Source: Halomicrobium zhouii
GTDB lineage: Archaea; Halobacteriota; Halobacteria; Halobacteriales; Haloarculaceae
DNA: 64,000 nucleotides
Assembly: GCF_900114435.1 (NCBI RefSeq)
Contig: NZ_FOZK01000003.1
Location: forward strand, 1 to 64,000
Direction: 5' to 3'
The position numbers and the translations under genes were made by a program. This document shows, in pieces, positions 1 through 64,000 of this stretch. The first letter of the stretch is position 1. Every line of letters begins with the position of its first letter. Below the pieces are notes generated by a model. That model did not search any database and was not told the origin of the DNA. It saw nothing but the letters and a program-made list of their open reading frames with translations.

Positions 1-64
1 CCCGCCTGCGTTTCGGTGAGTACTGGAGTGTGCGAACCTCTGGGAAACTCGATTCGCCGCCTGC
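1..64 (+). rRNA. rrf: 5S ribosomal RNA, 3' part (truncated by window edge)
   Basis: The first 64 bases match my memory of the 3' half of haloarchaeal 5S rRNA, including the highly conserved stretch around GAGTACTGGAGTG (18-30), the CTCTGGGAAAC block (39-49) and the 3' CGCCGCC that pairs with the missing 5' end. The 5' half lies outside the window, so an rRNA operon reading rightward must end here. The exact 3' nucleotide is uncertain by a few bases. Confidence 0.88.
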
Positions 65-75
65 CACTCATACTC

Positions 76-140
76 GGCGTCCAATTCGGACGCCACTATT
101 TCAACCCTCGAACAGCCACTGCGCTGTTCGGGGGTTTTTG
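76..140 (+). terminator. Terminator of the rRNA operon
   Basis: Two hairpins follow the 5S rRNA. The first pairs GGCGTCC (76-82) with GGACGCC (88-94) around a 5-nt loop. The second pairs CGAACAGC (109-116) with GCTGTTCG (123-130) and is followed by GGGGTTTTTG. A GC-rich stem followed by a T run after an rRNA gene is best read as a transcription terminator; the minus-strand cupin gene converges on it. No tRNA-Cys, which often trails 5S in haloarchaea, is present here. Confidence 0.7.
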
Positions 141-169
141 TCATTTATACCACGCCACTACGGAGTGCC

Positions 170-721
170 TTACTTCCACTCCGTACCGCACGTTTTGCAC
201 TTCGAGACCGGAGTCTCGCCGTCGTCGCCGAGCACTGCCTGCAAGTCCTGCCCGCCACACTCCGGACACCTGGGCCGGGACTCGGCCCCGCACTCGTCAC
301 AGACCAGCGCACCGCCGGTCTCGTTCCTCACCAGCCGCTGTTCGTCGTGGCCGCACTCCGGACAGGCGACCGGAATCAGTAGCTCGGTCGTGTCGCGGGG
401 AGCACCGAGCGCGAGCACTACCGCGTCACGGTCGGCGTCGTTCTTGCCGGACTGGTGTTCGCCGGGTTCGAACCGAACTGCTTCGCCAGCGGTGACGGTG
501 ATCACTCCCTCGAGCGTTTCGACGGTGAGCGTCCCATCGAGCACCACGAATATCTCTTCCTGGTCGGCGTGCGCGTGTAGCCCCGCGAGTCTGTCACCCG
601 GCGCAAGCCGGTAGTGGTTGATGGCAACGTCCGTCGTCCCGATAGCGTCGCCGAGCGACCGTTTTTCTGCGATGCTTCCCACGTCGGCCGGTTCGACCGG
701 GTCGATCGCGACCGTTTTCAT
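170..721 (-). CDS. Cupin-domain protein with C-terminal zinc ribbon
   Basis: 183 aa. Residues about 35-105 form a cupin barrel (HAHADQEEIFVVLDG, then the second motif near residue 85 with PGEHQSG). The C-terminal 60 residues carry four CxxC pairs (CPEC, CDEC, CPEC, CKTC), as expected for a double zinc ribbon that could bind nucleic acid or a protein. The combination suggests a small-molecule or metal-binding cupin tethered to a zinc ribbon; substrate unknown. The start at 721 is favoured because an A/T-rich box on the minus strand (744-753) lies 27 nt upstream, which would make the mRNA leaderless. Convergent with the upstream rRNA operon, divergent from fumC. Confidence 0.8.
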   Translation of the reverse strand: MKTVAIDPVEPADVGSIAEKRSLGDAIGTTDVAINHYRLAPGDRLAGLHAHADQEEIFVVLDGTLTVETLEGVITVTAGEAVRFEPGEHQSGKNDADRDAVVLALGAPRDTTELLIPVACPECGHDEQRLVRNETGGALVCDECGAESRPRCPECGGQDLQAVLGDDGETPVSKCKTCGTEWK

Positions 722-743
722 AGGCGATCTACGACCGCATCAC

Positions 744-753
744 GCAAAAATTT
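744..753 (-). promoter_or_regulatory. TATA-like box of the cupin gene
   Basis: A/T run reading AAATTTTTGC on the minus strand, centred about 27 nt before the ATG at 721; supports a leaderless transcript. Confidence 0.5.
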
Positions 754-790
754 CGGTAACCAGATATCTCTCATCGGCCGCGAAACGGTG

Positions 791-798
791 GCTTTTAC
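791..798 (+). promoter_or_regulatory. TATA-like box of fumC
   Basis: GCTTTTAC centred about 30 nt before the fumC ATG at 826, the usual haloarchaeal spacing for a near-leaderless mRNA. Confidence 0.5.
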
Positions 799-825
799 GC
801 GCATGCGAGCGACGTCTCACGTGTC

Positions 826-2232
826 ATGAGCGACGAGTTCCGGACCGAACGCGACAGTCTCGGAGAGATGCAGGTGCCGGCGGACGCGTACTGGGGCGCC
901 CAGACCCAGCGCGCCGTCGAGAACTTCCCGATCTCGAACGTCACCTTCGGGCGGCGCTTCGTGCGCGCGCTCGGTGTCGTCAAGAAGGCGGCCGCGCTGG
1001 CCAACAACGACCTCGGGACGGTCCCCGACGACAAAGCAGAGGCAATCGTCGAGGCCGCCGACGAGGTCATCGCCGGCCAGCACGACGACCAGTTCCCCGT
1101 CGACGTGTTCCAGACCGGGTCGGGCACGTCCTCGAACATGAACGCGAACGAGGTCATCGCCAACCGCGCTACCGAGATCTACGGCGGCGAAATCGGGACG
1201 CGCGAGATCCACCCCAACGACCACGTCAACTTCGGCCAGTCGAGCAACGACGTCATCCCGACCGCGATGCACGTCGCTTCCCTGGAGGCCGTCGAGAAGG
1301 ACGTCCTCCCCGCGCTGGCGACGCTGCGTGACGCGCTCGAAGCGAAGGAAGAGGAGTTCGACGACGTGGTCAAGACCGGCCGCACCCACCTCCAGGACGC
1401 GACGCCGATCACGCTCGGCCAGGAGTTCTCGGGTTACCGGACCCAGATCGAGAAGGGCATCGAGCGCGTCGAGGGGACGCGTGAGCACCTCTCGGAGCTG
1501 GCCCTGGGCGGGACCGCCGTCGGGACCGGGCTGAACACCCACCCCGAGTTCCCTGCGAAGGCAGCGGAGTACATGTCGGAGGAGACCGGCGTCGAGTTCC
1601 GTGAGGCCGACAACCACTTCGAGGCCCAGGCGGCCCACGACGCGATGAACGAGGCCCACGGCGCGCTGGAGACGGTCGCGGGGAGCCTCAACAAGATCGC
1701 CAACGACCTGCGCCTGCTCGCGTCCGGCCCCCGGAACGGACTGGGCGAGATAGACCAGCCCGAGAACCAGCCCGGTTCTTCCATCATGCCCGGGAAGATC
1801 AACCCCGTCGTCGCCGAGGCGGTCAACCAGGTCCACAAGCAGGTCGTCGGCAACGACGCCGCGGTGTCTGCCGGCGCGGCCGAGGGCCAGATCGACCTCA
1901 ACCTCTACAAGCCCGTCCTCGCGAGCAACTTCCTCCAGTCCGCGCGCCTGATCGCCAACGGCAGCGAGGTGTTCGCCGAGAAGTTCGTCGCCAAACTCGA
2001 GGCCGACCGCGAGCACTGCGCCGAGCGCGTCCAGCAGAGCATGGCGCTGGCCACGGCGCTCAACCCCGCCATCGGCTACGACAAGGCCAGCAAGGTCGCC
2101 AAGCAGGCCCTGGCAGAGGGCAAGACCATCCGCGAAGTCGTCCTCGAAGAGGGCTACCTCGACGAGGACGAGGTCGACGCGGTGCTGGACCCGGCGAAGA
2201 TGACCGAGCGCGTCATCCTCGGCGACGACTAG
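826..2232 (+). CDS. fumC: Fumarate hydratase, class II
   Basis: 468 aa, the normal length of class II (iron-independent) fumarases. It interconverts fumarate and L-malate in the cytoplasmic TCA cycle. The superfamily signature GSSIMPGKINP is at residues 317-327 and carries the catalytic serine of the flexible loop; the TGSGTSSNMN and SSNDVIPTA substrate-loop motifs are near residues 98 and 140. The start is fixed by good family agreement (DEFRTERDSLGEMQVP). Its stop codon overlaps the stop codon of the converging lipoprotein gene by two bases, so there is no spacer for a separate terminator. Aspartase belongs to the same superfamily, but the overall pattern reads as FumC. Confidence 0.95.
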   Translation: MSDEFRTERDSLGEMQVPADAYWGAQTQRAVENFPISNVTFGRRFVRALGVVKKAAALANNDLGTVPDDKAEAIVEAADEVIAGQHDDQFPVDVFQTGSGTSSNMNANEVIANRATEIYGGEIGTREIHPNDHVNFGQSSNDVIPTAMHVASLEAVEKDVLPALATLRDALEAKEEEFDDVVKTGRTHLQDATPITLGQEFSGYRTQIEKGIERVEGTREHLSELALGGTAVGTGLNTHPEFPAKAAEYMSEETGVEFREADNHFEAQAAHDAMNEAHGALETVAGSLNKIANDLRLLASGPRNGLGEIDQPENQPGSSIMPGKINPVVAEAVNQVHKQVVGNDAAVSAGAAEGQIDLNLYKPVLASNFLQSARLIANGSEVFAEKFVAKLEADREHCAERVQQSMALATALNPAIGYDKASKVAKQALAEGKTIREVVLEEGYLDEDEVDAVLDPAKMTERVILGDD

Positions 2233-3062
2233 GCGTCGGTCCTCGTCGACTCGTTCACGTCGTCGGTGACCCACTTCGGTTCGGTGACCGTCGCCGTCCC
2301 GACCTGTCGGTACGTGACGTTGTCGCGGACGTCGATCCGCTCGTCGTTCCGCCGGACGGTGAACGTGACGTTCAGGCTCCGGACGAACCCGTCCGAACGC
2401 ACGACGGCACGCGCGCGATAGGAGTCGAGGGCACCGTACCGCGGCAACGTCGGGCGCGTGCCGACGACTTCGTAGTGCGTACCCTCACCGACGTCGATGC
2501 GTGAGACGGTCTCGTTTTCGAGACGGAGATATCGACGTATCGCGACGGTCACGAGGTCGGCTTCGGCGGGGCGCCCGCCCGCGGATGCGTTTTTGCGGAC
2601 GACCCGGCCGTCGTCGGTTCGCCAGGTTCGATAAGCGACGTCGCCGTCGACGTAGTTCTCGTGGTTGTCGAGGCTCTGGATGCGGCCGTCGATCACCGTC
2701 TCGTACGGGTCGGCCGCCAGGTGGTACCTGGACGCGTTCTCGTACGTGAGCCGTCGGGCCACGGCGCTCTCTGCCGTCGTGTTTCCGAACTGGTGGACGA
2801 CGGATCTCGTCCCATCCATTCGGTAGCTCGTCCCGTCAGTGATCTCGGCGTGAGACCGCGCGAGAGAACCGGCGTCGGTGACGCCCGACGCGTCCAGTCC
2901 GGGGGCGAGGGATCCGCCCGGTTCCTCGGGGCTCGGCGAGGGCGTCGGTACCGGTGCCGGCGTTACGGTCGTCGTCTCCGTGGAGCTGTCGGTCAGCGAC
3001 CCGCAACCGGCGGTGACCGCGAGGACGACCAGACCGACTGTACCGAAGAACCGCCAGCCCAT
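2229..3062 (-). CDS. Secreted lipoprotein, paralogue of the next gene
   Basis: 277 aa. Starting at 3062 gives a clean lipoprotein signal (MGWRFF, hydrophobic core, then the lipobox VTAGC with Cys about 19), so a longer reading frame beginning at 3119 is rejected. A Pro/Thr/Ser-rich linker follows (residues about 25-50), then a beta-rich domain with repeated patterns such as DGRIQSLDNHENY, YRTWRTDDG and YRARAVVRSDGFVRSLNVTF. The same layout is found in the neighbour at 3112-3978. A TATA-like ATTTATT box on the minus strand near 3093 suggests its own promoter. It probably sits on the outer face of the membrane as a diacylglyceryl lipoprotein. Function unknown; it resembles haloarchaeal DUF7537-type lipoproteins, a recollection I cannot verify. 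Confidence 0.75.
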   Translation of the reverse strand: MGWRFFGTVGLVVLAVTAGCGSLTDSSTETTTVTPAPVPTPSPSPEEPGGSLAPGLDASGVTDAGSLARSHAEITDGTSYRMDGTRSVVHQFGNTTAESAVARRLTYENASRYHLAADPYETVIDGRIQSLDNHENYVDGDVAYRTWRTDDGRVVRKNASAGGRPAEADLVTVAIRRYLRLENETVSRIDVGEGTHYEVVGTRPTLPRYGALDSYRARAVVRSDGFVRSLNVTFTVRRNDERIDVRDNVTYRQVGTATVTEPKWVTDDVNESTRTDA

Positions 3063-3111
3063 TACCTGTGTACTGGCGGGTCCTGGAGCAATAAATGCTG
3101 GAGTCGGGCTT

Positions 3112-3978
3112 TTACTCACCGTCGTCGTCGACCCGCAGGTGGGACAGCCGTCGTTCGCTCTCGGTCGCCGCCTGGGGCCACTGCTCGTCGACCCAGCCGG
3201 GTCGGTCGACCGAAACGTCGTCGCGCCGTTCGTACCGGAAGGAGTACTCGACGGTGACGACTCGATCGGGCCGGTCGACGACGTACGAGACGTTCATCGC
3301 CCTGACGAAACCCTCGGGTGAGACCAGCGCGGTGGCCGAGAAGTTCCGGCCCCTCGTGAATCCCGGGACCATCTCGCGCTCGGAGTGGACGCGGTAGTAC
3401 GGCTCCCCGTCGACGCGGGCCTCGGCGACGGTGGCGTTCGGGACTGCCAGGTACCGCCGGATGGGCCCGGCCATCTCGCTCTCGTATCGGACACTCGCCG
3501 CTTCGGCCGGCTGTCGCGCGTAGGTAAACTCTTGCTGTGAGAACGGGACGAATCGTCGATAGACCGTCTCTCCGTCGGCGAACTCGCTGACGTCGTTGAG
3601 CAGTCGTTCGTCGCCGCGCTGGGCGAGATCGCGTCGATTCGTGTAGAACAGGTAGCGTCGTTCGCTCTCGACGCTGAGGTTCTGCCGGACGACGTGTTCC
3701 TGGCCGGAGACGTTCGGGAGTGGGTCCGTCCGGCGGACCGAGCGCCAGACGTAGCGCTCGCCCTCGATGGCGTTCGTGTGGGCCTCGGCCAGGCGGTTGA
3801 CGTCCCGGACGCCGCCGCCGAATAGCCCCGGGGCGACACCCGTGGGTGTCGGTTCCTCCGTCGGAACGCCGGTGACTGGCACGGGCGTCACGGCCTCCGT
3901 CGATTCGCTCGCGGTCGTGAACGTCCCACAGCCGGCAGTGACTGCGAGGACGAGGACGGCGAGCAGCCCCCAGCGCAT
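3112..3978 (-). CDS. Secreted lipoprotein, paralogue of the previous gene
   Basis: 288 aa. It begins with MRWGLLAVLVLAVTAGC, a lipoprotein signal with lipobox VTAGC, followed by a Thr/Pro/Glu linker and a domain that aligns by eye along its length with the downstream gene product (GVRDVNRLAEAHTNAI against GVTDAGSLARSHAEI; the C-terminal SPEGFVRAMNVSYVV against SDGFVRSLNVTFTV). The pair is therefore a tandem duplication. A minus-strand A/T box near 4000-4007 lies 27 nt before the ATG. It is divergent from gatE. Likely surface-anchored with no catalytic motif seen; possibly a ligand-binding or envelope-structural protein. Confidence 0.75.
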   Translation of the reverse strand: MRWGLLAVLVLAVTAGCGTFTTASESTEAVTPVPVTGVPTEEPTPTGVAPGLFGGGVRDVNRLAEAHTNAIEGERYVWRSVRRTDPLPNVSGQEHVVRQNLSVESERRYLFYTNRRDLAQRGDERLLNDVSEFADGETVYRRFVPFSQQEFTYARQPAEAASVRYESEMAGPIRRYLAVPNATVAEARVDGEPYYRVHSEREMVPGFTRGRNFSATALVSPEGFVRAMNVSYVVDRPDRVVTVEYSFRYERRDDVSVDRPGWVDEQWPQAATESERRLSHLRVDDDGE

Positions 3979-4079
3979 AGCCGAGCATTCGGGGCCGGGC
4001 GCAAAAAGGTGGGTCCCGACGGGAGGCCGCTACCGGGAACTGGACGGTTTTTTACCGTCGGAGGGCCGAGTGACGCGTA

Positions 4080-5948
4080 ATGACGGAGTACGATTACGAG
4101 GATCTCGGCCTCGTGGCCGGCCTGGAGATCCACCAGCAGCTCGACACGGACACCAAACTCTTCTGTGAGTGTCCGACCGATATTCGTGACCCCGGAGAGG
4201 CGACGCGCACGTTTACCCGCTACCTCCACCCGACGAAGAGCGAACTGGGAGAGATAGACCAGGCCGCCCTCGAGGAGAGCATGGTCGACCGCGAGTTCGA
4301 GTACCTGGGCTACGACTCGACCTGCCTCGTCGAGGAGGACGACGAGCCGCCCCACCGGGTCGACCGCGAGGCGATGGACGTCGTCATGGAGATCGCCCAG
4401 CTGCTGGACATGACGCTGGTCGACGTCGTCCACGTGATGCGAAAGATCGTCGTCGACGGCTCGAACACCACCGGATTCCAGCGCTCGATGCTCGTCGCCA
4501 ACGAAGGCGAGATCGAGACGAGCGAGGGCCCGGTCGGCGTCGAGGACATGATGCTCGAAGAGGAGTCCGCCCAGCGCGTCGAAGAGACCGAGGACGGCGT
4601 CCGCTACTCGCTGGACCGGCTGGGCATCCCGCTCGTCGAAATCGGGACCAAACCCGACATCCGCTCACCCGAACAGGCCCGCGAGGCAGCCGAACAGATC
4701 GGCATGCTCCTGCGCTCGACCGGCCACGTCAAGCGCGGCCTGGGGACCATCCGCCAGGACGTCAACGTCTCCATCGCCGAGGGCGCCCGCATCGAACTGA
4801 AGGGCGTCCAGAGCCTCGACGACATCGACGACATCGTCCGCAACGAGGTCCGCCGACAGGTCGAACTGCTGGATATCAAATCGGAACTCGCCGAGCGCGA
4901 AGCGAGCGTCGACGAACCCCAGAACGTCACCGACGTTTTCGAGGGCACGGACTCCGGCGTCATCGGCGGCGCGCTCTCCTCCGGCGGCGAGGTCGAGGCC
5001 GTCCGCCTCGAAGGGTTCGACGGCCTCGTCGGCCGGGAGATTCAGCCAGACCGCCGCCTCGGGACGGAGTTCTCCGACCACGCGAAGCGCCACGGCGCCG
5101 GCGGCATCTTCCACACCGACGAACTGCCGGCCTACGGCGTCACCGAGGACGAGGTCGCCGACCTGCGCGACGCCGTCGACGCCGACTCCGAGGACGCCGT
5201 CGCCATCGTCGCCGACGACCCCCAGACCGCCGAGCAGGCCATCGACGCCGTCGCCGACCGGGCGAGGACGGCGATGGAGGGCGTCCCGGAGGAGACCCGC
5301 GGCGCGAACGACGACGCCACCTCCCGCTATCTCCGACCGCTCCCTGGCGCAGCGCGGATGTACCCCGAGACGGACGTGCCACCCGTGCGCCCGGACCCGA
5401 CGGAGGTCGAACCGCCGGAACTCCTGACCGAAAAGACCGAGCGCTACCAGGCCGAGTTCGACCTCGGTGAGGGCCTGGCCGAACAGGTCGCCTACGGCCA
5501 GCGCTGGCGCCTCTTCGAGGAACTCGTCGGCCAGGGGGTCGACCCGAACCTCGCCGCAGGAACCCTGGAGTCGACGCTTACCGAACTCCGGCGCGACGAC
5601 GTCCCCGTCGCACACCTCACCGACGAGCACCTCCGCGAGACCATCCTGCTCGTGCACGAAGGGGAGGTCCCGCGCGAGGGCGTCAACGACTTGCTCACCG
5701 CGCTGGCCGAGGACCCGACGCTCACCGCCGAGGAAGCGGTCGAACAGGAGGGCCTCGGCGGCGTCGACGAGAGTGAGGTCCGCGAGGCCGTCGCCGAGGT
5801 CGTCGAGCGTAACGCCGACCAGGTCGCCGAGGAGGGCATGGGCGCCTTCTCCGGGCTGATGGGCGAGGCGATGGGCGCGCTTCGCGGGAAGGCCGACGGC
5901 GACACGGTCAGCGACGTGCTGCGAGAAGAGATCCAGAAGCGAGCCTGA
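4080..5948 (+). CDS. gatE: Glu-tRNA(Gln) amidotransferase subunit E
   Basis: 622 aa, the expected length of archaeal GatE. With GatD (not in the window) it converts misacylated Glu-tRNA(Gln) to Gln-tRNA(Gln), using ammonia from glutamine hydrolysis by GatD. GatE supplies the kinase and transamidation chamber. The GatB/E core is seen in GLVAGLEIHQQLDT (residues about 10-23), the tRNA-related TRTFTRYLHP and the GRPLVEIGTKPDI-like segment near residue 190. An inserted GAD domain lies around residues 290-410, which distinguishes GatE from GatB, and a YqeY-like helical tail follows. A TATA box (TTTTTTA near 4050) lies 27-30 nt upstream. Haloarchaea lack a direct GlnRS route, so this gene should be essential. 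Confidence 0.95.
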   Translation: MTEYDYEDLGLVAGLEIHQQLDTDTKLFCECPTDIRDPGEATRTFTRYLHPTKSELGEIDQAALEESMVDREFEYLGYDSTCLVEEDDEPPHRVDREAMDVVMEIAQLLDMTLVDVVHVMRKIVVDGSNTTGFQRSMLVANEGEIETSEGPVGVEDMMLEEESAQRVEETEDGVRYSLDRLGIPLVEIGTKPDIRSPEQAREAAEQIGMLLRSTGHVKRGLGTIRQDVNVSIAEGARIELKGVQSLDDIDDIVRNEVRRQVELLDIKSELAEREASVDEPQNVTDVFEGTDSGVIGGALSSGGEVEAVRLEGFDGLVGREIQPDRRLGTEFSDHAKRHGAGGIFHTDELPAYGVTEDEVADLRDAVDADSEDAVAIVADDPQTAEQAIDAVADRARTAMEGVPEETRGANDDATSRYLRPLPGAARMYPETDVPPVRPDPTEVEPPELLTEKTERYQAEFDLGEGLAEQVAYGQRWRLFEELVGQGVDPNLAAGTLESTLTELRRDDVPVAHLTDEHLRETILLVHEGEVPREGVNDLLTALAEDPTLTAEEAVEQEGLGGVDESEVREAVAEVVERNADQVAEEGMGAFSGLMGEAMGALRGKADGDTVSDVLREEIQKRA

Positions 5949-5993
5949 TCCCGCACGCTGCAGCCTGTTCCGTTACGCAATCGCCGCTGGCTG

Positions 5994-6710
5994 TTACTCC
6001 AGCTTGTTCGTCGCCCGTCGCAGAATCCCGCGGAGCGTGACGGTCTCTCGTCCGGTCGGGTGCGCGCGCCCCATCACCCGGCGAAAGAGCCGGCCGGCCT
6101 TGGCGTGTTTCTCCTCTGGGTGGCCCGCCGCGGCGACGAATTGGTCGAACTGGTCGTACAGGCCCTCGATCTCCCGCTCGCTCGCGCGTTCGTGGACGGT
6201 TTCGGGGAGCTGGGTCTCCGCGACGGTCAACTCACGGAGTTCGTACAGCACGATGGTCGCGGCCTGGCCCAGGTTGAGCACGGGGTAGGCGGCGCTGGCG
6301 GGGATCGAACAGATCTCGTCGAGGCGGGCGAGTTCGTCGTTGGTCAGGCCGACGCGCTCGCGGCCGAACACGACGACGGTGTCCCCCTGGACGCCGGCGA
6401 GACTGTCGGCGAGTTCGGCGGGCGTCCGGAACGGGTAGCGGACGTGGCTGTCCTCGTCCTCGTTGGTGACGGCGGTGCAGCCGACGGTGTGGTAGTTCTC
6501 GACGAGGTGGTCGAAGGTGACCTCGCGGGCGTTCGGGAGGATATCTTCGCGGGCCTGCCCGGCGAAGCCGTAGGCCTCCCCGTCGGGGTCGAGTTCCGGC
6601 GGGTCGACGAGGAGCAGGTCGGAGAGCCCGAAGTTCTTCATCGCTCGTGCGATGGTGCCGACGTTTCCCGGCGTCTTCGCGTCGACGACGGCGACGCTGA
6701 CGTCGGTCAT
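5994..6710 (-). CDS. trmJ: SPOUT tRNA 2'-O-methyltransferase, TrmJ family
   Basis: 238 aa from the ATG at 6710. Longer readings upstream are arginine-rich shadow sequence. The SPOUT signatures are present: the N-terminal [17 protein letters not shown], then [15 protein letters not shown] (residues about 115-130) and [18 protein letters not shown] (about 137-155), which together form the SAM-binding trefoil knot. A roughly 80-residue C-terminal extension follows. Archaeal TrmJ methylates the ribose of C32 in tRNAs; the exact target here is inferred. Its ATG overlaps the stop of the upstream gene (ATGA), so the two are translationally coupled. Confidence 0.88.
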
Positions 6711-7234
6711 ACGTCCAGATCGTCGAGGTTCACGTCGAGCGCTTCCAGGTCCTCGTCGTCCATCTCGCGGAGTTCCTGTTCGAGGCCGGGGAGCTCGTCG
6801 TGCAGGTCGCCGGCGTCGGGGACCTCGTCGGGCGATTCGTCGACGTGGTCGAGTGGCGGGAACGCGTCGGGGGCGCGCCCGCCGTCCATGAACCACTCGT
6901 GGAAGGCGTCGCCCAGTTCGGGGTGGCCGACCAGGTCCTCGTCGGCCTCGTTCCGGAACCAGTAGACGAAGTCTCGCTCGTGGTCGCTGCAGAGGACGAC
7001 CTCGCCCCGGGGTTCGCCGTAGATGACCTCAGCCGGATTGCACTCCTCGGCGTTCTCCTCGCCGTGGATCAGCCAGCAGGCGTCACAAGGGTCGCCGACG
7101 CGTTCGGTGAGTCGGAGGATGCGGTCGCGCGCGTCGCGGTCCATCGTTCCGAGCGGGCGGAGCTGGCCCTCGTCGTCGAAGACCACGTCCTCGTCGAAGC
7201 GCCAGCCACGGAGTCCGATGTTGACCTTGCCCAT
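6707..7234 (-). CDS. Conserved haloarchaeal protein of unknown function, coupled to trmJ
   Basis: 175 aa from the ATG at 7234 ([13 protein letters not shown]), chosen because the sequence upstream of it looks non-coding and an A/T-poor divergent promoter lies beyond. It has a CDAC pair near residue 50, further Cys residues near 65 and 82, and a CSDH segment, which could form a zinc site. The middle carries [12 protein letters not shown], and the last 45 residues are very acidic. It overlaps trmJ by ATGA, which hints at a role with a tRNA-modifying enzyme, but that is inference. I do not recognise a named domain. Confidence 0.75.
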
Positions 7235-7346
7235 GGCCGAGGGTAGGATAGAACCGGATAAAAGCGCGATGATGCGCCTCCAGCGTGTCGTCGGATTCCC
7301 CGGCGATATCCGGTGGCTTAACAGGTCCCAGGCCGAGTGGCGAGTC

Positions 7347-8216
7347 ATGAACGCCGTCGACGCGGCCGGGCTGGGGATCGGAGACGACTATCCGACGCGG
7401 ATCATGGGTGTCCTCAACGTCAGCCGGGAGTCGCCGTACGACCCGAGCGTCTTCGACGACTCCGGCGAGGCCGCCGCGTACGTGGACGAGGAACTGATCG
7501 GCGAGGGCGCCGACATCGTCGACGTCGGGCTCGAATCCGCCAACAAGCGCTTCGACGTCCTCTCGGCAGAGCAGGAACTCGACCGGCTGGACACCGCCGT
7601 CGAAGCCGTGGAGTCGGTGAGCGGGGACGCCGTCTTCTCCATCGAGACGCGCTACGCCGAGGTCGCCGAGGCGGCCATCGACCGCGGCTTCGACATGGTC
7701 AACGACATCTGCGGCTTCGCCGACCCCGAGATGCCCGACGTCTGTCGCGAGTACGACGTCGCCGTGGCGAAGATGGCCAGCCCGCCGAATCTGGAGCGCC
7801 CTGGCGCAGTCGAGGAGACGCCGTGGCCAGAGCGACGGTCGCAGGCGTGGGCCGACGAGGCCGACTACGTCGACCAGGTGTACGCCGCGCTCGAACAGAA
7901 CGGCCTCACCGACAAGACCATCGTCGACCCGGCCTTCGGCGGCTGGTCCGAGGCCAAGACGCTCGAGGACGACCGGGAGACGTTCCGCCGTCTGTCGGCG
8001 TTTCGCGAACTCGGGCAGCCGATGCTCGTCTCGATCAACCGCAAGAACTTCCTCCGCGACCTGGCGGGCCGTACCACCGAGGAGGCCTTGCCGGTGTCGC
8101 TGGCCGCCACGTCGATGGCCATCGACCGCGGCGCCCACGTCGTCCGGACCCACGACGTGGCCGAGACGGTGGACGCCGCCCGCGTCGGTGACGCGTTCGC
8201 CTCCAACCGGTCGTGA
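7347..8216 (+). CDS. folP: Dihydropteroate synthase
   Basis: 289 aa. It condenses 6-hydroxymethyl-dihydropterin diphosphate with p-aminobenzoate to form dihydropteroate in folate synthesis. The TIM-barrel signatures are seen: [16 protein letters not shown] (residues about 19-34), [13 protein letters not shown] (about 54-66), and MVNDICGF (about 115-122). The ending [16 protein letters not shown] is typical of DHPS. The usual DIGGESTRPG of bacterial enzymes is modified to DVGLESAN, a pattern I associate with haloarchaeal versions. The ATG at 7347 follows a GCTTAAC TATA-like box (about 7316-7322), giving a leaderless mRNA. The next gene, mptE, makes its pterin substrate. Confidence 0.85.
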
Positions 8217-8579
8217 ACGCTCGAACCGACTACGACACCCGCTCGGGCGAGCAGCACCGGCCCGTCCAGGGAGCATCGACGATCGCCGCCTCGTCCGTCG
8301 GTCTGGCGTCCCGAGGGCAGCCGACGGACGTCAGACAGACGTTACAGATATCTGATTTATATTTCGAGATGGGCGTCCTCGAACCCGGTGCGACCCGCAG
8401 GCTTCGTTCCGCTGGCGTCTCCGATCTGATACTCGGGCGGTGTGAGTAAGAGAAAGCTTATACCGGATGCCCCGAAAAGAAGCGATGAAGGCCGAAAGGG
8501 CAACCGGGTAGGGGTACACGGTTATGCCATTTCGGCTCAAACTTCGCTTTATCGTGGCCCGAACCGTCCAGTGACTGCT
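8217..8579 (+). other. 363-nt spacer with three TATA-like boxes and a possible folded RNA
   Basis: No coding sequence is convincing here. TATA-like boxes occur at about 8352-8362 (GATTTATATTT, overlapping the palindrome CAGATATCTG), 8454-8462 (AAGCTTATA) and 8547-8553 (GCTTTAT). The last fits a leaderless mptE. Between them CCGGATGCCCC (8463-8473) can pair partly with GGGGTACACGG (8511-8521), enclosing a small GCC-GAAAG-GGC hairpin. That leaves the first two boxes without an assigned gene. Confidence 0.4.
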
Positions 8580-9278
8580 ATGGAGTTCGACGAGTGGGAA
8601 CCCGTCTACGAGGCCGTCCTCGCTGACTTCGGCTACGACCGGACGGGCGACGAGCGGGCTCGCGACGTCCTCGCAGAGCTACTGCCGCCGGATTTCGAGG
8701 CAGCCCTCCCGACGTTCGGTAGTGACTCCGAGACGGTCGCAGTCGCTGGGGCCGGGCCGTCGCTCGAAGCCGACCTCGCACTCGTCGACGGTGCCGACGC
8801 GGTGTTCGCCGCCTCGACGGCCGCGGACCGCCTGCTCGACCGTGGAATCGCCGTCGACTGCGTCGTCACCGACCTGGACAAACATCCGGAGACTATCGAA
8901 GCGGTGACCAACGGCGGGACGCCAGCAGCTGTCCACGCCCACGGTGACAACGTCGATCTGATCCGCGAGCACGTCCCCGAGTGCGACGCCGACCGATTGA
9001 TACCGACCACCCAGGCGGCGCCCGTCGGCCCCGTCCGGAACTTCGGCGGGTTCACCGACGGCGACCGCGCGGCGTTCCTGGCAGACCACATCGGCGCTGA
9101 CTCGCTCGTCTTTCCCGGGTGGGACTTCGACGACCCGAGCGTCGATTCGGAGAAAGCGCGGAAACTACGCTGGGCCGAACGACTGCTCTACTGGCTCGAA
9201 CACCGTCGTGGAGAGCAATTTGCCGTCCTCGACGGCCGTCGGTCTGACGTCGACGTGACCGGGCTCCCGATCGAGTGA
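8580..9278 (+). CDS. mptE: 6-hydroxymethyl-7,8-dihydropterin pyrophosphokinase, MptE type (DUF115)
   Basis: 232 aa from the ATG at 8580 (MEFDEWEPVYEAVL). It transfers pyrophosphate from ATP to 6-hydroxymethyl-dihydropterin, replacing bacterial FolK. DUF115 features are visible: VAVAGAGPSLEADL (residues about 60-73), VVTDLDKHPETI (about 98-109), VHAHGDN (about 120-126) and the conserved GFTDGDRAAFLADHIGA (about 158-174). A Haloferax MptE homologue has been assigned this activity experimentally, which is family knowledge. It follows folP, the next pathway step, but has its own leaderless promoter. Confidence 0.9.
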   Translation: MEFDEWEPVYEAVLADFGYDRTGDERARDVLAELLPPDFEAALPTFGSDSETVAVAGAGPSLEADLALVDGADAVFAASTAADRLLDRGIAVDCVVTDLDKHPETIEAVTNGGTPAAVHAHGDNVDLIREHVPECDADRLIPTTQAAPVGPVRNFGGFTDGDRAAFLADHIGADSLVFPGWDFDDPSVDSEKARKLRWAERLLYWLEHRRGEQFAVLDGRRSDVDVTGLPIE

Positions 9279-9314
9279 ACGGACGAGAGGGGCGCGGCCG
9301 TTCGAACACGGTGA

Positions 9315-9437
9315 CTACCAGAGGAGTCCCTGGTCCCGGACGTGGTGTTCGAGCGAGTCGTCGTCCTCGAACTCCCGGCCGCAGACCTTGCACCGAACCG
9401 GCCCGACCGCGTTCCCGTCGTCCGCCGGATCTGTCAT
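9315..9437 (-). CDS. 40-residue C2H2-like zinc-finger microprotein
   Basis: An ORF of only 40 codons, MTDPADDGNA...CKVCGREFEDDD...LEHHVRDQGLLW. It contains CxxC (residues 16 and 19), the FEDDDSLEHH spacing of a C2H2 finger with His31/His32, and an aromatic end. The usual second His three to five residues later is replaced by Gln or Asp, so metal binding may use H31/H32 or be weakened. Such 35-60 aa one-finger proteins are common in haloarchaea. It lies 44 nt downstream of the F420 oxidoreductase gene on the same strand and could share its mRNA. Coding is supported by the motif rather than by length. Confidence 0.7.
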   Translation of the reverse strand: MTDPADDGNAVGPVRCKVCGREFEDDDSLEHHVRDQGLLW

Positions 9438-9481
9438 GCGATAGCGTACGCGTCAGAACGACAAGAAGATTCGCCGGTCAG

Positions 9482-10486
9482 TCACTGGGGCGCGAGTTCG
9501 GCCATCGTCGCGTCGACGTCGTCGGGCTCGGCGGCCCGCGGGAACGATACGGAGAGTGCATCGACGCCGTCGATTTCCGCAAATCGCTCGATCCGGTCAC
9601 GACACGCCTCGGGCGTCCCGGCGACGGCGAGTTCGTCGAGCAGGTCGTCGTCGATGGCGGCCGTCGCGGCGTCGTGGTCGCCGTTGGCCCACCGTTCGGC
9701 GACGGTGTGGGCGGTCTCTTCGTAGCCCTGCCGGGCCAGCGAGTCCCTGTAGAACGTCCCCATCCCGCCGACGTAGAAGGCGACGTGCTGTCTGACGAGG
9801 TCGCGGGCTCGCTCGCCGTCCGGGAGCACACAGCAGGGAACCGAGAGCGTGACGCGCTGTTCGGACCGGTCGCGGTCGCCCAGTTCGGCGCCGCGGTCGA
9901 AGTCCGCCAGCCGGTCCCGCAGGCCGTCGCGGGTGAGCATGAGCGCGTGCCAGCCGTCGGCGAACCGGCCGGCGAGTTCCACCGACTTCGGCCCCAGCCC
10001 GCCGGCGTCGACGCCGGGCCTGGGCTCGGGCGGTTCGTGGCGCAGTCTGAACCCCGAGAGCTGGAAGATATCGCCGTCGTAGTTCAGCTGGTCACCGCGG
10101 AGAACGGTCTTGACTATCTCGACGGCCTCCCGGGTGCGTTTGAGCGGCTGTTCGAAGTCGACGCCGTGCCACCCCTCGACGACGATGGGGCCGGAGGGGC
10201 CGAGGCCGATGCGGAACCGGCCGTCCGACACCTCCTGGAGCGTCGCGGCGGTCTGGCCAAGCAGCGCGGGCGACCGGGAGTAGACGTTCGCGATGGAGAT
10301 GCCGAGACCGATCGATTCTGTGCGTTCGGCGACACTCGTCAACGTGGTCACCGCGTCCCGGCCCCAGGTCTCGGGGAGCCAGGCCCGCTCGTAGCCCAGC
10401 CCCTCGGCGCGGCGGGTCAACTCGACCAGCGTGTCGACGCTGGGCTGTGCGGCAACGGGGAGATAGACGTCGCGTGGAACGGTCAT
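9482..10486 (-). CDS. F420-dependent (LLM-class) oxidoreductase
   Basis: 334 aa. The luciferase-like TIM barrel is seen from ERAWLPETWGRDAVTTLTSVA (residues about 33-53), the GLGISIANVYSRSP strand and the GPSGPIVVEGWHG loop near residue 100. Such enzymes move hydride between coenzyme F420 and an organic substrate. The whole resembles the haloarchaeal NP1902A-type subfamily (TIGR04024), a family recollection. The substrate is unknown. The cofactor link is notable because cofD, which builds F420, is also in this window. The two Cys at about 220 (VPCCVLP) are uncommon. FMN-dependent chemistry cannot be excluded by sequence alone. Confidence 0.82.
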   Translation of the reverse strand: MTVPRDVYLPVAAQPSVDTLVELTRRAEGLGYERAWLPETWGRDAVTTLTSVAERTESIGLGISIANVYSRSPALLGQTAATLQEVSDGRFRIGLGPSGPIVVEGWHGVDFEQPLKRTREAVEIVKTVLRGDQLNYDGDIFQLSGFRLRHEPPEPRPGVDAGGLGPKSVELAGRFADGWHALMLTRDGLRDRLADFDRGAELGDRDRSEQRVTLSVPCCVLPDGERARDLVRQHVAFYVGGMGTFYRDSLARQGYEETAHTVAERWANGDHDAATAAIDDDLLDELAVAGTPEACRDRIERFAEIDGVDALSVSFPRAAEPDDVDATMAELAPQ

Positions 10487-10692
10487 CGTGAGTGGTCCTC
10501 GCCCCTACAAACGAGCCCGGGGTTGTTAGTTTCGTGGGTGGCGCGACCTCGGTCTCCCCGTCTCGAAGCGCACGTCGCTGGGCCGAAAGGCCCGTTCGTG
10601 TAATCGAAAATTACAGTCTCACGGCCCGTCGCGTCCGGTACCGGACAACGGGAACTGACAACTTTTTCCCCTCCCCCCGATTAGCGTCTCCT

Positions 10693-11709
10693 GTGTCGTC
10701 GCCAGTAGCGGATCTGGAGGCCGTGCTCGCGGAGTCAGGCCCCGATTACACGGACTTCACGTTCGAGCGGCCGACCGGTGGCCACCAGAGTGACGTCTTC
10801 ATGGTGACGCTCGAGTACGCCGGCGAGGAGTACGAGGTCGTCGTGAAGTTCGAACCCCCGGAGATGGCTTCCTTCGCCGTCGAGCCGAAGATTCACGACT
10901 TCGTCGCCGAGCGCAGCGACGTCCCCGTCCCGGAGATCCTCGTCTTCGAGCAAGAGCCCGTCAACGACGTGCCGCCCTACTTCATCACCACCCGACTGGA
11001 GGGTCAGAACCTCGCGGAGGGGTTCGGCGACCTCTCGATGGACGTCCGCCAGCGGGCCGTCGCCCAGGTGGGGCGGATGCTCGGTGACCTCCACTCCGAG
11101 ATCGCCTTCGAGGCCTTCGGCTGGCTCGACCTCTGGCAGGAACGGATCATCGTCCGCGACCTCACCGGGAGCTGGCGGGAGTACTTCGAACAGCTGATCG
11201 GGGGTCACGTCGACGCGCTGGCCGAGACGCCCTTCGCCGACGTGGCCGAGCGAGCGCGGGAGCGCATCGAACCGGCGCTCGCGCTGGTCCCCGAAGACGG
11301 CGTCCCGCGGCTCGTCCACGACGACTTCCGGCCAGCGAACCTGCTGTTCGATGCCAGTCTCGAGGAACCGATCACGGCCGTGCTCGACTGGCAGGACGTG
11401 CTGGCCGCCCACCCGGAGTACCACCTCGCCCAGACGGAGTTCCTCTTCATCGATTCGGCCTTCCAGGACCCGGCTATCCGCGACCGCCTCCGCGAGACGC
11501 TCCACGACGGCTATCGCGAGGAACGGGCGTTCGCCTTCGACGACGGGTACGAGGAGCGCCGACCACTGTACCAGCTTTCGACGCTACTCTGGCGGATGGG
11601 TGGGTTCGAGGACGCCTTCGCCGACGATTCCGGACTCGCCCGGGCTCGCGCCGAGGCCCAGTACCGCCAGCAGTTCGAGCGGCTCGTCGAGTCGCTCCCC
11701 CGGCCCTGA
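10693..11709 (+). CDS. APH-family phosphotransferase (aminoglycoside/choline kinase fold)
   Basis: 338 aa from a GTG at 10693; residues read upstream of this start look non-coding, and a T-rich stretch (10661-10672) sits about 27 nt before it. The kinase-like fold shows VVVKFEPPE with the ATP-binding Lys (residues about 51-59), PYFITTRLEG (about 95-104), the catalytic Brenner motif LVHDDFRPANLLFD (about 204-217) and the metal-binding VLDWQD (about 229-234). All catalytic residues are present, so it should be active on a small alcohol or sugar substrate that I cannot identify. It converges on the PfkB gene. Confidence 0.82.
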   Translation: MSSPVADLEAVLAESGPDYTDFTFERPTGGHQSDVFMVTLEYAGEEYEVVVKFEPPEMASFAVEPKIHDFVAERSDVPVPEILVFEQEPVNDVPPYFITTRLEGQNLAEGFGDLSMDVRQRAVAQVGRMLGDLHSEIAFEAFGWLDLWQERIIVRDLTGSWREYFEQLIGGHVDALAETPFADVAERARERIEPALALVPEDGVPRLVHDDFRPANLLFDASLEEPITAVLDWQDVLAAHPEYHLAQTEFLFIDSAFQDPAIRDRLRETLHDGYREERAFAFDDGYEERRPLYQLSTLLWRMGGFEDAFADDSGLARARAEAQYRQQFERLVESLPRP

Positions 11710-11720
11710 CCTTCCTCGCT

Positions 11721-12644
11721 CTAGTCCTCCGATCCGGCCGAACCGACCCCACTTGCGGCCGACGGGTCGGTCGAGTCGGTCTGTTCTCCGTCGAGTAGCG
11801 CCTCGACCGCCTCGCGGTCGACCTGCAGACGCGCACCGGTCCGGGCCGCCGCGAGGGCGCCACAGGCGTTCCCGATCGACAGCGCACGTTCGTCGCTTCC
11901 CTCGAACCGGCCGGCGATGAACCCGGCCGCGAAGGCGTCGCCGGCGCCGGTGGTGTCCACGGGGTCGACGGGGTAGCCCGGGTGAGTCACGGTCTTTCCC
12001 CCGGTCCGGAGTTCAGCGCCGCCGGCGCCGCGCTTGACGACGACGGCAGCGACGTCGCCGAGCAGGTCCTCGCTCGCGGCAACGCGCCCCTCGCGCTCGT
12101 TCAGGAACACGACGTCGACGATGGCGAGCGTCTCCTCGTAGGTCCGGTCCCCCAGCCGACGCCCGGGGTCGAAACTGACGGGCGTCCCGACGTCGTTCGC
12201 CAGCCGAGCGAACGCGGCGGCCGTGTCCGGGTCCTGCCCTGTGAGGTGGAGGTGGTCGGCCTCGGCGAGCGAACTATCGGGCAAGTCGCCAGGGCCGAAG
12301 CTCTCGTTGGCGCCGTCGTTCCCGAACACCATCACCTCGCCGTCGTCTGCGACGACGAGGTACTTCACCGACGTGGCGGCGTCGGGCGCTTCCACGAGCG
12401 TCGTGTCGACGCCGACCGCTTCAAGTTCTTCGCGCGCCGACCGGCCGTGCTCGTCGTCGCCGACGCTCCCCAGCAGGTGTGTCGAGACACCGAGGCCGGC
12501 GAGGACGACGGCGACGTTCGACGCGCTGCCGCCACCCGACTGTCGCTGCTCGGAGATAGTCGCTTCGCCGTCGACGGGCGGCAGGTCGTCGACCCGGAGG
12601 GTGACGTCCCAGTTGACGTGGCCCGCGCAGATGACCCGCGGCAT
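11721..12644 (-). CDS. PfkB-family carbohydrate or nucleoside kinase
   Basis: 307 aa. The two PfkB signatures are clear: GGGSASNVAVVLAGLG (residues about 37-52), and PVDTTGAGDAFAAGF (about 233-247) with the catalytic Asp. NDGANESFG (about 107-115) matches the ribokinase-like substrate lid. Family members phosphorylate ribose, fructose, nucleosides or deoxysugars; specificity cannot be read here. The TATA-like GGTAAATAG (12668-12676) lies 27 nt upstream of the ATG. The C-terminal 25 residues are a Ser/Asp-rich tail. It converges on the APH kinase with an 11-nt gap. Confidence 0.85.
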   Translation of the reverse strand: MPRVICAGHVNWDVTLRVDDLPPVDGEATISEQRQSGGGSASNVAVVLAGLGVSTHLLGSVGDDEHGRSAREELEAVGVDTTLVEAPDAATSVKYLVVADDGEVMVFGNDGANESFGPGDLPDSSLAEADHLHLTGQDPDTAAAFARLANDVGTPVSFDPGRRLGDRTYEETLAIVDVVFLNEREGRVAASEDLLGDVAAVVVKRGAGGAELRTGGKTVTHPGYPVDPVDTTGAGDAFAAGFIAGRFEGSDERALSIGNACGALAAARTGARLQVDREAVEALLDGEQTDSTDPSAASGVGSAGSED

Positions 12645-12761
12645 TGTCCAACGGTCGGCCGCCCTCCGGTAAATAGTTCCGGGCGGCGTCGCCTCGATTC
12701 CGCCGTGCAGCGAGCCGACGGCGGAGTGGCTCCGGAAAACGAGTCGTCGGGACTGAGCGAT

Positions 12762-13280
12762 TCAGGCCTGCAGTCCAGTGTCGAGGTGAGGCCCCGCCCG
12801 GTCGACGGTGACGGCGTCGAACTGGTCGAGCCAGTCGGCGTCGTCGCGCTCGAAGGCGTCCAGGCAGTCGCGGACGGTGTAGGCCCGGTCGCGGTCCGAA
12901 CACGGAAAGACGGCCTGTAGTCGCGCGTCCTCGTAGACGGCCAGCGAGACGACGGGGAACACGACGACGTCGTCGACCTGGTCGAGGCCCAGGTACGAAC
13001 GAGTCCGTCGTTCGAACGCCGGCCCCAGCGAGTGACCGTTCCGGTTGGCCCACTCGGCGAACTCGAGATACGTCTCGATCGCTCCGTCCCTGGTGTCCTC
13101 GTTCAACGTCCGGATCCGCTGCCACTCGCCGGCCACCGCGGCCTCGTCGAGGACGCCCTCGGTCTCCAGCGCGCGGACGCGATTCAGCACGTCCTGCTGG
13201 GCGTCGAACGTCCCGTAGGTGTCTCCGCGGAGATAGAGTTCGGCCCGGCTCTGGGTAGCTTGCGCTGGCATGGTTCTCAT
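12762..13280 (-). CDS. Haloarchaeal HTH-domain protein
   Basis: 172 aa. The first 70 residues (AELYLRGDTYGTFDAQQDVLNRVRALETEGVL) match the start of small haloarchaeal proteins annotated with an HTH_63-type domain. The C-terminal half (DDVVVFPVVSLAVYEDARLQAVFPCSD) is a beta-rich domain ending with PHLDTGL. Three ATGs compete (13289, 13280, 13271). The one at 13280 lies 25 nt from a strong TATTAAT box (13302-13309) and would make the mRNA leaderless, so it is preferred. It is possibly a transcriptional regulator; DNA binding is inferred only. Confidence 0.7.
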   Translation of the reverse strand: MRTMPAQATQSRAELYLRGDTYGTFDAQQDVLNRVRALETEGVLDEAAVAGEWQRIRTLNEDTRDGAIETYLEFAEWANRNGHSLGPAFERRTRSYLGLDQVDDVVVFPVVSLAVYEDARLQAVFPCSDRDRAYTVRDCLDAFERDDADWLDQFDAVTVDRAGPHLDTGLQA

Positions 13281-13301
13281 CGGTAGCAAGACGTGACGTA
13301 C

Positions 13302-13309
13302 TATTAATA
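13302..13309 (-). promoter_or_regulatory. TATA box of the HTH gene
   Basis: TATTAATA read on the minus strand, centred about 25 nt before the ATG at 13280; this decides among the three candidate starts. Confidence 0.55.
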
Positions 13310-13378
13310 CTTTCTACCACCGCGAAAACGGCGCGAAGTCCGGCGGTTTCGACCGCCGACCGATCGGCTTCGGGTCGC

Positions 13379-14446
13379 TCAGTCGGCGCTGGCTTCCGGA
13401 CCGGCGACGACGTCGATCTCGCCGGCGTCGAGTTCTTCCTCGACCTCGCGGGCGGCCTGCACCATGTTCGCCATCTTGCCGTAGGCGACCTCCCGGGGGA
13501 GCAGCTTCACGCCACAGTCCGGCGAGACGGTGAGTCGCTCCGGCGGGACGACCTCCAGGCCCTTCTTGATGTTCTCCTTGATCTCCTCGACCGATTCGAC
13601 TTCAGCGACGTGGACGTCCGTGACGCCCATCGCGAAGTCCTTCGTGAACTCGTGGGCCTTGAACACGTCGAGCTGTTCGTAGTCGCCGTTGGCGAGTTCG
13701 AGGTCGAACTCGTGGACGGGGTACTCCAGGATCTCCGGGTAGATGCGGGAGTAATCGCCGTAACAGACGTGGAGTCCCAGGCGGACGTCGTCTGGGACCT
13801 CGTCGGCGATGCGTTCGAGACACTCACCGACGATGGCGTGGTCGTCCGGCGTGGTCGCGAGGGCCGGCTCGTCGATCTGGATGTAGCGCGCGCCGGCCTC
13901 GACGAGCGCTTCTATCTCCTCGTTGACCAGGTCGGCCAGGTCGTAGGCCAGCGCTTCCTCGTCCTCGTAGACCTCGTTGAACGCCCAGTTGGCAAGCGTG
14001 TAGGGGCCCGTGATGGGGACCTTGACGGGCCGGCTCGCGACGGAACTCGTGAACTCGTACTCGCTGACGAGCCACTCCTCGTCGTACTCGACCTCGTCGG
14101 TGACGCTGGGCTTGTCGTAGTAGTTGTGGCCCCACACCTTCACGCGGCCGTTGAACTCGTAGCCGTCGATGCGCTCGGCGAAGTACTCGACCATCTCGTT
14201 GCGGCGCATCTCGCCGTCGACGACGACGTCGAGGCCCGAGCGCTCGTGCTCTTCGGTGATGAGCCGCGAGGCGTCGTCCTTGGCTTCCTCCCACTCGTCA
14301 CTCCCGAAGTCGGCGTCCTCGTCCTCGAACAGCTCGCGGGCGCGGTCGTGCCACTTGGGCTTGGGGTAGGAGCCGACGACGGTCGTCAGCAGGAAGTGGT
14401 CGTTCGGGTGGTCCTCCGGTCGGAATTGCTCTCGTGGTCCAGTCAT
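13379..14446 (-). CDS. metE: Core MetE-like methionine synthase, zinc site intact
   Basis: 355 aa, equal to only the C-terminal catalytic half of bacterial cobalamin-independent MetE. It methylates homocysteine to methionine. The zinc ligands are in place: His226 and Cys228 (HVCYG), Glu250 (FDLELAN) and Cys311 (SPDCGVK); IDEPAL (191-196) is the family motif. The start TTVVGSYPKP segment (20-30) is also typical. Stand-alone core MetE proteins of archaea may take the methyl group from a donor other than methyl-tetrahydropteroyl-triglutamate, so the donor is open. It is second in the operon; its ATG shares one base with the stop of the upstream paralogue. Confidence 0.88.
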   Translation of the reverse strand: MTGPREQFRPEDHPNDHFLLTTVVGSYPKPKWHDRARELFEDEDADFGSDEWEEAKDDASRLITEEHERSGLDVVVDGEMRRNEMVEYFAERIDGYEFNGRVKVWGHNYYDKPSVTDEVEYDEEWLVSEYEFTSSVASRPVKVPITGPYTLANWAFNEVYEDEEALAYDLADLVNEEIEALVEAGARYIQIDEPALATTPDDHAIVGECLERIADEVPDDVRLGLHVCYGDYSRIYPEILEYPVHEFDLELANGDYEQLDVFKAHEFTKDFAMGVTDVHVAEVESVEEIKENIKKGLEVVPPERLTVSPDCGVKLLPREVAYGKMANMVQAAREVEEELDAGEIDVVAGPEASAD

Positions 14447-15441
14447 CAGGCTTGCACCTCCTCGAGTTCCGCGGCGTCTGCGAGGGCAGACAGCTTGGCT
14501 TCGAACTTGTTCACCGGCAGGTAGAACAGCTCCGTGTTCGCCGTCGCGTAGACGGTGTCGTAGTCGCCGGCCGTCTGGTCCGCGAACCAGTCGATGCGCT
14601 CACGGATAGTCTCGGGCGTCTCGACGAGCGTGTTCTGCCCGTCGACGAGGCCGAGCGCGACCGATTCCTTGGTGCCGTACTCCTGGACGTTGTAGACGGT
14701 CTGCTCGTGGTCGGCGATCAGGTCGAAGCCGATGGCGTCGACGTCGGCGTCCATGAGGTGGGCGTACACCTTCTCCTCGATGGCGCCCCAGTAGGTGTGG
14801 GCGACGACGTCGGCGTCGACTGCGTTCGCGACCCGGTCGATGGCCTCGCTGGCCCGCTCGTCTGCGCCGTCGCCGGGCGCGTTCTCGACGAGCGAGGGTT
14901 CGAGCAGGAACAGCGTCTCGACGTCGGGGAACTGCCTGGCCTCGTCGGCCAGGAACTCCGCGACGGCGTCGAGGAACGCGGCCTCGTCGCCGTAGTGCTC
15001 GTCGGTCGCCAGGTCGGCCAGCGAGTACGGGCCCGGGAGGACGGCCTGAAGTCCCGAATCGACGTGTTCCGCGGCGGCGTCGAGTTCGGCAGCGACGTCA
15101 CCGGTCGCTTCGAGGTCGCCGGTGACGACCGGCTCCCTGTAGAAGTTGTTGTTGTCGTAGTAGCGGACGATGCCGCGGGTGTCGACGGAGTCGGCGACGG
15201 CCAGCGGGTGGGCGATCATGTCGTCCCAGCGGAGCTGGCCCTCGACGACGCGGTCGAGGCCGGCGTCGGTCTGTACGTCGAGGACCTCACGGCGAGCGCG
15301 GTCGTACGCGTCCGCTACCTCGGCGGACTCGTCGCCGCTGATGAGGTCGGTCTTCTGGTGTCCTTTCAGGTCGGACAGTTCGTCCTTCGCCCAGTCGGGT
15401 AACGGGAACAGGCCGGGCGTCGTGGAGACTACCTGCGTCAT
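14446..15441 (-). CDS. MetE-like paralogue lacking the zinc ligands
   Basis: 331 aa, first gene of the methionine operon. It aligns with its neighbour by fold motifs: LLEPSL (180-185) in place of IDEPAL, VVAHTYWG (212-219) in place of LHVCYG, and GLVDGQN (264-270) in place of DCGVK. His215 is kept but the Cys, Glu and Cys ligands are lost, and I see no cysteine in the protein at all. It therefore cannot bind the catalytic zinc in the MetE manner. A likely role is as the folate- or methyl-donor-binding partner of the downstream enzyme, echoing the two-domain architecture of full MetE; this is inference. Start supported by the TATA at 15464-15474. Confidence 0.82.
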   Translation of the reverse strand: MTQVVSTTPGLFPLPDWAKDELSDLKGHQKTDLISGDESAEVADAYDRARREVLDVQTDAGLDRVVEGQLRWDDMIAHPLAVADSVDTRGIVRYYDNNNFYREPVVTGDLEATGDVAAELDAAAEHVDSGLQAVLPGPYSLADLATDEHYGDEAAFLDAVAEFLADEARQFPDVETLFLLEPSLVENAPGDGADERASEAIDRVANAVDADVVAHTYWGAIEEKVYAHLMDADVDAIGFDLIADHEQTVYNVQEYGTKESVALGLVDGQNTLVETPETIRERIDWFADQTAGDYDTVYATANTELFYLPVNKFEAKLSALADAAELEEVQA

Positions 15442-15463
15442 TGGATAGCGATACGAAATGACG

Positions 15464-15474
15464 GGCTTTAATAT
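15464..15474 (-). promoter_or_regulatory. TATA box of the methionine synthase operon
   Basis: Reads AAATATTAAAG on the minus strand, centred about 28 nt before the ATG at 15441; strong haloarchaeal TATA with leaderless spacing. Confidence 0.65.
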
Positions 15475-15504
15475 TTGCCATTCGATCTGATGCGCGGCAG
15501 TTAT

Positions 15505-16338
15505 TCACGTCGTTCCGAGCGGCCACCGTAACGGCCGCGATGGGCGCCACGCGACGACGACGACGGCGGTGACGACCAACTGCCCGACGACGAACGCGAG
15601 CGATCCCGGGTCCGTCTCCAGTACGGGGATCAGCCACGTCGTCCAGTTGAACGACGTGTGCACGAGCAGCATCGCGAGGAGGCTCCCGCCGGTCCGGTCG
15701 TAGAGCCAGGTCATCACGACGGTCAGCATGACGATGGACGCGACGAACCCCCAGACCGGTTTCTGGTAGTAGATCGTCATACCGGGGACGTAGAACAGCG
15801 GCAGGTGCCAGCACCCCCAGAGGAGGCCGAGGACGACGCTCCCGCCGACGGCGCCGAACCGGTCGACCAGCGGGTCGAGCGCGTACCCTCGCCACCCCAG
15901 CTCCTCCTGGAGGGGGCCACCGAGGAAGAGGATGTACGCGAAGGCGATCGGGACGGCCAGGGTTTGTCCGGCCCAGGGCGGGGTCGGGAGATCGCCACCC
16001 GAGAATCTGGCGACCAGCGCCGCGACGAGCGCGAGGGCGGGAAATAGTCCGAGGATCGCCAGCCAGAGCCACCGGGGGAAGCCGACGTCGACCGCTCGCC
16101 GACCCAGTTCGACCAGCCCGGAGCGCCCGCGTCGCCAGCCGATCACGACCACGCCGGCTATCGACGGACCGAACGCACCGAGCGCGGGCAGGGTCGGAAA
16201 ACGCCGGAGGTACCCGGTCGCGACCAGCGCCTCGGGTCCCCAGAACGCCCACGACCAGCCGAAGGCGAGCAACAGGAAGACGCCGAACGTCACGCGAGTG
16301 GAGCCGCCTCCGTCGGTCATCAGTCCGTCGGGCATCAC
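15505..16338 (-). CDS. CPBP-family intramembrane metalloprotease (first copy)
   Basis: 277 aa with seven to eight hydrophobic segments. The CPBP (CAAX protease / bacteriocin-processing) motifs are complete: EELGWRGY (residues about 147-154) with the Glu-Glu pair and Arg, WGCWHLPLF (about 176-184) with a metal His, and HTSFNW (about 228-233) with His and Asn. It should sit in the cytoplasmic membrane. Substrate unknown; prokaryotic members have been linked to protein sorting, immunity to secreted peptides or membrane-protein processing. A TATA-like box near 16363-16369 supports the start at 16338. A second CPBP gene occurs at 27862-28764. Confidence 0.85.
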   Translation of the reverse strand: MMPDGLMTDGGGSTRVTFGVFLLLAFGWSWAFWGPEALVATGYLRRFPTLPALGAFGPSIAGVVVIGWRRGRSGLVELGRRAVDVGFPRWLWLAILGLFPALALVAALVARFSGGDLPTPPWAGQTLAVPIAFAYILFLGGPLQEELGWRGYALDPLVDRFGAVGGSVVLGLLWGCWHLPLFYVPGMTIYYQKPVWGFVASIVMLTVVMTWLYDRTGGSLLAMLLVHTSFNWTTWLIPVLETDPGSLAFVVGQLVVTAVVVVAWRPSRPLRWPLGTT

Positions 16339-16404
16339 CCGGAACGTCGCAGGGAACTGTCATCAAATCGCGGGTCGAACGCGGCGCGATGGCTGCCGAC
16401 CCTC

Positions 16405-16512
16405 ATAGTGGTGATTGTAACTATCTTCAGGAGGCAGATACTACCAGCGGTGACCGGAGCTGAACCGGCCGGTTGCGAAGAGACACCGGTAAAGAATTAC
16501 AACCACCACTAT
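16405..16512. repeat. Imperfect 16-bp inverted repeat, arms 76 nt apart
   Basis: ATAGTGGTGATTGTAA (16405-16420) and TTACAACCACCACTAT (16497-16512) are inverted copies with one mismatch. The right arm ends on the first base of the HemK-type gene's stop triplet and the left arm lies in the leader of the CPBP gene. The sequence between them has no ORF. It could be a terminator-like long stem or the ends of a small non-autonomous element; no clear target-site duplication is visible. Confidence 0.65.
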
Positions 16513-17141
16513 CACTCCCCGGCGAGCGAGAGCCGCAACACCAGCAACGTCTCGAAGGGATGGGACTCCCGGTCGACTTCTGTCGCCGTTAGCCCGTTCG
16601 CCGTCGCGCGTTCCCGGACGGCGTCCGGGTCGGTGAGTGAACTCACGAGGAGGTAGGCGGCGCCGTCGGGGGCCAGCACCCGGTCCAGGTCGTCGAGGAA
16701 CGGGTCGATGGCGGCGCGGCCGTCCTCGCCACCGGAGAGCGCCCTCTCCATCCAGTCGCCCCACTCGTTGTCCGGGTCCGTCGGGAGGTACGGTGGGTTG
16801 AAGGTGACGACGTCGAACGCGCCGTCGCGGAACGGGCCGAGCAGGTCGGCCCGAACCACGGGGAGTCCCCGTTCGGCCGCCTGTTCGCAGGCGGCGGGGT
16901 TCAGGTCCGAGGCGACGACGGTGGCGCCCGCATCGGCGAGCGCGCTGGCGACGTAGCCCGACCCGGTCCCGACGTCGAGCGCGCGGTCGCCCGCGCTCAC
17001 ACGCTCGCGAGCGGCCGTGGCGAGCAAGTGCGAGTCCTCTGCGGGCTGGTAGACGTCGGGCGTCTCGCGGCGGTCGGCGAGTGACGGTCGGTCGCCGCCC
17101 TGTGGTCCCTCTCCGTCCGAATTCTCGTCTCCGTCGCTCAT
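16512..17141 (-). CDS. HemK2/Mtq2-type class I methyltransferase (release-factor glutamine methylation)
   Basis: 209 aa. SAM motif I is ALDVGTGSGYVASAL (residues about 55-69), and the catalytic NPPY motif is FNPPYLPTD (about 113-121), which marks N-methylation of a Gln amide or a nucleobase. Short archaeal proteins of this kind are orthologous to eukaryotic Mtq2/HemK2, which methylates the GGQ glutamine of the class I release factor (aRF1). The first 30 residues form an acidic disordered tail. It follows ksgA by 13 nt in the conserved archaeal L21e-Rpb4-DUF655-KsgA-HemK order, which supports a translation role. Confidence 0.85.
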   Translation of the reverse strand: MSDGDENSDGEGPQGGDRPSLADRRETPDVYQPAEDSHLLATAARERVSAGDRALDVGTGSGYVASALADAGATVVASDLNPAACEQAAERGLPVVRADLLGPFRDGAFDVVTFNPPYLPTDPDNEWGDWMERALSGGEDGRAAIDPFLDDLDRVLAPDGAAYLLVSSLTDPDAVRERATANGLTATEVDRESHPFETLLVLRLSLAGE

Positions 17142-17154
17142 CGTGACAGCGCCA

Positions 17155-18063
17155 TCAGTATCCGCCCGGCTCGCCGACTTCGTAGGCCAGCGACGCCAGG
17201 TCGGCGAAGGTCGCCGGCGGGAGTTCGCCGGCCCGTTTGCTCATCAGCTCCTCGTCGGCGGCCTCGACGACGGCGTCTGGATCCCCCAGCCCAGAGATGT
17301 GGGCAGTGTTCCGGACGGCGTTGCGCATCGTCTTCCGGCGCTGGGTGAAGACGGCCTTCAGGAACTCGAGGAAGAACGCGTCGTCGGGAACGTCGTAGTC
17401 GGGGTCCCGTGGCGTCGTCCGGACGACGGCGCTCTCGACCCGGGGCTTCGGGTCGAAGGCCTCCGCCGGCACTATCTCGACGACCTCCACGTCGGCGTAG
17501 TGCCCAGCGGTGACGGAGAGTCGACCGTAGTCGTCCGTCCCGGGGTCGGCGGCCATCCGCTCGGCGAACTCCTTCTGGAACATCAGGACGAGGGGCTTGC
17601 CCAGCGGTAACAGTCGGAAGGCGATTTCGCTCGACGCGCCGTAGGGGAGGTTCGAGACGGAGACGTCGAACTCGGGGAGCTCGACGTCCAGCGCGTCCCC
17701 CTCCAGGACGGTGAGGTCGCCGGCCTCGATAGCGTCGGCGAACTCCTCGCGGAGGAACTTCGCCAGCTTCCGGTCGCGCTCGACGACAGTGACCTCGTCC
17801 GCGGCCGCGAGCAGTCGGTCCGTTAACGCCCCCGTCCCGGCGCCGATCTCCAGGACGTGGCCGAGGTCCAGGGAGGCCGGATCTACGGGTTCGTCTCCGT
17901 CGTCGCTGTCCGGTACGGCGTAGCCGGGGAGCCGGTCGAGGACGCGGTCGTCGACGAGGAAGTGCTGGTCCTTGTTCGGGTCGCCCCGGACGCCGGCGCG
18001 TCGCCTCAGTCCGTCGGGGTCACGGAACTCGCGGTCGTCCGTGGTTCCGGTTCGGCCGGTCAC
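17155..18063 (-). CDS. ksgA: 16S rRNA (adenine-N6) dimethyltransferase KsgA/RsmA
   Basis: 302 aa. It dimethylates the two adjacent adenines in the 3'-terminal hairpin of 16S rRNA during small-subunit maturation. Motif I is LEIGAGTGALTDRLL (residues about 72-86), preceded by the QHFLVDDRVLDRL substrate region (about 33-45), and motif IV is VSNLPYGASSEIAFRLL (about 135-151), with the NLPY that contacts adenine. The ATG overlaps the DUF655 stop by four bases (ATGA), so the two are translationally coupled. Longer N-terminal reading frames are not needed. Confidence 0.95.
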   Translation of the reverse strand: MTGRTGTTDDREFRDPDGLRRRAGVRGDPNKDQHFLVDDRVLDRLPGYAVPDSDDGDEPVDPASLDLGHVLEIGAGTGALTDRLLAAADEVTVVERDRKLAKFLREEFADAIEAGDLTVLEGDALDVELPEFDVSVSNLPYGASSEIAFRLLPLGKPLVLMFQKEFAERMAADPGTDDYGRLSVTAGHYADVEVVEIVPAEAFDPKPRVESAVVRTTPRDPDYDVPDDAFFLEFLKAVFTQRRKTMRNAVRNTAHISGLGDPDAVVEAADEELMSKRAGELPPATFADLASLAYEVGEPGGY

Positions 18064-18635
18064 TCGTCTTCCTCCTCGCGGCGGGCGAACGTCCGGTACT
18101 TCAGGTCGTCCTCGCGGAGTTCCTCGAGGATCCGCTCGACGAGTACCTCCGCGGGATCGTGGAGGCCGCTGACCCGCGATTCGATGTCGTCGAAGCTACC
18201 GAACGGCTTGCGCTTTCGCTCGTCGAGGATGGTGTTACGGAGCTTCTTCCCGATACCGGGCAGGAGATTCAGCTGGTGGAGCCGCAGGGTGATCGGCTGG
18301 GCGTCGTTGTAGAAGTCGACGAAGCGCTCTTCCTCCTCGTGGACGATGTCGTCGACGGCGTAGTCGAGTTCGGACTGGGCGCCGCCCGAGAGCTCCTCGT
18401 ACTCGATCTCGTGGATCCGGTCGAACGCGTCGCTCTCGATGCCGAGCCGGTCGCCGATGTTGACGCCGGCGTCCTCGGCGACCACGGCCTCGTAGAGGCG
18501 AAAGTCCGCTATCCCCATGGCGTAGGCCAGCGGCTGTTTCTGGTACTGCGGACGGTCGTCGTCGGACTTCCCGTGGGGCAGGAAGTCCAGCAGGACCACC
18601 GTCTCGCCACTGTCGCCCCCCTCGGAATCGTTCAT
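18060..18635 (-). CDS. DUF655 (COG1491) RNA-binding protein
   Basis: 191 aa. An OB-like N-terminal half (VVLLDFLPHGKSDDD, residues about 10-24) is followed by a helix-hairpin-helix segment LLPGIGKKLRNTILDERKRKPFGSFDDI near residues 120-147. DUF655 is an archaeal-only family found next to ksgA and Rpb4 and is presumed to act in rRNA or tRNA handling; its exact job is not established. A minus-strand CATTAAG box near 18658-18664 gives leaderless spacing to the ATG at 18635, so DUF655-ksgA-hemK form an operon separate from Rpb4. Confidence 0.88.
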   Translation of the reverse strand: MNDSEGGDSGETVVLLDFLPHGKSDDDRPQYQKQPLAYAMGIADFRLYEAVVAEDAGVNIGDRLGIESDAFDRIHEIEYEELSGGAQSELDYAVDDIVHEEEERFVDFYNDAQPITLRLHQLNLLPGIGKKLRNTILDERKRKPFGSFDDIESRVSGLHDPAEVLVERILEELREDDLKYRTFARREEEDE

Positions 18636-18739
18636 GGCGGATGGTATGTCTAGAACCCACTTAATGGCGAGGGTCCGGAGTGCGGAGGTTTCGGGGGGAC
18701 GGTACCGTCCGGCGGGAGTAGCGCTCGCTTCGCCGGCAG

Positions 18740-19756
18740 TCAGAAATCGGCGAGCGTGTGCTGGTCGCGTTTCAGGGCTCGACTCTCGACGCCGAACGCC
18801 GCGGTGACGTGTCGCGCGAACTCGTCGGCGAAGCCGTGATGGGTGAAGACCCGTTCCGGGTCGACAGCTTCGACGAGTGCTTCCAGTTCGCCGAAGTCGC
18901 AGTGGTCCGAGAGGGGGAAGGCGACGTCGTACCCCCGCCGGTACCGGTAGGAACTGTCCACGGCCCAGCCCGAGAAGCCAGCGTCGACGGCCTCGGACTC
19001 GCCGACGAGGCCGTCGACGAACCCCCGGCGCTTCTCGTGGGGCGGCACCACGACGGCGTCGCCCGGGCGGAGGTCCACGTCCGCGTCGAGTCGGTCGACC
19101 CCGAACGAGACGTCGCGATGGGTCTCGATCACCCGGTTGACGTCGGCGACGGCGTCGGTGACGAACACTCGGTCCCGGCCGCCCTCGTTCGCCAGCACCT
19201 GGAGTTTCTGCGCTCGCCCGAGGGCGTACCCGTAGAGGAGGACGACCCTGTCCATCGTCTCCCGGAGCCAGTCTCGGATCTCGGCGAACACCTCCTCGGT
19301 GGGCGGCAGCCGGTACTCGGGAGTTCCGTACGTCGTCTCTACGATCAGGTCGTCCGCCGGGCGCGGGTCGAAGCCGTCGAGGAACAGTCGGTCGCGGGTG
19401 CAGACGTCGCCGGTGTAGCAGACCGTGCGGCCGCTCGCTGGGTCGGTGACGTAGGCGGCCCGCGACCCGGCGACGTGGCCGGCGGGCCGGAGGTCGACGT
19501 CGGGATGGCTCCCGGCTTCGAGCGGGTTCGCCAGGTTCCGGCGCTCGGTCGCGAGCGCCGCCGTGAGGGGAGAACAGACGAGCTCCCCGGGGTTCGCGCT
19601 GGTGGTGTGGTCGCCGTGGGCGTGACTCAGGACGGTGACGTCGCCCTCGTCGCTCCCGTCGAAGACGAACGTCTCGCCGTCGGCGAAATCGAGCGTGATG
19701 CCGCGCCCGAGCGACACGTCGAGGGACACGTCCGACGGCAGGCGACGGCCGGGCAT
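18740..19756 (-). CDS. Metallo-beta-lactamase-fold nuclease (archaeal mRNA 3'-end processing/exonuclease type)
   Basis: 338 aa. The metal site is LSHAHGDH (residues about 43-50) plus Asp in CYTGDV (about 118-123) and the late His in PLSDHCDF and THHGF (about 276-310). The protein has a shortened beta-CASP-like region. Haloarchaeal members are annotated as mRNA 3'-end processing factor or DNA-ligase-associated exonuclease relatives; RNA or DNA substrate is not certain. Here it is inserted between rpb4 and the DUF655 gene, which are usually adjacent, hinting at co-regulation with translation and RNA genes. Confidence 0.78.
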   Translation of the reverse strand: MPGRRLPSDVSLDVSLGRGITLDFADGETFVFDGSDEGDVTVLSHAHGDHTTSANPGELVCSPLTAALATERRNLANPLEAGSHPDVDLRPAGHVAGSRAAYVTDPASGRTVCYTGDVCTRDRLFLDGFDPRPADDLIVETTYGTPEYRLPPTEEVFAEIRDWLRETMDRVVLLYGYALGRAQKLQVLANEGGRDRVFVTDAVADVNRVIETHRDVSFGVDRLDADVDLRPGDAVVVPPHEKRRGFVDGLVGESEAVDAGFSGWAVDSSYRYRRGYDVAFPLSDHCDFGELEALVEAVDPERVFTHHGFADEFARHVTAAFGVESRALKRDQHTLADF

Positions 19757-19891
19757 AGGGGTTCCGGACGGCGGTCTCGGGATCGGTCGTGCACCGTCTC
19801 GTTCGGCGGGCCGGGAGCCAGAGCGGGCGACGAGTCGGGAGAATCGGCGACGGTAATCGGACGAACTCCGAGAACTAACGGACGAGACGCC

Positions 19892-20248
19892 TCAGGCGTA
19901 CTGCTTGACGACGTTGAGAATCTCGTCGAGTTCGTCTCCGGACAGGGAGTACCGTTCCTGGGCGAAGACCGCCCGGAGTTCGTCGCGGTCCAGCGGTCGG
20001 AGGTTCGCGATCTTGTAGGCCGTCGCCTCGTCGACCTTCTCCAGTTCCCGGAGCTGGTCGACGAACTCGTCGGCCTCCTCGACGTCGAGTTCGGCGAAGC
20101 GGTTGACGTGCTCGATGGCGCGCGCGAGCTCGTAGCGCATCTCGCGCTCCTCGTCGACCGCGCGGTCGGCCTCGATGTCTTCGAGGATCTCCTTCGTCTC
20201 GGCGAGGGTCAGGTACTCCTCGTCGAGCTTCTTTTTGAAGATGGTCAT
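19892..20248 (-). CDS. rpoF: RNA polymerase subunit Rpb4 (RpoF)
   Basis: 118 aa. The archaeal Rpb4 family is recognised by the N-terminal VTIFKKKLDEEYLT-like start, a coiled middle region and the C-terminal HRDC-like domain (ATAYKIANLRPLDRDELRAVF, residues about 77-97). Rpb4 pairs with Rpb7 (not here) to form the stalk of RNA polymerase, aiding open-complex formation and termination. The gene begins 3 nt after the L21e stop, so the two are co-transcribed, as in most archaea. Confidence 0.92.
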   Translation of the reverse strand: MTIFKKKLDEEYLTLAETKEILEDIEADRAVDEEREMRYELARAIEHVNRFAELDVEEADEFVDQLRELEKVDEATAYKIANLRPLDRDELRAVFAQERYSLSGDELDEILNVVKQYA

Positions 20249-20251
20249 CCC

Positions 20252-20542
20252 TTACTCCTGGTGTCGAAGGTGCGCAGCGGTGACGATGATCGTCTTCTCC
20301 TTGCCGCCGTCGTTGATCTGCACCTTGAAGGCGTCTCCCTGCTTGCCGACGACGGTACCGGTCTGGCCGTCGAAGCGCGGGTGGAATCGACCGTCCGACA
20401 CGGAGGGGTCCGTCTTGAGGTGGACTTTCTCGTCGGTCTCGAACTCCTCGATGGCGCGCTGCGGCGGGCTGGTGCCCCGTTCGCGGGGGGTGTTCTTGAG
20501 CTTGTTCCGGGTTCCTTTCTTGGGTCCGTTCGAACTCGGCAT
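20252..20542 (-). CDS. rpl21e: 50S ribosomal protein L21e
   Basis: 96 aa from the ATG at 20542 ([15 protein letters not shown]). It has the basic N-terminal rRNA-binding tail, the beta-barrel segments [20 protein letters not shown] (residues about 41-60) and [18 protein letters not shown], and the C-terminal HLRHQE. The TATA-like TTTTATTAGG on the minus strand (20566-20575) gives a leaderless start. It heads the L21e-Rpb4 transcript. Confidence 0.96.
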
Positions 20543-20658
20543 TCGTGCGGTTCGCTTGTCCGCTCGCCCTAATAAAACGTCCGTTCCCGTTTTCTCGAAC
20601 GCCGTGTCGCGTCTGTCGTCACTGCTCACGAACTGAACGAACCGAAAGAAGGGACGGC

Positions 20659-20925
20659 CTAGATGCGGCCGACGTTCTCGACGGAGACGGACTCGACGCC
20701 CTCGACCTCGGTGAAGGCCTCCTCGACGGCCTCGGTTCCGCCGGAGTCGTCGGGGACGATGACCGTCGGGAACAGCGCGACGAGGCCGAACGCGACGTCG
20801 TCGCGCTCGAAGCCGTTGATCTTCGCCCCCTCGGAGAGGGCGCCTTCGAGGCGCTCCTGGAGCGCGTCGAGGTCGACGTCGGGACTCTGGGGCATGACCT
20901 TGATCTTGGCTGCGACTTTCCCCAT
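20659..20925 (-). CDS. ef1b: Elongation factor 1-beta (aEF1B)
   Basis: 88 aa from the ATG at 20925 ([18 protein letters not shown]). It is the guanine-nucleotide exchange factor for aEF1A, promoting GDP release after aminoacyl-tRNA delivery. The family pattern is seen in [19 protein letters not shown] (residues about 35-53) and the C-terminal [15 protein letters not shown]. It follows the zinc-finger gene by 2 nt and must be co-transcribed with it. Confidence 0.95.
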
Positions 20926-20927
20926 GA

Positions 20928-21107
20928 TCAGGGCCCCCGGAACCCGCAGTCGGGACACTCGTAGAGGTTGCTCTGCTTCCGGCACTTGGCGCAGCGGTAG
21001 ATCTGCTGGCCACAGTCCGGGCACTTGAACGCCGCCGCGTTCGTCCCGGCGATGTTGATGCCACAGGAGACGCACTTTTGCGCCCGCTTTTGCTGGCTCT
21101 CGCTCAT
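20928..21107 (-). CDS. Zinc-finger microprotein, HVO_2753-like
   Basis: 59 aa from the ATG at 21107. Four CxxC knuckles (CVSC, CPDC, CAKC, CPDC) form two zinc sites, and the protein ends CGFRGP. It closely resembles the structurally studied Haloferax microprotein HVO_2753, which is reported to affect motility and biofilm; the identity is from memory. The invariant placement directly before aEF1B suggests a translation-linked role. The TATA-like GTTAAAAG (21131-21137, minus) lies 27 nt upstream, giving a leaderless mRNA. Confidence 0.9.
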
Positions 21108-21193
21108 ACCACTCTCTATCGGACCGCCGCTTTTAACGGTTACCAAACCGCGTCGGAGTCGTGCGAGTCGTTGTCTAGGCTCGGCTCACCCGG

Positions 21194-21796
21194 TCAACTC
21201 CCGGGGAGGATGTCGCCGAGCGCGGCGCCGATGCTCATGGGCAAGAGCGCGATGAGACACGTGCTCAGGGCCACCGTCGGATCCGCCCAATCGACGCGTC
21301 CCCAGGCAGACAGCAGCAACACCGACGTAACGAGCGCCGTGCCGAGGACTCCGGCGAGCCGGTGAGGGATAACGCCGAGTATCCGACGCCGGACGCGCAC
21401 GTCCTGGATGTCGGCGACGTAGAGGATGCCGACGACCAGGGCGACGGTGGCGCCGACCGTTCCCGCCAGGAGGACCGGACGCGTCGCGAGGAACTCGCCG
21501 GCCTCGTTGGTCCCGCCCTCGACGGCCATCGGGATGCCGAAGAGGAGCGCGCCGAGGACCGCTTCCGAGAGGTCGGCCCGGTCGAAGCCCCAGACGACGC
21601 GGCCGAACACGGCGTCGTCCTGGGCTTCGGTCGCGGTTCGCATCGCCTCGCGGACTCGCGCGCGCTCGTCGGGGTCGTCGACGAACTCTTCGAGTTCCTC
21701 AAGCTCGTCGAAGAGGTCGCCCATGTCCGGCGACTCCTCGTCCTCGGGCGCTGGCACGTCCCTGTCGGCGCTGCGTCCGGAACGTCGGGAACTCAT
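21194..21796 (-). CDS. DUF2391-type integral membrane protein
   Basis: 200 aa. An acidic cytoplasmic N-terminus of about 70 residues (PDERARVREAMRTATEAQ) is followed by four hydrophobic helices, the first being AVLGALLFGIPMAVEGG (residues about 82-98). That pattern is what I recall for DUF2391 membrane proteins of haloarchaea. Function unknown. The ATG overlaps the stop of the dehydrogenase gene by four bases, so it is translated from the same message. Confidence 0.75.
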   Translation of the reverse strand: MSSRRSGRSADRDVPAPEDEESPDMGDLFDELEELEEFVDDPDERARVREAMRTATEAQDDAVFGRVVWGFDRADLSEAVLGALLFGIPMAVEGGTNEAGEFLATRPVLLAGTVGATVALVVGILYVADIQDVRVRRRILGVIPHRLAGVLGTALVTSVLLLSAWGRVDWADPTVALSTCLIALLPMSIGAALGDILPGS

Positions 21797-22710
21797 CCGT
21801 CGTCCGAGCCCATCGGTCCCCCCGGCTCGGGCGGTGTTCCCGCGTCACTCTCCGGATCGGGACGGCCGCGCACGACGGGGTTCGGGTCGGCGGGGCCGAC
21901 GCGTTCGCCGTTCTCCCACTCGTAGAACCCCTCGCCGGTCGTGACGCCGAGAGAGCCGTCGTTCACCTTCTCGCGGAGCAATCCGGGCGGGTCGAACCGC
22001 CCGCCGAGCCGGTTCGCCAGGTCCTCGAGGGCTTCGAGGACGTTCCCCAGCCCCATCTCGTCGGCCAGCGCGAGCGGACCGGCGGGATGGTCGCGGCCCA
22101 GTTCGAGCGCCCGGTCCACGTCGGGAACGCTGGCGACGCCCTCCTCGACCATGCGGACGGCTTCGACGATCAGCGCCAGATCCAGGCGCGTGCTCGCGAA
22201 CCCCGGGACGTCGCGGACGACCAGCGGCGTGCCGTCGAGGCCCTCGACGAACTCGACCGCGCGCTCGCGGGCCGTCTCGGCGGTCTGGTCGGCGACGACG
22301 ACCTCCACGAGCGACGACTCACCCGGGTCGACGAAGTGGAGGCCCACCGCGCGACCGGGTTTGCGGAGCCCGGCGGCCACGCCGGTCACCGACACCGCGT
22401 CGCCGCTGGTCGCGATCAGCGTCTCGTCGGCGACGGTCTCCTCGACGTCGGCGACGAGTTCCCGTCGCGTCCGCTCGTCACCCTCGGTCGCGTCCACCAC
22501 CACGTCGGCGTCGCCGACCGCGGCGTCGAGGCCTGTCGTCCCGTCGATCGCCGCCAGCGCCTCGTCCCCGTGGCGTTGCTCGATAGCGTCGATGGCGTCC
22601 ATGACGACGTTCGCGTCCCCGTCGTGGAGGCGGACGGCGTGGCCCGCGAGCGCGCACTGGCTCGCGATGGCTCGGCCGTCCCCAGTGGCGCCAAGTACGG
22701 CAACTTCCAT
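21793..22710 (-). CDS. 3-hydroxyacyl-CoA dehydrogenase family protein
   Basis: 305 aa from the ATG at 22710. The N-terminal Rossmann fold begins [21 protein letters not shown], a slightly altered GxGxxG, then [20 protein letters not shown] and [13 protein letters not shown] as in HBDH/FadB dehydrogenases. [15 protein letters not shown] (residues about 130-144) stands where HFFNPxxxMxLVEVI is usual, and the C-terminal domain has [28 protein letters not shown]. It probably oxidises 3-hydroxyacyl-CoA with NAD; the deviations leave room for another substrate. It shares a divergent promoter region with tfb. Confidence 0.82.
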
Positions 22711-22734
22711 GCGACGTACCCGGTCGCGTGACCG

Positions 22735-22745
22735 GATAAGCTTTT
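22735..22745 (-). promoter_or_regulatory. TATA box of the hydroxyacyl-CoA dehydrogenase operon
   Basis: AAAGCTTATCC on the minus strand about 28 nt before the ATG at 22710. Confidence 0.55.
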
Positions 22746-22795
22746 GCGACCCGGGCCGCCCGCCCCCGATTCGAGTGGTACCACGCACCAACCAA

Positions 22796-22806
22796 ACATT
22801 TATATG
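22796..22806 (+). promoter_or_regulatory. TATA box of tfb
   Basis: ACATTTATATG, about 34 nt before the tfb ATG at 22835; one of the best TATA matches in the window. Confidence 0.65.
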
Positions 22807-22834
22807 TCTGAAATCGTTCTCCCTAAAAGAACAC

Positions 22835-23788
22835 ATGGAGCGGCCCACGCGCACGCGCGAGCAGGAGGGGACGCAGGAGCAGGAAACAGAGGAGTCCCAG
22901 CGTACCTGTCCGGAGTGTGATTCGACGGAGATCACCTCTGACGGGAGCGGGGAGCTCATTTGCGAGGACTGTGGCCTGGTCATCGAGGACGAGAACATCG
23001 ACCGCGGGCCGGAGTGGCGCGCGTTCAACCACTCGGAACGGCAGAGCAAGTCCCGCGTCGGTGCACCGACGACGCAGACGATGCACGACAAAGGGCTGAC
23101 GACGACGATCGACTGGAAGGACAAGGACGCCTACGGTCGGTCGATCTCCTCGAAGAAACGATCGCAGATGCACCGCCTGCGCAAGTGGCAGGAACGCATT
23201 CGAACCAAGGACGCGGGCGAGCGCAACCTCCAGTTCGCGCTCTCCGAGATCGACCGGATGGCCAGTGCGCTCGGCGTTCCGCGCTCTGTCCGCGAGGTCG
23301 CCTCGGTCATCTACCGACGGGCGCTCAACGAGGACCTCATTCGCGGACGTTCGATCGAGGGCGTCGCGACCTCGTGTCTCTACGCCGCCTGCCGCCAGGA
23401 AGGCATCCCGCGCTCGCTCGAGGAGGTCTCGGACGTCTCCCGCGTCGAGCAAAAGGAGATCGGCCGGACGTATCGATACGTCGCCCAGGAACTCAAGCTC
23501 AAGATGGAGCCGGTCGACCCCAAGCAGTACGTCCCCCGCTTCGCCAGCGAACTCGAACTCTCCGAGGAAGTCCAGTCCAAGGCCAACGAGATCATCGACG
23601 TCACCGCCGAGCAGGGGCTGCTGTCGGGCAAATCCCCGACCGGCTACGCCGCCGCGGCCATCTACGCCGCCTCGCTGCTCTGCAACGAGAAGAAGACCCA
23701 GCGCGAGGTCGCCGACGTCGCCCAGGTCACCGAAGTCACGATTCGGAACCGGTATCAGGAGCAGATCGAAGCGATGGGAATTCACTAG
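22835..23788 (+). CDS. tfb: Transcription initiation factor TFB
   Basis: 317 aa from the ATG at 22835. It bridges TBP-DNA and RNA polymerase at promoters. The N-terminal zinc ribbon is CPECDST with CEDCGL (residues about 27-50), followed by the B-finger [21 protein letters not shown]. Two cyclin repeats follow: [21 protein letters not shown] (about 144-164) and the second near residue 240 with [20 protein letters not shown]. Haloarchaea carry several TFB paralogues; this one is full-length with all four cysteines. A longer upstream reading frame antisense to the dehydrogenase is rejected. Confidence 0.96.
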
Positions 23789-23815
23789 TCGGCCTGGTTG
23801 ACTAGTTTCCTTTTT
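23784..23815 (+). terminator. Terminator overlapping the tfb stop codon
   Basis: ACTAGTC (23784-23790) pairs perfectly with GACTAGT (23800-23806) around a 9-nt loop and runs into TTTCCTTTTT. The left arm includes the tfb stop codon, so translation to the end would cover half the stem. Confidence 0.65.
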
Positions 23816-23913
23816 CAGCCGTTCTCACGCGACCAGCGACTGCAGTCGTTCTCGGGCGCGATACTCACCGCAACAGTCATGGCGGGGGCCAGTCGATACG
23901 CAGGAACGAATCG

Positions 23914-25428
23914 ATGACCGAGGACGCCGCTCCCGGCCGCGACGAGCCAATCGCGTCGTTACTTGCGGTGTTCGACGACCCGGCTTCGGGCCGGCGTCGG
24001 CTCCCCGGGCTCGTCGGGAAACTCGACGCCGAGGACGAGTCGGTCCGGGTCGGCGCCGCGTGGGCCATCTGTCACGTCGCGGCTCACCTCCCGGACACGG
24101 CCGCCTACCTGACGCGTCGTCTCGCCGACCGAATCGACGACGAGGAGCCGTCTCTCGAGGCCGAACTGGCGTTCGACTACGTCGCGGCGCGGTACCCGGA
24201 CGCCGTCGCCGAGGAACTTGCCGCGATGGAGACCGAAGCCGAGAGCCGACCGCGGTACTGGCCGGTCGAGGGGAGCCTGGCGAGGGCGAACTACCATCGG
24301 CCGGCCGTCGGCGAGCGAGACGTCGGGCGGACGCGGCTCGCGGGCGAGGGGAACTCGTCCGGGCCACAGCGCGTCTACACCCACGACGGGTCGTCCCACG
24401 ACCGACTGCGACGGGGGACCGATGGTGCGACCGATGATGCGATGGACGAAGACGAGGCCGACGGCGGCGACAACGTGTCCAGCGATAGTCCAGACGCGAA
24501 GTCGGATAGTCCAGATGCGGGGTCGGCGTCTGCGAACGATAGCGACGGACAGACGGTCGACGACCCTGGCTGGCAGCCCGCGGACGAGATTCCGTCCATC
24601 GTCGCCGACAGCCGCTTCGACCAGCTAACGGTCCTCGCGAAACGTCGTCGGGGCCGGTACGCCGACGTCTACCGGACGCTGGGGGTCGTCGACGGCGAGC
24701 AGTTACCCGTCGGCCTGTCCCTCTATCACCGACCGTCGCAGGGAGTCGACGCGTTTGCGGCGGCCATCGACGAGCGACTCGCCCGGTGGGCCGGCGTCGA
24801 CGACCACGACAACGTCGTCGCCGTCTACGACTGGGGCCGCGACCCGCGACCGTGGGCGGCCACGGAGTACATGGGTTTCAGTCTGGCCGACCGCGACCGA
24901 CTGGACTGCTCCGAGGCGCTCTTCAACGCCCGCGGACTCGCGGCCGCCGTCACCCACCTCCACGAGAACGGCGTCGTCCACGGTGGCATCGACCCCGGGA
25001 ACGTCGTCTACTCCGGCAACGTCATCGACGAGGACGAGGTCCAGCCGCCGCTGCTGGACGACGTCGGGCTGCTCCACGTCGTGCGAAACTACTTCGATCC
25101 GACCTCGCGGCTGGACCCGCGCTACGCCGCGCCGGAGTACTTCGACCGGGGCTTCGGGCGAATCGACCACGCCACCGACGTCTACCACCTCGGCGCACTG
25201 GTGTACCTGCTGTTCACCGGGGACCCGCCCTACGACGGTGAGTACGGACGAATCAGGGACCGCGTCCTGTCGGACCCACCGCCGCGGCCGAGCGACGTCG
25301 CCGACGTGCCCGAGGGACTCGACGACGTGGTGACGAAGGCCATGGCGCGCCAGAAACTGCAGCGCTACGAGGCGGTCACGCACATGGAACAGGAGTTACG
25401 CCGGATTGAGACGGAGGACGAGGCGTGA
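23914..25428 (+). CDS. HEAT-like plus degenerate protein-kinase domain (predicted pseudokinase)
   Basis: 504 aa. Residues 1-120 look like two or three HEAT-type helical repeats (VGAAWAICHVAAHLPD). Residues 150-235 form an acidic Ser/Asp-rich linker. From about 240 an Hanks-type kinase fold is recognisable: RGRYADVYRT in place of the glycine loop, RYAAPEYF (APE motif) and DVYHLGALVYLLFTG. Key residues are missing: the catalytic loop HRDxxxxN reads HGGIDPGN (356-363), so the base Asp is Gly, and no beta-3 Lys is seen in PVGLSLYHR. DVG stands for DFG. It is therefore probably a non-catalytic, ligand- or partner-sensing protein. Its stop overlaps the start of the next, membrane-protein gene. Confidence 0.8.
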   Translation: MTEDAAPGRDEPIASLLAVFDDPASGRRRLPGLVGKLDAEDESVRVGAAWAICHVAAHLPDTAAYLTRRLADRIDDEEPSLEAELAFDYVAARYPDAVAEELAAMETEAESRPRYWPVEGSLARANYHRPAVGERDVGRTRLAGEGNSSGPQRVYTHDGSSHDRLRRGTDGATDDAMDEDEADGGDNVSSDSPDAKSDSPDAGSASANDSDGQTVDDPGWQPADEIPSIVADSRFDQLTVLAKRRRGRYADVYRTLGVVDGEQLPVGLSLYHRPSQGVDAFAAAIDERLARWAGVDDHDNVVAVYDWGRDPRPWAATEYMGFSLADRDRLDCSEALFNARGLAAAVTHLHENGVVHGGIDPGNVVYSGNVIDEDEVQPPLLDDVGLLHVVRNYFDPTSRLDPRYAAPEYFDRGFGRIDHATDVYHLGALVYLLFTGDPPYDGEYGRIRDRVLSDPPPRPSDVADVPEGLDDVVTKAMARQKLQRYEAVTHMEQELRRIETEDEA

Positions 25429-26159
25429 TCGCTGCCGTCGAACTGGGGCTCGACCTGGTCGGTGGGAACCCGAACCTCACGTTCATCTTCTTCGTCGCGC
25501 TGGTCCTGCTCGGCGTGCTCGGCCTGCGATTCACGTTCTACGCGTACCGCAACGACCGCGCGGCGGAACTGGCCGGTCAGGACGCGCTGTGGCGCACGCT
25601 CGCGTTCGTCGGTGTCACGGCCGTCCTCTTCGCGCTGCTCGGCGTCGTCGACATCGTGAGTTCGCTCCAGACGCCGTATCGCCGCGGGGTCATGCTCGCC
25701 CACGTCCTGTTGCTCGCGCTCGTGCTCCAGTCGCTGTACCGCAATTCGGTGCCGACCGGGACACCGGGGTCGGGCGCAGTCGGTCCGGGCCGTCCATTCT
25801 GGCTCGCGGGCGCCCTCGTCGTCGTCACCGTCATCGTCGGGACTGCCTGGAACGCGGACCACCACGCCGTCGTCGCCCTGGAAGGCATCGCTGCACTCGC
25901 CTTCCTCGCGGTCGGTTTCGTCGTCGGACGGCGCGGGACGTCGGCCTCGCGCGTCCAGGGGACCGTCGTCGACACGCTCTTGCGACACTTGCTTCCAGTG
26001 TTGCTGTTCGCGTCGCTGATCCCCATCACCGGACTCGCCGTGGTCGCCGGCCTCGACCAGGTGATCGTCCTCCACATCCAGGTCGTGTTCGTCATCATGA
26101 CCGCGACGGCGCTGATGACGGCGACTATCAAGCTCCGACAGAACCTGGCCGGTCTCTGA
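25425..26159 (+). CDS. Polytopic membrane protein paired with the pseudokinase
   Basis: 244 aa, starting with GTG at 25425 that overlaps the pseudokinase stop (GTGA), so translation is coupled. Seven hydrophobic stretches are visible, e.g. LTFIFFVALVLLGVLGLRF, FWLAGALVVVTVIVGTAW and LLPVLLFASLIPITGLAVV, with short charged loops. No family recognised. The tight coupling suggests that membrane protein and pseudokinase act together, for example in signalling at the membrane; this is inference. Confidence 0.7.
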   Translation: MIAAVELGLDLVGGNPNLTFIFFVALVLLGVLGLRFTFYAYRNDRAAELAGQDALWRTLAFVGVTAVLFALLGVVDIVSSLQTPYRRGVMLAHVLLLALVLQSLYRNSVPTGTPGSGAVGPGRPFWLAGALVVVTVIVGTAWNADHHAVVALEGIAALAFLAVGFVVGRRGTSASRVQGTVVDTLLRHLLPVLLFASLIPITGLAVVAGLDQVIVLHIQVVFVIMTATALMTATIKLRQNLAGL

Positions 26160-26168
26160 GCGACCGTC

Positions 26169-26828
26169 CTACTCCGCGCAGAACTCGCTGTGATCGGTGA
26201 TGAACCCGTCGACGCCGGCGTTCCGTGCCGAGACGGCGCCGACGCTGTCCCGGATGGTCCAGGCGTTGACCGTCAGGTTGGCGTCGTGGGCCTGCGAGAC
26301 GAACCGCTCGTCGCAGATGTCCCAGTGGGGGTGGATGGCGGTGCAGTTGAGATCGGCGGCTCGCGCGAGTCGTTCCTCCGGGTCGGCTTCGACGAGGAGC
26401 GCGCGCGGGTAGTCGGCGAGCACGGTCACTTCCGCCAGCACGCCGGCGTCGAACGAGGAGACCAGCACGCCGCCGTCGTGGGCACCGAGGACGTCGACGG
26501 CGTCGGTCGCGAGGCCGTTCTCCTTGAGATCGACGTTGATCCCGACAGACGGCGGGAGCACCTCCAGCACCTCGGCGAGTGTCGGAATTCCTTCACCGCT
26601 GCCGAGGACGTTCAGCTGGGCCAGTTCGGCCTGTGATAGCTCCGCGACCTCGCCGCTGGCGTCGGTCACCCGGTCGACTCTCTCGTCGTGGACGACGACG
26701 AGTTCGCCGGAGCCACAGCGGCGGACGTCGACCTCCACCCAGTCGGCGATTTCGGCGGCGCTCGCGACCGCTCCCACGGTATTCTCGGCGAACTCCCCCG
26801 CGAACCCGCGGTGGGCGAGACAGCGCAT
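26169..26828 (-). CDS. Glycerophosphodiester phosphodiesterase family protein
   Basis: 219 aa from the ATG at 26828. The GDPD pattern is complete: AHRGFAGEFAENTVGAV (residues about 5-21) with catalytic His and Glu-Asn-Thr, WVEVDVRR (about 30-37), VVHDERVDRVTDASG (about 45-59), VDLKENG (about 100-106) and VNAWTI (about 183-188). It would hydrolyse glycerophosphodiesters to glycerol phosphate plus an alcohol; archaeal lipids suggest substrates based on glycerol-1-phosphate head groups or imported ones. No signal peptide, so cytoplasmic. It is divergent from the SDR gene. Confidence 0.88.
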   Translation of the reverse strand: MRCLAHRGFAGEFAENTVGAVASAAEIADWVEVDVRRCGSGELVVVHDERVDRVTDASGEVAELSQAELAQLNVLGSGEGIPTLAEVLEVLPPSVGINVDLKENGLATDAVDVLGAHDGGVLVSSFDAGVLAEVTVLADYPRALLVEADPEERLARAADLNCTAIHPHWDICDERFVSQAHDANLTVNAWTIRDSVGAVSARNAGVDGFITDHSEFCAE

Positions 26829-26889
26829 GGTCGTCCGTCGCCGGGGCGGGTAAAGTGCTTTCCCGTCCCCGGCGGCCTGACAGTCCGAC

Positions 26890-26900
26890 GAAACTTTATC
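26890..26900 (+). promoter_or_regulatory. TATA box of the SDR gene
   Basis: GAAACTTTATC centred about 29 nt before the ATG at 26925; leaderless spacing. Confidence 0.5.
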
Positions 26901-26924
26901 CCGGTTCCGGCCGTCGACCCCGGC

Positions 26925-27632
26925 ATGAGTGTCGACTTCGATTTCGGCGACGACGTCGTACTGATCACGGGCGTCGGTGGGGCGCTGGGCAGTGCTGTCG
27001 CGCGGGCGTTCGACGACGCGGGCGCCACCGTCTGCGGCGCCGACGTCGTCGCTCCGGAGAGCGAGGACTTCGCACTCGACCCCGACCGGGTCGACTTCTA
27101 CCAGGCCGACTTCACGGAGGAGTCGGAGGTCAAGCGCGTCGTCGACGACGTCGTCGCGGACCACGGCGGCCTGGACGCGCTGTGTAACATCGCCGGGACC
27201 TGGCGCGGCGGCGACCCGATTCACGAGACGGACGTCGACACGTTCGACTTCCTCTTCGACGTCAACCTCAAGACGACGTTCATCGCCTCGAAACACGCAC
27301 TTCCCCACCTGCGGGAGAGCGACGGGGCGATCCTGTCGGTCTCGGCCCGGTCGTCGCTCGAAGGCGGCGAGGGGGACGGTATCTATCGCGCGACGAAGGC
27401 CGGCGTTCGCCTGCTCACCGAGAGCATCGCCGAGGAGAACCTGGGGACGGTGCGGGCCAACGCCGTCATGCCGAGCGTCATCGACACGCCGATGAACCGC
27501 GAGATGATGCCCGACGCCGACCACTCCGAGTGGGTCGACCCGGCCGACATCGCCGAGGTGATTATGTTCCTCTGTTCGGACGCCGCGACGGTGACGAGTG
27601 GGGCTGCGGTGCCGGTGTACGGGGAGGCATAA
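26925..27632 (+). CDS. Short-chain dehydrogenase/reductase
   Basis: 235 aa from the ATG at 26925. SDR motifs: TGVGGALGSAVARAF (residues about 14-28) for NAD(P), NIAGTW (about 88-93), the catalytic Ser in ILSVSARSS (about 132-140), and YRATK (Tyr and Lys, about 149-153). The C-terminal MFLCSDAATVTSGAAVPVYG is the usual FabG-like end. Substrate unknown. Its last codon and stop lie within the first unit of the 54-bp tandem repeat. Confidence 0.88.
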   Translation: MSVDFDFGDDVVLITGVGGALGSAVARAFDDAGATVCGADVVAPESEDFALDPDRVDFYQADFTEESEVKRVVDDVVADHGGLDALCNIAGTWRGGDPIHETDVDTFDFLFDVNLKTTFIASKHALPHLRESDGAILSVSARSSLEGGEGDGIYRATKAGVRLLTESIAEENLGTVRANAVMPSVIDTPMNREMMPDADHSEWVDPADIAEVIMFLCSDAATVTSGAAVPVYGEA

Positions 27633-27794
27633 ACCGTCCAGTGAGCGCCACGGCGCGAACAACGGTTTATGCCGAGTGAGGCGTGACAGTCCCAACGAGC
27701 GCGACGGCGCGAGTAGAGTGTCACGCCGAGTGGGGCATGACAATCCCAACGAGTGCGACGGCGCGAACAACGGTTTCCGCCGAGTGAGGCGTAG
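27625..27794. repeat. Tandem repeat, three 54-bp units plus a partial fourth
   Basis: Units at 27625-27678, 27679-27732 and 27733-27786, then AGGCGTAG as a fourth start. Each unit carries the core GACGGCGCGA (or CACGGCGCGA) and ends GCCGAGTG. In unit 1, GGCATAAACCGT (27626-27637) pairs perfectly with ACGGTTTATGCC (27662-27673). In unit 2, GGCGTGACA (27680-27688) pairs with TGTCACGCC (27719-27727). The arms differ between units but stay complementary; in unit 3 the pairing is largely lost. The array begins inside the SDR stop region. Confidence 0.85.
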
Positions 27795-27861
27795 CCTGCT
27801 GGTTCCCGGTCGACCCCGAGGTCCGTCGGTTCCCGCGCCGGTACGTCCTGACGGACAGCCG

Positions 27862-28764
27862 CTATCTCGCGACGGTGGCCGTGGCGTCTTCTCGCCCCGT
27901 CCACACTGGCAAGGTCTCGGTGCCGGAGCCCCATCTTCTGTAGACGACGACCATCGTGACCAGGACGACCAGAAACGCGAGCGAATTGACAGTCGTCGCC
28001 CACGCCGGCCACCCACCGGTGTCGAAGAAGAGAATTCCCGGCGTTCCCGGCATGTTCCCCGCGGCGTGGAAGAGGACCGGAACGTAGAGGTTCTGGGTCA
28101 CCTCGTAAAGGGTCCCGTAGATAATCCCGCTCAGGGTGAGCGAGACGAGGTAGGCCAGCGGCGTCATGCTCCCCGGTGACCCGTCCGTGAGTATTCGCGG
28201 TACGTGCGCCAGCGCGAAGAGAACTCCCGTAAGACCGATTCCGAGCGCGATTCGCTTCCGTGTCCTGTCCGTGAGGAGGCCGACGACCTTGGTCTGGAGA
28301 TAGCCGCGGTAGGTGAGTTCCTCGACGAACGCGACGGCGACGAGCTGGAACAGGAACGCCACGACCGCCTCTCCCGGTGGGACTGTCCAGTGGTACCCGA
28401 CCGACGCGAGGTTCTCCGTCGCGAATGCGAGTCCGATACCGAGGGCGTTGATAGCGACGTAGGATCCGGCGACGGCGACGGTCGCTGGCATCAGGAGCCG
28501 TGGTGAGAGACCGATCTCGCCGAATGCTACCCCTTCGGATCGAAGCACCCACCAGACGAATCCGACGAACAGCATGGACTGCCCGGTCGTGATGGCGTTG
28601 GACTCGACGACTGGAATTGCGGGACCGATGGACCAGACGTTCGCGATCAGGGTACCTGCTGCCACGTCTAGAGCAGCAACGACGAGGAAGAACGCGAGCC
28701 ACGTCACCCCGCCCTCGAAGGTGATTCGCCGGGACGTCCCCTCACCGCTCGATAGTTGAACCAT
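27862..28764 (-). CDS. CPBP-family intramembrane metalloprotease (second copy)
   Basis: 300 aa from the ATG at 28764. About eight hydrophobic helices. The CPBP motifs are EELTYRGY (residues about 176-183), FALAHVPR (about 210-217) with a metal His, and FHAAGN (about 252-257). The architecture matches the gene at 15505-16338, but sequence similarity outside the motifs is weak, so this is not a recent duplicate. The A/T box at 28786-28793 fixes the start at 28764, not at an upstream ATG at 28797. Confidence 0.85.
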   Translation of the reverse strand: MVQLSSGEGTSRRITFEGGVTWLAFFLVVAALDVAAGTLIANVWSIGPAIPVVESNAITTGQSMLFVGFVWWVLRSEGVAFGEIGLSPRLLMPATVAVAGSYVAINALGIGLAFATENLASVGYHWTVPPGEAVVAFLFQLVAVAFVEELTYRGYLQTKVVGLLTDRTRKRIALGIGLTGVLFALAHVPRILTDGSPGSMTPLAYLVSLTLSGIIYGTLYEVTQNLYVPVLFHAAGNMPGTPGILFFDTGGWPAWATTVNSLAFLVVLVTMVVVYRRWGSGTETLPVWTGREDATATVAR

Positions 28765-28785
28765 GCCGGTAATGTCAACGAGAGT

Positions 28786-28794
28786 GGTAAAAAC
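28786..28794 (-). promoter_or_regulatory. TATA-like box of the second CPBP gene
   Basis: TTTTTACC on the minus strand, about 26 nt before the ATG at 28764; decides the start. Confidence 0.5.
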
Positions 28795-28830
28795 CACCCG
28801 GTCGGTCTTTCTGGAACGAGGGCCGTGGTC

Positions 28831-29277
28831 TCAGGCCCGGTCCAGTTCTAGATCACGGACGTCGCTCTCCTCGACCCGGGTGTCGGTCTCGACCAGTCGT
28901 TCCACGCGCTCCTCGAACTCCTCCGTGGACAGTTCTCCCCGGGCGTATCGGTGCTGGAGGTCGGCGACAGGATCCGCATCGCCGTCGGCGGACGCCTGCC
29001 CGTACCCGATCTCGCGGGCCGATTCCCGCGGGTGCTCGGGTGCCGCTTCAGCCCGACCGACGACCGCATCCGCTTCCCAGTAGGCGAGCGTCGTGAAGGC
29101 GAGGCCGACGGTCAGCGCCAGGAGGAACGACGCTGACTCCGTGAACTGGAACTGGACGGCGAACAGGTGCGCGAGGACCACGAACAGTGCGGTGAAGCCG
29201 ATGGACCCGAAGACGGCCGACGCGACGGCGCGGCCGCGCGGTGAGCTCGGACCGTATCGCTCGACGATACGTCGCAT
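28831..29277 (-). CDS. Small membrane protein with C-terminal SHOCT domain
   Basis: 148 aa. Two hydrophobic helices (residues about 18-42 and 50-66) are followed by a charged linker and a SHOCT domain, DPVADLQHRYARGELSTEEFEER split around residues 103-125, with the hallmark RYARGELSTEEFE. SHOCT units occur at the C-termini of many small membrane proteins and are thought to mediate oligomer formation. A minus-strand AATTTT box near 29303-29308 lies 27 nt upstream. Function otherwise unknown. Confidence 0.8.
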   Translation of the reverse strand: MRRIVERYGPSSPRGRAVASAVFGSIGFTALFVVLAHLFAVQFQFTESASFLLALTVGLAFTTLAYWEADAVVGRAEAAPEHPRESAREIGYGQASADGDADPVADLQHRYARGELSTEEFEERVERLVETDTRVEESDVRDLELDRA

Positions 29278-29347
29278 AGTCGACGTGTCCTCGGTAGTCC
29301 GTCAAAATTCTATCGGTGCGCGAGGTGAGTCGGCTCGCGGCCCGAGG

Positions 29348-29974
29348 CTACCTGACGAGGTACGACTCGCCAGTGGGCCCGAACCGGCCGAGGTCGGCCT
29401 CGCGCCGGTAGTCCGTCTCCTGGAGGGCCACCAGCGCGTCGACCAGTGCCGTCTCGTCCTCGTCGGTCCACATCATCGGTTCCTTGATCGGGTACACGAG
29501 CCACCCCGAGCCCATCACCTCCGTGGCGTGCAGGTCGTCCATGTCGACGTCGTCCGATGACCTGGCCGTCGCGACGGAAAAGACGTGACGCGTCGCCCGC
29601 TCGCCGACGGGGAGGATGACGTGGGCGGTGATGGCGCGGAACTCCGAGTCGAACAGTGGTTCGAGGTCGTCGTAGGAGGCCTGCGAGGGCGTTCCGTCGG
29701 CTCCGCACATGTGGAGGTAGGAGAGGTAGGTCTTGTCGACCTCGGGGGGCGTCCCCGCGGCGTCGAGGAGGCCGGCGTCGACGAGCGCTCGCTGGAGTCG
29801 CTCCCCGCTCTCCGATTCGGTGAACGGGATGCCGGAGTCGACGCCGCCGTGGACGCCCGGGTGGTCGCCGACGACGTGGAAGTGGGCGTTGGCGTCGCCG
29901 TATCCGGGGACGAACGGGTCACAGCCGGGGTCGAAGCCGAAGGGGTTCGAGAGGGACTCCGCGACGTTCTTCAC
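29348..29974 (-). CDS. Uracil-DNA glycosylase superfamily protein
   Basis: 208 aa, starting at a GTG at 29974 (VKNVAESLSNPFGF). A GTG 54 nt further upstream is rejected because an A/T box at about 29998-30003 gives leaderless spacing to 29974 and because relatives begin near this point. The UDG fold is suggested by FVPGYGDANAHFHVVGDHPGVHGG (residues about 22-45), where family 4 enzymes have GEAPG, and by ILPVGERATRHVF. The two Cys present do not make the four-Cys iron-sulfur site of family 4. It may excise uracil or another damaged base; activity is inferred and the motif change is notable. Confidence 0.72.
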   Translation of the reverse strand: MKNVAESLSNPFGFDPGCDPFVPGYGDANAHFHVVGDHPGVHGGVDSGIPFTESESGERLQRALVDAGLLDAAGTPPEVDKTYLSYLHMCGADGTPSQASYDDLEPLFDSEFRAITAHVILPVGERATRHVFSVATARSSDDVDMDDLHATEVMGSGWLVYPIKEPMMWTDEDETALVDALVALQETDYRREADLGRFGPTGESYLVR

Positions 29975-30148
29975 GCACGGACTGAGGCGACTGGGCGTCA
30001 AAACTCCGACGGTCTGATGCTGGTCCACGCACCGGAGGCACTCGGCGACGACTGCGGCAGTATTGCGGGAATCACTAGGTCAATATAGGTGGTGACGGAG
30101 GGGGTGGAACCGTATTTTACATTTTTGATCGTTCGGTTTCCGACAACG

Positions 30149-30156
30149 CTTTTCTC
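30149..30156 (+). promoter_or_regulatory. TATA-like box upstream of pccB
   Basis: CTTTTCTC region centred about 27 nt before an ATG at 30179, implying transcription may begin at that ATG and not at pccB itself. A second A/T-rich stretch at 30112-30125 is an alternative. Confidence 0.4.
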
Positions 30157-30178
30157 GCCCCCACCCCTGGCCTGGTAC

Positions 30179-30211
30179 ATGGACGAGCGCAGGAGGGCTG
30201 GTGTGTCGTGA
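30179..30211 (+). CDS. 10-residue upstream ORF coupled to pccB
   Basis: ATG GAC GAG ... TCG TGA encodes [10 protein letters not shown]. The stop TGA overlaps the pccB GTG (GTGA at 30208-30211). The ORF starts at the predicted transcript 5' end. It contains AGGAGG (30191-30196), which can serve as ribosome-binding site for pccB with 11-nt spacing. It may be only leader RNA that happens to be readable, or a true coupling peptide; the position of its start and stop is what argues for the latter. Confidence 0.4.
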
Positions 30212-31758
30212 CTCACGAAGACCGCGTCGACGACCTCCGCGAACGCAAGGCGGCAGCGGAGCGGGGTGGCGGCGAGGAACGCATCGAGGCCCAGCACGAG
30301 AAGGGCAAACTGACCGCGCGCGAACGCATCGACTACTTTCTCGACGACGACAGCTTCGTCGAGTTCGACCAGTTGCGGGAACACCGGAGCACCAACTTCG
30401 ACATGGCGGAGAAGAAGGTTCCCGGGGACGGCGTCGTCACGGGTTACGGCGAAGTAGACGGTCGGAAGGTGTTCGTGTTCGCCCACGACTTCACCGTCTT
30501 CGGCGGGTCGCTGGGCGAGGTGTTCGCCCAGAAGGTGTGCAAGGTGATGGACAAGGCAATCGAGACCGGTTCGCCCATCATCGGCCTCAACGACTCGGCC
30601 GGTGCTCGCATCCAGGAGGGGATCGACTCGCTGGCGGGGTACGCCGACATCTTCCACCGGAACCAGCAGGCCAGCGGCGTCGTCCCCCAGATTTCGGCTA
30701 TCATGGGGCCCTGCGCCGGCGGCGCGGTGTACTCCCCGGCCATCACCGACTTCGTCTACATGGTCGACGAGACGAGCCACATGTTCATCACCGGGCCGGA
30801 CGTCATCGAGACGGTCACCGGCGAGGAAGTCGGTTTCGACGAACTCGGCGGCGCCCAGACCCACGCGAGCGAGTCGGGCGTCGCCCACTTCACCGCCGAC
30901 GACGAGAAGGCGGCGATGGACGACATCCGCTATCTGCTCTCCTATCTCCCGCAGAACAACGTCCAGGACCCCCCGCGCGTCGAGCCCTGGGACGACCCCG
31001 ACCGGGCCGACGAGGAACTGATCGACGTCGTCCCCGACGAACCGCAGAAACCCTACGACGTCGTCCGGGTCGTCGAGGGGGTGATGGACGAGGGTTCCTT
31101 CTTCGAGGTGGCCGACTCCTTCGCCCGGAACATCGTCACCGGCTTCGCCCGACTGGACGGTCACAGCGTCGGCGTCGTCGGCAACCAGCCCCGGGTCAAC
31201 GCCGGGACGCTCGACATCGACTCGTCGATGAAGGGGGCCCGGTTCGTCCGGTTCTGCGACGCGTTCAACATCCCCATCGTCACCTTCGTCGACGTGCCCG
31301 GGTTCATGCCCGGCAAGGACCAGGAGACGGGCGGCATCATCAAACACGGGGCGAAACTGCTGTACGCCTACTCCGAGGCGACGGTGCCGCTGTTGACGGT
31401 CATCACCAGGAAGGCCTACGGCGGGGCCTACGACGTCATGGCCTCCAAACACGTCGGCGCGGACGTCAACTACGCCTGGCCGTCGGCCGAAATCGCGGTG
31501 ATGGGACCTCAGGGTGCGGTCAACGTCCTCTACGACGACGAGCTCGACGCGGCGGAGAACGTCGAACAGCGCCGCGCGGAGCTCATCGAGGAGTACCGCG
31601 ACGCCTTCGCCAACCCCTATACGGCGGCCGAGCGCGGGTTCGTCGACGACGTGCTCGAACCGCGGGAGACCCGCTCGCGTCTGATCGGCGACCTGGAGAC
31701 GCTCCGGGGCAAACGAACGGACCGTCCGGACCGGAAACACGGAAACATCCCGCTCTAA
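30208..31758 (+). CDS. pccB: Acyl-CoA (propionyl/acetyl-CoA) carboxylase, carboxyltransferase subunit
   Basis: 516 aa, starting with GTG at 30208. It transfers the carboxyl group from carboxybiotin on PccA to propionyl- or acetyl-CoA, giving methylmalonyl- or malonyl-CoA. The fused beta and alpha carboxyltransferase halves are seen: [13 protein letters not shown] (residues about 69-81), [18 protein letters not shown] (about 121-138), then the C-terminal half [27 protein letters not shown] (split over about 365-391) and [19 protein letters not shown] is typical of PCC-beta. The next genes are pccX, pccA and then birA, a complete carboxylase unit. Confidence 0.95.
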
Positions 31759-31759
31759 C

Positions 31760-32062
31760 ATGGCGACAGACAGTGCAGGCGCCGTCGAACCGGCGCTCGT
31801 CGACGTAGTCACGCGGGCAGTGCCGTCGGCGAGTCCCGACGAGGCGGCCGCCATCGCCGTCGCGATCGGTGCCCACGTGCGAGACAGCGAGCGAGCGGCC
31901 GCGGCGGCCGCCACCTCGTCGGCCAACGAGGAGCCGGACTGGGAGGGTCGCGAGTGGACCTTCGCCGGCCGCATCGAGGCGACCCAGCAGCGAACGATCC
32001 GGATTCGAGACGACGCACCGGGCGACGAATGGACGGCAGCAGGGCGGACGGACCGAATGTAG
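31760..32062 (+). CDS. pccX: Small third subunit of the haloarchaeal acyl-CoA carboxylase
   Basis: 100 aa, starting 1 nt after the pccB stop. Residues 14-52 are an Ala-rich helix ([20 protein letters not shown]). The C-terminal part has [14 protein letters not shown], a pattern resembling the small epsilon-type subunits of actinobacterial carboxylases. Haloarchaeal propionyl-CoA carboxylase has been reported to require a small PccX subunit, and position plus size fit that report. The role as an assembly or stabilising subunit is inferred from that work. Confidence 0.8.
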
Positions 32063-32151
32063 ATCCAATCGACTATGACCGAGGACACAACGTCAGGCGA
32101 AGGCACCGGTTCTGGACCACGGAGCGGCCGTTTCGACGACGCCGCTCCGCA

Positions 32152-32160
32152 TAGTTTTAA
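32152..32160 (+). promoter_or_regulatory. TATA box of the pccA transcript
   Basis: TAGTTTTAA centred about 28 nt before an ATG at 32186, so the predicted mRNA starts at a short ORF rather than at pccA. Confidence 0.6.
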
Positions 32161-32185
32161 GGTCGGACTACCGGTACAGAGTGGT

Positions 32186-32296
32186 ATGTTTGACAAATCC
32201 CGGACTGGCAGTGCGGATTTGTACGGAGGGCGCCGGCGCGGCCACGCAGTCGCGCTCGCCCGTCCACGGGCGACGGGGACAGGGGTGTCGGTCTGA
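32186..32296 (+). CDS. 36-residue leaderless ORF coupled to pccA
   Basis: It begins [15 protein letters not shown] and is followed by an Arg/Ala-rich tail ending GVSV. Its start sits at TATA-to-TSS distance from the box at 32152-32160, and its TGA overlaps the pccA ATG (TGATG, 32294-32298). The first four residues repeat the MFDK start of PccA, and the first 12 bases differ at one position only (ATGTTTGACAAA against ATGTTCGACAAA), suggesting a duplicated start region. Either a coupling leader or a decayed earlier start of pccA. No domain recognised. Confidence 0.45.
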
Positions 32297-34137
32297 TGTT
32301 CGACAAAGTGCTCGTGGCCAACCGGGGCGAGATCGCGGTTCGCGTGATGCGGGCCTGCGAGGAACTCGGGGTCGGCACGGTCGCCGTCTACTCCGAGGCG
32401 GACAAGCACTCGGGGCACGTGCGCTACGCCGACGAGGCGTACAACGTCGGCCCCGCCCGGGCGGCCGACTCCTACACCGACCAGGAGGCGATCGTCGAGG
32501 CGGCACAGAAGGCCGAGGCAGACGCTATCCACCCCGGATACGGCTTCCTGGCCGAGAACGCCGAGTTCGCCGCTCGCGTCGAGGAGACCGAGGGGATCAC
32601 CTGGATCGGCCCCTCCAGCGAGGCCATGGAGTCCCTCGGAGAGAAGACCAAGGCCCGGACGATCATGCGGGAGGCCGACGTCCCCATCGTTCCGGGGACG
32701 ACAGAACCCGTGGAGGATGTCGAGCAGATCAAGGAGTTCGGCGAGGAACACGGCTACCCCCTCTTGATCAAGGCCGAGGGCGGTGGCGGCGGCATGGGCC
32801 AGGAAGTAGTCGCCGGGCCCGAGGCGGCCGAGGAGAGCCTCGAGACCGCCCAGCGAGAGGGGGAGGCGTACTTCTCGAACGCCTCGGTGTACCTCGAACG
32901 GTTCCTCGACAATCCCCGTCACATCGAAGTGCAGATCCTCGCTGACAGGCAGGGCAACGTCAGGCACCTCGGCGAACGGGACTGCTCGCTCCAGCGCCGC
33001 CAGCAGAAGGTCATCGAGGAGGGTCCCAGCCCCGCCATCACCGACGAACTCAGGGAGAAGATCGGCGAAGCCGCCCGACGTGGTGCCGACGCCGGCGACT
33101 ACTACAACGCCGGGACGTTCGAGTTCCTCGTCGAGGACGAGGACCGGAACGAGGAGGGCCTGCTCGACGCCGACTCGGACTTCTACTTCCTCGAGGTCAA
33201 CACGCGCATTCAGGTCGAACACACCGTCACGGAGGAACTGACGGACATCGACATCGTGAAGTGGCAGATCAGGGTCGCCGCCGGCCAGGAGCTCACCTTC
33301 GCCCAGGACGACGTCGAACTCGAGGGCCACGCGATGGAGTTCCGCATCAACGCGGAGAACGCCGCCGACGACTTCGCGCCCGCGACGGGCGGCGAGTTCG
33401 ACGTGTACGACCCGCCGGGCGGCATCGGCGTCCGCGTCGACGACGCCGCCCGACAGGGCGACGAACTGGTGACCGACTACGACTCGATGATCGCGAAGCT
33501 CATCACCTACGGGTCGGACCGCGGCGAGTGCATCGCCCGCGGGAAGCGGGCTCTCCCTGACTACGACATCCGGGGATTCCCCACCATCATCCCCTTCCAC
33601 CGGCTGATGCTCACCGACGAGGAATTCCTCGCCGGCAGGCACACGACGAAGTACCTCGACGAGAACCTCGACCCCGAACGCATCGACGAGGCCCAGGAGC
33701 GCTGGGGGACCGAACCCGCCCCCTCTGACGGCGACGACGAGGAAGAGGTCGTCGAGCGCGAGTTCACCGTCGAGGTCAACGGCAAGCGCTTCCAGGTCGA
33801 ACTCGAAGAGCGCGGCGCGCCCGCCATCCCCGTCGGCGATATCGACCAGTCCGGCGGCGCCCAGCGGCCCGACCGCCCCGGCGGCGGTGGCGACTCCGGC
33901 GGTGGCGGCGGGTCGAGCGCGGCCGGCGACGAAGTTGCCGCGGAGATGCAGGGCACCATCCTCGAAGTGAACGTCGCCGAGGGCGACGAGGTCGAATCCG
34001 GTGACGTCCTCTGCGTGCTGGAGGCGATGAAGATGGAGAACGACATCGTCGCCGAGCGCGGCGGCACCGTCACCGAAGTCGCCGTCGGCGAGGGCGACTC
34101 CGTCGACATGGGCGACCGCCTCGTCGTGATAGAGTAA
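32296..34137 (+). CDS. pccA: Acyl-CoA carboxylase biotin carboxylase plus biotin carrier subunit
   Basis: 613 aa. Residues 1-450 are biotin carboxylase: [20 protein letters not shown] (3-22), [14 protein letters not shown] near 76-89, the ATP-grasp glycine loop [10 protein letters not shown], and [14 protein letters not shown] near 302-315. A Gly/Ser linker (about 530-550) leads to the biotinyl domain with LEAMKMEN; the biotinylated residue is Lys579. It carboxylates its own biotin with ATP and bicarbonate, then hands CO2 to PccB. It has its own promoter 140 nt upstream, separate from pccB-pccX. The next gene, birA, encodes the ligase for Lys579. Confidence 0.95.
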
Positions 34138-34295
34138 ATTTTACTTCGTCGGGTGCGCGCGGAGCGCACCGCACCTCGCAAAAATTAGTACAAGACTTCC
34201 TTCTCCCTCGGCTTCGCCTCGCGAGTAGTGAAACCGCGACGCTACGCGCCGCGGTATGCTAGTTCTTCAGCAGCACTTCTCGATCCGCCTTGGAT

Positions 34296-34304
34296 GCGTT
34301 TTTG
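34296..34304 (+). promoter_or_regulatory. TATA-like box of birA
   Basis: GCGTTTTTGG centred about 28 nt before the ATG at 34329; fixes the birA start as leaderless. Confidence 0.5.
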
Positions 34305-34328
34305 GTCGTCGCGCGAACACCGGTTGGT

Positions 34329-35309
34329 ATGCAAGAAACGCGGCGACGCGTCCTCGAGGCCCTCGCCGACGGGCCCGTCACCGGGCCCGAACTGGCCGAC
34401 TCTCTGGACGTCTCCCGGGCTGCGGTGTGGAAACACGTCGAGGCGCTCCGCGAGGTCGGATTCACGATCGCGAGCGACGACGACGGCTACGTCCTCGACG
34501 GCGTCCCCGAGTTCGGCGCCGAGGCCGTGGAGTTCGGCCTCGACGCGCCGTTCGAGGTCGAGTACCACGACAGCATCGACAGCACGAACCGGCGAGCCAG
34601 GGAACTGGCGCAGGACGACGCCGGTGACGTGGTCGTCCTCGCCGACGAGCAGACCGGCGGGAAGGGCCGACTGGATCGGGCGTGGTCGTCGCCGAGCGGC
34701 GGCATCTGGCTCAGCCTGGTCCTCCGGCCGGAGGTTCCGGCCGCCCACGTTCCCGCCTTCACGCTCGCCACCGCCGTCGCGGTCACGCGCGCCGCTCGCG
34801 AGGCGGGCGTCGACGCGCGGATCAAGTGGCCCAACGACGTCGTCGTGGGGGACGGGGTCGGCCCGGAGGGGCGACCGAACGGAGACGGCGAAGCCGTCGA
34901 CGAGGAACTGAAACTCGCGGGAATTCTCACCGAAACGCAGGGCGAGGCCGACCGGGTCTCGTGGGTGGTCGTCGGCGTCGGAATCAACGCCAACGTCGAC
35001 GTGGCAGACCTCCCGGCGGAGCGGGGCGTCACGAGCCTCAGGCAGGAGGTCGGCGACGTCGACCGCCGGGTGTTCACCCAGCGGGTGCTCGAAGCGCTCG
35101 ACGAGTTGCGAGACGACCTCCCCGGTGCAGTTGAGGAGTGGACCGAGTACGCGTCGACGCTGGGCAAGCGCGTCCGCGTGGAGACGCCGGGTGGGACCGT
35201 CGAGGGCGAGGCTGTCGACGTCGAGTTCCCCGGCGCGCTGGTTATCGACACCGGCGACGAACGGGTCACCGTCACCGCCGGCGACTGCGAACATCTGCGG
35301 CCGGTGTGA
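34329..35309 (+). CDS. birA: Biotin-[acyl-CoA-carboxylase] ligase with HTH domain
   Basis: 326 aa from the ATG at 34329; an in-frame start 39 nt upstream is rejected by promoter spacing. Residues 1-60 form a winged HTH (GPELADSLDVSRAAVWKHVEALREVG split near 18-44), so it may also be the biotin-operon repressor. The catalytic core has STNRRARELA, the biotinyl-adenylate loop GGKGRLDRAWSSPSGGIWLS (about 110-129), IKWPNDVVV (about 163-171) and VVVGVGINAN (about 215-224). The C-terminal SH3-like domain ends EHLRPV. It follows pccA, whose Lys579 is the obvious substrate. Confidence 0.95.
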   Translation: MQETRRRVLEALADGPVTGPELADSLDVSRAAVWKHVEALREVGFTIASDDDGYVLDGVPEFGAEAVEFGLDAPFEVEYHDSIDSTNRRARELAQDDAGDVVVLADEQTGGKGRLDRAWSSPSGGIWLSLVLRPEVPAAHVPAFTLATAVAVTRAAREAGVDARIKWPNDVVVGDGVGPEGRPNGDGEAVDEELKLAGILTETQGEADRVSWVVVGVGINANVDVADLPAERGVTSLRQEVGDVDRRVFTQRVLEALDELRDDLPGAVEEWTEYASTLGKRVRVETPGGTVEGEAVDVEFPGALVIDTGDERVTVTAGDCEHLRPV

Positions 35310-35323
35310 CCCGCACTAGGCGC

Positions 35324-35806
35324 TCAGTGCTCGACTTCCTGAACTGACGGCTCTCCGGCCGATTTTGGCTCCGTCTCCGCGTCGACGCGGACGGTAACGA
35401 CGGGCACCGACGACCGGCGGACGACGTGCTCGGCGACGCTGCCCAGCAACAGGCGGTTCAGTCCGCCGCGGCCGTGGGTCCCCATCACGACGACGTCACA
35501 GTCGGCCTCGTCGGCGCAATCGACGATCTGTGCCGCGGGCGCGCCCTCGGTGATCGTCTGGTCAACGTCGACGCCCTCGGGCATGCGACGCTGTGCTTCC
35601 TCCACGGCCGCCTCCCCCTCTTCCTGCATCAGCCCGTGGATGCCGTCGAGCGACGCGTCCATCGGCATCGTCGTCAGGCTCGCCGTGTCGACGACGTAGA
35701 GCGCGTGGACCGACGCGTCGTGGATCCGGGCGAGTTCGCCCGCGTGGTCTATCACCCGCGTCATGCCCGCGGAGCCGTCCGTCGGGAGCAGTATGCGGTC
35801 GTACAT
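35324..35806 (-). CDS. Universal stress protein (UspA family)
   Basis: 160 aa. A single Usp domain: MYDRILLPTDGSAGM (1-15), VHALYVVDTASL (about 33-44) and the ATP-binding GTHGRGGLNRLLLGSVAEHVVR split over about 110-131 (G-2X-G-9X-G-S pattern intact), followed by SVPVVTVR. It probably binds ATP and acts in stress adaptation; the precise role is not known for such proteins. It converges on birA with 14 nt between the stops. Confidence 0.9.
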   Translation of the reverse strand: MYDRILLPTDGSAGMTRVIDHAGELARIHDASVHALYVVDTASLTTMPMDASLDGIHGLMQEEGEAAVEEAQRRMPEGVDVDQTITEGAPAAQIVDCADEADCDVVVMGTHGRGGLNRLLLGSVAEHVVRRSSVPVVTVRVDAETEPKSAGEPSVQEVEH

Positions 35807-35839
35807 CGTCCTATGCTAACAAGTTTCGTAGGGGAGCGG

Positions 35840-36901
35840 TTAAGCGTTGTCGGGGGTGACGACGCGTTCCACGTCCGAGACGCCGGCGCGACGGACGACC
35901 GCGCGGACGACTTCGCGCGCGCCGGCGAGGTTGTGGGAGTCGCCGTCGAGCACGAGCAGGCGGGCGTCCCGTCCCTCCTCGACGAGGCCGCAGTTCAGGC
36001 CCGCCATTTCTGCCCCGTTGACGGTCGCCATCCGCAGGACTTCGGCGGCAGGGACGTCGGCGACCTTCGCGGTGAACTCCATCTCGCGGAACATCGACGG
36101 GCTGTTGAGGAAGACGTTGTCCGTCCCCAGCGCCACCGTCGTCCGTTCGGCGAGTTCGGCGATGGGTGGCATCCCGACCCCGGTCACGAGGTTCGAACGC
36201 GGGCAGACGGCGACCGGGATCTCGCTGTCCGCGACGCGGTCGAGGTGGACGTCGTCGGCGTACACCATGTGGACCAGGAAGTCCGGGTCCAGGTCCAGCG
36301 CGGGGTTGATGTCCGACGGGTCGACCTCGCCAGCGTGGATGCCGAACAGTTTCCCCGCTTCAGCAGTCGCCTTGCGCTCTCGGCCGAACTCGGCGTCGTT
36401 CGCGCCGCTGGCGCCGAAGCCGTCGCTGGCCTCCATCGCATCGACGGTCTCGCGTCCGAGGACGACTGCCGCCAGGTTCGACCCGGAGAGGGCGTCCTCG
36501 ATAGCCCGGACGCCGTCGACGCCGCCCTCGCGGAACTCGACGAACGCGCCCGTCCCGGATTGCTCCATGAACGCGAACGACCGTTCCATCGCCGCGACAA
36601 GTTCCTCGTGGCTCGCCTCCCGGAGCAGCCGGTGCTTGAGGCCGTCCGGCGGCGCCACGAGTTCTTCGAGTGAGAGCCCGCCGCCGGCTTCCTTCGCGAT
36701 GGAGTCACCGACGTGGGTGTGTGCGTTGACGAACGCCGGCAGAATGATCTGATCACTATCGACGTCGGCAGCCTCGACGGCCGTGATCTCGCCGTCCTCG
36801 ACGACGACGCGTCCCTCGATCGGTTCGAACGACCGACCGCGCAGGATCGTGCCTTCGAGTTCCAGTACTTCGCCTTCGGAGTCCATACTCGAGTGTTCCA
36901 T
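35840..36901 (-). CDS. Amidohydrolase-family protein (TRZ/ATZ-type deaminase or hydrolase)
   Basis: 353 aa. The TIM-barrel metal site is visible: HxH in NAHTHVGDS (residues about 59-67), HAGEVD (about 192-197), the next His in DFLVHMVYAD (about 208-217) and the catalytic Asp in LGTDNVFLNSPS (about 259-270). The GDADLVLLD-like end is present as GRDARLLVLDGDSHN. Relatives deaminate or dechlorinate nucleobase-like substrates; specificity is unknown. The ATG at 36901 lies 5 nt after the HD-gene stop; an internal ATG at 36886 is an alternative. Confidence 0.82.
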   Translation of the reverse strand: MEHSSMDSEGEVLELEGTILRGRSFEPIEGRVVVEDGEITAVEAADVDSDQIILPAFVNAHTHVGDSIAKEAGGGLSLEELVAPPDGLKHRLLREASHEELVAAMERSFAFMEQSGTGAFVEFREGGVDGVRAIEDALSGSNLAAVVLGRETVDAMEASDGFGASGANDAEFGRERKATAEAGKLFGIHAGEVDPSDINPALDLDPDFLVHMVYADDVHLDRVADSEIPVAVCPRSNLVTGVGMPPIAELAERTTVALGTDNVFLNSPSMFREMEFTAKVADVPAAEVLRMATVNGAEMAGLNCGLVEEGRDARLLVLDGDSHNLAGAREVVRAVVRRAGVSDVERVVTPDNA

Positions 36902-36906
36902 TGCAG

Positions 36907-38130
36907 TCAGTTGAACTCGTCGAGAGTCGCGTGGATGCCGGGCCTGACGTCTCGCACGCGAGCGCCGTCGAGTTCCAGCCCGAGCACGCGGATCGCCGCG
37001 TCACCGACCCGGTCGGCGACGTCCGGCGGCGCGTACACCCCGAGACGCCACTGGTCGTGCTGGGCGGCCCGGAGCGCGCTCACGAGCGTCGACTGTTCCG
37101 CGAGCGGGCGGACCTGTCCGTTGACGACGACGCGGCTCGTCGACTCCGTCATCGACGGTTCGTCCGGGACGTCGAGGACGACGTGTTCGGGGTCGACGTT
37201 GGCCGCGTCCGCCACCTCACGCTCCAGCGACCGCACGCGCTCGTGGTCGCTTTCGAGCAGCGGGTCCGGGACGGCGTCCATCTCGGCCCAGACGGAGCGC
37301 TTGTAGAGGGTTCGCCGGCTCAGTCGGCCGGCGAGTTCGGCCGTCGCCTGGCAGTCCCGGAGCGCGACGAGGAGGTCGCTGTCGTCCCAGCGGCGGAGTT
37401 CCGATGCGTCGGTCCGGGTCTCGGCGAGCAACCGCTCCGTCGCCCGTCGCAGCATCGATTTCGCGATGCGCGCGACGTGGTGCTGGTAGACAGTGGGGTT
37501 CATCAGCGCGCGTGCGAGCAGGAGCGACTCGGCCGTCTGGACGTTCCCCTCGTCGAGGACCAGGTCACCGTCGACGAAGCGGAGTTCACGCACCAGCCGC
37601 TCGTGGTCGATGGTCCCGTAAGGAACGCCGGTGTGGTGAGCGTCCCGGACCAGGTAGTCCATCCGGTCGACGTCGAGTTCCCCGGAGACCAGCTGGCCGA
37701 GCTCGCCCTCGCCCGCGACCAGGCCGGCGACGCTGTCGGGGTTGAGGCCGTGCTCGGAGAGGACGCGGGCGACGTCGCCCGTCCCGAGCAGTTCGTCGAC
37801 GTCGTCGTGGTACAGCCCCGTCTCGCGGTAGACGAGCTCCTCGATGTTGTGACTGTACGGCGAGTGGCCGACGTCGTGGAGGATGGCCGCCGCGCGGACG
37901 CGTTCGGCCTGCTGTCCCTCGATGCCCAGGTGTGAGAGCGCCTGGTCGGCGAGGTAGTACACCCCCAGCGAGTGCTCGAAGCGCGTGTGATTGGCCGACG
38001 GATAGACGAGTGTCACCGTCCCCAGTTGCTTGACGTGGCGTAACCGCTGGACGGGTGCCGTATCGAGCAGCGCCTCCGCGACCCCATCGAGTTCGATGTG
38101 GTCGTGCACGCTGTCCTTTATCGTGGTCAT
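36907..38130 (-). CDS. HD-domain phosphohydrolase (COG1078, dNTPase-like)
   Basis: 407 aa from the ATG at 38130 (MTTIKDSVHDHIELDG). The metal-binding series is H..HD..D: NHTRFEHSLGVYYLAD (residues about 46-61), AAILHDVGHSPYSH (about 80-93) and SGELDVDRMDYLVRDA (about 147-162). This matches SAMHD1/dGTPase-like archaeal proteins that hydrolyse dNTPs or related nucleotides; the substrate is inferred. A TATTTTAAAG-type box on the minus strand (38150-38160) is 26 nt upstream, so the mRNA is leaderless. Co-oriented with the amidohydrolase, which fits a nucleotide salvage pair. Confidence 0.88.
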   Translation of the reverse strand: MTTIKDSVHDHIELDGVAEALLDTAPVQRLRHVKQLGTVTLVYPSANHTRFEHSLGVYYLADQALSHLGIEGQQAERVRAAAILHDVGHSPYSHNIEELVYRETGLYHDDVDELLGTGDVARVLSEHGLNPDSVAGLVAGEGELGQLVSGELDVDRMDYLVRDAHHTGVPYGTIDHERLVRELRFVDGDLVLDEGNVQTAESLLLARALMNPTVYQHHVARIAKSMLRRATERLLAETRTDASELRRWDDSDLLVALRDCQATAELAGRLSRRTLYKRSVWAEMDAVPDPLLESDHERVRSLEREVADAANVDPEHVVLDVPDEPSMTESTSRVVVNGQVRPLAEQSTLVSALRAAQHDQWRLGVYAPPDVADRVGDAAIRVLGLELDGARVRDVRPGIHATLDEFN

Positions 38131-38149
38131 GGCTGCTCCTTGGCGCCGT

Positions 38150-38160
38150 CTCGCTTTAAA
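38150..38160 (-). promoter_or_regulatory. TATA box of the HD-hydrolase operon
   Basis: CATTTTAAAGC on the minus strand, centred 26 nt before the ATG at 38130. Confidence 0.6.
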
Positions 38161-38189
38161 ATGCGTTCCTCGATGGGCCCGTGACAACT

Positions 38190-38237
38190 GGCCCCCTGAC
38201 CGCCCGGCCCCCTGGCTGCCCGGCCCCCTGACCGCCC
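38190..38237. repeat. Three 16-bp tandem repeats
   Basis: GGCCCCCTGACCGCCC, GGCCCCCTGGCTGCCC and GGCCCCCTGACCGCCC follow head to tail (38190-38205, 38206-38221, 38222-38237) between the HD gene promoter and the stop of the phosphatase gene. Units 1 and 3 are identical; unit 2 differs at three positions. Confidence 0.85.
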
Positions 38238-38250
38238 CATACCACCCGAA

Positions 38251-38802
38251 TCAGGCGAAGTGTGCGAGCAGTTCGTACAGTTCACCGCGGCGCGCGTTGC
38301 CCCTCTCCTCGGCCTCCGCGGGCGAGCGCCCCATCTCCTCGACCGTCTCGATGGCGTCGACTGGGTCGTAGTCCCGGCCGTGGACGAGCCACGCGGCGAG
38401 GACGTGGCCCGTCCGACCGATGCCGGCGAGACAGTGGACCACCACTCGCTCGTCGTTCGCGACGGCGTCGTCGAGGAAGGGAAACAACTCTGTCTCTAGC
38501 GTCTTCGCATCGGCGAGGTGGTGGTCCGGGATCGGGACGTGCCGGACGTTCTCCGGACCGAACGCTCGCTCGTATCGCCCCTGGTCCGCGTCGGTGCTAT
38601 CGAGTTGATCGCCCGAGAGGAGATAGCACACCCGGTCGATGCCCCGTTCGAGCATGAAGTCGGCCCACTCGTCGACGGCGTCGTCGTGGTCCACCGTCGA
38701 GTGCCAGCCGGGGCAACAGGCGCCATAGACGTGTTCCTCTTCGGGAGCCGCCGGTGCGAACCGGTGGACGTCGGTGGGGGACCCGTTTCGTGCGTCGGGC
38801 AT
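38251..38802 (-). CDS. Dual-specificity/PTP-like protein phosphatase
   Basis: 183 aa from the ATG at 38802 (MPDARNGSPTDVHRF). The catalytic Cys-X5-Arg loop is VVHCLAGIGRTGHVLAAW (residues about 119-136), with Cys and Arg intact. A plausible general acid Asp lies in IPDHHLAD (about 90-97). Such haloarchaeal proteins could dephosphorylate Tyr/Ser or a phospho-metabolite; the partner is unknown, although a Hanks-type pseudokinase is present elsewhere in the window. It shares a 160-nt divergent spacer with cofD. Confidence 0.85.
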   Translation of the reverse strand: MPDARNGSPTDVHRFAPAAPEEEHVYGACCPGWHSTVDHDDAVDEWADFMLERGIDRVCYLLSGDQLDSTDADQGRYERAFGPENVRHVPIPDHHLADAKTLETELFPFLDDAVANDERVVVHCLAGIGRTGHVLAAWLVHGRDYDPVDAIETVEEMGRSPAEAEERGNARRGELYELLAHFA

Positions 38803-38880
38803 TAGGGCGAAAGTCTCCCCCGACTGACTTGAAGGTAACACCGCAGTTCTCAAGCGTGACAACTGGGGCTGGACGGTGGG

Positions 38881-38919
38881 GGCAGCCGACCATGGCAGCC
38901 GACCGTGGCAGCCGACCGA
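38881..38919. repeat. Three 13-bp tandem repeats upstream of cofD
   Basis: GGCAGCCGACCAT, GGCAGCCGACCGT and GGCAGCCGACCGA run head to tail just before the GTTTTAT box of cofD (38929-38935). The position could place bound proteins next to the promoter, or it may be a replication-slippage track. Confidence 0.85.
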
Positions 38920-38928
38920 TTGTGTAAC

Positions 38929-38936
38929 GTTTTATC
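38929..38936 (+). promoter_or_regulatory. TATA box of the cofD operon
   Basis: CGTTTTATC centred about 29 nt before the cofD ATG at 38962. Confidence 0.55.
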
Positions 38937-38961
38937 ACGACGCTACCCCCTACGTCGCTCT

Positions 38962-39954
38962 ATGGTGACGTTCCTCTCCGGTGGCACGGGGACCCCCAAG
39001 CTACTCGCTGGCGCCGCCCCGGTCTTCCCGCCCGCCGAGACGACGGTCGTCGGCAACACCGGCGACGACGTCGAACTCGCGGGCCACCTCGTCTGTCCGG
39101 ATCTCGACACCGTCCTCTTTCTCGACGGCGACGTCCTCGACCGCGACCTGTGGTGGGGAATCGCGGACGACACCGCTGCGACGCACGACGAACTCCACCG
39201 ACTGGCCGAGGAAGCCGACCTCGAATCCGGCCCACGGTATCTGCCAGACGACGTCCAGACCGCCGGTCGCTCAATCTCGCGTTGGCGCCGATTCTCCGGC
39301 GTTGCGGAGTTCATGCACATCGGCGACCGCGACCGCGCCGTCCACCTCACTCGAACCGGACTGCTCGACGAGGGCCACACGCTCACCGAGGCCACTCAGG
39401 TCATCGCCGACGCCTTCGGTCTCGAACGGACGCTCCTCCCGATGTCGGACGACCCCGTCGCGACTATCGTCCACACGCCGGACGGCCCTCAGCACTTCCA
39501 GGAGTGGTGGGTCGCCCGCGGCGGCGAGCCCGGCGTCGAGCGCGTCGAGTTCCGCGGCGCCGACGAGGCCCGGCCGACCGACGCCGTGCTGACCGCACTC
39601 GACGACCCGGTCGTCGTCGGTCCGTCGAATCCCGTCACGAGTATCGGGCCGATGCTTGCGCTGCCGGAGTTCGAGGAGCGTCTTCAGCAAACGCCCGTCG
39701 TCGCAGTCTCCCCGTTCGTGGCGGACGAGGTGTTCTCCGGTCCGGCCGCGGACCTCATGGCCGCGACGGGACGCGAACCCAGCACGGCCGGCGTCGCCGA
39801 AGCGTATCCCTTTGCGGACGCGTTCGTCCTCGACGACGCCGACGACACGGACCTGGACCGACCCGTCGTCAGGACCGACACGGCGATGGACGACGCCGCC
39901 GACGCCGAGCGCGTCGCGCGAGCGGTCGCGGACGCGCTGGAGGTGGCCTCGTGA
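38962..39954 (+). CDS. cofD: 2-phospho-L-lactate transferase (F420 biosynthesis)
   Basis: 330 aa from the ATG at 38962. CofD joins the activated phospholactate or phosphoenolpyruvate guanylate to Fo, making F420-0 (or its dehydro form). Signatures: [12 protein letters not shown] (4-15), [20 protein letters not shown] (about 32-51), [19 protein letters not shown] in the middle, and [15 protein letters not shown] (about 217-231). It supplies the cofactor used by the LLM oxidoreductase at 9482-10486. It is the first gene of a four-gene operon; its stop overlaps the next GTG. Confidence 0.95.
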
Positions 39955-40712
39955 GTTCACGACCTCTCTTCGAGCCCCGCGTCGCCGCCGCCAGCCTGAG
40001 TGGCGCGTCAGACGCGGAGTGGGCCCGCGCCGCCGCCGAGTACGTCGGCTGTGCGTTCCTCGGCGGGGTCGCCCTGGACGAGCCGACTCGTCGGGCGGCC
40101 AGGCAGCTGGTCGACCGCGACCGCGAGGAGTTCCTCCCGGCCGACCCACACCACTTCGTCAACTCGCAGCTCCGGGCCCTCGACGACGTGCCGATTCGGC
40201 CGGCGGTGAACGTGCGCAGTTCGACGCTGGTTCCGCTGGAGGACGCGGCCGACCTCTGTCGCGACCACGACGCGATCCTGGAGATAAACGCCCACTGTCG
40301 GCAGGAGGAAATGTGCGACGCACGTGCGGGCGAAGCGTTGCTCCACCAGCCGGGTCGGCTGTGCAAGCAGGTCGAGGCCGCCACGGCGACCGGCGCCACG
40401 GTCGGCGTCAAGGTGCGCGCCGAGGTCGACGGGGTCGATCTGCCGGCGCTGGCCGCGGACCTCGACGCGGTTGGCGCCGACCTGATTCACGTCGACGCGA
40501 TGGACTCCGAGCCAGTCGTGGCCGACGTCGCCGATGCGGTGGACGCCTTCGTCGTCGCCAACAACGAGGTCCGGGACGAGCCGTCGGTGCGGGAGTATCT
40601 GGAATACGGTGCCGACGCCGTCAGCGTCGGCCGCCCGAGCGACGACCCGCGAGTCCTCCAGCGCGTCCGCGAGGCGACCGACGCGTGGTTCCGGGAGGAG
40701 GCTTCGCCGTGA
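39951..40712 (+). CDS. Dihydrouridine-synthase-like FMN TIM-barrel protein
   Basis: 253 aa from a GTG at 39951 overlapping the cofD stop (GTGA). The barrel has [18 protein letters not shown] at the start, [23 protein letters not shown] near residues 104-126 (where Dus enzymes have INxGCP with the catalytic Cys), [13 protein letters not shown] (KVR as in the phosphate/FMN strand) and [28 protein letters not shown] at the end (GAD.V.xGR as in Dus). The Pro after Cys is replaced by Arg and the protein is about 70 residues shorter than tRNA Dus, so a non-tRNA substrate is quite possible. Its place in a cofactor operon makes a metabolic flavoenzyme plausible. Confidence 0.72.
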
Positions 40713-41542
40713 GATCTCTCGCCCAGAACGCCGAGCTGGCGCTCCTGCTGGAGGTGACGAGCACGCCGAAACCCGGAAACGTCGACCGGCGTCACGAGTA
40801 CGACGACCTACGATTCGAGCACTTCCTCGCCGGTGCGGTCGGGGCCCGGCCCGGGCTGGACGTCGCCGCCGACGGTGGCCCGGTCGGCCGGGCGTTCGAA
40901 CGATCCGTCGAGGGAATGGCCGAGCAGAAGGGCGGCAACACCCAGTTCGGAGCGCTGTTGCTGGTCACGCCGCTCGTCGCGACTGCGGCATCGGGAGCGC
41001 TGACTCCCGAGCGGGCCAGCGATGTCGTCTCGGGAACGACCGTCGAGGACGCGGCGGAGTTCTACCGGGCGTTCGAGCACGTCGACGTCGCGGTGGACGA
41101 CCCGCCCGAGGACCTGGACGCGCTGGACGTCCGACGGGGGAGCGACGCTATTCCCGAACTCGAAGCTCGGGACCTCACGCTCGCGGACGTGATGGGACTC
41201 AGTGCGGACGTCGACGGCGTCGCGGCCGAGTGGGTCGATGGATTCTCCCGGTGTTTCGAGGCGGCCGCCGCGATAGAACGACGCGACGGGCCAGTCCCGG
41301 ACCGCGCGGCACACGTCTTCCTCGAATTGCTCGCCGACGAGGTCGACACGTTCGTCGTGACCCGCAACGACCGCGAGACGGCCGAAGAAGTCACGCGGCG
41401 GGCCCAGGCAGTGCTCGACGGCGAGGAGGACGCCGCCGACCTGGCCGACGAGTTCGTGGAACGCGACGTCAACCCGGGGACGACGGCCGACATAATCGCC
41501 GCGGCCCTCTTCGTCGCGCTGGAACGGGGGCTCCAGGTGTGA
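40709..41542 (+). CDS. CitG/MdcB-like protein (triphosphoribosyl-dephospho-CoA synthase family)
   Basis: 277 aa from a GTG at 40709 overlapping the previous stop. The family motif is LLLEVTSTPKPGNVDRRHEYDDL split around residues 11-33 (EV..TPKPGNVDR is diagnostic), with GGNTQFGALLLVTPL (about 74-88) and the late DEFVERDVNPGTTADIIAAALFV. CitG itself makes the prosthetic group of citrate lyase, but no citrate or malonate lyase genes are visible here. The archaeal branch probably has another role. The conserved neighbourhood with CofD and DUF447 is the main clue. Confidence 0.8.
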   Translation: MRSLAQNAELALLLEVTSTPKPGNVDRRHEYDDLRFEHFLAGAVGARPGLDVAADGGPVGRAFERSVEGMAEQKGGNTQFGALLLVTPLVATAASGALTPERASDVVSGTTVEDAAEFYRAFEHVDVAVDDPPEDLDALDVRRGSDAIPELEARDLTLADVMGLSADVDGVAAEWVDGFSRCFEAAAAIERRDGPVPDRAAHVFLELLADEVDTFVVTRNDRETAEEVTRRAQAVLDGEEDAADLADEFVERDVNPGTTADIIAAALFVALERGLQV

Positions 41543-42138
41543 CAGAGTTCGACGGGGACGCTGAGTGGCCCGTCGACCTCCGCGGCGTCACCGAGTCGGT
41601 CGTGACGACACTCGGGCCCAACGATCGGTGGAACGTCGCCGCGCTGGGTCTTCACGCCCCCGACGGTGACGCCGGATCTGTGACGGCGAAGACGTGGGGC
41701 CGGACTCGCACCTGGCGCAACTTCCGCGAACGCGGTGAGGGATACGTCCAGTTCGTTTCCGACCCCGTCGACTTCGTCGAGGCAGCGATGACCGTTCGGG
41801 AAGAGGACGACCCAGTGCTCGCGAGCGCGGACGCGTGGGCTCGCGTGGACGTGTCCCGGCGGGACGAGGGGACCGACGGAGAGACGCAGTGGGTCGAGTG
41901 GGAACTCCGCCCGTTCGAGTCCGCCGTCGAGCGGGAGTCAGTGCCGACGATAAACCGGGGGTTCAACGCCGTGATAGAGGCGACCGTGGCGGCTTCACGG
42001 CTGGACGTCCCCACCTACGACACCGCGGCGTTGCTCGAACGACTCGCACACCTGGAGTCGGTCGTCGAAACCTGCGGCGGCGAGCGGGAGCGGGCAGCGT
42101 TCGCGGTGCTCACAGACCACGTCGACGCCGAGTGGTGA
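41539..42138 (+). CDS. DUF447-family protein
   Basis: 199 aa from a GTG at 41539 overlapping the CitG-like stop. It starts with DLRGVTESVVTTLGPNDRWNVAALGLHAP (split over residues about 13-41), which with TAKTWGRTRTWRNF (about 48-61) and YVQFVSDPVDFVEAA (about 69-83) recalls a flavin-reductase-like split barrel as assigned to DUF447. NRGFNAVIEATVAASRL is the conserved C-terminal helix. It probably binds a flavin or flavin-like cofactor. Function is not established. Last gene of the cofD operon. Confidence 0.78.
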   Translation: MTEFDGDAEWPVDLRGVTESVVTTLGPNDRWNVAALGLHAPDGDAGSVTAKTWGRTRTWRNFRERGEGYVQFVSDPVDFVEAAMTVREEDDPVLASADAWARVDVSRRDEGTDGETQWVEWELRPFESAVERESVPTINRGFNAVIEATVAASRLDVPTYDTAALLERLAHLESVVETCGGERERAAFAVLTDHVDAEW

Positions 42139-42140
42139 CG

Positions 42141-42253
42141 TCTGCAGTGGCGACTGTGTCTGCAGTGGCGACTGTGTATGGGTTTGGGGCGAACAGGCGA
42201 CGATGTTCGGTACTCCGCAGTGGTGTGTCGCGCTATCGCTGGCCACTGCGGAG
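42141..42253. repeat. Direct 18-bp duplication and 11-bp inverted repeat after the DUF447 gene
   Basis: TCTGCAGTGGCGACTGTG occurs twice in tandem (42141-42158 and 42159-42176). Further on, CTCCGCAGTGG (42213-42223) pairs perfectly with CCACTGCGGAG (42243-42253) around a 19-nt loop. The word GCAGTGG recurs in both. It lies between the cofD operon and rps17e and may act as an operon-end structure, although no T run follows. Confidence 0.8.
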
Positions 42254-42328
42254 CGATTCTCAGCTCACGTCGCGTGCTGGCCCCGTCTTCCGTGATAAAC
42301 GTCCGCACTCGGCCAGTCCGATTCGAAT

Positions 42329-42338
42329 CCTTTTAGGG
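42329..42338 (+). promoter_or_regulatory. TATA box of rps17e
   Basis: CCTTTTAGGG centred about 28 nt before the ATG at 42361; leaderless. Confidence 0.6.
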
Positions 42339-42360
42339 GCCAACGAGGAAACTCTCCCAC

Positions 42361-42552
42361 ATGGCAATCAAACCGGCGTACGTCAAGAAGACGGCCAAGA
42401 TCCTGATGGAGCGATACCCCGACGCCTTCGGCGACGACTTCGAGCACAACAAGGACGTCGTCACGGAGCTGACGAACATCGAGTCCAAGGGCGTTCGCAA
42501 CCGCATCGCGGGCTACGTCACCAGCAAGCAGGGCGCGACGGTCGAAGCGTAA
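42361..42552 (+). CDS. rps17e: 30S ribosomal protein S17e
   Basis: 63 aa, full length for the archaeal protein. [22 protein letters not shown] (split over residues 2-23) and [22 protein letters not shown] are diagnostic. It is monocistronic, with a leaderless promoter, and is followed by the converging mrp gene 75 nt away. Confidence 0.97.
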
Positions 42553-42627
42553 GTTCTGTCTTCTCGCAGTTCGCTCGTTCGTACGAATCTCGGCGAGTGG
42601 TGACTCTCTCGGTCGATCTGACCGCGG

Positions 42628-43680
42628 CTACTGTTCGACTTTGGCGCGGTCTGAGTGACGCTTTCGGTGGACGATGCCCTGGTTGTTCGCCGTCCGGTAG
42701 ACGAACTGGCGGAACGCCTCGCCGGTCTCGCTGTCCTCCTCGAGGACCATCGGTTTCCCGTTGTCGCCCTCCCTGACCGACGGATCGAGGGGAATCTCGC
42801 CGAGGAACGGCATCTCCGTCTCCTCGGCGAAGTCGCGGCCGCCGCCGCTGCCGAAGATGTCGTGGTCGGACCCGCAGTCCGGGCAGTGGAAGGTGGACAT
42901 GTTCTCGACGACCCCGAGCACGGGGGTGTCGTGACGACCGAACATCTGGAGTCCCTTCCGGGCGTCGTCGAGGGCGACGTCCTGAGGCGTCGTGACGATG
43001 GCAGCGCCGGAGACGGGGACGCTCTGGAGCAAGGTGAGTTGCGTGTCGCCCGTGCCCGGCGGGAGGTCGACGATCATGTAGTCGAGACTGCCCCAGATGA
43101 CGTCCTCCCAGAGCTGGGTGAGGACGCTGTGGACCATCGGGCCGCGCCAGATGACCGGGTCGTCCTCGCCCAGCAGGAAGTCCATGCTCATGAGCTTCAT
43201 TCCGTACTTCTCGGGCGGGACGATCTCGTCGTCCTCCGTGGCCTTCGGGTGTTCGTCGGCGTCGAGCATCCGGGGGACGTTGGGGCCGTAGATGTCACCG
43301 TCGAAGAGGCCGACGCGGGCCCCCATCTGGGAGAGTCCCGCGGCGAGGTTGACGGCGAGGGTGCTCTTGCCGACCCCGCCTTTCCCGGAGGCGACGGCGA
43401 TGATGTTCTTGACGCCCGGGAGGACCTGGTCCTCGGGGTCGACGCCGCGGTCGACGGTCGCAGTGAGGTTGATCTGTTTCCCCGTGTCGTCGAGCGCTTG
43501 CCGCACGTCGGCGGCGATGGCGCTCTCGGTGGGAGAGTAGGGCGCGCCCAGCGCGAGGTCGATGTCGATGGAATCGTCCCCTATTTCAACCTCGTTGACC
43601 AGACCGAGAGAGACGATGTCGTCCCCGAGGTCAGGATCGTCGACCACGCGCAGGCGCTCGCGTACGTCCGCTTCGTTCAT
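42628..43680 (-). CDS. mrp: Mrp/ApbC-type iron-sulfur cluster carrier ATPase
   Basis: 350 aa. An N-terminal MIP18-like domain (DVRERLRVVDDPDLGDDIVSLGLV, split over residues 5-28) is followed by the P-loop ATPase: IIAVASGKGGVGKSTLAVNL (about 93-112, deviant Walker A), VGLFDGDIYGPNVPRML and DYMIVDLPPGTGDTQLTL (about 199-216). The cluster-binding CPDC lies near residue 261. It carries and inserts Fe-S clusters into target proteins as a dimer. Minus-strand CCTTTTCG (43705-43712) gives a leaderless mRNA. Confidence 0.93.
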   Translation of the reverse strand: MNEADVRERLRVVDDPDLGDDIVSLGLVNEVEIGDDSIDIDLALGAPYSPTESAIAADVRQALDDTGKQINLTATVDRGVDPEDQVLPGVKNIIAVASGKGGVGKSTLAVNLAAGLSQMGARVGLFDGDIYGPNVPRMLDADEHPKATEDDEIVPPEKYGMKLMSMDFLLGEDDPVIWRGPMVHSVLTQLWEDVIWGSLDYMIVDLPPGTGDTQLTLLQSVPVSGAAIVTTPQDVALDDARKGLQMFGRHDTPVLGVVENMSTFHCPDCGSDHDIFGSGGGRDFAEETEMPFLGEIPLDPSVREGDNGKPMVLEEDSETGEAFRQFVYRTANNQGIVHRKRHSDRAKVEQ

Positions 43681-43703
43681 GGAGTAGGGTAGGTAGTCGG
43701 CCG

Positions 43704-43712
43704 GCGAAAAGG
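43704..43712 (-). promoter_or_regulatory. TATA-like box of mrp
   Basis: TCCTTTTCG on the minus strand, about 28 nt before the ATG at 43680. Confidence 0.45.
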
Positions 43713-43769
43713 ATTGTGACGTGCGTACGACGACTTCGATGGGGTCACGTGTCGATGGTTCGATGCCGC

Positions 43770-44054
43770 TCAGGGTCGACGGAAGGTGTAGACGACCGCC
43801 CGAGAGTCAGCGTCGAACTCGACGTCGACGGAACCGGCGTCGTGGTCGAAGGCGATCGTGTCGGCGGGCCCGTCGAACTCGTGGAGCGGCATCCCAGCGT
43901 CGACGCTGCCGTCCGGTTCAACGGCGAAGTGCGCGGTGGCACCGAATTCGGCGACGAGCGTCCCGTCGTCCCGTTCCGTGACGGCGTCGGCGAACTGTTC
44001 GAGCGCTTCGGCGAGTGCCGCTCTGTCTGTGGGATCGACCACGGTGGGCGCCAT
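43770..44054 (-). CDS. Small conserved haloarchaeal protein, unknown function
   Basis: 94 aa from the ATG at 44054 (MAPTVVDPTDRAALAEAL). Predicted layout: one helix (residues about 8-22), then beta strands TLVAEFGATAHFAVEPD, GMPLHEFDGPADTIAFDHD and AVVYTFRRP. Very acidic, no cysteine, no signal. It lies between mrp and the tRNA-Ser promoter. I do not recognise a family; amino-acid composition and start position support it being real. Confidence 0.65.
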   Translation of the reverse strand: MAPTVVDPTDRAALAEALEQFADAVTERDDGTLVAEFGATAHFAVEPDGSVDAGMPLHEFDGPADTIAFDHDAGSVDVEFDADSRAVVYTFRRP

Positions 44055-44113
44055 ACCCGACCCTTGTCTCCCCGCGTGCAAGTGGTTCACGCCCGATCGG
44101 GCGTTTCGTTGCG

Positions 44114-44121
44114 TTTAAATA
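44114..44121 (+). promoter_or_regulatory. TATA box of the tRNA-Ser/S13 operon
   Basis: TTTAAATA, a near-perfect haloarchaeal TATA. Transcription would begin near 44147, some 85 nt before the tRNA, so the tRNA needs 5' processing. Confidence 0.65.
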
Positions 44122-44231
44122 CGGGGGCCTTGGAGTTACTGACACAACTCGTGTAGGGGCGTCGGGTCCCGAGTCCGTACGAGCGGGCGCGAGTACAACC
44201 GACTGTGTGTCCGTTGGACGCACGCCGAAGT

Positions 44232-44316
44232 GTCGTGGTAGCCAAGCCTGGCCCAAGGCGCAGGGTTGCTAACTCTGTGGCGTACAGCCTCCGGGGTTCG
44301 AATCCCCGCCACGACG
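44232..44316 (+). tRNA. tRNA-Ser (GCT anticodon)
   Basis: 85 nt class II tRNA. The acceptor GTCGTGG (44232-44238) pairs with CCACGAC (44309-44315), and the discriminator is G. The D-arm is GCC...GGC and the anticodon loop is TTGCTAA (anticodon GCT) flanked by CAGGG/CTCTG. A long variable arm and the T-arm GGGG-TTCGAAT-CCCC follow. No CCA is encoded and no intron is seen. It ends 18 nt before the S13 start and is very likely excised from the ribosomal-protein transcript. Confidence 0.96.
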
Positions 44317-44334
44317 CTCACAACACAACAACAC

Positions 44335-44871
44335 ATGAGTGCAGAAGAACCCGAGAACACGGAAGAGGAAGCGGATGAGGAGGAGGACATCCGCTACTTC
44401 GTCCGTATCGGACAGACGGACCTCGACGGCACGAAGAGTGTCGAGCGAGCCCTCACAGACATGAACGGCATCGGGCGACGTGCCGCGCGGATCATCTCCG
44501 AGAAGTCGGGGATCGACCGCCAGGCCACGCTCGGCCGGCTCGAGGACGACGAGGTCGACACGATCGTCGACCTCGTGCAGGGCTACGCTGACGAGGTCCC
44601 GGAATGGCTCGCTAACCACCAGAACGACTTCTACACCGGTGAGACGACCCACGAGGTCGGTAACGACCTGCAGATGCAGCGTCGCCAGGACATCAACCGG
44701 ATGCAGATGATCGACTCCTACAAGGGCGTTCGCCACCAGCGCGGCCAGAAGGTCCGCGGGCAGCGCACCAAGTCCACCGGTCGTACGGAGGGTACCATCG
44801 GCGTCAACGTCGAGGCCATCAAAGAGGACATGGCCGAGGAAGAAGCAGCAGGCGAGGAGGGTGACGAATAA
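44335..44871 (+). CDS. rps13: 30S ribosomal protein S13
   Basis: 178 aa from the ATG at 44335; a longer reading through the tRNA is rejected. An acidic N-terminal tail (about 20 residues) precedes IRYFVRIGQTDLDGTKSVERAL (split over residues 21-42). GVRHQRGQKVRGQRTKSTGRT (split over about 137-157) is the RNA-binding signature. The acidic C-terminal end AEEEAAGEEGDE is a haloarchaeal addition. It binds the head of the small subunit. Its stop shares one base with the S4 start (TAATG). Confidence 0.97.
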   Translation: MSAEEPENTEEEADEEEDIRYFVRIGQTDLDGTKSVERALTDMNGIGRRAARIISEKSGIDRQATLGRLEDDEVDTIVDLVQGYADEVPEWLANHQNDFYTGETTHEVGNDLQMQRRQDINRMQMIDSYKGVRHQRGQKVRGQRTKSTGRTEGTIGVNVEAIKEDMAEEEAAGEEGDE

Positions 44872-45392
44872 TGGCGCTCGGTAGCAACACCAAGTTCTAC
44901 GAGACGCCGAACCACCCCTACCAGGGCGAGCGCATCGCCGACGAGTCCAACCTCGTCGGCCGCTACGGCCTGAAGAACAAGGAAGAGCTCTGGCGCGCCC
45001 AGTCCGAGCTTCGTGGCTACCGCCGCGAGGCCCGGAAGCTCCTGGGTCGTGCCGAGGGCGAGGGCGCAGCGGACGAGGCCGACGAGTTCCTGGCCCGTCT
45101 CCAGCGCTACGGCGTTCTCGACGAACAGGACGCGCTCGACGACGTCCTGTCGCTCGACGTGACTGACGTCCTGGAGCGCCGTCTCCAGACCGTCGCGTAC
45201 CGCAAGGGTCTGGGCAACACGCCCGACCAGGCGCGACAGTTCATCACGCACGGCCACATTACGGTCGGCGACGCCCGCGTCACGCGACCGGGAAAGACGG
45301 TCGAAGTCGACGAGGAAGGTGAACTCGGCTTCGACGAAAACAGCTCGCTGGCGGACGAACTGCACCCCGCCCGGGCGGAGGACCAAGAATGA
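44871..45392 (+). CDS. rps4: 30S ribosomal protein S4
   Basis: 173 aa. It has [17 protein letters not shown] near the start and [25 protein letters not shown] (split), and the S4 RNA-binding domain is [25 protein letters not shown] (split over about 105-129) with [12 protein letters not shown] primary 16S rRNA binder that nucleates the small-subunit body. It overlaps the start of S11 by four bases. Confidence 0.97.
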
Positions 45393-45778
45393 GCGAATCC
45401 CAGGACGACAAGTGGGGCATCGCCCACGTGTACGCATCGTTCAACAACACCATCATCACCATCACGGACCAGACGGGCGCCGAGACGCTGGCCAAGTCCA
45501 GCGGCGGGACGGTCGTCAAGCAGAACCGTGACGAGGCGTCGCCGTACGCGGCGATGCAGATGGCCGAGGTCGTGGCCGAGGAGGCCAAGGCCCAGAACGT
45601 CGAGGGCGTGCACGTTCGCGTGCGTGGCCCCGGTGGGAACCAGCAGAAGTCCCCCGGCCCTGGTGCACAGGCGACGATCCGGGCGCTGGCACGCGCCGGC
45701 CTCGAGATCGGCCGCATCGAGGACGTGACCCCGATCCCCCACGACGGGACCCGCGGTCCCAAGAACGCAGGATTCTGA
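45389..45778 (+). CDS. rps11: 30S ribosomal protein S11
   Basis: 129 aa. [20 protein letters not shown] (split near residues 11-30), [25 protein letters not shown] (split over about 75-99) and the C-terminal [18 protein letters not shown] are diagnostic. It sits at the platform of the small subunit. The usual basic extreme C-terminus (RPPKRRRV in many archaea) is replaced here by RGPKNAGF, a typical acidophilic adaptation. 3 nt before rpoD. Confidence 0.97.
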
Positions 45779-45781
45779 CCT

Positions 45782-46528
45782 ATGGCTGGAGAATACGAAG
45801 TCGAGTTCGTCGAACGCACCGACCGCGAGGCCCGGTTCCTCGTGCGCGGCATCACGCCCGCGTTCGCTAACGGAATCCGCCGGGCGATGGTCGCTGACGT
45901 GCCGACGTTCAGCGTCGACACCGTCCGCGTCATCGAGAACTCGAGTGTCATGTTTGACGAACAGATCGGCCTTCGGCTGGGACTCGTCCCGCTGACGACC
46001 GATCTCGGCGACTTCGAGGTCGGCGACGAGGTCACGCTGTCCATCGACGTCGAGGGGCCGGAGACGGCCTACTCGGGTGACCTGGTCACCAGCGACGACT
46101 ACGTCCAGCCGGCCGACGAAAACGTCCCGATCATCGACCTGAAAGACGGCCAGCGCCTCGAAGTCGAGGCCGACGCCGTCCTCGATCGCGGCCGCGAACA
46201 CGCCAAGCATCAGGGCGGCGTCGCGGTCGGCTACCGGCACCTCCAGCAGGTGGAGGTCGTCGGCGACAAGGGCGAGTTCGAGGACGAGGAACCCCACATC
46301 TTGCGAGGCGTTATCGAGGACGACGGTGAGTTGATCCTCACCGACGAGTTCGGCAACGACCTCACGAACCGCTATCCAGGGAAGGAACTGGAAGTCACCG
46401 ACGTCGAGAACGCGTTCGTGTTCCACGTCGAGACTGACGGCTCTTTCACCGTGGACGAACTGACCCTCCGCGCCGTCGAGTCGATTCGCGACCGCGCGGA
46501 CGAACTGCGCGAAGCAGTCCAGCTGTAA
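45782..46528 (+). CDS. rpoD: RNA polymerase subunit D
   Basis: 248 aa. It is the archaeal counterpart of Rpb3/alpha that pairs with subunit L to start RNA polymerase assembly. [23 protein letters not shown] (split over residues about 19-41) is the alpha dimerisation motif. Many archaeal D subunits hold one or two [4Fe-4S] clusters in an inserted domain; here the insertion is present but there is not a single cysteine in the protein, so no cluster can be bound. Ends before tRNA-Leu. Confidence 0.96.
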
Positions 46529-46599
46529 GCGAGAATGACCCCTGCCCCCACCGCACCGATGACCGCGACGCCCCACGGCTCTAGCGTGAGGACCGAAAG

Positions 46600-46609
46600 C
46601 GGTTTTAGG
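46600..46609 (+). promoter_or_regulatory. TATA box of tRNA-Leu
   Basis: CGGTTTTAGG centred about 31 nt before the first tRNA base (46636), so the tRNA and following L18e operon can be transcribed separately from rpoD. Confidence 0.6.
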
Positions 46610-46635
46610 GGGCATCCAGAACGAACTACTACGCG

Positions 46636-46719
46636 CAGGGATAGCCAAGTCTGGCCAACGGCGCAGCGTTCAGGGCGCTGTCCCGTAGGGGTCCGCAGGT
46701 TCAAATCCTGCTCCCTGCA
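46636..46719 (+). tRNA. tRNA-Leu (CAG anticodon)
   Basis: 84 nt class II tRNA. The acceptor GCAGGGA (46636-46642) pairs with TCCCTGC (46712-46718), discriminator A. The anticodon stem CAGCG/CGCTG encloses TTCAGGG (anticodon CAG). The variable arm TCCCGTAGGGGT and T-arm CAGG-TTCAAAT-CCTG are present. No intron or encoded CCA. It is followed after 21 nt by L18e. Confidence 0.96.
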
Positions 46720-46728
46720 CTTTTCCAC

Positions 46729-46734
46729 AGGAGG
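46729..46734 (+). promoter_or_regulatory. Shine-Dalgarno site of rpl18e
   Basis: AGGAGG with 6-nt spacing to the ATG at 46741. Full-strength sites are rare in this mostly leaderless genome; here it is expected because the gene follows a tRNA on the same transcript. Confidence 0.8.
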
Positions 46735-46740
46735 AACGTC

Positions 46741-47091
46741 ATGAGCAAGACCAATCCGAGACTCAGTAGTCTCATCGCCGACCTGAAGTCGGCCGCCCGC
46801 AGTCAGGGCGGCGACGTCTGGGGCGACATCGCACAGCGGCTCGAAAAGCCGCGGCGAACCCACGCGGAAGTCAACCTGGGGCGCATCGAGCGCTACGCCC
46901 GGGAGGACGAGACCGTGGTCGTGCCGGGCAAGGTGCTCGGCTCCGGCGTCCTGCAGAAGGACGTCACCGTCGCAGCCGTCGACTTCTCCGGGACCGCCGA
47001 GCAGAAGATCGACCAGGTCGGAGATGCCGTATCACTCGAACAGGCAATCGAAAACAACCCCGAAGGCTCGCAGGTACGGGTGATCCGATGA
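46741..47091 (+). CDS. rpl18e: 50S ribosomal protein L18e
   Basis: 116 aa. [33 protein letters not shown] (split over residues 5-37) and [25 protein letters not shown] (split over 59-83) are diagnostic of L18e, which shares the L15 fold. Its start is set by the AGGAGG at 46729-46734, and its stop overlaps the L13 start (ATGA). Confidence 0.97.
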
Positions 47092-47537
47092 GCGTCGCCG
47101 AATTCGACGCCGACCTCGTCGTCGACGCCCGCGACTGCATCTTCGGTCGCGTCGCCTCGAACGTCGCCCAGCGCGCGCTCGACGGAGACCGCGTCGCCGT
47201 GGTCAACGCCGAGCAGGCCGTCATCACGGGCAGCGAGGACGACGTCGTCGCGAAGTTCCAGAAGCGACGGGAGATCGGCTCTGACCGCGGACCGTACTAC
47301 CCGAAGCGACCGGACGGCATCTTCAAGCGGTCCATCCGCGGCATGGTGCCACACAAGAAACCCCGCGGCCGCGAGGCCTTCGAGAACGTCCGCGTCTACG
47401 TCGGCAACCCCTACGAGGGCGACGACGACCACGAGGCGGAGGTTCTCGAGGACACCTCGCTCGACCGACTGTCGAACATCAAGTTCGTCTCGCTGGGAGA
47501 CGTCAGCGAATCTATCGGAGCGAACGTAACATGGTAA
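47088..47537 (+). CDS. rpl13: 50S ribosomal protein L13
   Basis: 149 aa. [35 protein letters not shown] (split over residues 11-45) and [28 protein letters not shown] (split over about 80-107) are L13 signatures. It is a 23S rRNA-binding protein needed early in large-subunit assembly. The final codons overlap the S9 start by seven bases (ATGGTAA). Confidence 0.97.
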
Positions 47538-47929
47538 CGAACACCTCTGGCAAGAAGAAGACGGCCATCGCCCGCGCGACGATCAGCGACGGCGAGGGCC
47601 GCGTACGCGTCGACTCCCGGCCGGTCGAACTGGTCGAGCCGGAGCTGGCACAGCTCAAGATGCTCGAACCGTTCCGCATCGCGGACGACGAGCTTCGAGA
47701 GACGGTCGACGTCGACGTCGACGTCGAGGGCGGCGGCGTGATGGGGCAGGCCGACGCGGCCCGCACCGCCATCGCACGCGCCCTCGTCGACCACACGAAC
47801 GACGCCGAACTCCGCGACGCGTTCATGGAGTTCGACCGTTCGCTGCTGGTCAACGACGTTCGCCAGTCCGAATCCAAGAAGTGGGGCGGCCCCGGCGCGC
47901 GGGCCCGCTACCAGAAATCCTACCGCTAA
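47531..47929 (+). CDS. rps9: 30S ribosomal protein S9
   Basis: 132 aa. It has the [25 protein letters not shown] pattern (split over residues 4-28) and the conserved C-terminal tail [14 protein letters not shown], whose final Arg reaches the P-site tRNA. Within the L13-S9-RpoN-RpoK-eno-S2 series. Confidence 0.97.
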
Positions 47930-47940
47930 GGTGATATGAT

Positions 47941-48141
47941 ATGATGGTACCGGTCCGGTGTTTCACGTGCGGCAACGTCGTCGGCGAGCACTGGGAAGAA
48001 TTCAAGGCACGCACCCGCGAGGCCGAGGACCCGGAGGACCCCGAGATGGTCCTCGACGAACTCGGCGTCGAACGCCACTGCTGTCGCCGGATGCTCGTCT
48101 CGCACAAGGACCTGGTCGACATCGTGGCACCGTATCAATGA
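47941..48141 (+). CDS. rpoN: RNA polymerase subunit N (Rpb10)
   Basis: 66 aa. The zinc site is [12 protein letters not shown] (residues 7-18) plus CCRRMLVSH (47-55), the atypical CX2C...CC of Rpb10. It supports assembly of the D-L-N-P subcomplex. AGGTGA (47929-47934) with 6-nt spacing selects the ATG at 47941; the second in-frame ATG at 47944 is possible. The stop overlaps the RpoK start. Confidence 0.96.
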
Positions 48142-48317
48142 TGGCGCAGGAAAATCGCTACGAGAAGGCGCGGATTATCGGGGCACGAGCGCTGCAGGTC
48201 GCCTACGGTGCGCCCGTCCTCATCGACTCCGACCAGACCCAGCCGATCCTCATCGCGGCCGAGGAGTACGACGCTGGCGTCCTGCCCTTCACCGTCCGAC
48301 GAGGCGAGAACCAATGA
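48138..48317 (+). CDS. rpoK: RNA polymerase subunit K (Rpb6/omega)
   Basis: 59 aa from the ATG at 48138 ([20 protein letters not shown]); an upstream extension is a shadow. [24 protein letters not shown] (split over residues 7-30) is diagnostic of the Rpb6/omega fold that latches subunit A. Its end overlaps the eno start by four bases. Confidence 0.96.
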
Positions 48318-49519
48318 CGCTGATCACCGACGTCCGACTCCGGCGCGTCCTCGACTCCCGCGGCAACGCGACCGTCGAGGCCGACGTGCTGACGGAGTCG
48401 GGCGGCTTCGGACGCGGCAAGGCCCCGAGCGGCGCGAGCACCGGCGAGTACGAGGCCATCGAACTGCCGGCCAGCGAGGCCATCGCCAACGCCCGCGAGG
48501 ACGCGATCCCGCGGCTCGTCGGTGAGGTCCACGCCGGCAACCAGCGCGACGTCGACGCGGCGCTCCACGCCGCCGACGGCACGGACGACTTCTCCGGCAT
48601 CGGCGCCAACAGCGCCGTCGCCATCTCGGTGGCCGCTGCGAAGGCGGGCGCCGACGTCCTCGGCGCGCCGCTGTTCCAGCACCTCGGCGGGACGTTCCGG
48701 GGCAACGAGCTCCCGACCCCGCTGGGCAACGTCGTCGGGGGCGGCGAGCACGCCGCCGACGCGACGCACATCCAGGAGTTCCTCTCGGCGCCCATCGGGG
48801 CCCCGAGCGTCTCCGAGGCGATCTTCGCCAACGCCGCGGTCCACCAGGAGGTCCACGACATTCTGGGAGAGCGTGGCATCGCCGCCGGCAAGGGCGACGA
48901 GGGCGCCTGGGCGCCGTCCATCGACGACGCCGAGGCCTTCGAAATCGTCGACGAGGCCGTCGAGAGTGTCGCGGACGACGTCGGCTTCGCCATCCAGTTC
49001 GGCCTGGACGTCGCCGGCGCCGAACTGTACGACGAAGACGAGGACGGCTACGTCTACGGTGACGAGGTCCGTTCCACCGAGGAACAGATCGACTACATCG
49101 CCGACCTCGTCGAGGAGTACGACCTCGTCTACGTCGAGGACCCCCTCGACGAGAACGACTACGAGGCGTTCGCGGAACTGACCGAGCGCGTCGGCGACCA
49201 GACGCTGGTCTGCGGGGACGACCTGTTCGTCACGAACGTCGAACGGCTCTCCCAGGGCATCCAGCAGGGTGCGGGCAACAGCATCCTCATCAAGCCCAAC
49301 CAGATCGGCACGCTGACCGACACGGTCGACGCCATCGAACTCGCCGTGGAGAACGGCTACGAACCGGTCGTCTCTCACCGGTCGGGCGAGACCGAGGACA
49401 CGACCATCGCACACCTCGCCACCGCGACCGCGGCCCCGTTCATCAAGACGGGCGCGGTCGGGGGCGAGCGCACCGCCAAGCTGAACGAACTGATCCGAAT
49501 CGAGGACAACGCTGTATGA
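48314..49519 (+). CDS. eno: Enolase
   Basis: 401 aa. It converts 2-phosphoglycerate to phosphoenolpyruvate in the cytoplasm. [16 protein letters not shown] (10-25), [12 protein letters not shown] (36-47), then magnesium ligands in FGLDVAGAE and [12 protein letters not shown], the catalytic Lys in [11 protein letters not shown], and [10 protein letters not shown] (about 353-362). Enolase inside the ribosomal-protein operon is a long-known archaeal arrangement. Overlaps S2 by ATGA. Confidence 0.97.
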
Positions 49520-50325
49520 GCGGCAACGAAAACGAGGGTCTCGACGCGTCAGAACCCGACGACGAATCGGCCGACGCGGCCGACGAGGAGGTCGTCGAGG
49601 AGACGCCGGACGCCGAGGAGACCCCAGACACCGAGGAAGCGCCCGCCGACGCCGAGGCCGACGAGGCCGACGCCGAGGCCGAACAAGAGATCGAGGAGCC
49701 CGAGTCAGGCCCCAGCCTGGACGAGGACGTCATGCCCGACGAAGAGGCGGACCTCCTCATCCCCGTCGAGGAGTACCTCGGCGCCGGGGTCCACATCGGG
49801 ACCCAGCAGAAGACCAAGGACATGGAGCGGTTCATCCACCGCGTCCGGACCGACGGTCTCTACGTGCTGGACGTCTCGATGACGGACCAGCGAATCCGCA
49901 CCGCAGCGGACTTCCTGGCCAACTACCAGCCCGAACAGATTCTGGTCGCCTCCTCGCGCCAGTACGGTCGGTTCCCGGCCGAGAAGTTCGCCGAGTCCGT
50001 GGGCGCCCGCGCCCGCACCGGTCGCTTCATCCCGGGCACGCTGACCAACCCCGACTACGACGGCTACATCGAACCGGACGTCGTGGTCGTCACCGACCCC
50101 ATCGGTGACTCCCAGGCCGTCAAGGAGGCCATCACGGTTGGCATCCCGGTCATCGCGATGTGCGACTCCAACAACACGACGTCGAACGTCGACCTCGTGG
50201 TCCCGACGAACAACAAGGGTCGCAAGGCCCTCTCCGTCGTCTACTGGTTGCTCGCCAACGAGACCCTCGACCGCCGCGGCTCCGACACCGTCTACGGCCT
50301 CGAGGACTTCGAGAGCGACCTCTAA
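49516..50325 (+). CDS. rps2: 30S ribosomal protein S2
   Basis: 269 aa. A 75-residue N-terminal extension of almost only Glu, Asp, Ala and Pro precedes the conserved domain, which starts at [24 protein letters not shown] (split over about 77-100). [22 protein letters not shown] and [25 protein letters not shown] (split) are archaeal S2 motifs. The extension is a haloarchaeal trait and probably disordered. It ends the long ribosomal and RNA polymerase operon. Confidence 0.96.
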
Positions 50326-50550
50326 TTCGCGCGCCACTTCGTCACTTTTCGCCGTCCGCTTCCGCCGACCGGCTGGTACGTCCGTCTCGGCGTCTCGACG
50401 AGCCACCGCGTTCCGGCCGTTCACTGACCCGTCGCTCACCGACGAGTCACTGGAACGTCGATCGGAACGATCCGACACGTGGTCGAAGCCGAGCGAGGAG
50501 CCGCTGTTGAGGGAGGAACGCATTTCTGCCTGCCACGGCAACAATACACC

Positions 50551-50940
50551 ATGGAAGAAGGCGCGACGCTCGTCAACGCCGTCGTCGGTGCCGTCGTCTC
50601 CGTCGTGGGGAGTATGGTCGTCCCGATAGCGCCGCTCCTCGGCGGCGCCGTCGCGGGCTATCTCGAGGGTGGCACGCGCTCGGACGGGATTCGAGTCGGA
50701 TTCATCTCGGGCCTCATCGCCGTCGTTCCCGGGGCGCTCCTGGGCCTGCTCGTCTTCGGAATCTTCGGGTCGCTCCTGCTTGGGATGGGTCCCGGAATGG
50801 ACGGTATCGGCCTGGGACTGTTCAGTTTCACCTTCGTCGCCGTCTTCGTACTCGCTGTCACCGCCGTCATGGTGGGTCTCAGCACGCTCGGCGGCTGGGT
50901 CGGTAACTACGTCAAGTACGACACGGACCTCGACCTGTGA
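50551..50940 (+). CDS. DUF5518-type membrane protein (first of pair)
   Basis: 129 aa from the ATG at 50551. Four hydrophobic helices with many Gly and Val: LVNAVVGAVVSVVGSMVVPI, then APLLGGAVAGYLEGG (residues about 27-41), the family-type motif near a GIRVGFISGLIAVVPGALLG helix pair, and a last LAVTAVMVGLSTLGGWVGNYV. The pattern matches small haloarchaeal DUF5518 proteins; function unknown. The next gene begins directly after its stop. Confidence 0.72.
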   Translation: MEEGATLVNAVVGAVVSVVGSMVVPIAPLLGGAVAGYLEGGTRSDGIRVGFISGLIAVVPGALLGLLVFGIFGSLLLGMGPGMDGIGLGLFSFTFVAVFVLAVTAVMVGLSTLGGWVGNYVKYDTDLDL

Positions 50941-51342
50941 ATGAACCGCGATAGCGCGCTCGTGGCCGTCGGCGTCGGCGCGGCTATCACCGTCGCCTTC
51001 TCGTTCGTCCCGTTCTCGTCGGTGCTCGGCGGTGCCGCGGCCGCGTCGCGTCGCAACGGGGGCTACCTGTGGGGACTCGGCGTCGGAACCGCCGCCGGCG
51101 TCGCCGCCGCGATCCCGCTGGACCTCCTCTTCGCGGCCGCGTTCGCCGTCGTCGAGTGGCTCGGCTTCGGCGTCCCGCCGTCCTCGCCGGCGTACGACCT
51201 CTATCTGGCCATCGTCGCGCTACTGTTCCTGCTGTACACGGTCGGTCTGAGCGCACTCGGTGGTCTCGTCGGCGTCTGGATACGCGCGAACACGACCTGG
51301 GACCTCGACCCGGTGGCGCGGGTCGCGGAATATGGTCGGTAA
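50941..51342 (+). CDS. DUF5518-type membrane protein (second of pair)
   Basis: 133 aa, with the ATG immediately after the stop of the previous gene. Four hydrophobic helices in the same order: GAAITVAFSFVPFSSVLGGA, YLWGLGVGTAAGVAAAIPLD, then AYDLYLAIVALLFLLY and VGLSALGGLVGVWIRAN. The last segment aligns by eye with GLSTLGGWVGNYVKYD of the first, so the two are diverged tandem paralogues. Both probably reside in the cytoplasmic membrane, perhaps as a hetero-oligomer. Confidence 0.7.
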   Translation: MNRDSALVAVGVGAAITVAFSFVPFSSVLGGAAAASRRNGGYLWGLGVGTAAGVAAAIPLDLLFAAAFAVVEWLGFGVPPSSPAYDLYLAIVALLFLLYTVGLSALGGLVGVWIRANTTWDLDPVARVAEYGR

Positions 51343-51514
51343 CGCTCGCTTTGCTCCCCGTTCGCTCAGACGACGACCCTTCCCTTCGGCCAGGCTCGTC
51401 CGCGGCTCACGGCTCACTGCGTTCGCCGTTCGCTCGTTCGTCGGGCCGCTCCCTTCGGTCGCGCCCCGACCTGCACCCGAAAACGCCTAACCCCCTCGCA
51501 ACACAGGAGCGCCC

Positions 51515-52498
51515 ATGGTAACAGCGAGCGCTCCCGCCAAGGTGTATCTGTTCGGGGAGCACGCGGTCGTCTACGGGGAACCGGCGGTGCCCTGCGCAAT
51601 CGAGCGTCGGGCGCAGGTGACCGTCGAGGAACGCGAGGAAGGGGTCCGCGTCAACCTGCAGGACCTCACCATCGACGGCTTCACGGTCGAGTACGACAGT
51701 TCGGACGACGACAGGCCTGACGTCGACGTCTCGGACTCGCTCGTGGACGCGGGCATGGGCTACGTGAACGAGGCCATCGAACAGGCCAGGGAGGCCGCTG
51801 GCGCGCCGGAGGCGGGCTTCGATATCACCGTCGAGGGCGACATTCCGCTCGGGGCGGGGCTGGGCTCGTCTGCGGCCGTCGCCGTGGCCGCTATCAGGGC
51901 CGCGACGGCGGAACTCGGCGTCGAACTGGATGCCCGGGAGGTCGCCGCAAGGGCGTACCAGGTCGAACACGCCGTCCAGCAGGGCGAGGCCTCCCGTGCG
52001 GATACGTTCTGCTCGGCGATGGGCGGCGCCGTTCGCGTCGAGGGAGACGATTGCCGGACTATCGACGGCGTCGACAACCTCCCGCTCGTCGTGGGATACG
52101 ACGGCGGCGCCGGAGACACGGGCGCGCTCGTGGCCGGGGTCCGAGACGTCAAAGACCGTTACGACTTCGCTGCGGACACCGTCACCGCCATCGGCGACCT
52201 CGTCCGGCAGGGCGAACGCGCACTCGTCGAGGGTGACGTCGAGGAAGTCGGCCGGTTGATGAACTTCAATCACGGGTTGCTCTCCGCGCTGGGGGTCTCC
52301 TCGCGCTCGCTCGACAGCATGGTCTGGGCCGCTCGCGACGCAGACGCGCTCGGGGCGAAACTGACGGGCGCGGGCGGCGGTGGCTGCATCGTCGCCCTCG
52401 ACGAGAGCGAGGACGCTCTAACCGCGCTGAGCTACACGCCTGGCTGCGAAGACGCGTTCAGAGCCGAACTCGATACGGAAGGGGTCCGGATCGAATGA
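51515..52498 (+). CDS. mvk: Mevalonate kinase
   Basis: 327 aa. It phosphorylates mevalonate with ATP in the archaeal isoprenoid pathway. GHMP motifs: VYLFGEHAVVYGEPAVPCAI (residues 11-30), PLGAGLGSSAAVAVA (about 112-126), and the C-terminal AKLTGAGGGGCIVALDE (about 287-303). The catalytic Asp and Lys regions are intact. The stop overlaps ipk by four bases; the pair is a standard archaeal unit. Confidence 0.95.
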   Translation: MVTASAPAKVYLFGEHAVVYGEPAVPCAIERRAQVTVEEREEGVRVNLQDLTIDGFTVEYDSSDDDRPDVDVSDSLVDAGMGYVNEAIEQAREAAGAPEAGFDITVEGDIPLGAGLGSSAAVAVAAIRAATAELGVELDAREVAARAYQVEHAVQQGEASRADTFCSAMGGAVRVEGDDCRTIDGVDNLPLVVGYDGGAGDTGALVAGVRDVKDRYDFAADTVTAIGDLVRQGERALVEGDVEEVGRLMNFNHGLLSALGVSSRSLDSMVWAARDADALGAKLTGAGGGGCIVALDESEDALTALSYTPGCEDAFRAELDTEGVRIE

Positions 52499-53268
52499 CT
52501 GGACCGAGTGCCGGCCGGTCCTCCGAGAACGAGACACTCGTCGTCAAACTCGGCGGGAGCGTCGTCACGGAGAAGACGGAACGGGAGACCGTCGACGTCG
52601 ACGCCCTCGCGGACGCCGCGCGCGCCCTCGCCGCGTTCGACGGGTCTCTGGTCGTCGTCCACGGCGGTGGGAGCTTCGGGCACCACCACGCGGCGGAACA
52701 CGGAGTAAGTACGGACGAGGGAACCGGGAACGCTGGCGACGCACTGGCCATCCACGGCGCGATGGTCGAGCTGAACCGGGTCGTGGTGGACGCGCTCCAG
52801 GACGAAGACGTCCCGGCGTTGCCAGTCCACCCGCTCTCGGCCGCGTCCAGGGACAGCGACGGCGACCTCTCGCTCCCGACTGCGCAGATAACGGGCATGC
52901 TCGACGAGGGGTTCGTCCCGGTGCTCCACGGCGACGGCGTCGTCCACGCCGGCGAGGGCGTCACCGTCCTCTCGGGGGACGAACTCGTCGTCGAACTCGC
53001 TCCAGCAGTGGGGGCAACCCGGGTGGGCGTCTGTTCGACCGTCCCCGGCGTGCTTGACGGTGAGGACGCCGTCGTCGACCGGATCGGGTCCTTCGACGAG
53101 GTCGCCGACGTCCTCGGTGCGAGTGACGCGACGGACGTCACCGGGGGGATGGCGGGGAAGGTCCGCGCCCTCCTGGAGCTGGGGGTCCCGGCCCAGATTT
53201 TCGCTCCCGACGCCCTGGACGCCTTCGTCGCCGGCGAGTCGCCGGGAACGACCATCGAGACACGGTAA
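52495..53268 (+). CDS. ipk: Isopentenyl phosphate kinase
   Basis: 257 aa. It makes isopentenyl diphosphate from isopentenyl phosphate, the last step of the alternative archaeal mevalonate route. The amino-acid-kinase fold shows LVVKLGGSVVTEKTE (residues about 15-29), VVVHGGGSFGHHHAAEHG (about 53-70) with the catalytic His, and DVTGGMAGKVRALLEL (about 216-231) near the C-terminus. It pairs with mvk by an ATGA overlap. Confidence 0.95.
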   Translation: MTGPSAGRSSENETLVVKLGGSVVTEKTERETVDVDALADAARALAAFDGSLVVVHGGGSFGHHHAAEHGVSTDEGTGNAGDALAIHGAMVELNRVVVDALQDEDVPALPVHPLSAASRDSDGDLSLPTAQITGMLDEGFVPVLHGDGVVHAGEGVTVLSGDELVVELAPAVGATRVGVCSTVPGVLDGEDAVVDRIGSFDEVADVLGASDATDVTGGMAGKVRALLELGVPAQIFAPDALDAFVAGESPGTTIETR

Positions 53269-53320
53269 GTCGGTCGAGCGGGCGTAACATATTTGACCGA
53301 CGTTGGTGATTGTCACAGAC

Positions 53321-54628
53321 ATGGTAGCTGTAGGGCTCCCCGGCGTGTTCACGTACGGGGCCAAATTTCTGGGATACCTCGTCGCCGTCGTCGTGGCGGC
53401 CGGCGTTCTCGTCGCCGCCGGTGTGGCGCTGGCGGCGACTGCCGGCCTGAATCTGGCGGCTCCGTCACTCGGGTCTCTCGCGACGGGAAGCGCCATCGCG
53501 GGTGCGGTACTCGCACTGCTCGGTGTCGTCGTCGGCCTCTCGGGGCTGTTCGGCCTCGTGCACAAACTGCTCGCGGACGCGGTGGCCGTCGCCGTCGCGT
53601 CGAGTGCAGCGTCGACGGCGTCGACCAGCGAGGACGCGACCAGCGAGGACGCGGCCGACGAGAACGATACCGACGAGGAAACGGCGACCGGCGAGGACGC
53701 GGAATCCATCGACGCTGACCAGCCCGCGGTCGCCGCGGATGCCGAAGAGACGCCCCTCGACGGCGGAGACAGTACCGGGACTGTCGCCGATGATCCGGCG
53801 ACGGACCGACCCGTCGACGACGGCGTCGCTGGAAATCGCCCGGCTGCAGAGTCGAACGCTCCTGCAGCGCCCGGTGCACAGCCTGGTATCGACGAACCGT
53901 CTACCGCTGACGATTCGGGCCAGCAGCCCGCTGACGACGCTGTGTCGTCCCCGTCGCGCGCGGACGTCGAGAGCCACCCTCACGCCGACGATTTCGTCGA
54001 CGAGTCCTCCCCCTCCGGTGACTGGACTGACTCGAAGTACGCGACCGGGACTCGTCAGGAGGGGATTCCGGCGGAGCAAGCGGCGTCCGCCGACACCGCG
54101 GCCGGTGACGACGGCGTCTCTACTGGTGAGGGTTCTACCGGTGTCGAAGACCAGGACCGCGCCGAGTGGACGCCGCCAGACCCGGCAGAGTTCGAACAGT
54201 CGACAGACGAGACGCCGGCCGACGGAACGGCGCACACGCCAGAGGACGAAACCGCAGTCGCCGACGTCGAGTCCCAGCCCGAAGACGAGGTCAGAACGTG
54301 GGACGACGTCCAGAGCGCTTCCGACGGGAACGGCATCGAGACGGAACGGGAGACGACGGACGTCGGCCAGACCGAACCCGCCGCCAGTGAGCCGACGGAC
54401 GCTGTCGACCTCCCGGACGACGACGGCTCTGACGGTCTATTCGCGCAGGACGAACCCAACGTTGCCGAACCGGAGCCGGACGAAACCGGCGACGACGACG
54501 GTGCGACTCCTGCAGTCGACGAAGATGACGAAGACGACGACCTGACCCTCGCCGACGAGGGCGTGTCGTCGTTCGAAGTCGATGGCGACGACGACCCGCT
54601 CGGAGATCGGCTCTCGGGCGGCGACTGA
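53321..54628 (+). CDS. Membrane-anchored protein with very long acidic low-complexity tail
   Basis: 435 aa from the ATG at 53321. Two hydrophobic helices (residues about 12-40 and 48-75, rich in Ala, Val and Leu) are followed by about 350 residues dominated by Asp, Glu, Thr, Ser, Ala and Pro without recognisable domain or cysteine. The tail starts with near-repeats of TSEDA and includes PADGTAHTPEDETAVAD. It must be highly disordered and negative. The TATA-like ACATATTTG box (53287-53295) gives a short leader. It sits between ipk and rnj in an otherwise well-known gene string, so it may be linked to lipid or RNA metabolism, but this is unproven. Confidence 0.7.
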   Translation: MVAVGLPGVFTYGAKFLGYLVAVVVAAGVLVAAGVALAATAGLNLAAPSLGSLATGSAIAGAVLALLGVVVGLSGLFGLVHKLLADAVAVAVASSAASTASTSEDATSEDAADENDTDEETATGEDAESIDADQPAVAADAEETPLDGGDSTGTVADDPATDRPVDDGVAGNRPAAESNAPAAPGAQPGIDEPSTADDSGQQPADDAVSSPSRADVESHPHADDFVDESSPSGDWTDSKYATGTRQEGIPAEQAASADTAAGDDGVSTGEGSTGVEDQDRAEWTPPDPAEFEQSTDETPADGTAHTPEDETAVADVESQPEDEVRTWDDVQSASDGNGIETERETTDVGQTEPAASEPTDAVDLPDDDGSDGLFAQDEPNVAEPEPDETGDDDGATPAVDEDDEDDDLTLADEGVSSFEVDGDDDPLGDRLSGGD

Positions 54629-54978
54629 ACCACGCGACGGTTCGCTGTTTTCCGGATCTGTCCCGTCGAATCTGGCCGCTCCTGGCCGGTGGAAATTTCC
54701 GTCGCCGGAACCACCAGCGTTTTTATCACCCGCCCACGTAGCCCTTCGTAACCGAGCGCACGGCCGTCCGTGGATGCGGGAGACGGCCGGCGGACGACGG
54801 ACGCTTCCGTCACGGGGATCACCGGATCCCCGGCCCAAGCGAACGACTCGGGGGCTACGGGTCGACCCGGACGGCCTCCGAGTTCGGTGGACGCGTCGCG
54901 TGCAACGCGCACCGACCCGTCCACTGTCGTAGCGTCGGACTCCCCCGCAGGCGGACGGCTTCCCTCGGACCTACAACC
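54629..54978 (+). other. 350-nt leader region upstream of rnj
   Basis: A good TATA box GTTTTTATC (54719-54727) predicts transcription from about 54750, leaving a leader near 230 nt before the rnj ATG, unusual in this window where most mRNAs are leaderless. A reading frame from 54770 to 55033 through the leader is Ser/Arg/Pro low-complexity, runs into rnj in another frame and is probably not a gene. I see no strong hairpin. Confidence 0.5.
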
Positions 54979-56325
54979 ATGGAAGTCGAAATCGCGACAA
55001 TCGGCGGTTACGAAGAGGTCGGCCGACAGATGACGGCAGTCCGTGCCGGAGACGACGTGGTCGTCTTCGACATGGGCCTGAACCTCTCGAAGGTACTGAT
55101 TCACGACAACGTCGAGACCGAGCGGATGCACTCGCTCGACCTCATCGACATGGGCGCCATCCCGGACGACCGCGTCATGTCCGAACTGGAGGGCGACGTC
55201 AAGGCCATCGTGCCGACCCACGGTCACCTCGACCACATCGGCGCCATCTCCAAGCTGGCACACCGCTACGACGCGCCCATCGTCGCCACGCCGTTCACCA
55301 TCGAACTCGTCAAACAGCAGATCAAGGGCGAGGAGAAGTTCGGCGTCCAGAACGACCTCCAGAAGATGTCCGCCGGCGAGACGATGCAGATCGGCGAGCG
55401 GACGGAACTGGAGTTCGTCAACGTCACGCACTCGATCATCGACGCGATCAACCCCGTACTCCACACGCCCGAGGGCGCGGTCGTCTACGGCCTGGACAAG
55501 CGCATGGACCACACGCCGGTCATCGGCGACCCTATCGACATGAAGCGCTTCCGCGAGATCGGTCGCGAGGGCGAAGGCGTCCTCTGTTACATCGAGGACT
55601 GTACCAACGCCGGCCGGAAGGGCCGCACCCCCTCCGAGTCCGTCGCCCGTCGCCACCTCAAGGACGTCATGACGAGCGTCGAGGACTACGACGGCGGTAT
55701 CGTCGCTACCACGTTCTCCTCCCACATCGCCCGCGTGAAGTCCCTCGTCGAGTTCGCCGACGACATCGGCCGCCAGCCGGTGCTGCTCGGCCGCTCGATG
55801 GAGAAGTACTCCGGCACCGCCGAGCGACTCGACTTCGTCGAGTTCCCGGAGGACCTGGGCATGTACGGCCACCGCAAGTCCGTCGACCGGACGTTCAAGC
55901 GGATCATGAACGACGGGAAGGAGAACTTCCTGCCCATCGTCACCGGCCACCAGGGCGAACCGCGCGCCATGCTCACCCGGATGGGCCGTGGCGAGACGCC
56001 GTACGAACTCGAGAACGGCGACAAGGTCATCTTCTCCGCCCGGGTCATCCCGGAGCCCACGAACGAGGGCCAGCGCTACCAGTCCGAGAAACTGCTCGGC
56101 ATGCAGGGCGCGCGTATCTACGACGACATCCACGTCTCCGGGCACCTCCGCGAGGAGGGCCACTACGAGATGATCGACGCGCTCCAGCCACAGAACATCA
56201 TCCCGGCCCACCAGGACATGAAAGGGTTCGCGCCGTACGTGGACCTCTGTTCCAGCCAGGGCTACGAACTCGGCCGTGACCTCCACGTGACCCAGAACGG
56301 GAACATGATCAAGCTCACCGAGTAG
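54979..56325 (+). CDS. rnj: Ribonuclease J (archaeal RNase J)
   Basis: 448 aa. A metallo-beta-lactamase/beta-CASP nuclease acting 5'-to-3' on RNA. The metal motif is [12 protein letters not shown] (residues about 76-87), then [13 protein letters not shown] (about 199-211, where RNase J has the Asp ligand), FSSHIARV (about 233-240) and the late [15 protein letters not shown] (about 412-426). It starts with the typical [16 protein letters not shown]. Located in the mvk-ipk-x-rnj-idsA string common to euryarchaea. Confidence 0.93.
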
Positions 56326-56326
56326 G

Positions 56327-57367
56327 ATGACAGAACTTCAACAGCAGGTCGAAGACGCCATCGTCGCCCGTCGCGAGCGGGTCAACGACGCGATACCGGA
56401 GGAGCTCCCGGTCACGCGACCGGAGAAGCTCTACGAAGCGGCGCGCTACCTGCTGGACGCGGGTGGGAAGCGGCTCCGACCGACGATGTTCCTGCTCGTC
56501 GCCGAGGCGCTGGCCGATGTCGAACCACTCTCCGAGGACTACCGCTCGTTCCCGACGCTGGACGGGGACGACGTGGACGTGATGGCCGCGGCCGTCGCCG
56601 TCGAGACCATCCAGTCGTTCACGCTGATCCACGACGACATCATGGACGACGACGACCTGCGCCGGGGCGTTCCGTCTGTCCACCGCGAGTACGACCTCTC
56701 GACGGCCATCCTCGCCGGCGACACGCTGTACTCGAAGGCCTTCGAGAACATCCTGGAGACCGGGGCGGAGGCCGAACGCTCCGTAGCTGCGGTCTCGGAA
56801 CTCGCCTCTTCGTGTACCAAGATCTGCGAGGGCCAGTCCTTCGACATCGCGTTCGAACAGGCCGACGAGGTGACGACCGAGGAGTACCTGGAGATGGTCG
56901 AACTGAAGACCGCCGTGTTGTACGGCGCTTCGGCGGCCATCCCTGCAATGTTGCTCGGCGCCGACGACGAGACGGTCGAGGCGGTCCACGGCTACGGCCT
57001 CGACGTCGGCCGCGCGTTCCAGATCCAGGACGACCTGCTCGACCTGACGACGCCCTCTGAGAAACTCGGCAAGCAGCGCGGCTCCGACCTCGTCGAGAAC
57101 AAGCAGACGATCATCACACTCCACGCGCGCCAGCAGGGCGTCGACGTGGACTCGCTGGTCGACGCCGACTCCGTCGAGACGGTCTCGGAGGAGGCAGTCG
57201 AGGCCGCCGTCGGAGAGCTCGAGGACGCAGGCAGCATCGAATTCGCCCGCGAGACGGCTCACGACCTCATCGACAGCGGGAAGGGGCGGCTGAAAGTGCT
57301 CCCCGACAACGAATCGCGACGGCTGCTCGAAGGTATCGCGGACTACCTGGTCGAGCGCGAGTACTGA
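56327..57367 (+). CDS. idsA: Polyprenyl (geranyl/farnesyl/geranylgeranyl) diphosphate synthase
   Basis: 346 aa, 1 nt after the rnj stop. It condenses IPP with allylic diphosphates to make the C20 (or C25) chains of archaeal ether lipids. First Asp-rich motif LIHDDIMDDDDLRRG (residues about 101-115), second FQIQDDLLDLTT (about 230-241), and the C-terminal GRLKVLPDN. Residues upstream of the first motif that set chain length (ETIQSFTL) suggest C20. Downstream of mvk and ipk in the same direction, so the pathway is largely clustered. Confidence 0.94.
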   Translation: MTELQQQVEDAIVARRERVNDAIPEELPVTRPEKLYEAARYLLDAGGKRLRPTMFLLVAEALADVEPLSEDYRSFPTLDGDDVDVMAAAVAVETIQSFTLIHDDIMDDDDLRRGVPSVHREYDLSTAILAGDTLYSKAFENILETGAEAERSVAAVSELASSCTKICEGQSFDIAFEQADEVTTEEYLEMVELKTAVLYGASAAIPAMLLGADDETVEAVHGYGLDVGRAFQIQDDLLDLTTPSEKLGKQRGSDLVENKQTIITLHARQQGVDVDSLVDADSVETVSEEAVEAAVGELEDAGSIEFARETAHDLIDSGKGRLKVLPDNESRRLLEGIADYLVEREY

Positions 57368-57815
57368 ATCACCCGGTCGTTCCGTTCTCTCCCGTTTTCT
57401 GCGGGTCCGTCGTGTTCGTCAGTGGTCACGCTGGCTTCGTCAGGCAGCGTCCGTACCCGTTGCGAGCGAGATCACTCACCCCTGCGTCGATGGAGGGTCG
57501 ATGTCGTCAGCGGTGGTCGATCCGCTCTCACGTGCGTCCAGCAGGGTGGCCCAGGGTGGGAAGGCCACCGCCGGACGCATCCTAACAGACACGCTGCGAC
57601 GAGATAAACGGGGGACGTCGTTGCATCAGTTCACTGCGTTCGTTTCGTTTCTCCACTACAGTTTCGACTGTTTCACGGACGGCTCGGCGACCGTTTCGAT
57701 CGTTACGGGGATGCTAAGGCCGTTCACGGCCGTCGGTTTCCGGAGATTTGACGGATCGTTCGACCCGCGTCGGAACCCGAACCCGTTTTCACTCCGGCAG
57801 GCGACGGTTCCGCTA
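57368..57815 (+). other. 448-nt spacer upstream of gltX with foldable segments
   Basis: No credible gene. Three structures stand out: an extended hairpin at 57533-57579 (outer TGCGTCC/GGACGCA, inner GGTGGCC/GGCCACC) followed by an ACA triplet at 57585-57587; a UUCG-loop hairpin ACAGT-TTCG-ACTGT at 57658-57671; and GGCCG/CGGCC near 57719-57734. The gltX TATA-like box (GTTTTCA, 57784-57790) is at the far end, so most of this spacer lies upstream of that promoter. Confidence 0.5.
57784..57792 (+). promoter_or_regulatory. TATA-like box of gltX
   Basis: CGTTTTCAC centred about 28 nt before the ATG at 57816; sets the gltX start as leaderless. Confidence 0.5.
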
Positions 57816-59546
57816 ATGGACGACGATCTCAAAGACCGCGTGCGCGAAGCCGCCGAGGCCGACGCGCTCCTCAACGCGGTCAAACACGACAGCGAGGCGC
57901 AGGTCGGGGCGATCATGGGGCCGCTGATGGGCCAGAACCCCGAGTTCCGCGAGCACGGCGACCAGATTCCGGGGATCGTCGCGCCCGTCATCGAACGCGT
58001 CAACGGGATGTCCGCCGAGGAACGCCGCGACCGCCTCGCCGAACTCGCACCCGAACGTCTCGAAGAACTCGAGAGCGAGGACGAGGGCGAGGACCACCCG
58101 CTCCCCGACCTCCCGGACGTCGAGGCGTACGACGAGATCAAGATGCGCGTCGCCCCGAACCCGAACGGTCCGTGGCACGTCGGCCACGCCCGGATGCCGG
58201 CGGTCATCGGCACCTACGCCGAGTGCTACGACGGTTCGTTCGTCTGTCGATTCGACGACACCGACCCGGAGACCAAGCGGCCGGACCTCGACGCCTACGA
58301 CCAGATCCTCGACGCCATCGACTACCTCGGCTTCGAACCGAGCGAGGTCATCAAGGCGAGCGACCGCGTCGAGACGTATTACGAGCACGCGCGGGAACTT
58401 ATCGAACTCGGCGGCGCGTACACGTGTTCCTGTTCGGGCGAGACCTTCTCCGATCTGAAGAACTCGGCCGAGCCCTGTCCCCACCGGGACAAGGACCAGG
58501 AGACGATCCGCGAGGAGTTCGAGGCCATGGTCGATGGCGAGTACAGCTCCGGCGAGATGGTGCTCAGGGTGAAGACCGACATCGAGCACAAGAACCCGGC
58601 GCTACGGGACTGGGTCGCCTTCCGGATGATCGACACGCCCCACCCGCGCGAGGAAGCCAGCGACTACCGCTGCTGGCCGATGCTCGACTTCCAGAGCGGC
58701 GTCGACGACCACCTCACTGGCGTCACCCACATCATCCGTGGCATCGACTTGCAGGACTCGGCCAAGCGCCAGGGGTTCGTCTACGACTACTTCGACTGGG
58801 AGTACCCCGAGGTCATGCACTGGGGCCACGTCCAGATCGACGCCTACGACGTGCCGATGTCGACCTCTTCCATCATCGAACTGATAGAGGCCGGCGACCT
58901 GACGGGCTGGGACGACCCGCGCGCGCCCACCATCGCCAGCCTCCGTCGGCGTGGCATCCGCGGCGAGGCCATCGTCGACGCGATGGTCGAACTCGGCACC
59001 TCCACGTCGAACGTCGACCTGGCGATGTCATCCATCTACGCGAACAACCGGGAGCTCGTCGACGACGGCGCTCCGCGGGCGTTCTTCGTCCGTGACGACC
59101 CCGACTCCGGTGGCCTCGTCGAACGGCAGGTCGTCGGCGGTCCCGACGTCGCCGAACCGCCGGTCCACCCGGACCACGAGAACCGTGGCACTCGCGAAAT
59201 TCCGGTTTCGGGTGCTGTCGTGCTGGAGGGCGACGACCTGCCGGCTCACGACGAGCGCGTCTGGCTGAAAGGGTTCGGTTGCGTCCGCCACACCCGCGAC
59301 GCCCTGGAGTTCACCGGCGACGACATCGACGTCGTCCGCGACGGTGACGTCGACGTCGTCCACTGGGCACCGGCCGACGGCCCCCGACTTCGGCTCAGGA
59401 CGATGGAGGGGGACGTCGACGGCGTGGCCGAACCCGGAATCGTCGACGCGGACGTCGACGACGTGGTCCAGTTCGTCCGGATCGGTTTCGCACGGCTCGA
59501 CGACCTCGAGAGCGACCCCGCCGTCGCCTACTACGCACATCCCTGA
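57816..59546 (+). CDS. gltX: Glutamyl-tRNA synthetase (non-discriminating archaeal type)
   Basis: 576 aa from the ATG at 57816. It charges tRNA-Glu and, since no GlnRS route exists, also tRNA-Gln, whose Glu is amidated by GatDE (gatE is at 4080-5948). An archaeal N-terminal helical extension of about 105 residues precedes the class I catalytic core: RVAPNPNGPWHVGHAR (HIGH-type, about 111-126), DDTDPETKRPDLDAYDQI, a zinc-like CSCSGETF with CPHRD, and the KMSKS equivalent PMSTSSI (about 348-354). The C-terminal beta barrels are GlnRS-like. Long upstream extension in the same frame is rejected. Confidence 0.96.
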   Translation: MDDDLKDRVREAAEADALLNAVKHDSEAQVGAIMGPLMGQNPEFREHGDQIPGIVAPVIERVNGMSAEERRDRLAELAPERLEELESEDEGEDHPLPDLPDVEAYDEIKMRVAPNPNGPWHVGHARMPAVIGTYAECYDGSFVCRFDDTDPETKRPDLDAYDQILDAIDYLGFEPSEVIKASDRVETYYEHARELIELGGAYTCSCSGETFSDLKNSAEPCPHRDKDQETIREEFEAMVDGEYSSGEMVLRVKTDIEHKNPALRDWVAFRMIDTPHPREEASDYRCWPMLDFQSGVDDHLTGVTHIIRGIDLQDSAKRQGFVYDYFDWEYPEVMHWGHVQIDAYDVPMSTSSIIELIEAGDLTGWDDPRAPTIASLRRRGIRGEAIVDAMVELGTSTSNVDLAMSSIYANNRELVDDGAPRAFFVRDDPDSGGLVERQVVGGPDVAEPPVHPDHENRGTREIPVSGAVVLEGDDLPAHDERVWLKGFGCVRHTRDALEFTGDDIDVVRDGDVDVVHWAPADGPRLRLRTMEGDVDGVAEPGIVDADVDDVVQFVRIGFARLDDLESDPAVAYYAHP

Positions 59547-59554
59547 TCCCACAG

Positions 59555-60340
59555 ATGAGTCCGCCACCAGACGAAATCACGGTTCATCGTGACCTCCCGT
59601 TCCACGAGACGCCAGAGCGGACGCTCCACGTCGACCTGTTCGAGCCCGTCGAATCGGGACCAAGTCCGACGATACTGTTCGTCCACGGCGGCGCGTTCGT
59701 GGAGGGAGACAAGGACCAGCTAGAGCGGTACGCGCGCGAGTTCGCCGGACGCGGGTACGTCACCGCCACGTGCCAGTATCGGCTGGCCGACGAGGCGACG
59801 TTCCCGGCGGCGCTCGTCGACGTGAAGGCCGCCATCGAGTGGCTCCGGTCGGAGGGCGAGGGCCACGGCGTGGACGGACGTCGAATCGGTGCCGTGGGCT
59901 GGTCGGCAGGCGCCAACCTGGCGTCGCTGGCCGCGGTGACGGCGGACGAACCGGGCTTCGAGCCGGAGGTGTACCCCGGCGTCTCCTCTGAGCTCCAGGC
60001 CGTCGTCGGCTACGCCGGCGTCTACGACTTCGAGTGGTGGGACGACGACCCGGAACCCCATCTGAACTATCTCGGTGGGGCTCGCGAGGAGCGGCCGACG
60101 GCCTACGATCTCGCCTCGCCGGTCGGGCAGGCCACCTTCGAGACGCCCCCGACGCTCCTGGTTCACGGAACCGAGGACGACGTGCTCCCGATCGAACAGG
60201 CCGACCTGTTCTACCGGGACCTCGATTCGGTCACTGAGGCGCGCTTCGAACCACTCGAGGACGCTGGCCACGGCTTTCCGACGGACGCCTTCGACGAGAC
60301 CGTCGAACTCACCGCCGAGTTCCTGGGCGCGCACCTCTGA
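59555..60340 (+). CDS. Alpha/beta hydrolase (esterase/lipase-like)
   Basis: 261 aa. Oxyanion motif LFVHGGAFVEGDKDQ (residues about 40-54), the nucleophile elbow GAVGWSAGANLASLAA (about 110-125) with Ser, the acid LLVHGTEDDVLPI (about 204-216) and the catalytic His DAGHGF (about 243-248). This resembles BD-FAE/HSL-type carboxylesterases. Cytoplasmic, no signal peptide. 8 nt after gltX and on the same strand, but a functional link is unlikely. Confidence 0.87.
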   Translation: MSPPPDEITVHRDLPFHETPERTLHVDLFEPVESGPSPTILFVHGGAFVEGDKDQLERYAREFAGRGYVTATCQYRLADEATFPAALVDVKAAIEWLRSEGEGHGVDGRRIGAVGWSAGANLASLAAVTADEPGFEPEVYPGVSSELQAVVGYAGVYDFEWWDDDPEPHLNYLGGAREERPTAYDLASPVGQATFETPPTLLVHGTEDDVLPIEQADLFYRDLDSVTEARFEPLEDAGHGFPTDAFDETVELTAEFLGAHL

Positions 60341-60351
60341 CGGCGCCAGGG

Positions 60352-60417
60352 CTGTGACCGACGCTACGACGATGGCGACCGACACTGTGACCGATGCCAC
60401 GACGACCAGCGACACCC
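60352..60417. repeat. Imperfect 33-bp direct duplication
   Basis: CTGTGACCGACGCTACGACG (60352-60371, continuing to 60384) is followed by a diverged copy beginning CTGTGACCGATGCCACGACG (60385-60404, to 60417). The first 21 bases match at 19 positions. It directly follows the hydrolase gene and precedes the ferredoxin promoter. Confidence 0.6.
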
Positions 60418-60423
60418 CCTGTC

Positions 60424-60436
60424 AAAAGCTTAAGTA
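60424..60436 (+). promoter_or_regulatory. TATA-like box of the ferredoxin gene
   Basis: AAAAGCTTAAGTA centred about 34 nt before the ATG at 60464. Confidence 0.5.
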
Positions 60437-60457
60437 GGCTCCCGTCTCTGTGTCTAG

Positions 60458-60802
<345 letters not shown>

Positions 60803-60947
60803 CGCGGATCTGTTTCTCGCCGTTCGCCGCTCGGTAGCTACTGCTACCCGTCCGCCGGGACGATTCGAGGGCCTCTCAGCGGAAAACGAGCACAAAAGAC
60901 TATTACCGAGCCGTTAGTCACCACTCCCCACGAGGCATTTGATATCG

Positions 60948-61829
60948 ATGCGCACGGTAGTACTGACGAAAGGCGTTCCCGACTTCCGCGAGGGGCAGGT
61001 CTCCTTCGACGAGGACGGCCACCTCGAGCGCGGGAAGACGCCGACGGTGATGAATCCGAACGACAAACAGGCGCTCCGCGCAGCGCTCCAGACCAGGGTC
61101 CGCCACGGTGGGACCGTCTCGCTGATGAGCATGGGGCCACCGGGGTACAAGGAGGTTCTCGAGGAGGGGATGCGCGACGTCTACGCGGACGACCTCTACC
61201 TGTTCTCGGACCGCGAGATGGGGGCGGCCGACACCTGGGCGACGGCGATGACCATCGCCACCGGCATCGAACACCTCGGCGAGGAGCCGGACCTGATAGT
61301 CGCCGGGTTCAAGACCGCTGACGGGGAGACCGGACACACCGGTCCACAGACCAACTGGTGTTTCGACATCAACGAGAACCTCGCCGACCGACCGCTGATC
61401 ACCCACGTCATCGCCATGGACGTCGACGAGGAGGCCGGCACCGTGCGGGCGAAACGACTCGTCGAAGGTGACGTCTCGGAGATCGAGACCGTCGAGGCCG
61501 ACCTCCCGGCGTTCGTCGTGACCGACGGCGAGTTCGAGCCGAGCTACCGGACGGCCAGCCAGCGCCTGACGTACAAGGACTTGCGCGAGGAGACCCAGGC
61601 GCGGGCGGACGATCTAGACCTCGAGGAGGACGTCACGGTCTGGAACCACGAGGACCTCAACCTGGACCCGGACTTCATCGGTCTCGACGGCTCTCCGACC
61701 ATCGTCTCCGGCGTCGATCCCATCCCGAAGGCCCCGTCCGAACGGGAGGCCCAGGTGGTCGAACCCGGCGACGAGGAGGGGATGAACGACGTACTCGAGG
61801 CGGTCACGCCGTACGCAGGGGGTGACTGA
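60948..61829 (+). CDS. fixA: Electron transfer flavoprotein beta subunit (FixA)
   Basis: 293 aa from the ATG at 60948; a TTG 9 nt upstream is rejected. It begins MRTVVLTKGVPDFREGQVSF and has VMNPNDKQALRAALQTR (AMP/FAD-domain helix), then ATGIEHLGEEPDLIVAGFKTADGETGHTGPQ (split over about 110-140), the ETF-beta signature, and LPAFVVTDGEFEPSYRTASQRLTYK (split). It forms a heterodimer with FixB. The FixABCX branch is known for flavin-based electron bifurcation and for electron delivery to quinone; which of these applies is not decidable here. Confidence 0.92.
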   Translation: MRTVVLTKGVPDFREGQVSFDEDGHLERGKTPTVMNPNDKQALRAALQTRVRHGGTVSLMSMGPPGYKEVLEEGMRDVYADDLYLFSDREMGAADTWATAMTIATGIEHLGEEPDLIVAGFKTADGETGHTGPQTNWCFDINENLADRPLITHVIAMDVDEEAGTVRAKRLVEGDVSEIETVEADLPAFVVTDGEFEPSYRTASQRLTYKDLREETQARADDLDLEEDVTVWNHEDLNLDPDFIGLDGSPTIVSGVDPIPKAPSEREAQVVEPGDEEGMNDVLEAVTPYAGGD

Positions 61830-61831
61830 CC

Positions 61832-63493
61832 GTGGTCGACATCGACCCGACCGAACACGAGATCGCGGACCTCGGACCGGAGGTCAACCAGATCGACGAC
61901 GTCGACGAACTCGAGGCGATGCTCGCCCTGGAGCAAGACGGCGAGGACCGCCAGCCTGTCAAGACGCTCATCGAGAGCCGGATCGAGACGCTCGAGGCGG
62001 ACGACGAGGCGGTGGACCCGGAGACCGTCGACCTCACCGACCTGACCATCGCCGACGTCGCGAACCTCGTCCGCGACGTCGACGACGTCGACGTGCTCGA
62101 GGACATGCTCGAGCGCGAGGCGGGCGGCAACGACCGGAAAGGCGCGAAACAGCAGATCGAGAACCGCATCGACGCACTCGAGGGGAGCGGCGACGAGGAG
62201 CCGACCGAAGTCGAGTACGTCCCGCCGGAGGAGAAGTACCCCGACCTCGACCATCCGACCGCTGACAAGCAGTACGTCGAGGGCGTTTCGGGAGAGACCT
62301 ACCGGGACATGTGGGTCTACTGCGAGACCCAGCAGGGCGAACTGATCGACGTCTCGAAGGAGATGCTCGGGAAGGCCCGCGAGTTGATGGACGAGTACAA
62401 CAGCGACTCGGACGCCGAGGGGGCCTACGGCGGCGACGAGGACGGCGAGCCCGAGGACGTCGTCGCCGTCGTCATCGGTAGCGACGTCGAGGGCCTGGCC
62501 GAGGAGGCCGTCGCCTACGGCGCCGACCGCGTCGTCTACCACGACGACGAGCGCCTCGAACGCTTCCGGCACAAGCCCTACACCGAGATATACGCGCACA
62601 TGTGCCGGGACTTCGAGACCGATTGGCGCGACTACCACGAACCCCGGTACAACGTCTTCCCGGCGACGAACAACGGCCGCGACCTCTCGGCACTCGTCCA
62701 GGGGGAACTCGACTCGGGGCTCGCCTCCGACTGCTCGGACCTGTACATCGAGAACGCGATGATTTCGAACCCGGCCAAGACCGGGACGCCGGGCGAGTCC
62801 AGAGAGTTCGAGCGCGTCCTCCACATGCCACGGCCCGACTTCTCCGGGTTCGAGTACTCGACGATCCTCTGTATCGACAAGCCACACCGGGACTTCCACC
62901 CGCAGGGCGCCAGCGTCATCCCCGGTGCGTTCGACCTGCCCGAGCCGGACCCCGACCGCGAGGGCGAGCTCGTCGAACACGACATCGACCTGCCCGAGGA
63001 GTGGTTCCAGGTCGAGATTCTCGAGGCCGACCAGCTAGACGAGGGCGTCGACCTGACTGGTAACGACGTCGTCGTCGCACTCGGCCGCGGTATCGGGGAC
63101 GACCCGACGGCGGGTATCGAACTCGGGGTCGACCTCGTCGACCAGTTCGAGAACGCCGACCTGGGCTTTTCACGCGGCGTCCTCACGGCCTCGTACCAGT
63201 TCGCCGGCCACGTCGAACAGTACGTGACCATGGATCGCCAGATCGGCGAGTCCGGCCAGGTCGTCGAACCGGACGTCTACATCGCCGCCGGCATCTCGGG
63301 TGCGATACAGCACAAGGTCGGGATGGACGAGTCGGACACGATCATCGCCATCAACAACGACCCGGACGCCGACATCAGGGACTTCTCGGACTACTTCGTC
63401 CAGGGTGACCTGTTCGAAGTGTTGCCCCGCCTCACCGAGGCCGTCGAGGCGGGAGAACTGAGCGCGGTAGCGCAGGAGGCGAGTGATGACTGA
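61832..63493 (+). CDS. fixB: Electron transfer flavoprotein alpha subunit with N-terminal repeat extension (FixB)
   Basis: 553 aa from a GTG at 61832, about 200 residues longer than a typical ETF-alpha. The ETF part begins near residue 155 (YRDMWVYCETQQGELIDVSKEML, split) and contains the FAD-binding C-terminal GNDVVVALGRGIGDDPTAG (about 408-426), then VVEPDVYIAAGISGAIQHKVG (about 478-498) and AINNDPDADIRDFSDYFVQGD. The extension holds two related helical motifs: residues 21-55 (IDDVDELEAML...IESRIETLE) and 83-117 (VDDVDVLEDML...IENRIDALE). These may be protein-protein docking helices. The stop overlaps fixC by eight bases. Confidence 0.9.
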   Translation: MVDIDPTEHEIADLGPEVNQIDDVDELEAMLALEQDGEDRQPVKTLIESRIETLEADDEAVDPETVDLTDLTIADVANLVRDVDDVDVLEDMLEREAGGNDRKGAKQQIENRIDALEGSGDEEPTEVEYVPPEEKYPDLDHPTADKQYVEGVSGETYRDMWVYCETQQGELIDVSKEMLGKARELMDEYNSDSDAEGAYGGDEDGEPEDVVAVVIGSDVEGLAEEAVAYGADRVVYHDDERLERFRHKPYTEIYAHMCRDFETDWRDYHEPRYNVFPATNNGRDLSALVQGELDSGLASDCSDLYIENAMISNPAKTGTPGESREFERVLHMPRPDFSGFEYSTILCIDKPHRDFHPQGASVIPGAFDLPEPDPDREGELVEHDIDLPEEWFQVEILEADQLDEGVDLTGNDVVVALGRGIGDDPTAGIELGVDLVDQFENADLGFSRGVLTASYQFAGHVEQYVTMDRQIGESGQVVEPDVYIAAGISGAIQHKVGMDESDTIIAINNDPDADIRDFSDYFVQGDLFEVLPRLTEAVEAGELSAVAQEASDD

Positions 63494-64000
63494 GACAGAC
63501 GACTACGAACACTACGAGGCCGTCGTCGTCGGGTGCGGACCCGGCGGCGCGGCGGCGGCAGCGGCACTGGCCAACAACGACGTCGAGACCCTGGTCCTGG
63601 AGCGGGGCGTCGACGCCGGGTCGAAGAACGTATCGGGTGGACTCGTCTACGCCGAGGAGTCCTCGCCGTACACCATCGACGACCTGTTCCCCGACTTCCG
63701 CGAGGAGGCGACGGAGCGACCCACCACGGAGAACTACATCCACAACGTCGCTGGCGACCAGGTGGCGAGCTTCGACATCTCCTCGCTGCACCACCGCGAC
63801 ACGGAGTGGGCCGACGCCGTCCTTCGCCGGAAAATGGACTCCTGGCTGGCGGAGCAGGTCCACGAGATGACCCGGGAGACCGGCGGTGGTCTGCTGACCG
63901 AGGTCCGCGTGAACGGACTCCTGCGAGAGAATGGGGAGATCGTCGGCGTCACGACGTCGGAACTCGACCCGATCAAGGCGGACCTCGTCGTGGCCGCCGA
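63486..64000 (+). CDS. fixC: ETF-quinone oxidoreductase family flavoprotein (FixC), 5' part
   Basis: At least 171 codons before the window ends; a full protein is about 450-560 aa. It begins MTETDDYEHYEAVVVGCGPG, whose VVVGCGPGGAAAAAAL is the FAD Rossmann motif, and GSKNVSGGLVYAEE (residues about 48-61) is the conserved FixC segment. It takes electrons from FixAB and passes them to quinone. The ATG at 63486 overlaps the fixB stop by eight bases (ATGACTGA), confirming a fixA-fixB-fixC operon. The iron-sulfur partner FixX must lie outside the window or be the ferredoxin upstream. Confidence 0.92.
   Translation, partial: MTETDDYEHYEAVVVGCGPGGAAAAAALANNDVETLVLERGVDAGSKNVSGGLVYAEESSPYTIDDLFPDFREEATERPTTENYIHNVAGDQVASFDISSLHHRDTEWADAVLRRKMDSWLAEQVHEMTRETGGGLLTEVRVNGLLRENGEIVGVTTSELDPIKADLVVAA

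What the first reader, a model, noticed from the sequence alone, without database searches (positions are those of the whole stretch)
38962..42138. Four-gene GTGA-linked operon: cofD, Dus-like, CitG-like, DUF447
Each of the three downstream genes starts with GTG inside the stop of the one before (39951, 40709, 41539), giving strict translational coupling to cofD. Three products have no clear role: a short dihydrouridine-synthase-like flavoprotein with Arg after the key Cys, a CitG/MdcB-like enzyme in a setting without visible citrate or malonate lyase, and a DUF447 split-barrel protein. I recall CitG-like and DUF447 genes among C1-pterin gene sets of methylotrophs, so a cofactor pathway connected to F420 or pterins is possible. 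It is the best candidate here for undescribed biochemistry.
Basis: partly seen in the sequence, partly recalled or inferred. Interest (0 to 1): 0.65.

Follow-up and report, generated by a model that had tools for sequence, protein, structure and literature searches.

The report
Archaeal F420 and methyl-carrier gene operon
This four-gene operon of a salt-loving archaeon joins two genes for the redox cofactor F420 to two genes of the methanopterin-making set, and gene-loss patterns suggest these archaea make a methanopterin-like methyl carrier for methionine synthesis although they are thought to use only folate.

Summary
cofD, a Dus-like gene, a CitG-like gene and DUF447 are chained by three GTGA overlaps, and the order recurs in non-halophilic families of the phylum. 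The operon is two separable pairs.

(1) CitG-DUF447. With an unlinked beta-RFAP synthase homologue this pair forms a module. All three are present in 26 of 29 haloarchaea and absent together from 3 (two independent lineages). The Mer orthologue and an intact split-MetE pair are missing from the same 3 genomes. cofD and Mch stay in all of them. Elsewhere the pair adjoins DmrX (methanogen-side families) or lies in H4MPT clusters (Burkholderiaceae). A Halobellus operon reads Mer-DUF447-RFAPS-MetE-MetE. Best reading: these genes build an RFAP-derived, methanopterin-like methyl carrier that F420-dependent Mer loads and split MetE uses for methionine. This contradicts the view that haloarchaea have only folate.

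(2) cofD-Dus. The pair is adjacent in 80/80 named haloarchaeal loci. The Dus-like protein is a bare FMN TIM barrel without the tRNA-binding domain. I propose it as the missing archaeal dehydro-F420 reductase (weaker claim). Published deletion of its Haloferax counterpart hurts growth only in defined medium.

No product was measured, and the chemical steps are inferred.

The parts
38962..39954 (+). cofD, 2-phospho-L-lactate (or enolpyruvyl) transferase of F420 synthesis
   Evidence: TIGR01819 equivalog 377.3 bits, cut-off 257.45
39951..40712 (+). Dus-like FMN TIM-barrel protein (bare barrel, HCRQ motif); candidate dehydro-F420-0 reductase
   Evidence: PF01207 27.3 bits; AlphaFold2 model pLDDT 95.3, single barrel with no C-terminal domain; nearest folds DusC/DusB, DHOD-B, ene-reductase, DPD, FabK
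40709..41542 (+). CitG-like protein (ATP:triphosphoribosyl-transferase family), proposed to add the ribosyl-phosphate of a methanopterin-type side chain
   Evidence: PF01874 237.6 bits; conserved TPKPGNVDR, GGNTxFG and NPGTTAD motifs; solved archaeal relative 3h9p
41539..42138 (+). DUF447 split-barrel protein, proposed FMN reductase of the same side chain
   Evidence: PF04289 90.4 and PF20766 64.2 bits; solved relatives 2nr4, 2iml, 2ptf, 3b5m, weak match to FMN-binding 1eje
39951..39954 (+). GTGA stop/start overlap cofD/Dus-like
   Evidence: sequence
40709..40712 (+). GTGA stop/start overlap Dus-like/CitG-like
   Evidence: sequence; 4-base overlap in 44 of 65 named loci
41539..41542 (+). GTGA stop/start overlap CitG-like/DUF447
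   Evidence: sequence; 4-base overlap in 53 of 65 named loci
42361..42552 (+). rps17e, the anchor that closes up on the Dus-like gene where CitG-DUF447 has been lost
14446..15441 (-). MetE1, split methionine synthase subunit without zinc ligands (proposed methyl-pterin-binding)
   Evidence: the Halobellus orthologue matches PF08267/PF01717
13379..14446 (-). MetE2, split methionine synthase catalytic subunit with zinc ligands
   Evidence: the Halobellus orthologue scores PF01717 180 bits

Best explanation
The operon supplies both cofactors of the haloarchaeal methyl branch to methionine. Shown here: CitG-like, DUF447 and an unlinked beta-RFAP synthase homologue are present or absent as a unit; the unit is lost together with Mer and an intact split MetE pair; and it is linked to Mer, MetE, DmrX or H4MPT genes in different lineages. 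Inferred: RFAP synthase couples p-aminobenzoate to PRPP to give the aryl C-riboside. DUF447 (FMN) reductively opens that riboside to the aryl-ribitol. The CitG-like enzyme uses ATP, releasing adenine, to set the alpha-linked ribosyl-5-phosphate on the ribitol 5-OH, as CitG does on dephospho-CoA. The product, coupled to a pterin, is a methanopterin-like methyl carrier. Mer loads the methyl group with F420H2 (cofD, cofE) and the non-catalytic MetE1 subunit presents it to MetE2 for methionine. The Dus-like protein is a separate, weaker proposal: an FMN C=C reductase that finishes F420 by reducing dehydro-F420-0.
For: Co-occurrence in 29 haloarchaeal genomes: DUF447, CitG, RFAPS, Mer orthologue and split MetE pair are all present in the same 26 and all missing or incomplete in G008, G060 and G119. 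cofD and Mch are kept in 29/29 and the Dus-like gene in all three losers. In the fully retrieved chromosome of G060 (2.09 Mb) no CitG, DUF447, RFAPS, Mer or MetE1 is found at E<1e-5, while cofD 66%, Dus-like 65%, CofE 62%, NpdG 48% and MetE2 49% identity remain. G008/G060 keep the zinc-bearing MetE2 and lose MetE1. The pair is excised cleanly in that genus: Dus-like to rps17e 40 nt. Linkage: Halobellus limi Mer-DUF447-RFAPS-MetE1-MetE2 with npdG; G018 RFAPS..CofE-Mer and G246 Mer-CofE next to cofD-Dus-CitG-DUF447; three Halolamina with Mer-CofE near the operon; CofE-Mer in the window's own genome. Outside haloarchaea: DmrX follows DUF447 in L036, L042, L043; Burkholderiaceae H4MPT clusters. 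Sulfolobus acidocaldarius has all three but no CofD or Mch hit, so the module is independent of F420 (controls). RFAPS is over its equivalog cut-off, 156 vs 113.5 bits, and groups with the RFAPS-like protein of a bacterial H4MPT cluster. [quoted passage not shown]
Against: Published annotation work holds that haloarchaea use tetrahydrofolate and lack methanopterin (PMC4500146, PMC8305020), and its authors think the RFAPS homologue does not make RFAP. No haloarchaeal DmrX was found. Only 33 of 67 residues invariant in the methanogen enzymes compared are kept in haloarchaeal RFAPS. The co-loss rests on two verified lineages, both with small genomes (2.1-2.4 Mb). How C1 units reach a second carrier is unknown, since Mch persists in the losers. 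No assay identifies the product or any enzymatic step. G119 keeps a diverged MetE1-like gene instead of MetE2.
Confidence: 0.55

Rival explanations
1. The carrier of the methyl branch is ordinary tetrahydrofolate. RFAPS, CitG-like and DUF447 make something else that only Mer or split MetE needs, or they modify the folate tail.
For: Folate is the accepted haloarchaeal carrier; Mch is kept in all genomes, including the module-less ones.
Against: The same three genes sit in H4MPT clusters or beside dihydromethanopterin reductase in other lineages, and RFAPS passes its equivalog cut-off.
Confidence: 0.25
2. CitG-like and DUF447 act in an F420 variant pathway, as their place in the cofD operon suggests.
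For: Tight operon with cofD in most haloarchaea.
Against: Module-less G060 keeps cofD, cofE and npdG; the pair separates from cofD in Natrialbaceae; Sulfolobus acidocaldarius has the module without a CofD hit; the Burkholderiaceae H4MPT loci read here carry the pair with no cofD seen.
Confidence: 0.07
3. The co-loss is coincidental genome reduction in small or fastidious lineages that became methionine auxotrophs, with no pathway link.
For: The three losers have 2.1-2.4 Mb genomes; only 29 of 61 window genes have strong matches in G060.
Against: Five genes widespread in the class vanish as a set while cofD, Dus-like, CofE, Mch and MetE2 stay; independent linkage in Halobellus, G018, G246 and Halolamina.
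Confidence: 0.1
4. The Dus-like protein is a tRNA dihydrouridine synthase.
For: PF01207 match and closest folds DusC/DusB; Cys kept.
Against: No C-terminal tRNA-binding domain; HCRQ instead of the usual CP motif; adjacent to cofD in 80/80 loci; deletion phenotype only in defined medium (PMC3017900).
Confidence: 0.08
5. The CitG-like protein is a true triphosphoribosyl-dephospho-CoA synthase for an acyl-carrier prosthetic group.
For: PF01874 fold and motifs.
Against: Scores 41-47 bits against equivalog cut-offs of 272-282; no lyase genes seen beside it; partner genes are pterin genes.
Confidence: 0.03

Closest known systems
Tetrahydromethanopterin biosynthesis of methanogens and methylotrophs (RFAPS/MptG, DmrX, unassigned side-chain steps)
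   Same: RFAPS homologue over its equivalog cut-off, CitG-like and DUF447 genes in all; pair beside DmrX or in H4MPT clusters
   Different: Haloarchaea lack DmrX and are reported to use folate; here the output is linked to Mer and split MetE, not methanogenesis or formaldehyde oxidation
Split MetE of archaea (Price et al. 2021, PMC7857596)
   Same: Two adjacent subunits, only one with zinc ligands
   Different: Its methyl donor was left open; here it is tied to the RFAP module and Mer
CitG/MdcB triphosphoribosyl-dephospho-CoA synthases
   Same: Pfam family and motifs
   Different: Far below the equivalog cut-offs; no citrate or malonate lyase genes alongside
MJ0144-type Dus-like proteins, fused to methanogenesis marker 9 in methanogen-side families
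   Same: TIGR00736 barrel, same operon position
   Different: Haloarchaeal form scores below cut-off and lacks the marker-9 domain
FbiB C-terminal dehydro-F420-0 reductase of mycobacteria (Bashiri et al. 2019, PMC6450877)
   Same: Proposed reaction: FMN-dependent reduction of dehydro-F420-0
   Different: Unrelated fold (nitroreductase vs TIM barrel); function of the Dus-like protein untested

Membership tests
CofD (2-phospho-L-lactate transferase) | passes TIGR01819 equivalog cut-off | tested here: met
   377.3 vs 257.45 bits
tRNA dihydrouridine synthase | Pfam Dus barrel with active-site Cys and FMN-site residues | tested here: met
   PF01207 27.3 bits; C116, K154, H180, G220 and R228 invariant
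tRNA dihydrouridine synthase | C-terminal helical tRNA-binding domain | tested here: not met
   253-aa protein; model is a single barrel ending in one helix
tRNA dihydrouridine synthase | makes dihydrouridine in tRNA | not testable with these tools
   needs tRNA mass spectrometry
MJ0144 family (TIGR00736) | passes family cut-off | tested here: not met
   106 vs 218.7 bits
CitG/MdcB | Pfam PF01874 with conserved motifs | tested here: met
   237.6 bits; motifs
CitG/MdcB | passes an equivalog cut-off (TIGR03132, TIGR03125, NF002315) | tested here: not met
   47.2/282, 41.4/272, 42.5/280 bits
H4MPT side-chain module | RFAPS homologue over TIGR00144 cut-off in the genome | tested here: met
   156.3 vs 113.5 bits, G000:C1:1150525-1151472
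H4MPT side-chain module | RFAPS, CitG and DUF447 co-occur | tested here: met
   26/29 haloarchaea have all, 3/29 have none
H4MPT biosynthesis | dihydromethanopterin reductase DmrX | tested here: not met
   only ferredoxin-type partial hits in haloarchaea
H4MPT biosynthesis | methanopterin-like pterin in the cell | not testable with these tools
   needs LC-MS
split MetE | two adjacent subunits, zinc ligands in one only | tested here: met
   window 13379-15441

The most novel reading that the evidence does not exclude
Haloarchaea, held to be folate-only, make a second RFAP-derived, methanopterin-like carrier used only for the F420-dependent methyl branch to methionine. CitG-like and DUF447 proteins then catalyse two unassigned steps of methanopterin side-chain synthesis across archaea and methylotrophs. 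A separate possibility (about 0.25) is that the Dus-like protein is the missing archaeal dehydro-F420-0 reductase (CofX).
Probability: 0.45. Interest if true: 0.8.

Novelty: new variant of a known kind. Interest (0 to 1): 0.67.

Why it matters
If true, haloarchaeal one-carbon metabolism needs a second carrier, the methyl donor of split MetE in a whole class becomes known, and two unassigned methanopterin steps (part of the 'estimated 7 unknown proteins' listed for Methanothermobacter, PMC3087415) gain named candidates. These would be testable in Haloferax volcanii, where genetics is easy. The Dus-like gene gives a concrete candidate for CofX, which Bashiri et al. 2019 predicted but did not find near cofE.

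Tried and rejected
F420-tail role for CitG/DUF447: rejected, because G060 keeps F420 genes without them and Sulfolobus has them without a CofD hit. DmrX in haloarchaea: none found, only ferredoxin noise. Mch as part of the co-lost set: not so, kept in all. RFAPS homologue as the Methanomicrobia-type paralogue: the tree places it with the bacterial protein instead. Literature searches for CitG, DUF447, COG1767 or MJ0144 with methanopterin found nothing. A five-gene chimera query over 400 haloarchaeal genomes, meant to find more independent losses, got no answer and used the last whole-genome search. Halarchaeum (3 species) has the empty site (Dus to rps17e 23-71 nt), but its RFAPS, Mer and MetE status could not be checked. 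A metallophosphoesterase recurs near the cluster (L039, L042, L054, L079, L086), as a side-chain phosphatase would; the members look only distantly alike, so it is left as a lead. Key older papers (White 1988; Chistoserdova 2005) could not be read: the identifiers tried are not held.
Full report
Observation. Profile searches name them CofD (equivalog), a Dus-barrel protein below the MJ0144 family cut-off, a CitG-family protein far below every CitG/MdcB equivalog, and a two-domain DUF447 protein. The window belongs to a genome of 4.25 Mb in six contigs; that it is haloarchaeal follows from its close relatives.

Conservation. DUF447 occurs in 231 of 247 sampled genomes of the phylum. The order cofD-Dus-CitG-DUF447 is found beyond haloarchaea in G001 and G030, and Dus-CitG-DUF447 in several further families. 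In the three methanogen-side Dus-like proteins scanned, the barrel is fused to the methanogenesis marker 9 domain. In 80 named haloarchaeal loci cofD and the Dus-like gene lie side by side in all 80. CitG and DUF447 lie within 10 kb in 67, always both or neither, with 4-base overlaps in 53 of 65 (CitG/DUF447) and 44 of 65 (Dus/CitG) cases. In several Natrialbaceae CitG-DUF447 lies elsewhere. The operon is therefore two pairs, cofD-Dus and CitG-DUF447.

What goes with CitG-DUF447. Among 29 haloarchaeal genomes, DUF447, CitG and the beta-RFAP synthase homologue (unlinked; 156 bits against a cut-off of 113.5 in the window genome) are present in the same 26 and absent from the same three, G008, G060 and G119. 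The well-known control genomes that ring for DUF447 and RFAPS are the same four, including Sulfolobus acidocaldarius, which rings neither for CofD nor for Mch. Two outward links were then tested. The orthologue of Mer (46-64% identity) is present in the 26 and absent from the three. The adjacent MetE1-MetE2 pair is present in the 26 and broken in the three. cofD and Mch are present in all 29, and the Dus-like gene in 28, missing only in G018. G008 and G060 share a genus and G119 is in another genus of the same family, so the verified losses are two independent events.

A natural knock-out read in full. The G060 chromosome (2,085,946 bases, no N) was taken out piece by piece and searched. CitG, DUF447, RFAPS, Mer and MetE1 have no match at E<1e-5. 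cofD (66% identity), Dus-like (65%), CofE (62%), NpdG (48%) and MetE2 (49%) remain. MetE2 keeps its zinc ligands, while MetE1, the lost subunit, is the one without them in other haloarchaea. So this lineage kept the homocysteine-activating half of methionine synthase and lost the half expected to hold a methyl pterin, together with Mer and the RFAP module. At the operon, the gap between the Dus-like stop and rps17e is 40 nt in G008/G060 and 23-71 nt in three Halarchaeum species, against 2.4-3.8 kb in the four relatives measured that carry the pair. In G119 the gap is 1.2 kb, with another gene in between.

Linkage. A Halobellus limi plasmid carries Mer-DUF447-RFAPS-MetE1-MetE2 with divergent npdG. 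G018 has RFAPS, a phosphoesterase, an inositol-phosphatase-like gene, CofE and Mer in a row. G246 has Mer-CofE next to the cofD-Dus-CitG-DUF447 operon, as do three Halolamina species. The window genome has CofE-Mer on another contig (L086) and the split MetE pair in the window itself at 13379-15441. In three methanogen-side loci DmrX, dihydromethanopterin reductase, lies downstream of DUF447, directly or within about 1 kb. In Cupriavidus oxalaticus and Paraburkholderia caribensis, DUF447 (both) and CitG (Cupriavidus, by profile) sit among Mch, RimK-type and ATP-grasp genes, with an RFAPS-like GHMP protein and Mtd in Paraburkholderia.

Mechanism. From the known structure of methanopterin and the known CitG reaction (established knowledge, not tested here), two steps lack enzymes: reductive opening of the aryl riboside to a ribitol, and addition of an alpha-linked ribosyl phosphate to its 5-OH. 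DUF447 matches solved split-barrel proteins and, weakly, FMN-binding ones. The CitG-like protein keeps the family's motifs and has a solved archaeal relative. I therefore assign reduction to DUF447 and ribosyl transfer from ATP to the CitG-like protein; both assignments are inference. Price et al. [quoted passage not shown] The present co-losses favour another pterin for haloarchaea. The published position is the opposite: haloarchaea use folate and the RFAPS homologue probably does not make RFAP. Haloarchaea also lack DmrX, and their RFAPS keeps 33 of 67 residues that are invariant in the methanogen enzymes compared, although it groups with the protein of a bacterial H4MPT cluster.

The Dus-like protein. 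The model (pLDDT 95.3) is a bare TIM barrel. Its nearest solved folds are Dus, dihydroorotate dehydrogenase, ene-reductase, dihydropyrimidine dehydrogenase and FabK, all FMN enzymes acting on C=C bonds. It lacks the tRNA-binding domain. Bashiri et al. 2019 found that archaeal CofC takes PEP in vitro, which gives dehydro-F420-0, and predicted an unknown archaeal reductase, CofX. The 2021 review still gives the 2-phospholactate route for archaea, so the need for CofX is not settled. A gene always beside cofD is a fair candidate. Deletion of HVO_2478, a COG0042 gene numbered next to cofD HVO_2479, gave growth rates of 0.0243 in rich and 0.0075 in defined medium, against 0.0227 and 0.0133 in wild type (PMC3017900; cofD from PMC8305020). 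That fits a biosynthetic defect better than loss of a tRNA modification. Against it, G018 and several methanogen-side families have cofD without this gene.

Verdict. Real, conserved and informative. The genes belong to known families and the module to methanopterin biosynthesis; its place in haloarchaea and its tie to methionine synthesis are, as far as could be searched here, unreported.

Noticed in passing
L085:7367-8422 (G008) and G060 about 1839642-1840667: Catalytic split-MetE subunit with intact zinc ligands but without its partner subunit; these haloarchaea must use another methyl donor, or the gene does something else.
   Followed up: partly
window 9482-10486: Protein weakly similar to Mer (29% identity; luciferase-like family inferred) about 3 kb from the split MetE pair; role unknown.
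   Followed up: no
L036:4568-5680, L037:5243-6376, L040:4762-5889: Dus-like barrel fused to the methanogenesis marker 9 domain, in the same operon position as the stand-alone haloarchaeal gene.
   Followed up: partly
G013:C42:91871-92794 and relatives in families f10, f19, f24, f25, f26: A diverged second RFAPS-like GHMP protein, in G013 about 2 kb from CitG-DUF447; in the two f26 genomes tested it is the only RFAPS-like gene found.
   Followed up: partly
L039:6774-7466, L042:6014-6694, L054:7272-7757, L079:5879-6436, L086:6060-6587: A metallophosphoesterase recurs near CitG-DUF447 or CofE-Mer; could be the phosphatase of the side-chain pathway.
   Followed up: partly
L105, L130, L149 (Halarchaeum): Empty site between the Dus-like gene and rps17e in three species; probably a third independent loss of CitG-DUF447.
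   Followed up: partly
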